Below are positions 1 through 33,073 of a stretch of 33,073 nucleotides of DNA, piece by piece. Position 1 is the stretch's first letter. Every line of letters begins with the position of its first letter. The translations under genes and the position numbers were made by a program. The notes under the pieces were generated by a model, which saw nothing but the letters and a program-made list of their open reading frames with translations, did no database searches and was not told where the DNA came from. Source of the DNA: a virus; the IMG/VR virus record IMGVR_UViG_3300010375_000039, positions 1 through 33,073 of that record. One strand, written 5' to 3'.

Positions 1-822
1 ATCGCCGCGCGTGCCGACTACCATGTTAAGCCGAAACGACGCCCACGGATGATCGCCCACGCCATCAATGCCGCCGCCGAAATAATTGGACCAGCCCGTT
101 ACGCCATAGGACGCATAGGTAAAAGCGCCGTCAAAACTGTTACCTATGCACTCACGAGGATTTGAGGTTGTCGGGACAACGTTCCACGAGAGTTTAAAGC
201 TATCTGTGCCGCTACTCGCAAAAGTGTTGTAATTAAAAAAGAAGTCCTGGTTAGTTTGAAACGACACGAGCTCGAGAAAGCCGCACGAAGTAAACGAGCA
301 ATGCGTAACGCTCGCGCCCACGCCCGCGCCCGTTGTGCAAGCGCCGGCGGCAATACGAGTAAAGTCGCAATAGGTGATCTGTAGTTGTGAGTAGTTTTGC
401 ACGAGGCTAAACGTGTATCCGCCCACTGGTGCGGACATAGTGCAATGCGCGCCCGCCGTGCCGTTACAGTTAAGTTTGCAAAAGCCGCTGTTGATGATCC
501 GGTAAACAGGAAACCCGCCGCTTGCGGACGCATCCCACAAAAGAGATCCGCCCGGTCCAAGTGTCAGCGTTGAGGCGTTGACCATGCCAAGATTGCCGCG
601 AATGGTTAGCGAGCCATTAACGAGCAACACGCCCGATCCGCTGGTTATATCGATCACTGCGGTCGTGTTGTTGTTTGGGCTCGTGCCTATGATCCGCGTG
701 TCGCTCACTGTGATTGTGTGCGCGCCGATCGAGACAGTATCGCCCGCGCCTGGTACGCCCGCGCCGCCCCACGTTGCCGCGCTATTCCAATCTCCGGTCT
801 GTGATGAAGTGAAAAGAGCCAT
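1..822 (-). CDS. Partial virion surface protein, G8-like N-terminus and beta-helix repeats
   Basis: The ATG is at 820-822, four bases after the stop of the upstream LamG gene. The frame stays open to the left edge, giving 274 codons without a stop, so the C-terminus is missing. The first residues (MALFTSSQTGDWNSAATWGG, then VPGAGDTVSI) match the entry motif of G8-like and other parallel beta-helix surface proteins, in which an NW..ATWGG..P..GD signature opens the solenoid. The rest is rich in Gly, Ser, Thr and Asn, with short beta-strand-like units and several Cys (for example ITYCDFT and VTHCSFTSC), typical of right-handed beta-helix rungs. Its position as the last gene after the tail hub fits a tail fibre, tailspike or side-tail protein that contacts host surface polysaccharide. 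No catalytic residues can be assigned. I am confident of the gene and moderately confident of the fold. Confidence 0.75.
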   Translation of the reverse strand, partial: MALFTSSQTGDWNSAATWGGAGVPGAGDTVSIGAHTITVSDTRIIGTSPNNNTTAVIDITSGSGVLLVNGSLTIRGNLGMVNASTLTLGPGGSLLWDASASGGFPVYRIINSGFCKLNCNGTAGAHCTMSAPVGGYTFSLVQNYSQLQITYCDFTRIAAGACTTGAGVGASVTHCSFTSCGFLELVSFQTNQDFFFNYNTFASSGTDSFKLSWNVVPTTSNPRECIGNSFDGAFTYASYGVTGWSNYFGGGIDGVGDHPWASFRLNMVVGTRGD

Positions 823-826
823 AGTG

Positions 827-1720
827 TTATGCCGTCAGATCCTCAGCCCACAGGAAAACTCTTGCGATCGCGCCCGTGTATGGCCGTTGTGCGCCGCCGC
901 TCGTCAGCGTTGCGCCCACAGTAAAGGCGCTCGTGCCGCCCACGCGCCCAAACCAGTCAAAGGCGCCTATGTTCTCGATCGTGATCGGGTTTTCCTCTTT
1001 GCCTTTGACCATTAAAAAATAATCCGTGCCGTCAAAGCACAGTATGAGATCGTAAACCGTCGAAGGTAGCAGAGGCGTAGCGCCTTTGATCGTGTGCTTT
1101 GTCCCGGCCACGTTGGACTCTACATAAACCCGCGCGTCAGCGGCCACGCCGATCTCAAACCAGTCATTTGACAAGGCCGTGTTTGATTGACTCACGAGCA
1201 CTTGTGGGCCAGTGACAGCCGCGGCCGTCTTAAACACTATGCTGATCGTTGCCGCGCCCGTCGCCGTGATAACCTTAGTGGCAACGGTCAAGTAATCATT
1301 TACGCCGTCGAACGTCAGCCCAACGGTTGAGCCAAAAGCGCCCGCCGTGACTGCCGGACGTTGCGAGCCTGACGCCTGAGCAAGCGTTACAGTGCCGTCT
1401 ATAGATTGCCACGCGGACGCCGGCGAGCCCGTAACGCCGTGGTCACTTTCCCACGAGGCTGTTGCGGACGGCGTAACGCCGATCACTGTCCCGCTGCCCT
1501 CGCCCAGGATCACCCACTTTGTTGAGTCGTAAAACTGGATCTTGCCTGTGGTCGTATTGAAGAAAAGAACGCCGATCGGTTTTGGGCTCAGCGCGTCAAG
1601 CTGAGCCTGAGTGCGAGCGGGCGGCAATGATAACAAGGCGGCATCTATCGCATCGCACAATGCGCGCAACTGTGCCAAGATCAAATTTAACGGCCCTGTA
1701 ATGTAATCGCGTAATGCCAT
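827..1720 (-). CDS. LamG/concanavalin-like tail protein
   Basis: This 297-aa protein follows the hub gene by 14 bases. Residues 1-75 are a short helical N-terminus (ALRDYITGPLNLILAQLRAL) followed by a segment common in phage fibre proteins (PIGVLFFNTTTGKIQFYDST...W). Residues from about 90 to the C-terminus look like a LamG/pentraxin jelly roll. The pattern includes RPAVTAGAFGSTVGLTFDGV then NDYLTVA, a FKTAAAVTGPQVLVSQ strand, YDLILCFDGTDYFLMVKGKE, and a final GAIARVFLWAEDLT strand. In this family the domain binds glycans or mediates adhesion. The likely role is a tail-tip accessory or receptor-binding subunit made with the neighbouring hub. The exact ligand cannot be read from the sequence. 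Confidence 0.8.
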   Translation of the reverse strand: MALRDYITGPLNLILAQLRALCDAIDAALLSLPPARTQAQLDALSPKPIGVLFFNTTTGKIQFYDSTKWVILGEGSGTVIGVTPSATASWESDHGVTGSPASAWQSIDGTVTLAQASGSQRPAVTAGAFGSTVGLTFDGVNDYLTVATKVITATGAATISIVFKTAAAVTGPQVLVSQSNTALSNDWFEIGVAADARVYVESNVAGTKHTIKGATPLLPSTVYDLILCFDGTDYFLMVKGKEENPITIENIGAFDWFGRVGGTSAFTVGATLTSGGAQRPYTGAIARVFLWAEDLTA

Positions 1721-1734
1721 CTAATCACTGAGCC

Positions 1735-4700
1735 TCACGGTCTGGTAAACGTTAGATAGAGCCAGTCTGACGGTGGCCCTAACGGATGCGCGGATCTCTT
1801 TCGGATGCCCACGTGGACCACGGACGGCAGCACGTCCGCATTATCGGCCTTTTGCATTTCGCCCGTGTAAGTAAACTCCGGCACGTTTCGCAACCAGCGC
1901 GTATTCCTCACGGCCACGGTATAGGTAGAGGCGCTGATCCCGGTGTCGTATGGCGTGTTATCAAACTGCAACCGATACATCAAAGTCAGATCGAGTTTGT
2001 CAGGCGATACATACCACGGATGCGAGACGGCGCCCATGTAGTTTATGTAATAGCTGATCGTGCCATCCGGCGAGATTTGAATGGTAAATCTGTCGCCCGG
2101 AACCATCGTATAATTGTAAAGCCCGATCGGAGATCCCCGCGGCCGCACTGTGTCGGGATCTGTAGTGCCGGCTTTGACCCACCCGTGTACGTTTGGATCG
2201 CCGCCAAGTGTCGGCAGGATTCCCCAAAAACTAGGAAACAACGCATTAACGCCGCCGCCCGGCGCAACCTGTGTTTCAACCATGCCGCCGCCCGCGAGGC
2301 TAAACGGACTATCGGCCTCAACCACAGCGATCTTGTGGTCCGTATTCCACTCAGTAGAAGTATAGACGGCATCGAAACCGCCCGGATCGATAAACGTGTA
2401 AGACCCTGACGACAAGAAACCGCCGCCACTAATGAACACGATCAGAGGCGGCGTGCTACTGATACGCGCCAAGTCGAGCGGTTTAATAACTATTGGCCCA
2501 CGCCGGATAATGCCGCCGCCGTCCGCGGCTGATCGGAAAATGAGATCGTAAGTATCATCCGCTGTCGGTCCACTCTGATCCACCCAATCGAGCAACAGCC
2601 CGCCGCTTGCCTGGTCAAAGGCGCCGTTTGCAGACGTTGGCCTTTCGGGTTTTAGACTGAGCGCCCGCCACGTGAATAGACGATCCTCGATCTCGTCAGG
2701 ACGTTGGCCCACGGTAACAAACTTATAACTACATGCCTGACCGATCAGTGTCGTTGAAAGCACGATTGCCTTAATTGCATTGTTCATTAGCACAACCTCT
2801 TTTCCTGTGGCGTGGCCGATGATTGCGCCCACAGTGTTAAAGCGCCCGCGCAATAGGTTGCTGATCGTGTAGCGCGAGACATACGGCGCACTGGCAACGC
2901 CCGGCGTCACTGTTTGGAATTGCACATATTCCCACTCGCCCGCGCCGTTGAGGATAGCGATCAGATTAAGTTTAGGATTATCTTGCAGCTCTGTCAGTGT
3001 GACGCTTTCGAGACTCGTCAGCGTGTGAAAGTCTAAGGCTAACGTGTTGACCGCATCTAGGACCGTTGGATCACTCACAGAGCCCAACGCGCCCGCCGTG
3101 ACGCCTATCTGTGCTGGTTTGTCCGTGCCCGTCAGTAGCTCATACACGCCTGAGTCGATCGGAAACTCGCGGAATAAAAACCCCGCCGCCCACGTGCCTG
3201 AGCCGCGCCCGGACATAGCAACGTAGAGCATAGGCTGTGCGGGATCGGTTGCATTCTCAGGCGGCACTAACGGCGCATCTATAAAGACGCCCTTTGTGTT
3301 GCCGCGCACACTTACGATCGGATCTTCTAAACCATCCTCGTTGACAGCGCCGTTAGCTGAAAATGCCGCCGCATCTTGGCGCACTGACTCAACCTCAACG
3401 ATCCCCGCTGGTAACTCGTGTGTGACTTCTTTCACTCTCAGAAAATGCGTCACGCCTGAGCGTGCCGGGACGGTCAGCTTTGTGCCCTGGCAAACGCGCA
3501 TATACTTCGGCCCGAGGCTGAGGCTATATGTTTGACTCTCAACCTCGCTGCGGTTTGCAATCACGATCGCCAGATTCTTTATGTTTTGCGCCGTCTCGAT
3601 CATGTTTAGCGTGATGTCAGTGCGGCCGCGCTGTGGTCCAAACAGGCGAGGCTCTGTCTGTGTCCTGGTCTGGTAGCCAAACGCCGGATCAGAATACGTG
3701 AGCGTGGTTAGCTGTGGCAGCGTCAACGGATCAGCGCGCCGCACGATCAGCCCGTCGCCCTCCGGTCTATTGTCGCCGCGATGCGCGTTTATTTCTTGCC
3801 ACGGGATCGTCAACTCTGACGGACCATCGTTGAGCACGGCAACCACCTTGCCGTCGATTTCCGGCACTGTGAATTGAAAGCGCGTCATTAACTCCGCGAT
3901 CAACTCTGCCGCTGGTCGCGGCGATACCATGAACAACCCGCCGCCGTTAGCCACTATTGGCTCTGTGCCGATGTTTGCGCCCGTCGCGTAACTCGCAGCA
4001 CTCGCGCCGCCGCCCGTTGCATATCCGGCGAACACGATGCGCAACGGAAACGTGGACGGCACAGGCGGCGTGAATCCGGTCAGCGCGAGCCCGTTTTGAT
4101 AAGCCGCGAAACGCCCGTTTCTATACTCAACCTGGAAGACGTCGCCGCGGGACCACACGCCCACGTCATAGGTATCGTTGAATCCGCCTAGACTCATTTG
4201 TATGGCGTTTCTATTTTCCTGTGACGGATTGCTGTTGAGGTTGAGCAACACAGCAAACGGGACTTGATCGTAAGGATGCGGCAACGAGCCTGACGGCGTT
4301 GCTGTATACGCAAACCCGATCATAAACGTGCCGGCGTCCGCCGTGAACCTGATCGCGGCGTCAGTACCAGCGGCCACAGTAACGCCGCTGTCAGCGTAAC
4401 TATTCCACGTGTTTGTTGTGCCGCTGGTCTTATGGATTGCGCCGCCCGCGGCGCCTGTCGCGTTGCTCGTGCCGGACCACGGGATCGCGGTATAAGTACC
4501 AGGATCAAAGCCGCTCGAGTCGCCTAACACTTTGCCCTCGAGTGCGGTCAGATCAAGATTCTCCGGACCTACGCCAACCTCGTTGTAAATGTCGGCCACG
4601 ATCGCGGGCAGCTCGCGGACGCCTTGCTGTACCTCGAGCTCAACGTTAGGCAACTGACCGTTTTGTAATTGAATGTTATCGATCGCAATGATGCCGAGCC

Positions 4701-5766
4701 CGCGATAACCAGGCGTCAGGTTTAGACCACGCAGCGCGATTATGATCGGATCGCCCTCTTGCAACTCCGAGCCGTTATAAAATCTTACTGTTGGATTTCC
4801 CCATTCGCTGAGAGTCGCCTGGAAAAAGCCGCCGTTAGTAACGCCGCCCGCGGTATCTGAAAACACGGGCAACTCGTTTGCTTGCGTCCACGCGAAGTCC
4901 TCAACCGATGGACCAAAAGCGCCCGGTCTGACAATGCCAGTAAAGCCGCGCGGATCGTCGCCCTCTGGCGTAAACACGAGCGCCGGCGCAATATCGATCC
5001 GATCCAAGTCAGGACACGCCGCGCCTGAGTTTTCAAACTTGATCGTGTTCGCGCCTGAGAGTAGCGAAAGCGTGATCACTTCGCTGGTCACCTCACCAGC
5101 GCCGCCGCTTGACGGACAAACAAGATCGTGAAGACTGCCGCCGTTGGCCGAGACTTTGAAAGTCCGATCCGCCGTGCTCGTGTAATACACGCCGATCTCG
5201 TAAGAGCCCGCCGCGTCCACGTCAACGTTGAGCGTGACCGATCCGCCACTGCCGATCCCCGTGACCTTGCGCCCGCCGCTGCATTCTGTTTGTGTGACCA
5301 CGGACGCGCCGCCCGCTAACACGCCCTGCTCTGCCTCGTATCGCGTGGCTGACGTGGTTGCCTCGTTGCGCGCGAAGTCAGCGTTATAGACCAGCTTCCG
5401 ATTAAACCACGCTCGAGAGACGCCTTTGTGTACGAGCCCGTTGTGGAATACTCCGATCACGGACTTTGTATAAATGTGCTTGCGCTCGTCAGGCGTTGGC
5501 GGCGTCCCGCCGCCGCCCTTGCCGCCGTCTGATCCCGGTGTCACTTCTACGCGATAGAGTACAGGCGTGTGATCGATCCAGATCGGCGCCGTCATAAAAG
5601 TGCCCCAACCTTTAGGCATGGCCGCGCCGAGCGCGGGAATACTGAAACGCGGATCGTCAAGTTTGCCACGATCGATCGGCGCCGGCTTGTGCGGCTTAGG
5701 CGCTAACAACAACTCGAGCCCGGTTGATGCCGCGGCCACTGCTAGACTGATCGCTACCTCTGCCAC
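1735..5766 (-). CDS. Tail-tip hub protein (gpJ/GTA-type) with three inserted jelly-roll-like domains
   Basis: This 1343-aa protein is the distal tail hub, which joins tail tube to fibres and usually sets host range. The start is GTG, overlapping the peptidase gene by 13 bases. The N-terminus carries the hydrophobic AISLAVAAASTGLELLL stretch typical of gpJ/GTA hubs. Residues about 141-262 are a CBM6/CBM35-like module: it opens with RYEAE, then GSVTLNVDVDAAGSYEIGVY, SANG, LLSGANTIKF, and closes with DLDRIDIA. Residues about 410-600 look like a second beta-sandwich (GDVFQVEYRNGRFAAYQNG). Residues about 610-800 fit the Phage-tail_3 part of the hub. Residues about 1035-1100 look FN3-like and are interrupted by a third beta-sandwich (about 1105-1295) before ending in VVHVGIRKRSA...WLYLTF. 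The context of DUF2460, DUF2163 and NlpC upstream makes the hub assignment strong. The three inserted domains are inferred from sequence pattern. Confidence 0.9.
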   Translation of the reverse strand: MAEVAISLAVAAASTGLELLLAPKPHKPAPIDRGKLDDPRFSIPALGAAMPKGWGTFMTAPIWIDHTPVLYRVEVTPGSDGGKGGGGTPPTPDERKHIYTKSVIGVFHNGLVHKGVSRAWFNRKLVYNADFARNEATTSATRYEAEQGVLAGGASVVTQTECSGGRKVTGIGSGGSVTLNVDVDAAGSYEIGVYYTSTADRTFKVSANGGSLHDLVCPSSGGAGEVTSEVITLSLLSGANTIKFENSGAACPDLDRIDIAPALVFTPEGDDPRGFTGIVRPGAFGPSVEDFAWTQANELPVFSDTAGGVTNGGFFQATLSEWGNPTVRFYNGSELQEGDPIIIALRGLNLTPGYRGLGIIAIDNIQLQNGQLPNVELEVQQGVRELPAIVADIYNEVGVGPENLDLTALEGKVLGDSSGFDPGTYTAIPWSGTSNATGAAGGAIHKTSGTTNTWNSYADSGVTVAAGTDAAIRFTADAGTFMIGFAYTATPSGSLPHPYDQVPFAVLLNLNSNPSQENRNAIQMSLGGFNDTYDVGVWSRGDVFQVEYRNGRFAAYQNGLALTGFTPPVPSTFPLRIVFAGYATGGGASAASYATGANIGTEPIVANGGGLFMVSPRPAAELIAELMTRFQFTVPEIDGKVVAVLNDGPSELTIPWQEINAHRGDNRPEGDGLIVRRADPLTLPQLTTLTYSDPAFGYQTRTQTEPRLFGPQRGRTDITLNMIETAQNIKNLAIVIANRSEVESQTYSLSLGPKYMRVCQGTKLTVPARSGVTHFLRVKEVTHELPAGIVEVESVRQDAAAFSANGAVNEDGLEDPIVSVRGNTKGVFIDAPLVPPENATDPAQPMLYVAMSGRGSGTWAAGFLFREFPIDSGVYELLTGTDKPAQIGVTAGALGSVSDPTVLDAVNTLALDFHTLTSLESVTLTELQDNPKLNLIAILNGAGEWEYVQFQTVTPGVASAPYVSRYTISNLLRGRFNTVGAIIGHATGKEVVLMNNAIKAIVLSTTLIGQACSYKFVTVGQRPDEIEDRLFTWRALSLKPERPTSANGAFDQASGGLLLDWVDQSGPTADDTYDLIFRSAADGGGIIRRGPIVIKPLDLARISSTPPLIVFISGGGFLSSGSYTFIDPGGFDAVYTSTEWNTDHKIAVVEADSPFSLAGGGMVETQVAPGGGVNALFPSFWGILPTLGGDPNVHGWVKAGTTDPDTVRPRGSPIGLYNYTMVPGDRFTIQISPDGTISYYINYMGAVSHPWYVSPDKLDLTLMYRLQFDNTPYDTGISASTYTVAVRNTRWLRNVPEFTYTGEMQKADNADVLPSVVHVGIRKRSAHPLGPPSDWLYLTFTRP

Positions 5767-6215
5767 AGCTCTGCCTTTTCTCCCGTTTCAGGAAACCGAA
5801 AGACGCCGGCGATCTCGCGCCACGTGCCCAACGGCCAATAAACAACTTTCATAGTTAAGCCGCTCGCGTATGCCTCAACCACGTGGATCTCGTCCGTGGC
5901 GATCGCAATGTGCTGCGGATTGCGGCGATCATAAATGACCACTAGATCAGCCTTTTGCATTTCCGTGCGGTCTACCTCGTCAAACCACGCGCGGATTGTG
6001 TTGAGTAGCTTTTGACCGTCCGGCTTGCGATGGTATGCCAGCAACTCGCTTTCGAGCTCTGCCGGCATATCGAATTGCTGAGAGAACGCCCAACGCGGCA
6101 GACCTACGCAGTCAAGGCCCACGTCAGGATCTTTGCCCTGGTGACGCCAGCGCGTTTCTTTATCGCGTTGCCCCATGAGATCCGAAACAAACTTGTCTTT
6201 GTCTAGTTTACGCAT
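5754..6215 (-). CDS. NlpC/P60-family tail-tip peptidase
   Basis: This is a 153-aa peptidoglycan peptidase of the lambda gpK C-terminal / GTA gp14 type. It sits at the tail tip and is thought to cleave the cell-wall peptide during DNA entry. The family pattern is clear: WRHQGKDPDVGLDCVGLPRW places the catalytic Cys at residue 36, and NPQHIAIATD gives His102. ADLVVIYD is the strand ahead of the His. I chose the ATG at 6213-6215, which overlaps the DUF2163 gene by eight bases, over an in-frame start at 6272, because the family fold begins near that point and the upstream 19 residues look unlike it. The ribosome binding site is weak, so translational coupling to the preceding gene is likely. It overlaps the hub gene at its 3' end. 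Confidence 0.92.
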   Translation of the reverse strand: MRKLDKDKFVSDLMGQRDKETRWRHQGKDPDVGLDCVGLPRWAFSQQFDMPAELESELLAYHRKPDGQKLLNTIRAWFDEVDRTEMQKADLVVIYDRRNPQHIAIATDEIHVVEAYASGLTMKVVYWPLGTWREIAGVFRFPETGEKAELWQR

Positions 6216-7116
6216 TAGGTTGAGACGGCAACGCAAAAAAGTCTGTGCCTGTTGGCACGTCCGGCGTACCACGAAAATTGATCACGTTGTTTCTGTCGAG
6301 GCAGTCAGGCACTTTCCGCTTTTTGCATCCGCGCTTAACGGTGTATCCGTCGCCGGCCACTGGCAGAAACGGCGCCGCGGTCCTTAATCGAAACTCTTTT
6401 GTTGTTGGATTCCACAAGTCAACGTGAAACGGAAAGCCATTATTTAAGCCGCTGGTCCATATCCCGCTCGCGTTATCAAAATACTCCGCGCCCTCTGTGC
6501 GCGAGGTATCGCGGAAAAGGTAGTGATTAGTAACACTCGTCAGCGTGCCGCTTTTAATCTCGCCGCGCGCCGCGAGATCGAGCCCGCATCGCTTATCCCC
6601 GTAATCGGCATCACATAGATCCTCTGTGTACTTGCCGATCGTTTGTGCCAGTGCTTCGTTGAGCCCGCGCAACTCAACGCGGTAACGTTGGCCCACTTTT
6701 TCAAACTTCGAGAAAAAGCCTTTTTGTATGATCAATTGACCCATGCGCGGATCGTCGCCGTTAGTCACGAACAACGTGCAAGCGCCGTGATCCCACTTGC
6801 CCGCCTCAATGTCCGTCTCAGTGAGTCCGGCCGCGTTGATCAGGCAGTCCGCCTCGCTGTTGCTTGGCTCTGTGTCCTCTGGATGCTGCACTTTGGAGAT
6901 CATCAGCCCCACGGTATGCAGAAACGTCACGGACGGATAGCCCGGTACATTACTGAGCCCGCCGCGCCTACTCGTCACGGCCACAGTGATATTGCCGATC
7001 GCGCTGGTCAGATAAGCACAGACACAAACGCCCTCGATCGTGCGCTTGCTCAGGTAGCCAATTAGCGAAACGACGTCATACGGTGACTGGTAGTTAACTG
7101 GTTTTCTGAGCGCCAT
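6208..7116 (-). CDS. DUF2163/BR0599-type tail-tip protein
   Basis: This 302-aa protein matches the distal tail protein of the GTA gp13 type. The N-terminal two thirds fit DUF2163: PSVTFLHTVGLMISKVQHPE, the SEADCLINAAGLTETDIEAG segment, and FSKFEKVGQRYRVELRGLNE. The C-terminal third fits the phage BR0599 domain, with DADYGDKRCGLDLAA, then RGCKKRKVPDCLDRNNVINF and RGTPDVPTGTDFF. The conserved Cys residues (KRCG, RGC, PDC) are present and in related hubs bind an iron-sulfur cluster, which here is only inferred. The gene starts one base inside the stop region of the DUF2460 gene and runs into the peptidase gene, giving the canonical gp12-13-14-15 order of gene transfer agents. Confidence 0.93.
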   Translation of the reverse strand: MALRKPVNYQSPYDVVSLIGYLSKRTIEGVCVCAYLTSAIGNITVAVTSRRGGLSNVPGYPSVTFLHTVGLMISKVQHPEDTEPSNSEADCLINAAGLTETDIEAGKWDHGACTLFVTNGDDPRMGQLIIQKGFFSKFEKVGQRYRVELRGLNEALAQTIGKYTEDLCDADYGDKRCGLDLAARGEIKSGTLTSVTNHYLFRDTSRTEGAEYFDNASGIWTSGLNNGFPFHVDLWNPTTKEFRLRTAAPFLPVAGDGYTVKRGCKKRKVPDCLDRNNVINFRGTPDVPTGTDFFALPSQPNA

Positions 7117-7754
7117 TAGACAAACTCGCCGGGATAGTCGACCTCTTTTAGCGGTATCGTTGGACCAGTCACGGCGCCGGTGTTATTGCTACGCCACAGA
7201 ATGACCTCGAGATCCGGCAAACTCTCAGTGACAAACCGCACAGGCACATAGAAACGAAAATCAGCCGTGATGATCTGCCCCGATCGGTTTGTGATCCACG
7301 TGAATTTTCCGCCGTTCGCCCCGTTGTAATTAAGTGAATAGTCCGTGCCCTCAACCATCGTTGTGACGCCGGCCTTGATCACAACACTGCCAGTCTCAGG
7401 CAAGTATATTTCGCGGTTGTAAGCGTTGGCTGTATCGCCCTCGTTTATGATCAACTGCATACTCGAGCCGATCCCGCCCGCTGTGCCGATAGGCTCAGCC
7501 GTGGCCTGATACAGTATCTTGTCTCTGATCTTGAATGAGTGACCAGGACCGCGGCGCGCATTGAAAAACTTTAATATGTCGCGCCCTTGCTGTAGCGTGA
7601 GCGTCGAGTGTGCGGCCTCATAGTCTCTCATTGAATCCGAGTCGAGGATCACGCGCTGCTCAGCCGCGGCCATTTCGATCACGTCAACGCGCCATTTCGG
7701 CGTGCCTTGCAGTGATCGCACCTCAACCGGGAATGTCACGTCATGGAAAGCCAT
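7116..7754 (-). CDS. DUF2460 distal tail protein
   Basis: This 212-aa protein matches the DUF2460 (TIGR02217, GTA gp12) distal tail family. The start MAFHDVTFPVEVRSLQGTPK is the family signature (FHDV.FP......G.P.). Further agreement comes from the RVILDSDSMRDYEAAHS segment, the ILKFFNARRGPGHSFKIRDK strand (the family's F...RG..hgFRf.D) and the late DFRFYVPVRFVTE (F.vPVRFd.D). It sits directly after the tape measure, as expected, and caps the distal end of the tail tube where the tip complex attaches. The length is normal for the family and I see nothing odd. Confidence 0.94.
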   Translation of the reverse strand: MAFHDVTFPVEVRSLQGTPKWRVDVIEMAAAEQRVILDSDSMRDYEAAHSTLTLQQGRDILKFFNARRGPGHSFKIRDKILYQATAEPIGTAGGIGSSMQLIINEGDTANAYNREIYLPETGSVVIKAGVTTMVEGTDYSLNYNGANGGKFTWITNRSGQIITADFRFYVPVRFVTESLPDLEVILWRSNNTGAVTGPTIPLKEVDYPGEFV

Positions 7755-10394
7755 TTAACGCCCTCGCTGTAGTCTTCTCAGTTTGCTTTTTGCCTGTGTC
7801 ATGGTCTGACGTGAAAACGCCTGGCTAATATCCTGAGCGTAAATGTTTACGTTCATGCCGCCGCCCGCCATCGCGCCGGCAAAGGCGAGAGAGTCAGAGT
7901 GCGACATAACAGAGTCGCCACTAGATCCGCTTTTGACGAGCTCTGGTCCGTGCTCGCCGCGCCAGTAATAAGTATCAGGCGGGACGTATCCGCCGCCCGC
8001 AAAGCCGCCGATCGCGCCCGCTGCCGCTGAGCCCGCGCCGCCCTCGCTGCCGCCGCCGCCAAACAAAGCGCCGATCGCGGAGATCCCAAAATGCGCGATC
8101 GTGGACCACAGACCGCCGCCGCCCTGGTCCTGGTCGCTGTTCTGACCGCCGCCTAGTAGTTTCTCGATCCGTTTTTCGAGCGCGTTGAGCGCGGCGCTTT
8201 TCAGCATTTCTAACATGCCGATCTCAAATTCTTTTATGCCCGCCTTGACGCCATGCCTAAAGCCTTCCTCGATCGCGCTGCCGATTGTAAACGTCAGGTC
8301 TGTGGCGATCTCCGTGATGCGCTCGCGCCGCAACGCTTCTTTTTCACGCTTCACGATCTCGTCAACCGTCGCCACGCGCGGCCGTCCTGTGGTTGCCGGT
8401 TCGCCGCCCACTGTCGAGCCGCCGCCAAGATCGATCCACGGCGGGCGCTCTTTGCCCTCTTTGGTAACAAAACGATCCCTGACCGTGTTTGCGACAACGC
8501 GCGCTCGCGTGACTGACAGGACCAGCTCTAATTCCTTCGCCCGCGCCATATTGCTTTCGATCCGTTGCCGCGTTGTTTCCTCGAGCGTGACCCCTTCCTC
8601 TTTCAACGTGTCGACTAATTGCTGATAGGCGTCGTCCCACTGGTCAGTCGAGGCAGTCAGCGAGTTTATAGAGCGGTCCTGGTCGCGTAGAAAATTGTCG
8701 ATCTGGTCCAAGATCCGGCCGCGTTCATCTAACACGCGGTTTCTGTTTTGCTCGTGCTCTGTGGCCTCAGCCGTCCGCTTGTTGGCGATCTCCTGTAGCG
8801 CAACCGCTTTGCCCTTTGGCAGTTTTTCGGCCGCGCGTTGCTCAGCGTCGAGCCCGGCGAGCACGGCAGCGTGCCGGCGATTCTCGATCGTCATGTATTG
8901 CGCGGCATACTCGTTGAAGTCTTTACGGCGCAACTCGAGTGATCGTTTGTTAGCGTCTTGCTCAGATTTCAGCCCGGCAATTGTGGCATCAAGCCTTAGC
9001 TTGGCAACTTGCTGCTCGATCTTCGCGGGATCTTCGCCCTTGCCCTTGCCGCCGCCCCCGCCGCCGCCGCGAGTGATGCCGAGGCGATCACTCTTTTTCT
9101 TTGTGCCGCCTGGTCCGGCGCCCACGCTGTACTCGCCCGCGCCGCCCGCGATCGCATATTCGCCAGTGTCGCCGCCGCGTACCTGAATCCCTAATTCCTG
9201 ATAGCCCGTGCCGCTTGTGATCTGTCCCTGATCGTCGACCGTAAAGACTTCGTGCGTCTTTAGGTTCATTACCTTGTTACCACCGATCGAGAGCATTCGC
9301 GGCTTTGTCTCGCCCTCAACCATGTCGCCAAAAAACGAGCCCTTGCCGAAAGTCTTGCGATAGCCCTCCATAACGATCGCTAAACCTTCGAGTATGTGTT
9401 TGACTTGCGCCGCCGCAAACTCAGCCGCCGCCACTAGATCGTCAGCCCACGTCTGCGCGTGTTGGCTGTTCTGGTCCATTGCATCGCTGACTTTATCGAG
9501 CGCCTCAGTAACGATCGGCATAAAGCGTTCACCGATCGAGCGCGTCACGCCGTCAAACCTTTGCTCTAAAATTTTCAGCTTGTCAGAAAACTCGTTTGCC
9601 GCCTTTGCGCTTTCAGTCGTGATCAGCGATCCCATTTTGCGAAACTTCTCGATCGCCCCGTCAATGTCGCCGTTCATTGAATGAATGATGCCTAAAACTT
9701 CTTTGCCGGCCTTGCCGAAAATCAGCATTGAAAGCGCCACTTGCTGATTCTCGTCTTTCACTGCCAGTAAAGCCTTGAACGTGTCGCGTAACGCCGTCTC
9801 GTTGTTTCCTAGATCAACGTGTAAGACCTTAAAGGCGGCAGACAGTCGCTTGTCGCCCTCGTTTGCCAGCTCAGCGTTTTTAGCAAAGATCCCCAGGCTC
9901 GCGCCGATCGATTGAAACTCAACGCCCGCAAGCTGACCCTCGTTTTTAAGTGTGGAAATTGTTTCCGCTGTGAAGTTTACTTTTTGCGAAAGATCATAAA
10001 TTTCGTCGCCAGCTTCGGCGGCGCGCTTAGTGAGTGCGAAGATCCCGCCCGCCGCGGCAATGCCCGCCGTTGCCACGATCCCGAAACCTAACCCGAGCCC
10101 TGACGTTGTAAGCCTCAGCTTATTGCCAACGTCAGCCATAGACGACATTTTGCCGATCGTGCTGTCTAGTGGTCCACCTAGCCCGCTGATTGAGGATTGC
10201 AAGCCGCCAAGTGACGGCCGCAACGTTTGCGTGATCTTCGTGCCGAGCCCGTGTGATGCTGTTTCGATCCGCTTAAAGTCGTCTGCCAGCGTGGCAACTT
10301 TTTTGCGAGACTCGCCATAGACGCGATCAAACTGCGAGGCGTCAAGCGTTAGCTTGGAAGTGAGACTGTAGAGCTCGAAGTTTTCACCCGCCAT
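7755..10394 (-). CDS. Tail tape measure protein
   Basis: This 879-aa protein is the tape measure: it sets tail length during assembly and is ejected ahead of the DNA. The N-terminus has the TSKLTLDASQFDRVYGESRK segment of tape-measure proteins. Residues about 99-122 (GLGLGFGIVATAGIAAAGGIFAL) form a hydrophobic, Gly/Ala-rich membrane-type segment. Long helical, Lys/Glu/Ala-rich stretches follow (about 260-320 and 460-640), and the C-terminus is Gly-rich (GGGMNVNIYAQDISQAF). A Gly-rich linker near residues 440-455 is encoded by a CCG-rich tract around 9050-9070. The ATG at 10392-10394 overlaps the stop of the frameshifted chaperone by 11 bases, the expected arrangement. By length it suggests a medium-length siphovirus tail. 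Confidence 0.93.
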   Translation of the reverse strand: MAGENFELYSLTSKLTLDASQFDRVYGESRKKVATLADDFKRIETASHGLGTKITQTLRPSLGGLQSSISGLGGPLDSTIGKMSSMADVGNKLRLTTSGLGLGFGIVATAGIAAAGGIFALTKRAAEAGDEIYDLSQKVNFTAETISTLKNEGQLAGVEFQSIGASLGIFAKNAELANEGDKRLSAAFKVLHVDLGNNETALRDTFKALLAVKDENQQVALSMLIFGKAGKEVLGIIHSMNGDIDGAIEKFRKMGSLITTESAKAANEFSDKLKILEQRFDGVTRSIGERFMPIVTEALDKVSDAMDQNSQHAQTWADDLVAAAEFAAAQVKHILEGLAIVMEGYRKTFGKGSFFGDMVEGETKPRMLSIGGNKVMNLKTHEVFTVDDQGQITSGTGYQELGIQVRGGDTGEYAIAGGAGEYSVGAGPGGTKKKSDRLGITRGGGGGGGKGKGEDPAKIEQQVAKLRLDATIAGLKSEQDANKRSLELRRKDFNEYAAQYMTIENRRHAAVLAGLDAEQRAAEKLPKGKAVALQEIANKRTAEATEHEQNRNRVLDERGRILDQIDNFLRDQDRSINSLTASTDQWDDAYQQLVDTLKEEGVTLEETTRQRIESNMARAKELELVLSVTRARVVANTVRDRFVTKEGKERPPWIDLGGGSTVGGEPATTGRPRVATVDEIVKREKEALRRERITEIATDLTFTIGSAIEEGFRHGVKAGIKEFEIGMLEMLKSAALNALEKRIEKLLGGGQNSDQDQGGGGLWSTIAHFGISAIGALFGGGGSEGGAGSAAAGAIGGFAGGGYVPPDTYYWRGEHGPELVKSGSSGDSVMSHSDSLAFAGAMAGGGMNVNIYAQDISQAFSRQTMTQAKSKLRRLQRGR

Positions 10395-11081
10395 GCGCGA
10401 ATCTCCGATCCTTTTCCCGCTGCGTGTTTACCAGCTTTTCCGCCCTCACGGTCAGGATCACGTTATTAAATGTCTCGCCGTCAGCTTGCGCCAACTTGAT
10501 CGCGTCCTGTACTGAGCAATTCATAAACTGCGCAACGCCCTGCGCTTGTTTCAACGGATAATAAAAATCAGGCAACTCGCCGGACTCGCCCTCTGATAAG
10601 AGAAACTCTACGAGCCCGCCGATGTAGGGTTTTTGTCCGTCCTCGAGTCGATCAAGTGTTGCGCGAACGCTGCGAGAAACGGGATAGGTACATCGATCAG
10701 CCCGGCCGCTGTCAGCGGGATCGTTTGCTGGTCCGCCCCGATCGCGTTCCATTCCACAACGGCGTCAACGAGCCATGCCGTGTTAGTCCGCTGTGCCGAT
10801 TCCTCGAGCGCGTCACACTGCGCAATGAGATCGTCCATACGCGGATCGTCCGGTTGCAGTAACGCGATCTCTTTTTGCAGACTGCCCCACTCGTCAATCT
10901 GCCTCATGCGCTCAGCTTGCTTTTCTTTCTGGTAACTGCGCGTTGCGGTCTTGAATTTATACCAGCGGCCTCTTAACGTTTGGCCCTCAAACGGAAACTC
11001 AAACGGGACGATCAGGTTTAAGAGATCGCCTATAGCAAAGGCGGCGCCGTTAGTCTGCGCCGGTTGCAGATTGTCAGACAT
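10384..11081 (-). CDS. Tail assembly chaperone, long -1 frameshift product (gpG-T type)
   Basis: The long form is read from the 11081 ATG to 10629 and then one base back, ending at TGA 10384-10386, for about 232 aa. The downstream frame is open for 123 codons and its meaningful part begins near the slip site (KPYIGGLVEFLLSEGESGEL then PDFYYPLKQAQGVAQFM). It has no convincing start of its own, because the segment before the slip reads as Arg-rich antiframe-like sequence. The shift is -1 (the start coordinates of the two frames differ by 329, which is 2 modulo 3). In lambda-type tails the long form recruits the tape measure while the short form is in excess. The T-like part overlaps the tape-measure start, as in other phages. 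Confidence 0.82.
10608..11081 (-). CDS. Tail assembly chaperone, short form (gpG type)
   Basis: This 157-aa protein is the unshifted chaperone product. It lies between the tail-tube genes and the tape measure, the standard place. The sequence is mostly helical (SYQKEKQAERMRQIDEWGSL, then QKEIALLQPDDPRMDDLIAQ). After the slip site it adds only PTSAGS before the stop at 10608. A GAGGGG ribosome binding site lies about 12 bases ahead of the ATG. The sequence itself is not a textbook match to one Pfam family, so the assignment rests on position plus the frameshift architecture. Confidence 0.82.
   Translation of the reverse strand: MSDNLQPAQTNGAAFAIGDLLNLIVPFEFPFEGQTLRGRWYKFKTATRSYQKEKQAERMRQIDEWGSLQKEIALLQPDDPRMDDLIAQCDALEESAQRTNTAWLVDAVVEWNAIGADQQTIPLTAAGLIDVPIPFLAAFAQHLIDSRTDKNPTSAGS
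10629..10635 (-). other. Predicted -1 ribosomal frameshift site C AAA AAC
   Basis: On the minus strand the bases read CAAAAAC, with the zero-frame codons AAA (10634-10632) and AAC (10631-10629). This fits the X XXY YYZ layout of a slippery heptamer with a C in the first position. The upstream frame ends 21 bases later, and the -1 frame continues to 10384. This is where chaperone frameshifting is expected. A strong stimulatory stem downstream is not obvious: only a weak CTAC/GTAG pairing is visible. Confidence 0.75.
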
Positions 11082-11112
11082 AAATTTTGTGGCCCCTCTC
11101 AGTTAATCAGGC

Positions 11113-11538
11113 TTACCAGGTTGTCCGCGATTGCGCGCCCGTCATTTTGAAAGTCGCGTTCATCGTGGCCGGCCCGCCCACGGCGTTGTCTAACTGGTAA
11201 CGCATTAGAAAGCACTCGCCTGTGTATTTCGGTTTGCCCGTAACGCTCGTGTCTGGTCCATACTCATACGTTTGGCTCACGCCGGACGTGAGCGCATAGA
11301 CCGCGGCGAGATGCGCCTCGAGTGTTGCGTGATAAAGAAACTCGATCGAAAACTCGTCGCCGCCCTTTAGTCCGAGCATAGAGCCGCGCGAGGCTGATCC
11401 GTCCGCTGTGGTTGTGTCGTAGGTTTCCTGAGAGACGCCTAACGATCCTTTAGGCGAGTATTGAGAAAGATCCTGCAACACGCCCGCGGCATCGTCAAAC
11501 TTGAAAACGTATTTGTGTCCTGCTACAGCTCCCTGCAT
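11113..11538 (-). CDS. Putative tail tube protein
   Basis: This 141-aa protein has features of the siphovirus tail-tube fold. These are a start HKYVFKFDDAAGVLQDLSQY (strand, turn, 'D.S.Y' as in many tube proteins), a GLKGGDEFSIEFLYHATLEA segment, and the C-terminal NAVGGPATMNATFKMTGAQ (the typical '..v....tf..tG.v'). A GGAGG site lies 11 bases ahead of the ATG at 11536-11538. It sits between a second, larger tube-like protein and the tail chaperone. It is probably the smaller of two tube-type subunits, and which of the two builds the main tube cannot be decided from sequence. Confidence 0.7.
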   Translation of the reverse strand: MQGAVAGHKYVFKFDDAAGVLQDLSQYSPKGSLGVSQETYDTTTADGSASRGSMLGLKGGDEFSIEFLYHATLEAHLAAVYALTSGVSQTYEYGPDTSVTGKPKYTGECFLMRYQLDNAVGGPATMNATFKMTGAQSRTTW

Positions 11539-11543
11539 AGTCG

Positions 11544-12278
11544 TTAAAACCTCCGTGCGAAAGATAAGTTATAGGTGACGCTTGTTGTGGTCCCGCCGAA
11601 AGTTTGGACCACGCGAAGAAAGCGATTTATGAGAGTGCCCGCGGCAATCTCGATCCGTTGTGTACTTGCGGCCACGCTCGCCGCAAAGGCTTGCAAGTCC
11701 GCCCACGTCGATCCGTTTGTGCTGTGTTGGATCTTGACTACCACAGACGGCGCCGCGCCCGCGATCGCCGTGACGTGCAAGTGAGCCACGCCGCCGTTGT
11801 TTGTGCTCACGAGGTTGTCAACGCTGGTGCCGTTGCCCGTGCCTGTCTCTGCCGTGAGATCGTGCAAAGACACGCCGCGCTCAACGGCCCACTGGCGAGA
11901 CTTTGCCGAGATCGAGCACTTGACTAGATCGCCCGTAACAGCGTCCAACTGATAGCGCGTGATGTCGGATAAGATCATGTATGCGGGCGAGCCCGCTGCG
12001 CGTGTGTTTGGAAAGCCTGTAAAGTTTAGAGACGTGGTAGGCAGCACGCCGAAAATATCATCAAGTGACGCGCCCGCGATTGAGTTTGATCGGAATAGCC
12101 CGGCCATTGTGAGCTCGCCCACTTTCAACGCCGGACTATAAGATCGATGATCTTCCGCAAGCGTTGTGCAATCGCTCATTTCCTGTGAGCCTTGCGGCGT
12201 CACTTTGGTTATGAACGGCGAAATGTCGTACTGGTCCACAAGCGCGCGTCCTCTGTGTGACGAAACAGCGTTATTCAT
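11544..12278 (-). CDS. Putative major tail tube protein with C-terminal beta-sandwich
   Basis: This 244-aa protein starts VSSHRGRALVDQYDISPFIT, a tube-like beginning, and has a G.L.MAGLF strand-rich core to about residue 140. Residues about 160-244 form a separate domain (GGVAHLHVTAIAGAAPSVVV, then KIQHSTNGSTWADLQAF and a final FLRVVQTF..TSVTYNLSFAR). This domain is recurrent at the C-terminus of phage tail-tube proteins, where it projects from the tail surface. The ATG overlaps the TGA of the 59-aa gene (ATGA, 12275-12278), so translation is coupled. The added domain may decorate the tail and aid adhesion, which is inferred. Confidence 0.75.
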   Translation of the reverse strand: MNNAVSSHRGRALVDQYDISPFITKVTPQGSQEMSDCTTLAEDHRSYSPALKVGELTMAGLFRSNSIAGASLDDIFGVLPTTSLNFTGFPNTRAAGSPAYMILSDITRYQLDAVTGDLVKCSISAKSRQWAVERGVSLHDLTAETGTGNGTSVDNLVSTNNGGVAHLHVTAIAGAAPSVVVKIQHSTNGSTWADLQAFAASVAASTQRIEIAAGTLINRFLRVVQTFGGTTTSVTYNLSFARRF

Positions 12279-12454
12279 TTTGCGGCCTCGCTTTCCTCAA
12301 CTGCGCGGATTAGTCCCGCGTCGAGTAGCTCTTTGATCTCGTCAGCGCCAACGCGCGCCGGGATCGGTTCGTTTGCCTCAACACGGATCGCCGGCTTGAA
12401 TTGCTCGAAGTCGATCCCCGTGTTTGCCACGTATTTTTCAACTCGTTTACTCAT
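12275..12454 (-). CDS. Small conserved-position protein, 59 aa, unknown
   Basis: This short gene is easy to miss. The ATG at 12452-12454 has a GAGGG site six bases ahead, the frame runs 59 codons, and the TGA overlaps the next ATG (ATGA). The product begins MSKRVEKYVANTGIDFEQFK and continues with an acidic helical tail (ADEIKELLDAGLIRAVEESE). I do not recognise a family. Its place between the tail terminator and tube genes, with ribosome binding site and coupled start, argues that it is expressed. It may be a small tail-assembly or tube-associated protein. Confidence 0.75.
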   Translation of the reverse strand: MSKRVEKYVANTGIDFEQFKPAIRVEANEPIPARVGADEIKELLDAGLIRAVEESEAAK

Positions 12455-12461
12455 AGTGCCC

Positions 12462-12908
12462 TCATGCGTTAGCGGTCCATATTTCGATCACGCATCCCTC
12501 ACTATAAACGTCCTCGCCGTTGGCCTGGTCCTGTGTCGTGTCGGACGTTAGCTCGCGCTCAGGACGGCAATAGATGAGCTCGTATCCGGTGATCTGAAAG
12601 TCTGCGTCAGTGAAAAGTGTTTGCACTCGCTTGCTCAACCGCGAGGCGATCGCCGGTCCTGACTCGCCGCCGTTGACGGGATCTTTCGCGTGCGCTCGAA
12701 ACTGAATAAAGTTTTTCTTGTACGCCTCGCCCACGGTCACATAAGACGGCAACCCCGTCAGCGGTTGAAAGACGATCCGCGGATACAGCGCGCCCTCTGG
12801 TGCTTTGATCCGGTGAAAGCCGCCCGTTGCGCCGTCAGCGGCATTAAGACCGCCGGCCGCTGTGTCGGCTGACATAAACGCCACGAGTGCGATCGCTAAT
12901 TCGTTCAT
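12462..12908 (-). CDS. Putative tail terminator / DUF3168-like protein
   Basis: This 148-aa protein begins NELAIALVAFMSADTAAGGL and contains LYPRIVFQPLTGLPSYVTVG, then an FIQFRAHAKD strand and a RLSKRVQTLFTDADFQITGY helix-strand pair. This alpha/beta pattern is the one seen in gpU/DUF3168 tail-terminator proteins, which cap the tail tube at the neck. The ATG overlaps the TGA of the gp10-like gene by four bases (12905-12908). The position between gp10-like and tube genes is canonical. The assignment is from pattern and context rather than clear motif identity. Confidence 0.75.
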   Translation of the reverse strand: MNELAIALVAFMSADTAAGGLNAADGATGGFHRIKAPEGALYPRIVFQPLTGLPSYVTVGEAYKKNFIQFRAHAKDPVNGGESGPAIASRLSKRVQTLFTDADFQITGYELIYCRPERELTSDTTQDQANGEDVYSEGCVIEIWTANA

Positions 12909-13204
12909 GCCTTAAAGAATCCGCCAAAACTATTTTTCATGCGCAACCATGCGGTGATCCAAAACGGCGTCACGCGCTTGTTGACGATCGCGCTGTAGTC
13001 TGCCTGAGACGCGCCCACAGCAACCGGACTCTGATCCGTTGCGCGAGTGACCACGCCGATCCCCTCGCGCAAGTGCCCTGACTCAACCGGCGCGCCGTCT
13101 CGAGCCGCGTCGACTAAAAACTCGTTGGCCCGGTTGAGCCCGCCCGTGAGTCTGCGCTGTATCTCGCGCCGGACCTGTATGCTGTTGTCTTTTAGCTCAG
13201 GCAT
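12905..13204 (-). CDS. HK97 gp10-like tail completion protein
   Basis: This 99-aa protein shows the gp10 pattern: a leading helix QVRREIQRRLTGGLNRANEF, then DAARDGAPVESGHLREGIGV (the family's 'a...aP..tG.LR.si'), and a later VGASQADYSAIVNKRVTPFW. In this family it joins the tail to the neck and head. It is short for the family but its core is intact. The ATG overlaps the stop of the Tat-like gene by eight bases, and its own stop overlaps the terminator gene. Confidence 0.85.
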   Translation of the reverse strand: MPELKDNSIQVRREIQRRLTGGLNRANEFLVDAARDGAPVESGHLREGIGVVTRATDQSPVAVGASQADYSAIVNKRVTPFWITAWLRMKNSFGGFFKA

Positions 13205-13493
13205 TCCCGCGTAATACTCCGGTCAACTCGCCGGCTTGATGGTAAACCCGCAAACTCGCCTCTGAGAGATCGCGCGTAGACGCCGCGAGCGCCTGAAACT
13301 CACACGTTAAAGCGCGCCGCCCGTATGCCTCGATCTCGTGCGCTCGCTGCGCTACTGCCGGACTCACTGAGCCAACGCCGTCGATTGCCCCGCCCGTCGC
13401 GCCCGGCGCCGCTGTAGCTTGCCTGGTCAGCGTTGCCAATAGTCCGCCCGCCATGAGTCCGGCGAGCGCCGTCATAAAGCCTCTGCGTTGCAT
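13197..13493 (-). CDS. Small protein with twin-arginine-like leader
   Basis: This 98-aa protein starts MQRRGFMTALAGLMAGGLLA and continues TLTRQATAAPGA. The first 30 residues are a twin-Arg pair followed by a Gly/Ala/Leu-rich hydrophobic segment and an A-x-A type cleavage site (ATAA). The RRGFM pattern is close to the Tat consensus (S/T-R-R-x-F-L-K). A GGGGGAT site stands about 10 bases ahead of the ATG at 13491-13493. The rest is Ala-rich and helical (EIEAYGRRALTCEFQALAAS) with one Cys. It is placed between the head-closure and gp10-like genes. I do not recognise the function. Export to the periplasm of a Gram-negative host would be a surprise for a structural operon, and the leader could instead act as a membrane anchor. 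Confidence 0.8.
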   Translation of the reverse strand: MQRRGFMTALAGLMAGGLLATLTRQATAAPGATGGAIDGVGSVSPAVAQRAHEIEAYGRRALTCEFQALAASTRDLSEASLRVYHQAGELTGVLRGNA

Positions 13494-13557
13494 AACTCAG
13501 ATCCCCCGTTAGATAGAGAACCGCGAGCGAGGAGCCACCCTAAACTCGCAGCTCCCC

Positions 13558-13587
13558 AAAAGACGCCCACGGATGCCGCGAGCGTCT
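13558..13587 (-). terminator. Rho-independent terminator after the head-closure gene
   Basis: On the minus strand a 12-base arm AGACGCTCGCGG, a CAT loop and a matching arm CCGTGGGCGTCT form a hairpin. It has ten Watson-Crick-type pairs and two G-U pairs, followed by a short T tract (TTT after the stem). It begins at the TAG of the preceding gene (13586-13588). It is the clearest terminator-like structure in the window and sits in the middle of the morphogenesis block, so read-through or attenuation is likely rather than full stop. Confidence 0.6.
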
Positions 13588-13975
13588 AAGTTTGTCTAAC
13601 CGCAACCGCGTCGAGCATAGAGCCCGTGGACGGCAAAGGCGCAACAACGCTCAACGTCTGTGCCTCAACTCCGCCATCCCGCGCGGCAATATCTAAGAAG
13701 CATTTAGAATCTAAAACCAGCGGCACAGTCTCTTGCCATGCGGGCATCCGCACTGTATAGGCCGTGCTCGCCTCTGTGGCGCCGGCGATCTCTTTTTCCT
13801 GTGCCGATGATGGTTTAATACGGATCGGAATATCGGACGCCAATATCTCGTCAGCGACCAGGTTGCCGCCGTCAGTCGCTTTCGTGCGGACGCGCCGGCG
13901 AATAGTCGCGCGGTCCTCATACATGGCCGCGGCCATTGTCTCGAAAGTCTGCCCGGTGAATATCTGTCGATCCAA
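13586..13975 (-). CDS. Putative head-tail adaptor / head closure protein
   Basis: This 129-aa protein is placed where the head-closure protein (SPP1 gp16-type) is expected. The body fits that small beta-barrel: YEDRATIRRRVRTKATDGGN, then LASDIPIRIKPSSAQEKEIA, and a C-terminal half that includes RMPAWQETVPLVLDSKCFLD. The start taken is TTG at 13973-13975, immediately after the TAA of the upstream gene and with a GAGGG site eight bases ahead. ATG codons inside the reading frame at residues 14 and 18 are alternatives, since conservation could begin at either. The 3' end runs straight into the hairpin terminator. Confidence 0.7.
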   Translation of the reverse strand: MDRQIFTGQTFETMAAAMYEDRATIRRRVRTKATDGGNLVADEILASDIPIRIKPSSAQEKEIAGATEASTAYTVRMPAWQETVPLVLDSKCFLDIAARDGGVEAQTLSVVAPLPSTGSMLDAVAVRQT

Positions 13976-15052
13976 TTAAAAAGCCCTCACGAAGCGCGCA
14001 GCGCGCTGGAACGGCTGAAAAGAGGCGGCATGGTTAATACATTGCTCGTGCAACTGGCTAAAACGTAGATCGCCGTCGTCTATCATCTGAGACGCCAATT
14101 GAGCCTTTATAAGCCAACAGGCGCGCGCCGCCCGGTTTATGTCATACGGGTTTGTCTCAACGCCCGTGATGCCCTCGTTGTAACGATCCGATCCAACGTT
14201 CTCCCATTCTATCATGCTGTCAGAATGACCGTCCGAAAAAGATTCAAACGGTTCTGACTGCCAGTCACTTTGACTGATCGCTGTTGCGCGAGACGTGCCC
14301 GCGTTGAGCGCGAGGTATGCGTAACCATTCCGCACGGGCGGCAAAACCTCAACGCCCGCCGGATAAAAAGTATTGGCTTGCCATGTGGCAGCAAGTAGCG
14401 CCCGGTCAACCTCGAGCTCGATCTGTGCCTGGCGAAGTTTTGGCGCTGCGTTTGGTTGCACTCGATCCATGACCAGGACGATCGCCACGGTGCGCTCGCT
14501 GTTCTCACTGAGATCAGATAAGACCTCGATCACGATGTTTGAATCGTTCGGAAACGTCAGGCGCTTGCCCGCTGTGGTTGCTTCGATCTGTGCGTGGTAA
14601 GTGCCCGGCGTGTCCGTGTCCGTGGCGGACCAGTCATAAGTCACGGCGCCCACGATCAGCGTGTGAGTGCCTGTGCCCGCGCTTGTGGTAGTGATCGGCG
14701 CGCCGCCTTTAGCCTCAGACAGCTTTATGGCAGTGCCGACAACTGAAACCACAAAGTATTTTTTGCTCGCGCTCAGACCGCCCGGCAATGCGCCTGTGGA
14801 CTTTAAGGTAACGTCCTGGTCCACTCTCACGTCCGCACTGCTAAGCGTGAGCGTCGCGCCGGATGCCGTGAAAGTCGGATCGGTTGCGATGGTTGCCGCG
14901 GCGTTGATCTTTGTCTCGCCCGTCAGCACGTTAAAGGCGCGAAACGTCGCCGTGTATCCCGATAGGTCCACTGGTCCTAGATTGTCACGCGCAATAATCA
15001 CCAGGGACGGCAATCGATCATTTTGCTTAACTGTAAAAATGTTATCGGCCAT
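13976..15052 (-). CDS. BppU-like N-terminal domain, CBM5/12-like and adaptor-like C-terminus
   Basis: This 358-aa protein is a likely composite. Residues 1-60 and about 135-185 form a BppU-type beta-sandwich (MADNIFTVKQNDRLPSLVII, VDLSGYTATFRAFN, then TPGTYHAQIE.....RLTFPND). A phage 'GLSASKKYFVVSVVGTAIKL' domain (about residues 75-130) is inserted between them. Residues about 220-285 resemble a CBM5/12-like domain (WQANTFYPAGVEVLPPVRNG, YLALNAGTS, then DGHSDSMIEWENVG). The C-terminal 60 residues (RAARACWLIKAQLASQMIDD then SQLHEQCINHAASF) look like the last helices of a head-tail connector. The ATG with GGGGAT overlaps the end of the repeat protein gene. Its function could be connector plus surface adhesin. 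Confidence 0.65.
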   Translation of the reverse strand: MADNIFTVKQNDRLPSLVIIARDNLGPVDLSGYTATFRAFNVLTGETKINAAATIATDPTFTASGATLTLSSADVRVDQDVTLKSTGALPGGLSASKKYFVVSVVGTAIKLSEAKGGAPITTTSAGTGTHTLIVGAVTYDWSATDTDTPGTYHAQIEATTAGKRLTFPNDSNIVIEVLSDLSENSERTVAIVLVMDRVQPNAAPKLRQAQIELEVDRALLAATWQANTFYPAGVEVLPPVRNGYAYLALNAGTSRATAISQSDWQSEPFESFSDGHSDSMIEWENVGSDRYNEGITGVETNPYDINRAARACWLIKAQLASQMIDDGDLRFSQLHEQCINHAASFQPFQRAARFVRAF

Positions 15053-16943
15053 CTTTGATCCCCGCGCTTGTGCGCCCTGTAAAGATCCTCACGCCGGATT
15101 GACTAACGCCCAACGTTGCGCCACGTGACGAGCTCAGCGTGCGAGCCTGAATCACGGCAAAGCCGCTGACCGTTGGCGCAAAGGCTGTCAGCGTCAACGT
15201 CCGGCCCGTGACCGTGATCGTGGTCTGCAACTGTGGCGCTGTGGTTGTCAACAAAAGCGCGCGAGGCGCCGGGCTCGCAACCTGGCGAAGCACGGGCGCG
15301 AAAGTCGTTGTTACCAGTGCGCCGGCCGCTGGCGTGATCTGCGTGCGTAGTTGAGGCGCGAAAGTCTGCAAGGCTATAGCGCGAGTCTGAGGCGTGACCG
15401 TTACAGGCTGAATAAGCGCCGGCGCAAAGGTTGTAAACGTCAGGCTTGCGCTGCCCGGCCTCACAGTAACGCTCTGATCGAGTGTTGGCGCAAACGTGGT
15501 CAGGACCAGGACACGCGATCCCGGTGTAATCCGCTCGAGCAAGCGCGGACTAAAGGCGGAAAGGTTGAGAGTGCGCGCCGCCGGCGTCAACTGTGTTCGC
15601 AGTAGCGGCGCAAACATGCTCAGGACCAGGCTGCGATTTGCTGGCGTGAGAGTCAGGACCAGGCGAGGCGCGAAAAGTGTCAACGTGAGACTCGCAGATC
15701 CCGCGATCACGAACGTATTAACGTGCGCCGCGAACGTGGTCAAAGCCAGCGATCGAGCGCCCGGCGTCAGTATAGCTTTCAACTGTGGCGCAAAACTCGT
15801 GAGCGTTAGAGTCTGCGAGCCCGGCGTAACGCCTTGCCGTAACTGTGCCGCAAAACTGGTTAATGTTATGGTCCGCGCGGCCGGTGTAAGTGTTTGGACC
15901 AGGCGAGGCGCAAACCTCGCAAGGCTCAGGCTCGCAGCGCCCGGCGTTACAGTTTGCCGGACGGACGGCGCAAAAGAAGTCAGCACGAGATTGCGCGCCG
16001 CTGGCGTGGTCTGCTGCTTTAACTGTGGCGCAAACGAGCTCAGCGCGAGAGTGCGAGGCGTTGGCGTTAGTGTCTGTCGCAACTGTGGCGCAAAGGCCGT
16101 CAGGGATAGAGCGCGATTAGCTGGCGTGACGGTTTGCTTTAGTTGAGGCGCAAAGGTTGAGAGCGCCAACGTGCGCGGCGCTGGCGTCAGTGTCGTTTTA
16201 ATTTGAGGCGCGAAACTCGAGAGCGTGAGCGTGGCCGGCGCTGGCGTCACCGTTTGCGAGCCCGCGAGCAGACTAAAAGCGTGAGGCATCCCGAGCCTGT
16301 ATATGCGCGGATGATCCGCAACGGTTGTGCCTGTCACTGTCGGCACTGCCAGTTTCCGGCTGATCACGTCGCGCACGAGCGGAATGTATTCGATTAGACC
16401 GTTAGGGATCGCCAGCGGCGTTAGACCATTGCCGAGTGCCTTTGCCTCGTCAGCGTTTAGAATCCGATTCCAGATCGCAAACTCCGCAAGCAAACCATCC
16501 CAATTTCGAGCAGAGTCATTGCCGCGGTTTCCCAGGTTGTACTTTTGTGTTTCGGTGAGAAACACTGATCCGATCGGCGCTGTGCCCGTGGTTACAGTTT
16601 GCGAAATGCCGTCTTTGTAAATGATCGGATTATTCGCCGCCGCGCTGTTGTCGTAAGTGATGAGGAAATTATGCCACTCGTTTACGGGCGGGCGAGCAAC
16701 GGTCCAAGCGCCGTTAGTCGTCGAGAATTGATGCCCAAAGTCGTAAGTGTTGCCCGTGTTGTTATTGTTAAAGTTTATCGCGGAATTGCCGCCGGCCGCA
16801 TCGCCCTTGTTGAATGCGCGACCACCAGCGCCGCCGCCGTTGCCGATGCGGTACACCCAAATAAAATAACTCGCTTGCGCGGGCTCGTTTGTTAGTGTTG
16901 ACTGAATAATGTCAGTCGATGCGCCGCCGAATTGACGCGCCAT
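15042..16943 (-). CDS. LamG surface protein with 18 tandem 20-residue repeats
   Basis: This 633-aa protein begins with a LamG/pentraxin-like domain at residues 1-190 (GGASTDIIQSTLTNE; VNEWHNFLITYD; NWDGLLAEFAIWNRILNADE). A short linker follows. Then come eighteen copies of a roughly 20-residue unit of the form q-T-V/L-TP-x-x-R-x-L-x-L-x-x-F-AP-Q-L-x. After the repeats there is a short basic tail ending AGIKDGR. The ATG has an AAGGA site about 12 bases ahead. This layout fits an elongated fibre or stalk on the head or neck carrying a lectin-like head domain. Similar 'TPgxxsLxLtxxAPxv' repeats occur in other phage surface proteins. The ligand is unknown. Confidence 0.8.
   Translation of the reverse strand: MARQFGGASTDIIQSTLTNEPAQASYFIWVYRIGNGGGAGGRAFNKGDAAGGNSAINFNNNNTGNTYDFGHQFSTTNGAWTVARPPVNEWHNFLITYDNSAAANNPIIYKDGISQTVTTGTAPIGSVFLTETQKYNLGNRGNDSARNWDGLLAEFAIWNRILNADEAKALGNGLTPLAIPNGLIEYIPLVRDVISRKLAVPTVTGTTVADHPRIYRLGMPHAFSLLAGSQTVTPAPATLTLSSFAPQIKTTLTPAPRTLALSTFAPQLKQTVTPANRALSLTAFAPQLRQTLTPTPRTLALSSFAPQLKQQTTPAARNLVLTSFAPSVRQTVTPGAASLSLARFAPRLVQTLTPAARTITLTSFAAQLRQGVTPGSQTLTLTSFAPQLKAILTPGARSLALTTFAAHVNTFVIAGSASLTLTLFAPRLVLTLTPANRSLVLSMFAPLLRTQLTPAARTLNLSAFSPRLLERITPGSRVLVLTTFAPTLDQSVTVRPGSASLTFTTFAPALIQPVTVTPQTRAIALQTFAPQLRTQITPAAGALVTTTFAPVLRQVASPAPRALLLTTTAPQLQTTITVTGRTLTLTAFAPTVSGFAVIQARTLSSSRGATLGVSQSGVRIFTGRTSAGIKDGR
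15165..16256 (-). repeat. Eighteen 60/66-base tandem repeats in the LamG protein gene
   Basis: Thirteen consecutive 60-base units (16256-15477), two of 66 bases (15476-15345) and three of 60 (15344-15165) encode the repeated TP...LxLxxFAPQL unit. The most conserved bases are those encoding F-A-P-Q-L, seen on the plus strand as variants of aactgtggcgcaaa once per period. The copies have drifted at the DNA level but keep phase, so the array looks selected rather than recently duplicated. Confidence 0.9.
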
Positions 16944-16948
16944 TGTTT

Positions 16949-17443
16949 TTAGGTTTCCTTCAACTCAACCGCGACCAGCTCGAGATCGCCCGTTGCATCA
17001 TCGCTTGCCACGTCGCGCCGGATGCGTAAACGGAATAATTCGCCCACGGCGATCGAGTCCATATTCGCGCCGTTAGACACTGCAACGTTTGTGATCTTGA
17101 CGTTGCCGGACGTCGCCGGCACTGTGGCCGCTGTGACGGTCTGCGCTGTCGCAAAGCCGTCCGCGTCAATGTCCTGTTGGCCGTCGCCTATGCGCTCAAA
17201 TGAAACATCCCACCCGCCCGTGCCGGACGTGGCTGAGGTAGCGGACCAGTGTAGATAGACCGTGATGCCGTTCCCGCCATAATGACGAGGCAACACGAAA
17301 TGCAGATAGATTGACTCTTGCGTTGTGGGATCGAAGTCATAGCACGGATGCGTGTTGCGAGTGTCAAACGTGGCGAAGTTAGTCGCCGGGAAACTTGCGC
17401 CGCCGTCCGCGGTCCAACTCGCTAGAGTTTGTCCTGTTGCCAT
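16949..17443 (-). CDS. Virion structural protein, beta-sandwich, unknown family
   Basis: This 164-aa protein is strand-rich: SWTADGGASFPATNFATFDT, then a YDFDPTTQESIYLHFVLP strand, YGGNGITVYLHWSATSATSG and GELFRLRIRRDVA. The pattern resembles small jelly-roll proteins that many phages carry near their capsid genes. An AGAGGT site lies upstream. It is probably a surface or decoration protein, since it sits in the block of head-proximal surface genes. The family cannot be named from what I can see. Confidence 0.75.
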   Translation of the reverse strand: MATGQTLASWTADGGASFPATNFATFDTRNTHPCYDFDPTTQESIYLHFVLPRHYGGNGITVYLHWSATSATSGTGGWDVSFERIGDGQQDIDADGFATAQTVTAATVPATSGNVKITNVAVSNGANMDSIAVGELFRLRIRRDVASDDATGDLELVAVELKET

Positions 17444-17457
17444 CTAAAGACATACCT

Positions 17458-17769
17458 CTATGCCGCGGCTGTTTCTTCCGGTGCTGGTGCTGAACGCAAG
17501 TAAGCAAGCGCCGCCTGTAGCAGAGCATCGCCCGCATCGCCGCTTTCGGCGTAAGCGATCTGAGTCCCGTCTTTGAAAACCTCAACGCGAGTCAGTACCT
17601 TGCGCGCCGTCTCTTTGATCTCGTAACCAGCGGCCTCGAGCTCGCCCCTTAGTGTGCGCGCGCTGACAAACTCGCCCTCTATGCAATTCGTGACGGCCTT
17701 TGCGATCGGATCGTGCCCCTGACTTTCGGCAGCAAGTCTGATCATTTCTTTGCGTGGCTCGTTTCGCAT
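17458..17769 (-). CDS. Hypothetical protein, 103 aa
   Basis: This 103-aa product (MRNEPRKEMIRLAAESQGHD then a helical, Lys/Glu/Ala-rich body) is not recognised. It has an AGAGGT site ten bases ahead of the ATG at 17767-17769, and the stop of the upstream gene lies 17 bases before it. It has no membrane segment or obvious motif. Given its place between head surface genes it may be an assembly or small virion protein. Confidence 0.7.
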   Translation of the reverse strand: MRNEPRKEMIRLAAESQGHDPIAKAVTNCIEGEFVSARTLRGELEAAGYEIKETARKVLTRVEVFKDGTQIAYAESGDAGDALLQAALAYLRSAPAPEETAAA

Positions 17770-17786
17770 CGTGTTTTAACCTCTGA

Positions 17787-18212
17787 TTAAGTCGCCTGAA
17801 AAACGCCGTTCGCGTCTGCCGCAACCACAAACTGATTGCCCGTTGTGGTTGTCACGTCCGCCGGTGTCGAGTCGAGCAAACAATACGCTAACACGTCGCC
17901 GCCAACCTCATAGATCACAGCAAACCTCGCCGTGATTGATCCGCCGCTTGCGGTCCACGTGGGATCGGTTTGTATGTCGATCGTGACTGTGGTTGTGCCG
18001 GCGATCGTGAGCGTGATCGAGATCCCGCCCGTTGTGTATCCGTTGGCGTTCGCGTGTTCGTTTGTGAGTCCGGCGTAAGTGGTTGAGGCGGCGCCGATGT
18101 TTGACGTTGAGAGAAACAGCGCCATCTTAAACGTGTCGCTGTCTATATCGAAAGTGCCGTTAAAAAACTTTTGCCGCCCGGCGTTAGTAAACTGCCATGC
18201 ACCAGCCGCCAT
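17787..18212 (-). CDS. Phage virion-associated protein, common head-surface family
   Basis: This 141-aa protein begins GAWQFTNAGRQKFFNGTFDI then SDTFKMALFLSTSN, and ends with the 'TARFAVIYEVGGDVLAYCLLD' segment. The same pattern (a start with F.N.A...., D.DTFK.ALF, then ..G..iTaR.aViY) recurs in a widespread family of phage proteins that lies near the capsid genes and is often called a virion or tail-fibre-associated protein. A GCGAGGTT site stands eight bases ahead of the ATG. The exact role is not established. Confidence 0.75.
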   Translation of the reverse strand: MAAGAWQFTNAGRQKFFNGTFDIDSDTFKMALFLSTSNIGAASTTYAGLTNEHANANGYTTGGISITLTIAGTTTVTIDIQTDPTWTASGGSITARFAVIYEVGGDVLAYCLLDSTPADVTTTTGNQFVVAADANGVFQAT

Positions 18213-18243
18213 GATTTAACCTCGCTTGGCGCGTTATGGACCA

Positions 18244-18271
18244 GGCACACAGATCGCGCCCGCTGTGTGCC
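18244..18271 (-). promoter_or_regulatory. Perfect 9-bp hairpin between head genes
   Basis: A perfect inverted repeat GGCACACAG / CTGTGTGCC with a ten-base loop (18253-18262) sits in the 76-base gap between the 188-aa gene and the 141-aa virion gene. No U tract follows it on the minus strand, so it is not a classical terminator. It could be an RNA processing or attenuation site that sets the ratio between the capsid genes and the surface genes. Confidence 0.5.
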
Positions 18272-18288
18272 CCGTGTCCGTTGGCTTG

Positions 18289-18855
18289 TTAACCTGCGTC
18301 AGCGAGCAGATTGATCAGATCGGCCTTTGAGCCCTTGCTGTCGAGCCCTTTTTTGTCGGCCATTTCCGCGAGCTCAGCTTTTGTTTTCCCGTCGAGCTCG
18401 AGCAGTCGCAGAATGTCGGCCTTTGTGTGCGAGGCTTTGACGTTGATGCCCTTCGCTTCCGCGGCCTCTTGCAGCTCAGCCTTAGTGCGCGTGTCCTCCG
18501 TCTCGTCAGTGCTCGCGCCCTGAGACTTGCCGGACTTATCAGACTTGTCAGACTTCCCCGCGTTTGGATCATCGCTGATCGCGCCCAACGGCCGGCCACG
18601 CTCGCCAACTCCGAAAGTCGTTGCCCCTAACGTCTCTGTCACGTCTGACGGTTGCTGTGGCGTTAATTCCTCTTTTGATGCCACGTACAAACTATCAGGC
18701 GCCGCAAGGATCTCGCGTGCGTCAACTTTGAAAACCTCGAGAGGTTCGCCGTTGTCTTTGCGGTAAATCGTTTGCTTTAGTGCCTGTGGCGGCACTGTGA
18801 TCGTGTTATCGTGCCGCGTGATTTTCTCGCCTGTGGTTGTGACTTTACCCGCCAT
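18289..18855 (-). CDS. Head-module protein with two SAP/HeH-like C-terminal motifs
   Basis: This 188-aa protein has a strand-rich N-terminus (ITRHDNTITVPPQALKQTIY), an SDKSDKSGKS low-complexity linker near residues 100-112, and two tandem copies of a helix-extension-helix unit. The copies are TRTKAELQEAAEAKGINVKA...TKADILRLLE and DGKTKAELAEMADKKGLDSK...KADLINLLADAG. The unit resembles SAP, HeH and Rho-N modules, which bind DNA or RNA. Such domains occur in head or neck proteins of some phages, where contact with packaged DNA is suspected. A GAGGGGG site precedes the ATG. It lies next to the cement and major capsid genes. Confidence 0.8.
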   Translation of the reverse strand: MAGKVTTTGEKITRHDNTITVPPQALKQTIYRKDNGEPLEVFKVDAREILAAPDSLYVASKEELTPQQPSDVTETLGATTFGVGERGRPLGAISDDPNAGKSDKSDKSGKSQGASTDETEDTRTKAELQEAAEAKGINVKASHTKADILRLLELDGKTKAELAEMADKKGLDSKGSKADLINLLADAG

Positions 18856-18868
18856 GCTTTACCCCCTC

Positions 18869-19330
18869 TTAATGCGTTGAGATCCACGCTTGAAAATTGA
18901 TACCCGTGGCAATCGTGCCGGCAATAAAAACCCGGCCGCGGATATACGGGTAGTAAACGCCGTTGCGCTCATTCGTGAACGGCAACACATAGCGGCCCGT
19001 TGTGTCGTCAACGTCAACGCCGGACGTGCCTTGCGCTGTGCCGATTGCTGAGCCGTCGCCTATGGTCAACTCCGCGAGGTTAGCAATGCCTGAGGCGAAC
19101 GTGGGCGAAGTGCTGCCCTGGATAACCATCGTGTAACGTTCGTCGCCCGTGGCGATCTCGATCGCGGTAACATCGATCACACAGTCACCGCGAAAGTACC
19201 CGGTGCCTATGTCGAGGATTCTGTTTGCTGACGCCACTTGCCACGCGGCACTCGCCGCGAGCAAGCCCGCATCTTTCAACGCCAAAAGCGCGTCATAAGT
19301 GTAATCCGGCCGGCTTTTAGGAAATGCCAT
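18869..19330 (-). CDS. Capsid cement-like protein (Bbp16-like)
   Basis: This 153-aa protein contains ASANRILDIGTGYFRGDCVI, a 'TSPTFASGIANLAELTIGDG' segment and RYVLPFTNERNGVYYPYIRG. The sequence pattern and place directly after the major capsid gene match the Bbp16-type capsid cement family. These proteins are small beta-sandwiches that bind the outside of the capsid and stabilise it. An AAGGAG site nine bases ahead of the ATG is among the strongest in the window, consistent with a high copy number. The link to Bbp16 is by pattern and should be taken as likely, not proven. Confidence 0.72.
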   Translation of the reverse strand: MAFPKSRPDYTYDALLALKDAGLLAASAAWQVASANRILDIGTGYFRGDCVIDVTAIEIATGDERYTMVIQGSTSPTFASGIANLAELTIGDGSAIGTAQGTSGVDVDDTTGRYVLPFTNERNGVYYPYIRGRVFIAGTIATGINFQAWISTH

Positions 19331-19357
19331 TGTTCAATTCTCCTTTATGCTGTCGCC

Positions 19358-20275
19358 TTATAGCGTGACGGCGGCGTTAGAAATGGACCACAGACGCGCG
19401 GCAGAGCGGCCGTGCATTAGTGCAATGCCGGCAAACCACTCAACGCGAGTGCGCAGCACTGGTTTTGCATCTTGCTCGCCTAGATCCTTGACGCGCATAA
19501 CTCCGTTTTGAATGCCGTGCAGCATTCCCTCGCCAAACGAAACGACATAGATCGAGGTTGCCGTGGCAGTGCCGGACGTTGCGGCCTCAGTGAACGGCAA
19601 AAACTCAGTGTCGTCCTCTTCCACGAGGATCGGCAGATCGTTGTAGACCGTCACGGGACGCCCGAAAGCGTCTTTTGTGTACGTGATAAAACCGCTCACG
19701 GTGCTGTCACGAGCCGCGGCTGTGAGTCGGCGCCGTAACGCTTTGTTCATAATTAAGTGAGTCGGATTCATAACGGCATCGATCGCCTCGTCAAGTTTGG
19801 CGAGACTCAGCGGCGTGCCGTTGGCCGTGGCGCCCGCTGCGATCTTTTGTGCGCCGGTGAGTCGCACTTGTAGGCCGTCCATAACGCGAGGATCTACTGT
19901 CGAGTCGCCTTTGATGAACGCTTGCGCCCACCCGTAAGAGAGCGCCTTGATCTTCATTTTCTCTTGTATCGCGCGCTGTCCCTGCCCGCGCGTCTCAACA
20001 ATGAAAACGTCCACGTCGAGATCGCCGCCAGCAATGTGCAACGTCTCAGTCATTGGATTGATAACGCCCGTCGATTCTGTGTAGCCCTCGTTGACGCCGC
20101 GGAAAGCGATCCCCGGCAACGATTCCTCGCGGCTGTAAGCGAGTGATCCGCCCGCGATGTCCTCAAAAGGAATTTCACGCAGTAGCGCCGAATTTTCCGC
20201 AAACAGTTCTATAACGGCGCTGCGCTTAACTTCACCCGTGTTAAGTTTTGCAGCTTCAACTAATGTGACTGCCAT
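19358..20275 (-). CDS. Major capsid protein (HK97-fold)
   Basis: This 305-aa protein forms the capsid shell. The opening MAVTLVEAAKLNTGEVKRSA is typical of phage capsid proteins of about 300 residues without a long delta domain. Further matches are SREESLPGIAFRGVNEGYTE, then the helix-rich KIKALSYGWAQAFIKGD, the PTHLIMNKALRRRLTAAARD segment (peptide-binding loop and spine helix of the A domain) and a C-terminal WFAGIALMHGRSAARLW. The AAGGAG site eight bases ahead is strong. It lies between scaffold and cement genes. The scaffold is encoded separately, so it is not fused. Confidence 0.92.
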   Translation of the reverse strand: MAVTLVEAAKLNTGEVKRSAVIELFAENSALLREIPFEDIAGGSLAYSREESLPGIAFRGVNEGYTESTGVINPMTETLHIAGGDLDVDVFIVETRGQGQRAIQEKMKIKALSYGWAQAFIKGDSTVDPRVMDGLQVRLTGAQKIAAGATANGTPLSLAKLDEAIDAVMNPTHLIMNKALRRRLTAAARDSTVSGFITYTKDAFGRPVTVYNDLPILVEEDDTEFLPFTEAATSGTATATSIYVVSFGEGMLHGIQNGVMRVKDLGEQDAKPVLRTRVEWFAGIALMHGRSAARLWSISNAAVTL

Positions 20276-20291
20276 GTAAAGGCTCCTTTAC
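20276..20291 (-). promoter_or_regulatory. Inverted repeat covering the capsid ribosome binding site
   Basis: Directly before the capsid ATG the bases form arms GTAAAG and CTTTAC with four bases between (GAGC), and one arm plus the loop contains the AAGGAG ribosome binding site. A small hairpin could partly mask the site. The 3' arm also abuts the capsid start, and the scaffold TAA lies inside the repeat. The stem is short, so a real effect is not certain. Confidence 0.4.
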
Positions 20292-21022
20292 TTCGCTGTC
20301 GCGCTCGCCGCGGCCTCTTGCTCGTTGGCGTATTTCAGCCGCTCAGTAGCGGACAGCTTGGAAACATCCACGGCGCCTAACGCCGGGCTGTTGCGGTTGA
20401 CTCGTGACCCTGTGCCGCCATTCCCTGAGTCAGCAAAAAACCAGGACTTTTGCTTTCTCAGATCGTTAGTGGCCCACGTCTCAAACGGTGTGCCGATAAA
20501 AGTATCATTAGCGCCGAGCACGCCGAGCTCTGCGGGATCGCCCGCTAGTGGCCGGACCATCTTTCGCACTGCCGCCATAGCGTCAGGCATGGCCTCAGGT
20601 ATTACGCCGGCTTTGACTAAGACAGACTCGATCGCGCGGTCAGTTATTAACTGGTTTGCCGCGTCCTCTTTCGTCTTGATCTTCGTGTCAAAGTCTGTCC
20701 GCATATCGTTGATCGCTTTCTGCGTGTCAGCGAGTGCGGCGCGTAAACCTTCGATCGTATTTAAGTCGTGCTCTTTCGTTGGCTTTTGCTGCGCTGCAAG
20801 TGCCTCTTTTGCTTTCGCAGGATCGATCCCCGCGTATGCCTTTAACTGGTTAGCCGCGGTCTGGTGCAACTGCCGCTCGTTGTCGAGTGCTGTTTGCAAA
20901 TTCGTCACGTCAGGGATCTCGCCAGTGAAAACAAAGAAGTCACCGATCGCCTCGTATGCTTTTTTGCCCTCTGCGTCGAGCGCGTCATACTCAGCCTTTG
21001 TCAGTTTTGCTTTAGTCGGCAT
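20288..21022 (-). CDS. Scaffolding protein
   Basis: This 244-aa protein precedes the capsid gene and looks like an internal scaffold. The helical body is rich in Lys, Glu, Gln and Ala (LQTALDNERQLHQTAANQLK, then LAAQQKPTKEHDLNTIEGLR), forming likely coiled coils at about residues 45-150. The C-terminal part is disordered, ending ATERLKYANEQEAAASATAK. The start taken is ATG 21020-21022 (MPTKAKLTKAEYDAL), because the 18 residues before it are Arg-rich and unlike the rest. A GAGGA lies some 14 bases upstream. No protease motif is visible in it, so removal of the scaffold would need another enzyme. Confidence 0.88.
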   Translation of the reverse strand: MPTKAKLTKAEYDALDAEGKKAYEAIGDFFVFTGEIPDVTNLQTALDNERQLHQTAANQLKAYAGIDPAKAKEALAAQQKPTKEHDLNTIEGLRAALADTQKAINDMRTDFDTKIKTKEDAANQLITDRAIESVLVKAGVIPEAMPDAMAAVRKMVRPLAGDPAELGVLGANDTFIGTPFETWATNDLRKQKSWFFADSGNGGTGSRVNRNSPALGAVDVSKLSATERLKYANEQEAAASATAK

Positions 21023-21064
21023 GGTTGTGTTGTTTATCCTCTTTCTGGAATAGAGCCGTGGTTT

Positions 21065-21086
21065 GCGCCGGATCACTCAGTCGCGC
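21065..21086. repeat. 22-bp direct repeat, copy 1 (leader of head operon)
   Basis: This copy starts GCGCCGGATCACTC and ends AGTCGCGC. It recurs unchanged at 21126-21147, 61 bases away, in the untranslated stretch ahead of the scaffold gene. The spacing is about six helical turns. It may be a protein-binding site, or a remnant of a duplication. Confidence 0.8.
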
Positions 21087-21125
21087 AACGGACTCGCCTG
21101 CAAAATCACTTTGCCTGATCAGACA

Positions 21126-21147
21126 GCGCCGGATCACTCAGTCGCGC
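21126..21147. repeat. 22-bp direct repeat, copy 2 (leader of head operon)
   Basis: This is the identical second copy of the repeat at 21065-21086. The bases between the copies (about 39) are unlike it, so this is two separate sites and not a longer tandem array. It lies between the dyad cluster and the scaffold start, inside the presumed leader of the head operon. Confidence 0.8.
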
Positions 21148-21184
21148 CGCCCGGTACAGTTAGGCGGGATTTACAGCGGCGATA

Positions 21185-21233
21185 GTATCACATGAATCGA
21201 AATTGATACATTCATTTTGACATAATTCTGTCA
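21185..21233 (-). promoter_or_regulatory. AT-rich dyad cluster, candidate operator/promoter of the head operon
   Basis: Three overlapping inverted repeats lie in the most AT-rich patch of the window: GTATCA/TGATAC (21185-21209, 13-base spacer), ATGAAT/ATTCAT (21192-21215) and TGACA/TGTCA (21218-21233, six-base spacer). The patch follows a terminator-like hairpin and precedes the scaffold leader, so a promoter under repression or activation is likely. I could not fix clear -35 and -10 hexamers on the minus strand. Confidence 0.5.
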
Positions 21234-21258
21234 TACTGACCGCGAGGCAAACACGGAA

Positions 21259-21291
21259 ACGCCCCGCCAAGTGTCGAGCCCGGCGAGGCGT
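21259..21291 (-). terminator. Hairpin terminator upstream of the head operon
   Basis: On the minus strand a ten-base arm (ACGCCTCGCC) pairs with GGCGGGGCGT across a 13-base loop, with one G-U pair. The following bases are TTCCGTG, so the U tract is short. It separates the small-gene block that ends at 21313 from the head operon control region. Confidence 0.45.
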
Positions 21292-21312
21292 CACCGCTGT
21301 TAGTCTGTAACC

Positions 21313-21444
21313 TTACCAGTTACAAAGCCAAACCATGACGCTCTTGATCAGCGTCCGCGGTTTGTGACGGCGCACGAGTTTGCCGCGGTTTGGCGCCCTC
21401 GTGCGCTGTTGCATATATCTCAGATCATCCGTGAAATTAAGCAT
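21313..21444 (-). CDS. Small basic protein, 43 aa, hypothetical
   Basis: This short reading frame starts ATG at 21442-21444, with GGGAG eight bases ahead, and ends TAA 21313-21315. The product is strongly basic (RTRAPNRGKLVRRHKPRTLI) with a hydrophobic, Trp-rich tail. No family is recognised. The ribosome binding site and the position in an otherwise gene-free stretch of about 470 bases make it plausible but unproven. The remainder of that stretch (21023-21312) holds the control region listed separately. Confidence 0.5.
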   Translation of the reverse strand: MLNFTDDLRYMQQRTRAPNRGKLVRRHKPRTLIKSVMVWLCNW

Positions 21445-21495
21445 AGGCAATACTCCCGTTTTGTGTGTGTTGAGTAACATTGCGAGGTTAAACTT

Positions 21496-21744
21496 TTATC
21501 GCCCTGAGCCCGTGCCGTTGCTTTGCGCTGTTTCGAGTCCTAACGCTTTCCGCATCCGGCGATCCGCGCTCAACAGAACGCCGTTGAGTCCTTCGAGCTC
21601 GAGCGAGGTTAGTTGTGCGCTGTACGTGAAAGTAATCCCGCTCGCCTCAACCTCGCCGTGGACCACGGCGCCGCTGATCGTATGACGGTCCTCAGCGTTA
21701 AACGTCCGCGCGTCGAGTGTTTCTATGTCGATCGATTTGATCAT
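21496..21744 (-). CDS. Hypothetical protein, 82 aa
   Basis: This 82-aa product is MIKSIDIETLDARTFNAEDR and so on, with a strand-rich middle (VEASGITFTYSAQLTSLELE) and a Gly/Ser-rich end. The ATG at 21742-21744 carries AGGACCAGGACC directly upstream. I prefer this start to a GTG 111 bases earlier, because the extra 37 residues are Arg-rich and cross a hairpin. No function can be assigned. It belongs to the block of small genes between the LexA-like gene and the head operon. Confidence 0.65.
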   Translation of the reverse strand: MIKSIDIETLDARTFNAEDRHTISGAVVHGEVEASGITFTYSAQLTSLELEGLNGVLLSADRRMRKALGLETAQSNGTGSGR

Positions 21745-21781
21745 GGTCCTGGTCCTGTGTCCGTTGTTGTTGGAAATGAAA

Positions 21782-21801
21782 CGGCGCCTTTTGAAGCGCC
21801 G
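21782..21801 (-). promoter_or_regulatory. Hairpin between small genes
   Basis: Arms CGGCGC and GCGCCG with an eight-base loop lie in the 107-base gap between the 28-aa and 82-aa genes. A second GC-rich short dyad follows at about 21825-21838. The bases after the stem (TTTCATTTCC) are only weakly U-rich, so this may be a leaky terminator or an RNA stability element. Confidence 0.35.
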
Positions 21802-21851
21802 CCCCTTTAAGTGTTTGTTGTAGACGCCGCCGGGCGGCATGTTTCCGTATG

Positions 21852-21938
21852 TCACGGCGCCGCCTTTGGTTGCTCGTCAAATAACAGAGCGAGCACGGCA
21901 TGGACCATCGCCGCGAGTGCGTTAATTATTCTCGTCAT
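21852..21938 (-). CDS. Small membrane-type peptide, 28 aa
   Basis: This frame runs ATG (21936-21938) to TGA (21852-21854). The product is TRIINALAAMVHAVLALLFD then EQPKAAP after the Met: one hydrophobic helix and a charged tail. A GAGGG site lies seven bases ahead and the start overlaps the end of the LexA-like gene by 17 bases. Such a small protein could sit in the inner membrane. Its role is unknown. Confidence 0.5.
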   Translation of the reverse strand: MTRIINALAAMVHAVLALLFDEQPKAAP

Positions 21939-22203
21939 GGTTGCCCTCGTGGTTGTTGTCGCAGAGTGTGATCCCGCGTTGCACGTTGGCCGTGCGCTTA
22001 ATCAGTCCGGCCTTTTCAAACTTGACGAGGTAGGTATGCGCGCTCGCTGACGATCTCAGATTAAACCGCGCGCAGATTTCCGCTATTGTCGGCGCCTCGC
22101 CTCGTGCCGTGATACAGGACCGCACGAAGTTAAAAACACGTTGCTGTTTGGCTGTAAGTGTAGAGGCAGCGGGATTGACCCCGCTGCCGTTGTTGTCTGC
22201 CAT
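21922..22203 (-). CDS. Stand-alone LexA-type DNA-binding protein
   Basis: This 93-aa protein matches the N-terminal winged helix of LexA across its core: LTAKQQRVFNFVRSCITARG then EAPTIAEICARFNLRSSASA, HTYLVKFEKAGLIKR and RGITL. The C-terminal S24 protease domain is absent, so it cannot self-cleave as LexA does. The start chosen is ATG 22201-22203 with GGGGGAGG nine bases ahead, in preference to one 42 bases upstream. A repressor or activator binding a short dyad is likely. Possible targets are the dyad cluster before the head operon or host SOS boxes, which is inference. Confidence 0.88.
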   Translation of the reverse strand: MADNNGSGVNPAASTLTAKQQRVFNFVRSCITARGEAPTIAEICARFNLRSSASAHTYLVKFEKAGLIKRTANVQRGITLCDNNHEGNHDENN

Positions 22204-22207
22204 CGTT

Positions 22208-23482
22208 TTACGCCTCCCCCTCGCCGTACTTTGTGACGTACTCAACGAGATCCGCCCGTGCCTCTTTAATCCATTCCGCGGTTGTCACAACGCCGCAAGC
22301 GTGATCGTTGGCTTTGTAGAGGTTTTCTCTTGTTGCATCGATCGCCCTGTCGATCGCGCCGATATTTCCACGCGCCGCCAAAACCGCGAAGTGTTCAAGC
22401 AACAACTGAATGCGCGCCGATTGAACTGCGCCGCCCGCGTTGTGTGCGAGCATGGTTGTTAATGCGCTGATCTCAGTGTCGGATAGCAACTCGCCGCAAG
22501 TCTGAAAAATACTGTCAATCTCACGCGAGTTTTGAATAAAGGCAGAGACGCGCAACAGATCCTCGCGGTCCAAACGCTCGTCAGGCTGATAAAGCTCGTT
22601 GAGCATTTCCAACGTGCGAGGCTGATAGTCCTGATTGTTTCTCATTTCGTTGGCAGCTTTGAGCGTCCGCGCGGCTTGCTCCAAACGTGGCGGACTATCA
22701 TCCGCGGGATAAAGATGCGCGGCGCCCACGCGCTCATTGATCCGTATTGCGAAACGCAAATACGCCCGCTCAGACTTCATGCCCTGCGCGAGATCAAGTA
22801 ACAGATCGATCTTTGCGTCCTCGATCTCGCGGTCGATCGCCGCGGTGTCAATGGTTGCCGTCTCGCCCTTGTCGACCTCGAGCGCCGCCGGCGTTGCCGC
22901 TGGTCCACTGTCGCTTTCGTCAAGGTAGCGCGCAACGAACTCGCGGCAACTTTGCTCACAATGTCGCATCCGCTTATAAAGATGCCGCATTGCTCGCCAC
23001 GCGATCTCGTGCTTGTACTTGTTCTCCGTGTAAGACGGCGCAATGGACGCCAGCAATGCGATCAAGGCATTGCGCTGATCCTCGTCGTCCGTGTCGTCAA
23101 TTGTTTCGATCTGCGTTTCGGCCCACTCAGGCGTTGCTGTGAACGTGGCCCGTTCCGAGTGAATAGGCAACACGTCAGGATCGTTCATGCTGTTGCGCTC
23201 ACGCTCAGGCGTGTTAGTCAGCAAGTTTGAAATAATATCTGTCAACCCGATCGCATGTTTGATCGAGGCGTCCCGCGCCACGCTAACAAGATCCTCTTGT
23301 GCGTTTGTGCCGCCCGCCTTATTCAAACTCGCCAGTAATTGCACGAGCGCAAGATGTCGATTGCGAGGCGTGTTGCCGTTCAACGCCTGATCCGTCAGAC
23401 TTGCGATCTGATCTTCCGTGGTCCATGATCCGCCGTTCCCATTTGTGCCCGCTTGTGAGTTTATGTGTTGTTGAGTCTGCAT
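22208..23482 (-). CDS. Hypothetical helical protein, 424 aa
   Basis: This 424-aa protein is entirely helix-rich, with a Gly/Asn/Gln-rich first 20 residues and acidic, Ala/Leu-rich stretches (LDREDLLRVSAFIQNSREID, then LTTMLAHNAGGAVQSARIQL). It contains several Cys (CEQSCREFVARYL). A GAGGAAAC site nine bases ahead of ATG 23480-23482 supports the start. I do not recognise a family. It occupies the space between portal and capsid where a head-morphogenesis (gpF/SPP1 gp7-type) protein is usual, but I see no such motif. It could be an unrecognised head protein or a regulatory one. Confidence 0.7.
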   Translation of the reverse strand: MQTQQHINSQAGTNGNGGSWTTEDQIASLTDQALNGNTPRNRHLALVQLLASLNKAGGTNAQEDLVSVARDASIKHAIGLTDIISNLLTNTPERERNSMNDPDVLPIHSERATFTATPEWAETQIETIDDTDDEDQRNALIALLASIAPSYTENKYKHEIAWRAMRHLYKRMRHCEQSCREFVARYLDESDSGPAATPAALEVDKGETATIDTAAIDREIEDAKIDLLLDLAQGMKSERAYLRFAIRINERVGAAHLYPADDSPPRLEQAARTLKAANEMRNNQDYQPRTLEMLNELYQPDERLDREDLLRVSAFIQNSREIDSIFQTCGELLSDTEISALTTMLAHNAGGAVQSARIQLLLEHFAVLAARGNIGAIDRAIDATRENLYKANDHACGVVTTAEWIKEARADLVEYVTKYGEGEA

Positions 23483-23688
23483 TGTGCTGTTTCCTCTTTC
23501 GTTTGGTTAGTAGATCGTTGAGTGAGTGACGCGATCATTTCGTCATACTGTTGCGCGGCGTGGTTAATAGTATCGCGCTGACGCGCTTTGCCTTTAACAA
23601 AGACACGTGAGCACGAGCCTTGCGGCGTTACCTCATGCCACTGGTAAACTAACCATTCCTCGCGGCTGATCTGATCTAATGTTCGCAT
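23461..23688 (-). CDS. Hypothetical protein, 75 aa
   Basis: The product begins MRTLDQISREEWLVYQWHEV and ends with a polar tail. I take ATG 23686-23688, because an AGGA lies eight bases before it, over the ATG three codons upstream. It overlaps the 424-aa gene by 22 bases. The sequence has a short strand-helix pattern and one Cys, but nothing I can place. Confidence 0.6.
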   Translation of the reverse strand: MRTLDQISREEWLVYQWHEVTPQGSCSRVFVKGKARQRDTINHAAQQYDEMIASLTQRSTNQTKEETAQCRLNNT

Positions 23689-23720
23689 AGCAAGCATCCT
23701 GTAAGATAGAGTCCGGCGCG

Positions 23721-24083
23721 TTAAATCTGCGCCAGCGTTTCGAGTCTGCGGTAGAGCGTTTTACGGGAAATGCCAAGTAATGCCGCCGCCGCCTTTTTGT
23801 CGCCGTCTGTTTTAGTGATCGCCTGTTGTATCCGGTCCCGCTCGTTGGCGCCGTTGTATTGCGCCAGCAAGGCCGCTGCCGCCTCGTTTGCCGTCCGGCC
23901 CTCGCCGCTGTATGGCAAGCCTGACCAGGCGCTTTTTCCGACCTTTTGCGTTAGGTCACACTCCCACGTGCCGTCTAAACAGCGCGTGAGATTGACTTGT
24001 ATGTTTCCGGGTAGAGTGTTGAGCGCGTCAACGGCGCTCTGTGTTGTTGTTTTGCGGGATTTGCCCCGCCGTGTTGCTGCCAT
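23721..24083 (-). CDS. Fis-type HTH protein
   Basis: This 120-aa protein ends in a Fis/NtrC-type helix-turn-helix (IQQAITKTDGDKKAAAALLG, then ISRKTLYRRLETLAQI), which matches the family pattern (.G....AA.lLGIsr.TLyrrL) closely. The N-terminal half (GNIQVNLTRCLDGTWECDLT) is a small strand-rich domain of unknown type. The start is ATG 24081-24083 with AAGGGG ten bases ahead. The 61 residues that could precede it look out of family. A transcription regulator role is likely. Confidence 0.82.
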   Translation of the reverse strand: MAATRRGKSRKTTTQSAVDALNTLPGNIQVNLTRCLDGTWECDLTQKVGKSAWSGLPYSGEGRTANEAAAALLAQYNGANERDRIQQAITKTDGDKKAAAALLGISRKTLYRRLETLAQI

Positions 24084-24105
24084 AATTAACGCCCCTTTGT
24101 AAACG

Positions 24106-24163
24106 TGTGTCAAAACACAGGGACGCAAGTATACACGGCAGAGACACAGAGCGGATCTGTCAA
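24106..24163 (-). promoter_or_regulatory. Candidate promoter/operator upstream of the Fis-like gene
   Basis: This is the only sizeable gap between portal and the Fis-like gene (24084-24207). It holds two TTGACA hexamers on the minus strand (at 24163-24158 and 24113-24108), a TATACT (24133-24128) and a TGTGT/ACACA dyad (24106-24119). The first TTGACA is 24 bases from TATACT, longer than usual for sigma70. A promoter is therefore possible but not well formed. Confidence 0.3.
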
Positions 24164-24207
24164 TGTGACTTGTAATAGGCGTGAGGCTGAGATTGTCCCG
24201 GCGAGGC

Positions 24208-25620
24208 TTAGTTGACGGCTGAGGTTGCCGCGGCAGTGCGCTCAGCGTCCGCCACGGGCAAGCCAACGCCCGGCATTTTTGGATCTTGCGGCGCCGGCGC
24301 TGGTACTGTTGGCGAGTCGTCGACCACGATCGTTATCGAGCCGCCGTCGCCGTTCTTATCCGCCTTGCCAATCATGCGAGCGTGAATGCCCAACAGTGAC
24401 TCAATGCCGTCCTGTAGTGCGCGCGCCATCGTTCCGAGCTCTGATATGCGCTCGCCCTGGTCTAACAGTTTATCCGTGGCCGTGACGGCAACCTTGTCTT
24501 TCGGCGCGATGATAGACAGGCTCAGCGCCGATATGCGTTGCTCTATATCGATCAGGCTTTGACGCGCTGAGTCAACGCCCTTGCTGTCGTGTGACTCCCA
24601 CTTTAGCTCGTCATTCTCGCCCGTGAGTTTGAAAACCACGTTAGGACCGATCTGCCTGGTCTCGTTGACGGGCGGATTATTGTCTTTCGGGACTCTGCCA
24701 TTGTTCGGCGGATCAACTTCTTTATGGACCAGGATAGGCACTAAGGCTTTCTCTTGCGTGTCGAGATATGACCACTTTTTGTAATGCTCGAGATTCAAGT
24801 ACGCGATCTCGATCAAGTATGGATCGCTGATTAGAAAGCCGCGCTTGTTTGTGTACACAACAACCACGGGCAGACGATCGAGTTTTGTGGTCCCTTTGTC
24901 GATCACTTGCTCTGTGTTGTCTTTGGGATTCTTCCGCTTTAACTCCCATTGCATAGGACCGTAGAGCGTGGGATACCCTTGCTCGTCCACTAACAGCACG
25001 GGCAACCACAACGTCCGATACTGGCAAGCAACCTTTTCGCCGTAGCGTCCTGCCTTGACTGGTGCGTGTTCTTCAAAAGTGATCTGTGTTAAGACTTCCT
25101 CGCCGTTGATCCGATCACTCAGCCAGTTAAAGGCGAGATCCTTTGTGTACATATTCCAATACGGCCGGCGTCCGCTTTTCTGTGCCTGGTATGCAGTCGA
25201 GCCCGGCGGCAAAGGCTTTTCCATATCGACAAACACAAACACGTGACCCTCGAGCGCCTTTTGCAGTAGCTCTTTCACAAACACGTCAATGTGAGTGCCG
25301 GCGAGATCGATGTTTTCAAGATGCGTTTTGATCTCCGGTGGTATGTCGTCGCCCAGGATCGGGTTTGTCTTACAGACCATGCCCACGATGCCGTTGCGGA
25401 TCTTGCGATAGGCGTTAAAAAAACTCGAGTGCGCGAGGCGCTGGTTATAGCCGCTGGTCCGTTCGCCCGGCCACTTAGGCAGATACTTAGTGCGTCCGGC
25501 CCGGATCGCCGGTGTCCCGCGTTCAACGTCGCGGACCAGCTCTAAGTCCGGCATCATATCTTGACGTGCTTTGCACTTGAAGTCTGCGCGGTTTTCGTCG
25601 TTAATTTGAACGGTTGCCAT
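24208..25620 (-). CDS. Portal protein (DUF4055-like)
   Basis: This 470-aa protein is the likely portal, the dodecameric ring through which DNA enters the head. It matches the DUF4055-type pattern: TKYLPKWPGERTSGYNQRLA, then FNAYRKIRNGIVGMVCKTNP, VFVKELLQKALEGHVFVFVD, the PYWNMYTKDLAFNW segment and RLPVVVVYTNKRG. The central part (ISDPYLIEIAYLNLEHYKKW) and the terminal helices (ALSLSIIAPKD...TATDKLLDQGERISELG) fit the wing and stem. The C-terminus is Pro/Ala-rich. I take the ATG at 25618-25620, because GAGG is nine bases ahead, over the one two codons upstream. Confidence 0.88.
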   Translation of the reverse strand: MATVQINDENRADFKCKARQDMMPDLELVRDVERGTPAIRAGRTKYLPKWPGERTSGYNQRLAHSSFFNAYRKIRNGIVGMVCKTNPILGDDIPPEIKTHLENIDLAGTHIDVFVKELLQKALEGHVFVFVDMEKPLPPGSTAYQAQKSGRRPYWNMYTKDLAFNWLSDRINGEEVLTQITFEEHAPVKAGRYGEKVACQYRTLWLPVLLVDEQGYPTLYGPMQWELKRKNPKDNTEQVIDKGTTKLDRLPVVVVYTNKRGFLISDPYLIEIAYLNLEHYKKWSYLDTQEKALVPILVHKEVDPPNNGRVPKDNNPPVNETRQIGPNVVFKLTGENDELKWESHDSKGVDSARQSLIDIEQRISALSLSIIAPKDKVAVTATDKLLDQGERISELGTMARALQDGIESLLGIHARMIGKADKNGDGGSITIVVDDSPTVPAPAPQDPKMPGVGLPVADAERTAAATSAVN

Positions 25621-25644
25621 AATCATTAACCTCGTGCTGTTAGC

Positions 25645-26979
25645 CTACCAGCCCACTTGCTGAACGCCGCCGCGGCGTGGCGCGCTGTCGGCAATCAATA
25701 ACTCAGTGAATCCCCAAACCATCGCGTCTAATCTGTTCGGACTCTCTTTGCCTTTGATAGGTTCCCACGTGCAAAGCTCGTCCTCGAGATCGGGAAAGTC
25801 GCCCACGAGAAAGCCGCGGCGTGTTGGCTTGATCTCGTCAACCTCGAAAAACGCGGCCACGGGCTCAGCGCGCGCCGCTTTGCCGTGCGAGGCATAAACG
25901 ATCTTAACCTTAATATCAGGATCGATCCCGTTAATTATCGTTGTGATCATTTCGCCGCCCTGGTTTCCCTCAGCCACGATCGCGTCAGCGTTGAGCCTGT
26001 AGTAAAGATTGACGGCGGCTGTGGCCCACGTGGTAGGACTTCCCTGTACACTCGCATCCTCTAAAACATAGCCGCCCCAGTTATGACGGCCCACGCCGAT
26101 TATCCCGGCCTCGTCGCCGGCGCTGGTAGTTGACGGATCAACCGCGACCACGATGCGATCAAACTCGCGCTCAGCCGTCGCCAACACGCGCGAGGCTTCG
26201 CAGAGATCACGAGTCCACAAAGCGCCCGGCGCCTGGTCCACGTCCTCAACTAGGATCTCGATCCGGTAACTGAGCGCCGTCATATCTTGCGCGAGATCGC
26301 GTATCGCCGCGGCGCTTATGTGAGGATTATCAAAACTCGAAAACTTGAAAGTGACATAACGGCCCGTTTTGTCGGCCTTTGCTTTGTTGTAAAACTTGGC
26401 GGCGTGTTGTGGATCGTCTGCCTTGCTCGTGCCCTCGCTGTGAAGTGACGGCGGCGTGAATCCGAAACAGGCATCACCGTCACGGTCTGCGAGTAGAGGC
26501 GCGCCCGCTGAGTCCCACGTTGCCTCTGCCATTAGCTGAAACTCGTCAAGATAAAGATCGTCGCACCAGTCGCCGCGCAACTGTGACGGGTTCCAGGCTG
26601 TCATAGCTTGGATCGAAACGTCCGTGCCGGGAAACTCTATTATGTGCTCTGTCTCGTTTTTGTGTAGTACGCCTTGCTCGATCAGCGGCGCGAGTGCGCG
26701 ACATACTACGGTCCAAAAGCGCCGTAACTGTTTCGCCGTAGGCGCTGCGTATATCTGACGTCGCCCTTTGAGGAAACGTTTACACGCACGGATCGCAAAG
26801 CCTTTAGTTTTGCCGCCGCGGCGCCCGGCCTTAACAACTATTCTCTTTGCGGTACAGTTTACAAACTGCGCTTGTTTAGGATGCGGCTGCGGGATCGTTA
26901 CCTTGATCGTCCGCGACCTCGAACCCTGCGGAATAATCGGCAACGGTCTGCCGCTGGTGATAACTGTGATCGCATTCAT
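25645..26979 (-). CDS. terL: Terminase large subunit
   Basis: This 444-aa protein is the packaging motor and nuclease. The N-terminal ATPase has Walker A AGRRGGKT at residues 51-58 and Walker B LYLDE at 142-146, with an adenine-type AAPT before them. The C-terminal RNase H-like nuclease shows its acidic triad: D281 in VAVDPS, E337 in AEGNQGG and D418 in NRLDAMVWG. The start ATGA overlaps the small-subunit stop by four bases, so translation is coupled. No intein or split is visible. It is a complete, ordinary terminase of the type that pairs with a DUF4055-like portal. Confidence 0.95.
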   Translation of the reverse strand: MNAITVITSGRPLPIIPQGSRSRTIKVTIPQPHPKQAQFVNCTAKRIVVKAGRRGGKTKGFAIRACKRFLKGRRQIYAAPTAKQLRRFWTVVCRALAPLIEQGVLHKNETEHIIEFPGTDVSIQAMTAWNPSQLRGDWCDDLYLDEFQLMAEATWDSAGAPLLADRDGDACFGFTPPSLHSEGTSKADDPQHAAKFYNKAKADKTGRYVTFKFSSFDNPHISAAAIRDLAQDMTALSYRIEILVEDVDQAPGALWTRDLCEASRVLATAEREFDRIVVAVDPSTTSAGDEAGIIGVGRHNWGGYVLEDASVQGSPTTWATAAVNLYYRLNADAIVAEGNQGGEMITTIINGIDPDIKVKIVYASHGKAARAEPVAAFFEVDEIKPTRRGFLVGDFPDLEDELCTWEPIKGKESPNRLDAMVWGFTELLIADSAPRRGGVQQVGW

Positions 26980-27413
26980 TCGCTATCAGGCGCGTCCGGC
27001 GCCGTCTCTTGCACAAACTCAACCTCGATCCTGAGCGGCCCGCCGTCCACGCCGCCTAGCTCGATCTTGCTGTTGTCCCTGTAAATTGTTGGCCGGCGAG
27101 CTCTGAGTAGGAATTGCGCGTTAGAGTCTGAAAACTTTGTGACTGATCCGGTTTCCTCGCCCTGGTAAAAAACAGGCTCTTGCCATCCGTCCAACGCGCG
27201 CTCATAAACCTTAGACTCGAGCGCGTCCGTGTGCTTCTCTACCACGTCATCCCACTCAACGCGGAAACTTTCAACCTCTGATTTCCACTTGTACGCTGCC
27301 GTCCGGCCTATGCCGATCACTTCGCAAGCGTCAGAGACGTTGCCGCGCGATTTATCTAACGCCGCTATAAACGCCTCGCGGTTTTTCTTTGTCCTGATTG
27401 ATCGGTTTGCCAT
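26976..27413 (-). CDS. terS: Terminase small subunit
   Basis: This 145-aa protein begins with a helix-turn-helix (KKNREAFIAALDKSRGNVSD then ACEVIGIGRTAAYKWKSEV), the DNA-recognition part of many small terminases. A middle helix (FRVEWDDVVEKHTDALESKV YERAL) and the RARRPTIYRDNSKIELGG segment (frequent in this family) follow. The C-terminus is acidic and Pro-rich. It overlaps the large subunit by four bases, the usual arrangement. The pac or cos site is not visible with confidence. Confidence 0.9.
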   Translation of the reverse strand: MANRSIRTKKNREAFIAALDKSRGNVSDACEVIGIGRTAAYKWKSEVESFRVEWDDVVEKHTDALESKVYERALDGWQEPVFYQGEETGSVTKFSDSNAQFLLRARRPTIYRDNSKIELGGVDGGPLRIEVEFVQETAPDAPDSE

Positions 27414-27423
27414 AGATGCTCTG

Positions 27424-27990
27424 TCATTCTTCCAGGCTCAGAATCGTAAATGGTGGCCGGATCTCGCGGTTGAGCTCTGCCGCTGCCTCGAGCGCGCACG
27501 TAACAACGAGCTCGCCACTGATAGGCTTAGGTAGTCGCTGGTATGCGGTAAACATCGCGGCCCGTGCTTCCACAGCGCCGCTGCCCGCCGCCTGGTACGG
27601 CGTGGCGATCTCTGTCGCGGAATAACTGCCGTCGATGCAAAAGATCCTACCCTTGATCGCAACGAGACAACGGCCGTCCATTATCGTTTCTGGTCCGTCG
27701 CTGTCGCTGTTTTTACACTCGCCGCCGTGCTCTTTTAGGCACTCGCGCAAGGCAGCACAAAAGTCTTTCACAAAGTAAGCGGCGAGATCGCCTTTGATTT
27801 CAGGCGGCGCAAAGACGTGACGGATCAACTGTGACACGCGGCTTGTGCCGGACACGCCGATCAAAAACTTGCCATGCTGAAAGACTTTCGGCGTTGCTGT
27901 GACCAGTGAACTATCACCAGAATCTAGGCCCGCGTCCGCGCCCATCCACACGATCCCGTTTTCATCTTTTGCCGCTGCAATACAAGTCAC
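27424..27990 (-). CDS. Proteasome beta-subunit-like Ntn hydrolase
   Basis: This 188-aa product starts GTG at 27988-27990, which overlaps the TGA of the upstream gene (GTGA). After Met removal it begins T-C-I-A-A-A, so Thr would be the N-terminal nucleophile. The family layout follows: a GADAGLDSG with Asp near residue 18 (cf. Asp17 of proteasome), TPKVFQHG with Lys near 34 (cf. Lys33), and FLIGVSGTSRVSQLIRHVFA. A later GSGAVEARAAMF matches the Ser/Gly-rich loop. An upstream in-frame ATG (28014) would put eight residues ahead of the Thr, so I prefer GTG. Related phage proteins are known, but the substrate is unknown. It sits immediately before the terminase genes. Confidence 0.85.
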   Translation of the reverse strand: MTCIAAAKDENGIVWMGADAGLDSGDSSLVTATPKVFQHGKFLIGVSGTSRVSQLIRHVFAPPEIKGDLAAYFVKDFCAALRECLKEHGGECKNSDSDGPETIMDGRCLVAIKGRIFCIDGSYSATEIATPYQAAGSGAVEARAAMFTAYQRLPKPISGELVVTCALEAAAELNREIRPPFTILSLEE

Positions 27991-28184
27991 TTGATCACAC
28001 GATCTGGTCCACACGCCGGATCAACCGCGAGCACAATCCGGCAACTCTGCAATGGACCATGCTCGCGCTCTAATTCCTCGAGCGTTTTCGTTGTGTACCA
28101 CACGCGATCACCGTCCCTGTGTAGCACGGGCATCAACTCGCGTTGACGCTGTTGGATCTCTTGCCATTGGTTTATTGCGTCCAT
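27987..28184 (-). CDS. Hypothetical protein, 65 aa
   Basis: This small protein (DAINQWQEIQQRQRELMPVL, then HRDGDRVWYTTKTLEELERE) has a helical start and a short hydrophobic IVLAVDPACGPDRVIK end. Its TGA overlaps the GTG of the Ntn-hydrolase gene (27987-27990), so the two are translationally coupled. I do not recognise it. The coupling suggests a partner, chaperone or regulator of the hydrolase. Confidence 0.65.
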   Translation of the reverse strand: MDAINQWQEIQQRQRELMPVLHRDGDRVWYTTKTLEELEREHGPLQSCRIVLAVDPACGPDRVIK

Positions 28185-28200
28185 GATTCGTCCTTAGTTT

Positions 28201-28539
28201 TTATTCGCGCTTGTGCGGTTGCAAGCCTGAGCCTGACGGTCCACGGTTGCGAGTCTTATCAAACTTATCCTCGAGCGCGTCAAGATAGTTGAACATCTCA
28301 ACGGCGTGTAATTCGAGATCCGCCGGTGTAATGTCGCCCGCGTGGTCCATTAGATAATGCTGCAAGTCTGAGATCGGCTTTGTGTCCGCCTCTGACAGTC
28401 TGCCCGGTTGCGTGACTTCAATGTGATGCAAAAGAAACGCAGCGGCGTCTGACAGCGCCCGGATCTTCGCGCCTGTATCGGCGCCTGTGGCGTAGTCGAT
28501 CCGGCCCTTGCAAATTATGACGTACTGACTGAGTGACAT
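28201..28539 (-). CDS. Hypothetical protein, 112 aa
   Basis: This is a 112-aa mainly helical protein (YVIICKGRIDYATGADTGAK, then AAAFLLHHIEVTQPGRLSEA and FNYLDALEDKFDKTRNRG). It has no signal peptide or membrane segment and no recognised family. It is packed four bases after the membrane-protein gene and before the coupled 65-aa gene, so it shares their promoter. Confidence 0.65.
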   Translation of the reverse strand: MSLSQYVIICKGRIDYATGADTGAKIRALSDAAAFLLHHIEVTQPGRLSEADTKPISDLQHYLMDHAGDITPADLELHAVEMFNYLDALEDKFDKTRNRGPSGSGLQPHKRE

Positions 28540-28543
28540 AGTT

Positions 28544-29089
28544 TTACTCCTTGTTATAGGTTAGGTTTGCTTTGTCTGCGTTTTTGATCGAGTAGATTTG
28601 CATAAACTGATCGATCTTTCCCTCGAGCCTGGTAACGTTCTTATCCGCGATCGTTGCAAAATTGCGCGCCGTCTCGATCCTTAGATCGCGCTCTGTGTTT
28701 GTCTTTTCTGAGATTTCCACAAGTGTCCTGAGTTTGATCAGCTCGTCGTGTTCGTCCTGTCGCTTCCAATAGTTTGTAACTCCGAAACTTAAAGACGTTC
28801 CAAGTATCGCGTAGATTATTCCGTCGCGGATCGAAAAACTCCCGCTCGCTTTGTTCGTTGCCGCTTTTTGTACCATGAGGATCAGCCCTCGCAGTTTTGT
28901 TAGAGGATTGCGTAACCATGCCGGCCTCTGTGCAAGACTGTCCGGCGTGACTGACGGCAAGTGGTCAAGCTGTGCCTCTATATCGTGAAACCGTAGCTTT
29001 GACGGATCTGTTACATGGCCGTTGTGTCCGTTGTGGCCGTTTGTTGTGGCCGCGCCCGTTCGCGTGGTTTTATCCGTCGAAGCATTCAT
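28544..29089 (-). CDS. Membrane protein with His/Gly/Asn repeat and coiled coil
   Basis: This 181-aa product has an unusual NGHNGHNGH stretch near residues 17-25, then a charged region, a hydrophobic segment at about 88-106 (IRDGIIYAILGTSLSFGVTN), and a coiled-coil-like C-terminus (IKLRTLVEISEKTNTERDLR, then LEGKIDQFMQIYSIK). The topology is one membrane helix with a cytoplasmic or periplasmic coiled tail. It resembles holin- or spanin-like accessory proteins only in general architecture. No such family is shown. It is the first gene after the promoter at 29138-29167. The His repeat could bind metal, which is inference. Confidence 0.65.
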   Translation of the reverse strand: MNASTDKTTRTGAATTNGHNGHNGHVTDPSKLRFHDIEAQLDHLPSVTPDSLAQRPAWLRNPLTKLRGLILMVQKAATNKASGSFSIRDGIIYAILGTSLSFGVTNYWKRQDEHDELIKLRTLVEISEKTNTERDLRIETARNFATIADKNVTRLEGKIDQFMQIYSIKNADKANLTYNKE

Positions 29090-29137
29090 TGATCACCAGC
29101 TTGCCGATCTCTCATGCGAGGCGCATTTAACTGCCCG

Positions 29138-29167
29138 ATAATAGCAGTCAAAATGACTTACCCGCAA
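29138..29167 (-). promoter_or_regulatory. Sigma70-type promoter with extended -10
   Basis: On the minus strand TTGCGG (29167-29162) lies 18 bases ahead of TATTAT (29143-29138), which is preceded by TGC, giving a TGn extended -10. It sits in the 100-base gap between the kinase-like gene and the membrane-protein gene. The expected start is a few bases further downstream (near 29131). It is the best-formed promoter I see and would drive the terminase-side unit. Confidence 0.6.
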
Positions 29168-29192
29168 CGCCTTTGTAACACTTTCGGACGGT

Positions 29193-29612
29193 CTAAGGCG
29201 TGGTTGTGTCGCCCGTGTGTTGCTCGAAAGTGCCGCCGCGGCTGACGATCTCGCCGTAGATTTCCGTCAGGACCGTATACATGCCCTTTGCCATTGCCTG
29301 TTGAGGTTTGCTTTGTGGCTCGTAAGGCTGATTAAGAATGTAAACGCTCGAGCCCTCTGGCAGCGGTTGACCAGGCTTGCCGCGCATCCATTTTCTGAGC
29401 GTCCGTGCCGTGGCGCATCCCTCAACTATGTAATCCTGATCGGCGTGCTCGTCCATCCAACGCGCCGCGGCCTCGCTTGCCTCTGACCATCCGAGCCCGA
29501 TCAGCGCGTCTGTGTTGAGCACGTGCTTTATGCCGTGCTGATATGCCAGCTTTTCAGCAAGCGAGCTCTTGCCCGTCGATGGACCACCAGTGATAAAGAT
29601 TCTCTTTGCCAT
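29193..29612 (-). CDS. P-loop NTPase, small kinase-like protein
   Basis: This 139-aa protein opens MAKRIFITGGPSTGKSSLAE, with a Walker A GGPSTGKSS at residues 9-17, as in nucleotide or small-molecule kinases. A DALIGLGWSE acidic segment and a DYIVEGCATARTLRKWMRGK region (Arg-rich lid-like) follow. It is short compared with a full dNMP kinase. Phosphate transfer to a nucleotide or nucleotide-sugar is possible, but the substrate cannot be told. The C-terminus is polar and probably not structured. Confidence 0.78.
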   Translation of the reverse strand: MAKRIFITGGPSTGKSSLAEKLAYQHGIKHVLNTDALIGLGWSEASEAAARWMDEHADQDYIVEGCATARTLRKWMRGKPGQPLPEGSSVYILNQPYEPQSKPQQAMAKGMYTVLTEIYGEIVSRGGTFEQHTGDTTTP

Positions 29613-29616
29613 AATT

Positions 29617-30798
29617 TTACCCGGCGATCCTCGCCTCTGTGATGCCCGCCCGATCTACTGCGTACATATCCGGGCGGCGTCGATCGTTGCGTTGAAAGAT
29701 TGAACGGACCAGCGCCGGCGCGTCTTTGCGAAAGATGCCGAGCCGCGATTGCCCACGCAACGGCTTGCGCCCTACCTTGCGCCACTCGTAACCATATCGA
29801 GAATGCTGCGAGGCGTTGACCAGTGCCACACACAGCGCCTTGATCCTGTCGAGCGGTATAGTCGGCAGATCGTCCGCTATTTCTTCGGGCTCGCAATAAC
29901 CATCCTCGATCAGCGCGAGGATCGCGATCTGCTCTTGCTCTGTGTCCTCTGTCAAACTGAGCTCTTGCCTTTTCCTGTAGCCCTTGCCCACAGCGAGGAT
30001 CGAGAATCCACAACGGCCACAAGTCCAACGGCGCCGCCCTGGTGTGCCGCCCACGCCGCACTCAACCTTGCACTCGAGGCAGTACGGCCTAACGCCCACG
30101 TCAATATGCTTGTGAGGCGTTCGCGGCGTTTGCGTGACAGGCGCTTTCACTTCGCACGGATTACAGGACCAGCGAGGATTCTGACTCAACGCTTTATGGA
30201 TCGTCATGCGCGCTTTACAGCGTCGACAATGCGGGCGCGCGTCGAGCGGCCACAGTGCGAGGATCTTTTGTGCTTTGATCTGCGCGGCGCTTGGCGGCTG
30301 TTCACAACGAAAGCATGACCACGGCGCGCCCTCGCCTCGCCGGTACATTGCCGATCGATGCTCAATGCAAAGCGGGATCTGCATTGACTTTTCAAACTCA
30401 ACACGCCGGCGCTCTGCCGCTGTGGGAGTTTTAATCTGTCGGACTTTCCGGGCTCGCAGTTTAACGATCTTTGGTTTACGGCCACGTGCGGCCCTGGTCC
30501 CTGTCCTGGTCATAACGCACGAGTGCCGACACTCTTTGCAGCGCCATGACGGCCATTTACCACCCGAGCCCGTGACGCTCATGCGCTGGTGACACTTCAC
30601 ACAATGCGGCCGCGTCTCGTGCGGATACTTGCTCAGCCTGTGAGTAGAGCGCGCCGGGAAAAACGTTTGACAGTATCTACAATGCCAGTGCGGACGCCCG
30701 GCCTTTCGGCCTTTGAGGATCAGGCGCTTGTGACAAGTGACGGTGATACAGCATGGTCTAAGCTCTAACGGATATTCCTCGATCGCGGAAACTATCAT
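29617..30798 (-). CDS. Multi-zinc-ribbon protein, five ribbons, putative nucleic-acid binder
   Basis: This 393-aa protein has five Cys-rich zinc-ribbon-like units. They are C17..C22 with C40/C43; C66/C69 with C87/C90; C144 (paired with His147) with C162/C165; C191/C194 with C212/C215; and C240/C243 with C260/C263. Four of the five are introduced by the same R-P-x-C (or RPCC) pattern. Basic linkers (RGRKPKIVKLRARKVRQIK) join them. The C-terminal part (about 280-360) has a winged-helix feel (QIAILALIEDGYCEPEEIAD). It overlaps the upstream 288-aa gene by 41 bases and has no clear ribosome binding site, so coupling is likely. DNA or RNA binding is inferred, and no enzyme motif is seen. Confidence 0.75.
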   Translation of the reverse strand: MIVSAIEEYPLELRPCCITVTCHKRLILKGRKAGRPHWHCRYCQTFFPARSTHRLSKYPHETRPHCVKCHQRMSVTGSGGKWPSWRCKECRHSCVMTRTGTRAARGRKPKIVKLRARKVRQIKTPTAAERRRVEFEKSMQIPLCIEHRSAMYRRGEGAPWSCFRCEQPPSAAQIKAQKILALWPLDARPHCRRCKARMTIHKALSQNPRWSCNPCEVKAPVTQTPRTPHKHIDVGVRPYCLECKVECGVGGTPGRRRWTCGRCGFSILAVGKGYRKRQELSLTEDTEQEQIAILALIEDGYCEPEEIADDLPTIPLDRIKALCVALVNASQHSRYGYEWRKVGRKPLRGQSRLGIFRKDAPALVRSIFQRNDRRRPDMYAVDRAGITEARIAG

Positions 30799-31624
30799 CA
30801 GTTAAGCAGTGCCCGATTAAGCCGCTGTCACAGTGTTGGACCACGAGAAAAGATAGGATCTCGTCAGCCTGTGCGGATTGTAACAGACCTTTGCGAACGT
30901 GCGGCCGTAAATGTGATCTCACAGCATAGGCGTTGCGCTCAACCTGTTTGCGGCATACGGGACACGTGGCCTCGCCCACGGGGCACTCGCAGCTCGTAAT
31001 GACGTCGATCAGTTTCGTGTCCGTCTTTGACGGCGCAATGTATCCGCCGCGCCAACGCCGGCGCTTCTTTGTCGGCAACGGCGAGGCGTAGCGGCCACGG
31101 CCGCGCCACAGCTTTTCACGTTCGCCAGCTTTCCAGCGCGCAAACTTTAGGCACTCGTGAGGCGTGTCAAACTCTGACTTGCTGCGTCTGTTCTGACCGC
31201 CACTCGCGCCGAGTACCAGGCACTCAGTCCGAAAGAAAAACAGCGGCTTGTCAGTGCCGCGAGTCTCGCCCTTTCGCCATATCTCAACTCGCCAGTTTAA
31301 GACGTTCTCAGTATGGACCAGCTTATCCCGGCGATTGATAACGGCGCGCGTGACTCGTGGCTGTTGCTTCGCATAGTTGATCTCGCATTGCTGTGCGAGG
31401 CTCAACCGCTGAAACGGCGGCAACGCCTTGACGTGCTCAGCCATAGGCAGCGCCCCGATCGGCTTTGCCTCTAACAGTCTCAACTCGTCAGTCTCGAGCA
31501 CAGCGCGGACCACTCTGCGAGGTTGCGCCGTCCGTGGTCTACCTATCGCGCCGCCTTTTCGTTTGTTTAGCGCCTTGCCGTGCTCGATTAACTTTAGTTT
31601 GTTTCTTACTTCCAAGTCTGCCAT
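30758..31624 (-). CDS. C2H2-finger-containing basic protein, unknown
   Basis: This 288-aa protein has a basic start (ADLEVRNKLKLIEHGKALNK, then KRKGGAIGRPRTAQPRR, an AT-hook-like GRPRT), a strand-helix middle (VLNWRVEIWRKGETRGTDKP, SEFDTPHECLKFARWKAGER) and a basic linker (TKKRRRWRGG). A finger CPVC-x13-H-x3-H lies at residues 221-242, with further Cys at 212/214 (CECPVG). GAGG lies 12 bases ahead of the ATG. Its middle resembles no family I know. A DNA-binding role is inferred. Confidence 0.7.
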   Translation of the reverse strand: MADLEVRNKLKLIEHGKALNKRKGGAIGRPRTAQPRRVVRAVLETDELRLLEAKPIGALPMAEHVKALPPFQRLSLAQQCEINYAKQQPRVTRAVINRRDKLVHTENVLNWRVEIWRKGETRGTDKPLFFFRTECLVLGASGGQNRRSKSEFDTPHECLKFARWKAGEREKLWRGRGRYASPLPTKKRRRWRGGYIAPSKTDTKLIDVITSCECPVGEATCPVCRKQVERNAYAVRSHLRPHVRKGLLQSAQADEILSFLVVQHCDSGLIGHCLTDDSFRDRGISVRA

Positions 31625-31811
31625 TGCTCTGCCGCCTCTGTTTCCGTGTCCCTGGTCCGTAGTCTTTCAATGAGTGCGCCCACGCATCGAAAAGCGCCCA
31701 CTCTGCCGCCGTCCACGTGCGCGGATCGCCGTGCGTCTTTGCCGATACAGGCGCCGGCGGGATCTCCGGTGTCGGCCAGTGCGCGCGATCGTCAACAACC
31801 TCGTCAGCCAT
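31539..31811 (-). CDS. Small basic-tailed protein, 90 aa
   Basis: This 90-aa product begins MADEVVDDRAHWPTPEIPPA, an acidic, Pro-rich start, and ends in a long Arg/Lys/Gln-rich tail. I take ATG 31809-31811, which overlaps the stop of the upstream gene by eight bases, over an upstream in-frame start. The basic tail overlaps the first 29 codons of the following gene by 86 bases, which is large for this genome. The C-terminal part or the next gene's start might therefore be misassigned. No family. Confidence 0.55.
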   Translation of the reverse strand: MADEVVDDRAHWPTPEIPPAPVSAKTHGDPRTWTAAEWALFDAWAHSLKDYGPGTRKQRRQSNGRLGSKKQTKVNRARQGAKQTKRRRDR

Positions 31812-32328
31812 ACGCCGGGATCTCTTGCGGTTGCTTGCCATACACGAGGCTGTCATAGACGCTGATCAGCATTCCGTGACAGTGTTTCCGTTTTGACTTC
31901 TCACAGACGCCTTGACGCAAACGGATCACGCCCTTGCGCTGAGCTCGCAGAATGACGCCGCCCGCGGCCCTATTGTCAGACGTGTGCGGTATCCGCGGCA
32001 GCTTCGAGAGACGATCCCAAACGTGATCGGCCGTAAAACTTTCTTCACTGGTAGCCACGTGGACCAGGCAGTTATAAAACGTTTCTTTCCAGTCCGGCGC
32101 CGCGTGTTCGTCGCAACGCTCGATCGCCTCGCGCATTGCTTCTTTAGTCTCTTGCCAGTCGAGGATCACGGGCTCTGCGGTTGTTGGCCTATCCTGTCGC
32201 CCGTAAGGTTTTTGATTCATGCGATCCCGTTCCCGCGCGAGCTCGTTTAGCCTGTTGCCCCACAATGGATCGGGCTCAGGCTCGAGATCGTCAAACAGTG
32301 ATCGCATGATTGAATCTGACTTGTTCAT
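31804..32328 (-). CDS. Hypothetical protein with winged-helix-like C-terminus
   Basis: This 174-aa protein starts MNKSDSIMRSLFDDLEPEPD and ends with a DNA-binding-like region: ESFTADHVWDRLSKLPRIPH, then AAGGVILRAQRKGVIRLRQG and CHGMLISVYDSLVYG. The pattern (sFTaD.vw..L......R..G.vlr.a...G.ir..g....s...chg...vw) matches a small group of phage proteins with a winged-helix core. The ATG overlaps the zinc-protein stop (ATGA, 32325-32328). A replication or regulatory role is inferred. Confidence 0.65.
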   Translation of the reverse strand: MNKSDSIMRSLFDDLEPEPDPLWGNRLNELARERDRMNQKPYGRQDRPTTAEPVILDWQETKEAMREAIERCDEHAAPDWKETFYNCLVHVATSEESFTADHVWDRLSKLPRIPHTSDNRAAGGVILRAQRKGVIRLRQGVCEKSKRKHCHGMLISVYDSLVYGKQPQEIPAYG

Positions 32329-32480
32329 TTCCGCTTAATTCTCCCTCTGTTTTTTGGTCTGCAATGTCTGTCACACAATGCCCACGGGATCGGCACAGCG
32401 GACCAAAAGCCGCGCAACCATTCGCCACAGTGCGAGCAAAAGATTTTCTCCCAAGCGCGAGTTTTAATCTGCCGCGGCAT
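32325..32480 (-). CDS. Small zinc-ribbon protein, 51 aa
   Basis: This frame runs from ATG 32478-32480 to TGA 32325-32327. The product (PRQIKTRAWEKIFCSHCGEW, then FWSAVPIPWALCDRHC) carries C-x2-C and C-x3-C pairs of a zinc ribbon and a basic tail. GGAG lies six bases ahead, and an upstream in-frame start is unlikely because it reads through the end of the neighbouring gene in an Arg-rich manner. It overlaps the preceding gene by 17 bases. Confidence 0.7.
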   Translation of the reverse strand: MPRQIKTRAWEKIFCSHCGEWLRGFWSAVPIPWALCDRHCRPKNRGRIKRK

Positions 32481-33073
32481 CTTTGCTCCGCTTTCCCTGA
32501 AACGCTTTATAGACCTCGATCTGATCGAGATAGGTCCGGTCACTGTCATACAAAGCGCCCTCGATCTCTGTGCCTTCGTAAGGCAGCGGGATCGGATAGT
32601 CGTCAACGTCCGGCGTGTTCTCTTGCAGCGCGTTACGCAATGCGGCCCACGTCTTAGTCAGCCGCTTGTTGTAGTCGGCCATTTGCCGATCAATCTTTTT
32701 CTTTAGCTTCGCGTACTCAGAACGCAGCGCGGTTATATGCTGGTCATGCTCTGCCGCGGCTGAGTCCGCCCGCTCTTGTAAGTCGGACTCGAGCTCGCCG
32801 CGAGCCTCGCGCACTCGATCTTGTAAAGTCACGTCAAAGTAATTCTCGATCGCGTCTCTTAGGATCGCTTCCAACGAGCCCGGATAAAGCGCCTCGAGTG
32901 CGTCTAATTCCGTTGCGCCCTCGCCGTGCCGTGTTTCCCACTTTGCTTTTCCGCGCTCGCTTTCCTTAATCGGCGTCCGTGGTAACTGGTACTCGCGGCA
33001 CTGGTCCACAGTGAGCGCGGCCGCAAACAGTTTGACGTCAAGATCGAGGTTTCTTGTTTGGTTGAAAAACTCC
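32464..33073 (-). CDS. Partial protein, C-terminal part, possible TOPRIM/TopoVI-like segment
   Basis: The frame is open to the right edge (203 codons inside the window), so the N-terminus lies outside. An internal GTG at 33007-33009 is not the start, because 21 in-frame codons precede it without a stop. The text before it reads NQTRNLDLDVKLFAAALTVD, then QCREYQLPRTPIKESER, GEGATELDALEALYPGSLEA and ILRDAIENYFD. A string of this kind (LP..P.K..........ELDAL.P..L..il..aI) occurs at the C-terminal side of TOPRIM or topoisomerase-VI-A-like proteins. That is an inference from recollection of the pattern. A long coiled-coil follows (DLQERADSAAAEHDQHITAL). Confidence 0.6.
   Translation of the reverse strand, partial: EFFNQTRNLDLDVKLFAAALTVDQCREYQLPRTPIKESERGKAKWETRHGEGATELDALEALYPGSLEAILRDAIENYFDVTLQDRVREARGELESDLQERADSAAAEHDQHITALRSEYAKLKKKIDRQMADYNKRLTKTWAALRNALQENTPDVDDYPIPLPYEGTEIEGALYDSDRTYLDQIEVYKAFQGKRSKDAAAD

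What the first reader, a model, noticed from the sequence alone, without database searches (positions are those of the whole stretch)
27424..27990. Phage proteasome-beta-like Ntn hydrolase ahead of terminase
Seen: a GTG start in a GTGA overlap places Thr directly after Met, Asp near position 18 and Lys near 34 match the proteasome T1/D17/K33 scheme, and the gene sits just before the terminase genes. Known: Ntn hydrolases cleave peptide or amide bonds with an N-terminal nucleophile, and phage homologues exist with poorly known roles. Inferred: with no other head protease visible, it could act in capsid maturation or scaffold removal, or attack a host or defence protein.
Basis: partly seen in the sequence, partly recalled or inferred. 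Interest (0 to 1): 0.75.

Follow-up and report, generated by a model that had tools for sequence, protein, structure and literature searches.

The report
Phage proteasome-like protease beside packaging genes
A small bacterial virus carries an intact gene for a proteasome-type protein-cutting enzyme directly before its DNA-packaging genes, and distant relatives of that gene sit beside packaging genes in many unrelated phages, usually together with a conventional head protease, so it is probably an extra late-stage protease rather than the head-maturation enzyme.

Summary
It belongs to the proteasome-like family: PHROG 1040 'peptidase HslV family' (E 4e-14), a confident AlphaFold model (pLDDT 92), and a match to the bacterial homologue BPH at Z 22.5. 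Across 127 viral homologues Thr1, Asp17, Lys33 and Gly47 are invariant wherever present; a start codon directly precedes Thr in 121 of 125. It fits the published group I 'AAH' type; PPH is excluded.

Function: the idea that it replaces a missing head protease is not supported. In 7 of 7 HK97-type head modules read with Ntn beside TerL or portal, a canonical prohead protease is also present. The nearest terminase relative (75%) lacks the gene.

The packaging-gene neighbourhood is nevertheless real and recurrent. In phage contigs of 35-70 kb, TerL lies within 1 kb on the same strand in 15 of 35 non-redundant cases (3.0 expected, P about 7e-8), spanning at least 22 terminase clusters and several unrelated TerL families. 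The 2021 survey reported no informative context. Best reading: an accessory, late-expressed, self-compartmentalising threonine peptidase; substrate unknown.

The parts
27424..27990 (-). proteasome-like Ntn hydrolase (AAH-type, group I), 188 aa, GTG start
   Evidence: PHROG 1040 E 4e-14; AF2 model pLDDT 92.3; BPH Z 22.5
27985..27987 (-). codon of Thr1, the predicted N-terminal nucleophile (residue 2)
   Evidence: T in 125 of 125 viral homologues that reach this position; model residue 2 opens the alignment at chain residue 1 of BPH
27934..27936 (-). codon of the Asp17 equivalent (residue 19)
   Evidence: D in 126 of 126
27886..27888 (-). codon of the Lys33 equivalent (residue 35)
   Evidence: K in 127 of 127
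27856..27858 (-). codon of the Gly47 (oxyanion hole) equivalent (residue 45)
   Evidence: G in 127 of 127
27577..27585 (-). GSG motif, residues 136-138 (Ser129 region of proteasomes); most phage relatives have GCG
27670..27735 (-). acidic pore-loop-like segment, residues 86-107, after the first pair of helices
   Evidence: low pLDDT block 63-81 and mostly no secondary structure; sequence
27987..28184 (-). small upstream gene (65 aa) whose stop overlaps the Ntn start; unknown function
26976..27413 (-). terminase small subunit
   Evidence: PHROG 4044 E 1e-27
25645..26979 (-). terminase large subunit
   Evidence: PHROG 2 E 8e-31, Terminase_6C
24208..25626 (-). portal protein
   Evidence: PHROG 145 E 8e-72
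20288..21076 (-). separate head scaffolding protein
   Evidence: PHROG 206 E 7e-21
19358..20275 (-). major head protein, GP7 type
   Evidence: PHROG 212 E 4e-89; PF20911 E 9e-13

Best explanation
The gene encodes a proteasome-like threonine hydrolase of group I, most probably the AAH subfamily. Shown by sequence and model: the Ntn fold, the Thr1-Asp17-Lys33-Gly47 site, no propeptide at the likely start, and a position directly ahead of TerS-TerL-portal on the same strand. Inferred: host methionine aminopeptidase removes the start Met and exposes Thr1; subunits assemble into a closed ring or double ring, as in BPH and HslV, with the active sites inside; substrates enter without a dedicated AAA+ unfoldase; the enzyme is made late, with the packaging and head proteins. 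I think its most likely job is accessory proteolysis during virion assembly and packaging, removing or trimming unfolded or surplus phage proteins. It is not the head-maturation protease.
For: Fold and site: PHROG 1040, profile match to BPH, HslV and proteasome beta starting at Thr1, AF2 pLDDT 92.3 and pTM 0.89, BPH TM 0.80, Z 22.5 with rmsd 2.1 over 174 residues, invariant T/D/K/G in 127 viral homologues. Location: TerL within 1 kb on the same strand in 15 of 35 non-redundant contigs of 35-70 kb against 3.0 expected, P 6.5e-8; 22 TerL clusters at 40% identity. The gene is repeatedly between TerL and portal and beside TerL of PHROGs 2, 9 and 15, or directly after the portal in a phage with a PHROG 38 TerL. 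Not the maturase: a prohead protease is also present in L094, L096, L097, L098, L106, L127 and L140. Accessory: absent from L014 (75% TerL identity) and from all 75 TerL relatives within the DNA held. No AAA+ unfoldase was found among the window genes scanned.
Against: No substrate, activity, assembly state or expression time was measured. Purified BPH showed no activity in the published assays (PMC5777263). In phage contigs above 100 kb the relatives are not near packaging genes; 9 of 16 lie beside a NAD-dependent DNA ligase, so one common role in packaging is not shown. The slot near TerL could simply be a place where accessory genes settle. The window protein is a long branch without a supported clade and departs from the family in the likely S1-pocket loop (F50 to S, M52 to V).
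Confidence: 0.5

Rival explanations
1. It is a counter-defence or host-directed protease carried in the late operon: it removes a host or defence protein during infection, and its place beside the terminase reflects only late expression and a tolerant insertion site.
For: Patchy presence and absence from the nearest terminase relatives; two quite different genomic settings in mid-size and large phages; relatives on plasmids and chromosomes without conserved neighbours.
Against: No linkage to known anti-defence genes was seen in the neighbourhoods read; late genes are a poor place for counter-defence that must act early; the TerL link is too frequent for scattered insertion.
Confidence: 0.25
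2. It is the head-maturation protease of this phage: it cleaves scaffold, capsid or portal during prohead maturation.
For: No other head protease was found in the window's head module; in L140 the gene lies between portal and the prohead protease, and in L155 between portal and scaffold.
Against: A canonical prohead protease co-occurs in the HK97-type relatives and a weak or fused one in L277 and L264; the window has a separate scaffold and a short GP7-type capsid protein; the closest terminase relative lacks the gene. A closed ring with inward-facing sites is an unlikely shape for cutting an assembled shell.
Confidence: 0.1
3. It works on amide bonds in another way, as a highly specific peptide ligase or single-substrate processing enzyme in the manner of connectase, not as a degradative chamber.
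For: The proteasome-like family includes connectase, a monomeric ligase (PMC8665760); BPH has no detected protease activity (PMC5777263); the window's S1-pocket loop is unusual.
Against: Both flanking helix pairs that make ring contacts are predicted here, whereas connectase lacks the first pair (PMC8665760).
Confidence: 0.1

Closest known systems
[quoted passage not shown] Fuchs, Alva and Lupas 2021, PMC8665760)
   Same: Group I proteasome-like protein, compact, no propeptide, reported from phages; the bacterial relatives found here are mostly alpha-proteobacteria and actinobacteria.
BPH (betaproteobacterial proteasome homologue; PDB 5ovs, 5ovt, 5ovu; PMC5777263)
   Same: Best structural match, Z 22.5; Thr-Cys at the N-terminus; acidic pore loop; no partner unfoldase known.
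   Different: Only about 25% identity; the heptameric double ring of BPH was not tested for this protein; the BPH row of the 2021 survey marks no phages.
HslV (ClpQ)
   Same: Same fold (Z about 20-21), same catalytic residues, PHROG named 'peptidase HslV family'.
   Different: No HslU or other AAA+ unfoldase seen among the window genes scanned; about 20% identity.
PPH (proteasome homologue of phages and their hosts)
   Same: A phage-borne member of the same group I.
   Different: PPH is about 140 residues and lacks helix H2; this protein has 188 residues and all four helices.
Canonical prohead proteases (PHROG 80 and related)
   Same: Proteases encoded in phage head modules.
   Different: Different families; they occur together with the Ntn gene in relatives.

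Membership tests
proteasome-like family (proteasome beta, HslV, BPH and kin) | N-terminal Thr/Ser nucleophile with Asp17, Lys33 and Gly47 | tested here: met
   invariant in 127 viral homologues where the position is present
proteasome-like family (proteasome beta, HslV, BPH and kin) | four-layer alpha-beta-beta-alpha fold | tested here: met
   AF2 model pLDDT 92.3; Foldseek and VIA-align hits to BPH, HslV and proteasome beta
proteasome-like family (proteasome beta, HslV, BPH and kin) | hydrolase activity with Thr1 as nucleophile | not testable with these tools
   needs purified protein
AAH subfamily | sequence cluster with the published AAH set (representative WP_035979212) | not tested
   the published alignments and that accession are not held here
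AAH subfamily | relatives in alpha-proteobacteria, actinobacteria and phages | tested here: met
group I (BPH, AAH, CPH, HslV) | compact subunit without the C-terminal S12/H5 elements, helices H1-H4 present | tested here: met
   secondary structure of the model: helices 50-58, 69-87, 139-152, 159-173, last strand 182-186
BPH | tetradecameric double ring with acidic pore loop | not testable with these tools
   loop 86-107 is acidic and of low confidence; assembly not predicted
PPH | about 140 residues, no helix H2 | tested here: not met
   188 residues, helix 69-87 present
HslV | works with the AAA+ unfoldase HslU | tested here: inconclusive
   no unfoldase among the window genes scanned; the record may be a fragment and a host HslU cannot be excluded
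bacterial 20S proteasome beta subunit (TIGR03690) | score above the curated cut-off of 191.9 bits | tested here: not met
   15.3 bits
prohead maturation protease | sequence similarity to known prohead protease families | tested here: not met
   only PHROG 1040 and a non-significant hit
prohead maturation protease | cleaves head proteins in the assembling virion | not testable with these tools
   needs virion proteomics

The most novel reading that the evidence does not exclude
Tailed phages of many unrelated packaging lineages carry a small proteasome-like chamber that works as a dedicated part of head assembly or genome packaging, next to and distinct from the prohead protease, for example clearing portal, terminase or scaffold intermediates; this would be a new step in virion assembly.
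Probability: 0.3. Interest if true: 0.85.

Novelty: new member of a known kind. Interest (0 to 1): 0.55.

Why it matters
Phage proteasome homologues were listed in 2021 with the remark that no genomic context suggested a function (PMC8665760). The recurrent link to the terminase and portal genes found here gives a concrete hint for the mid-size phages, separates them from the large phages in which the gene often sits beside a DNA ligase, and makes the question testable in a cultured phage. If the link is functional, virion assembly in some phages uses a proteasome-like chamber in addition to the classical head protease.

Tried and rejected
Single-protein scans with the window protein found no relative in viral or genome contigs: it has no close kin there, so selection on this copy could not be measured. 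Chromosomal and plasmid relatives were checked for conserved neighbours as a guide to function: none were found apart from the nif region in some rhizobia. The tree was used to ask whether the packaging context is one clade; deep branches are unsupported, so the number of origins is not settled. The random-position test assumes one TerL per contig and counts only TerL recognised near the gene, so the observed count is a lower bound; contigs may be fragments. In one search short fragments inflated the null, so one search was restricted to contigs of 35-70 kb. Literature searches for a phage proteasome homologue with a packaging role found none; most subscription papers are not held.

Full report
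Observation. The window is a 33,073-base virus record, classed 'linear' and possibly a fragment. The named gene exists at 27424-27990 but on the minus strand: GTG at 27990, stop at 27424, 188 residues. The GTG overlaps the stop of a 65-residue gene (27987-28184) as GTGA. The product begins M-T-C-I-A-A, with Asp at residue 19 and Lys at residue 35. TerS starts 10 bases after the gene, followed by TerL and portal, then several genes of unknown function, a separate scaffold and the major head protein.

Family. Pfam gives nothing, PHROG 1040 'peptidase HslV family' gives E 4.1e-14, and a single-sequence search of the PDB gives BPH, a bacterial proteasome homologue, at E 3.5e-4. An alignment of 58 sequences used as a profile matches BPH (8.6e-9), HslV and proteasome beta, starting at the catalytic Thr. 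The AlphaFold model built from it has mean pLDDT 92.3 and pTM 0.89. Its best solved relatives are BPH (TM 0.80; Z 22.5, rmsd 2.1 over 174 residues), then HslV and proteasome beta.

Active site. Among 127 viral homologues (the window included), Thr1 is present in all 125 that reach it, Asp17 in all 126, Lys33 and Gly47 in all 127. A start codon directly precedes Thr in 121 of 125; four have a short Met-Lys-Asn-Leu leader. Residue 129, Ser in proteasomes, is Cys in 108 of 127 relatives and Ser in the window. The window departs from the family in a loop that likely lines the S1 pocket: F50 is Ser (the only case in 127) and M52 is Val.

Subfamily. The 2021 survey of proteasome homologues (PMC8665760) described AAH and PPH in phages. 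PPH is about 140 residues and lacks helix H2, which this protein has. Relatives found here lie in alpha-proteobacteria (Azospirillum, rhizobia), actinobacteria (Frankia, Dactylosporangium, Streptomyces) and phages, which is the published AAH distribution. I call it AAH-type, not confirmed AAH, because the published sequences could not be compared.

Genomic setting. Scans of viral contigs returned 77 relatives and then 378 with the larger profile, of which 80 were kept; 127 loci counting the window, or 97 at 80% identity, were analysed. In phage contigs of 35-70 kb with flanks, TerL lies within 1 kb on the same strand in 15 of 35 cases, against 3.0 expected for a random position (P 6.5e-8); within 3 kb it is 17 of 34 against 5.7. 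Thirty-two TerL-linked loci fall into 22 TerL clusters at 40% identity. The commonest order is TerL-Ntn-portal (for example L094, L096, L098, L106, L108, L128). In others the gene is just ahead of TerL (L097, L138, L254, L165; in the window TerS lies between) or after portal (L140, L155). TerL families beside it include PHROG 2, 9 and 15. In a 39 kb phage record, OX376640 (L005), the gene directly follows the portal, downstream of a PHROG 38 TerL. In contigs above 100 kb none of 16 is near TerL and 9 lie beside a NAD-dependent DNA ligase; isolates of large phages often have it among nucleotide-metabolism genes.

Is it the head protease? In every HK97-type head module I read with Ntn beside TerL or portal (L094, L096, L097, L098, L106, L127, L140) a canonical prohead protease is also encoded; L264 has one fused to its capsid protein and L277 a weak match. 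The window has a separate scaffold and a GP7-type capsid protein; from general knowledge, phages with a separate scaffold of this sort (P22, SPP1) release it without a protease. The closest terminase relative, L014 (TerL 75%, portal 55%, TerS 45%), lacks the gene, as do all 75 TerL relatives over the DNA held. The gene is therefore accessory, and 'no other protease visible' is not evidence that it matures the capsid.

Mechanism proposed. Shown: intact gene, conserved site, confident fold, operon-like position. Inferred: Met removal exposes Thr1; ring assembly as in BPH; no dedicated unfoldase; late expression; proteolysis of phage proteins during assembly and packaging. The acidic loop 86-107 lies where BPH has its acidic pore loop, which BPH's authors link to substrate recognition in the absence of a known unfoldase (PMC5777263). 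The same authors found no activity for BPH, so activity should not be taken for granted.

What would settle it. N-terminal sequencing, assembly state, inhibitor labelling, gene removal in a cultured phage with virion proteomics, and a defence panel, as listed. Overall: a new member of a known enzyme family in a neighbourhood whose recurrence I did not find described in the papers held here.

Noticed in passing
L099, L107, L110, L112, L115, L117, L118, L120, L124, L126, L129, L130, L143, L147, L148, L158 and others: In a large-phage lineage the Ntn gene is followed, directly or within about 1.5 kb, by a NAD-dependent DNA ligase; the gene before it in L112 is a metal-dependent phosphohydrolase.
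   Followed up: partly
L100, L160, L114, L282: Two adjacent Ntn genes in tandem, both keeping M-T, Asp and Lys, in large phages; they could form a mixed ring.
   Followed up: partly
L091, L187, L188: In Sinorhizobium, Ensifer and Allorhizobium the bacterial relative lies close to nifQ and rpoN; in L091 and L187 also nifS, nifW and fixAB. Relatives are also common in other nitrogen-fixing genera (Azospirillum, Frankia).
   Followed up: partly
L004:8001-8660, L100:7575-8270: Lys/Ala/Pro-rich C-terminal tails on some large-phage Ntn proteins, resembling nucleic-acid-binding tails.
   Followed up: no
L002:8001-8558: The Moorella phage gene is annotated from 8043; a TTG start at 8001, with Thr next as in the family, lies 42 bases upstream.
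   Followed up: no
L117, L126, L134, L169: Four homologues have Leu instead of a start codon before Thr, with an ATG three codons further upstream (Met-Lys-Asn-Leu), a possible short propeptide.
   Followed up: no
window 29193-29612: Short P-loop (AAA_28-type) nucleotide-kinase-like protein, not an unfoldase.
   Followed up: no
window 22208-23482: 424-residue gene between portal and scaffold without a significant family match.
   Followed up: no
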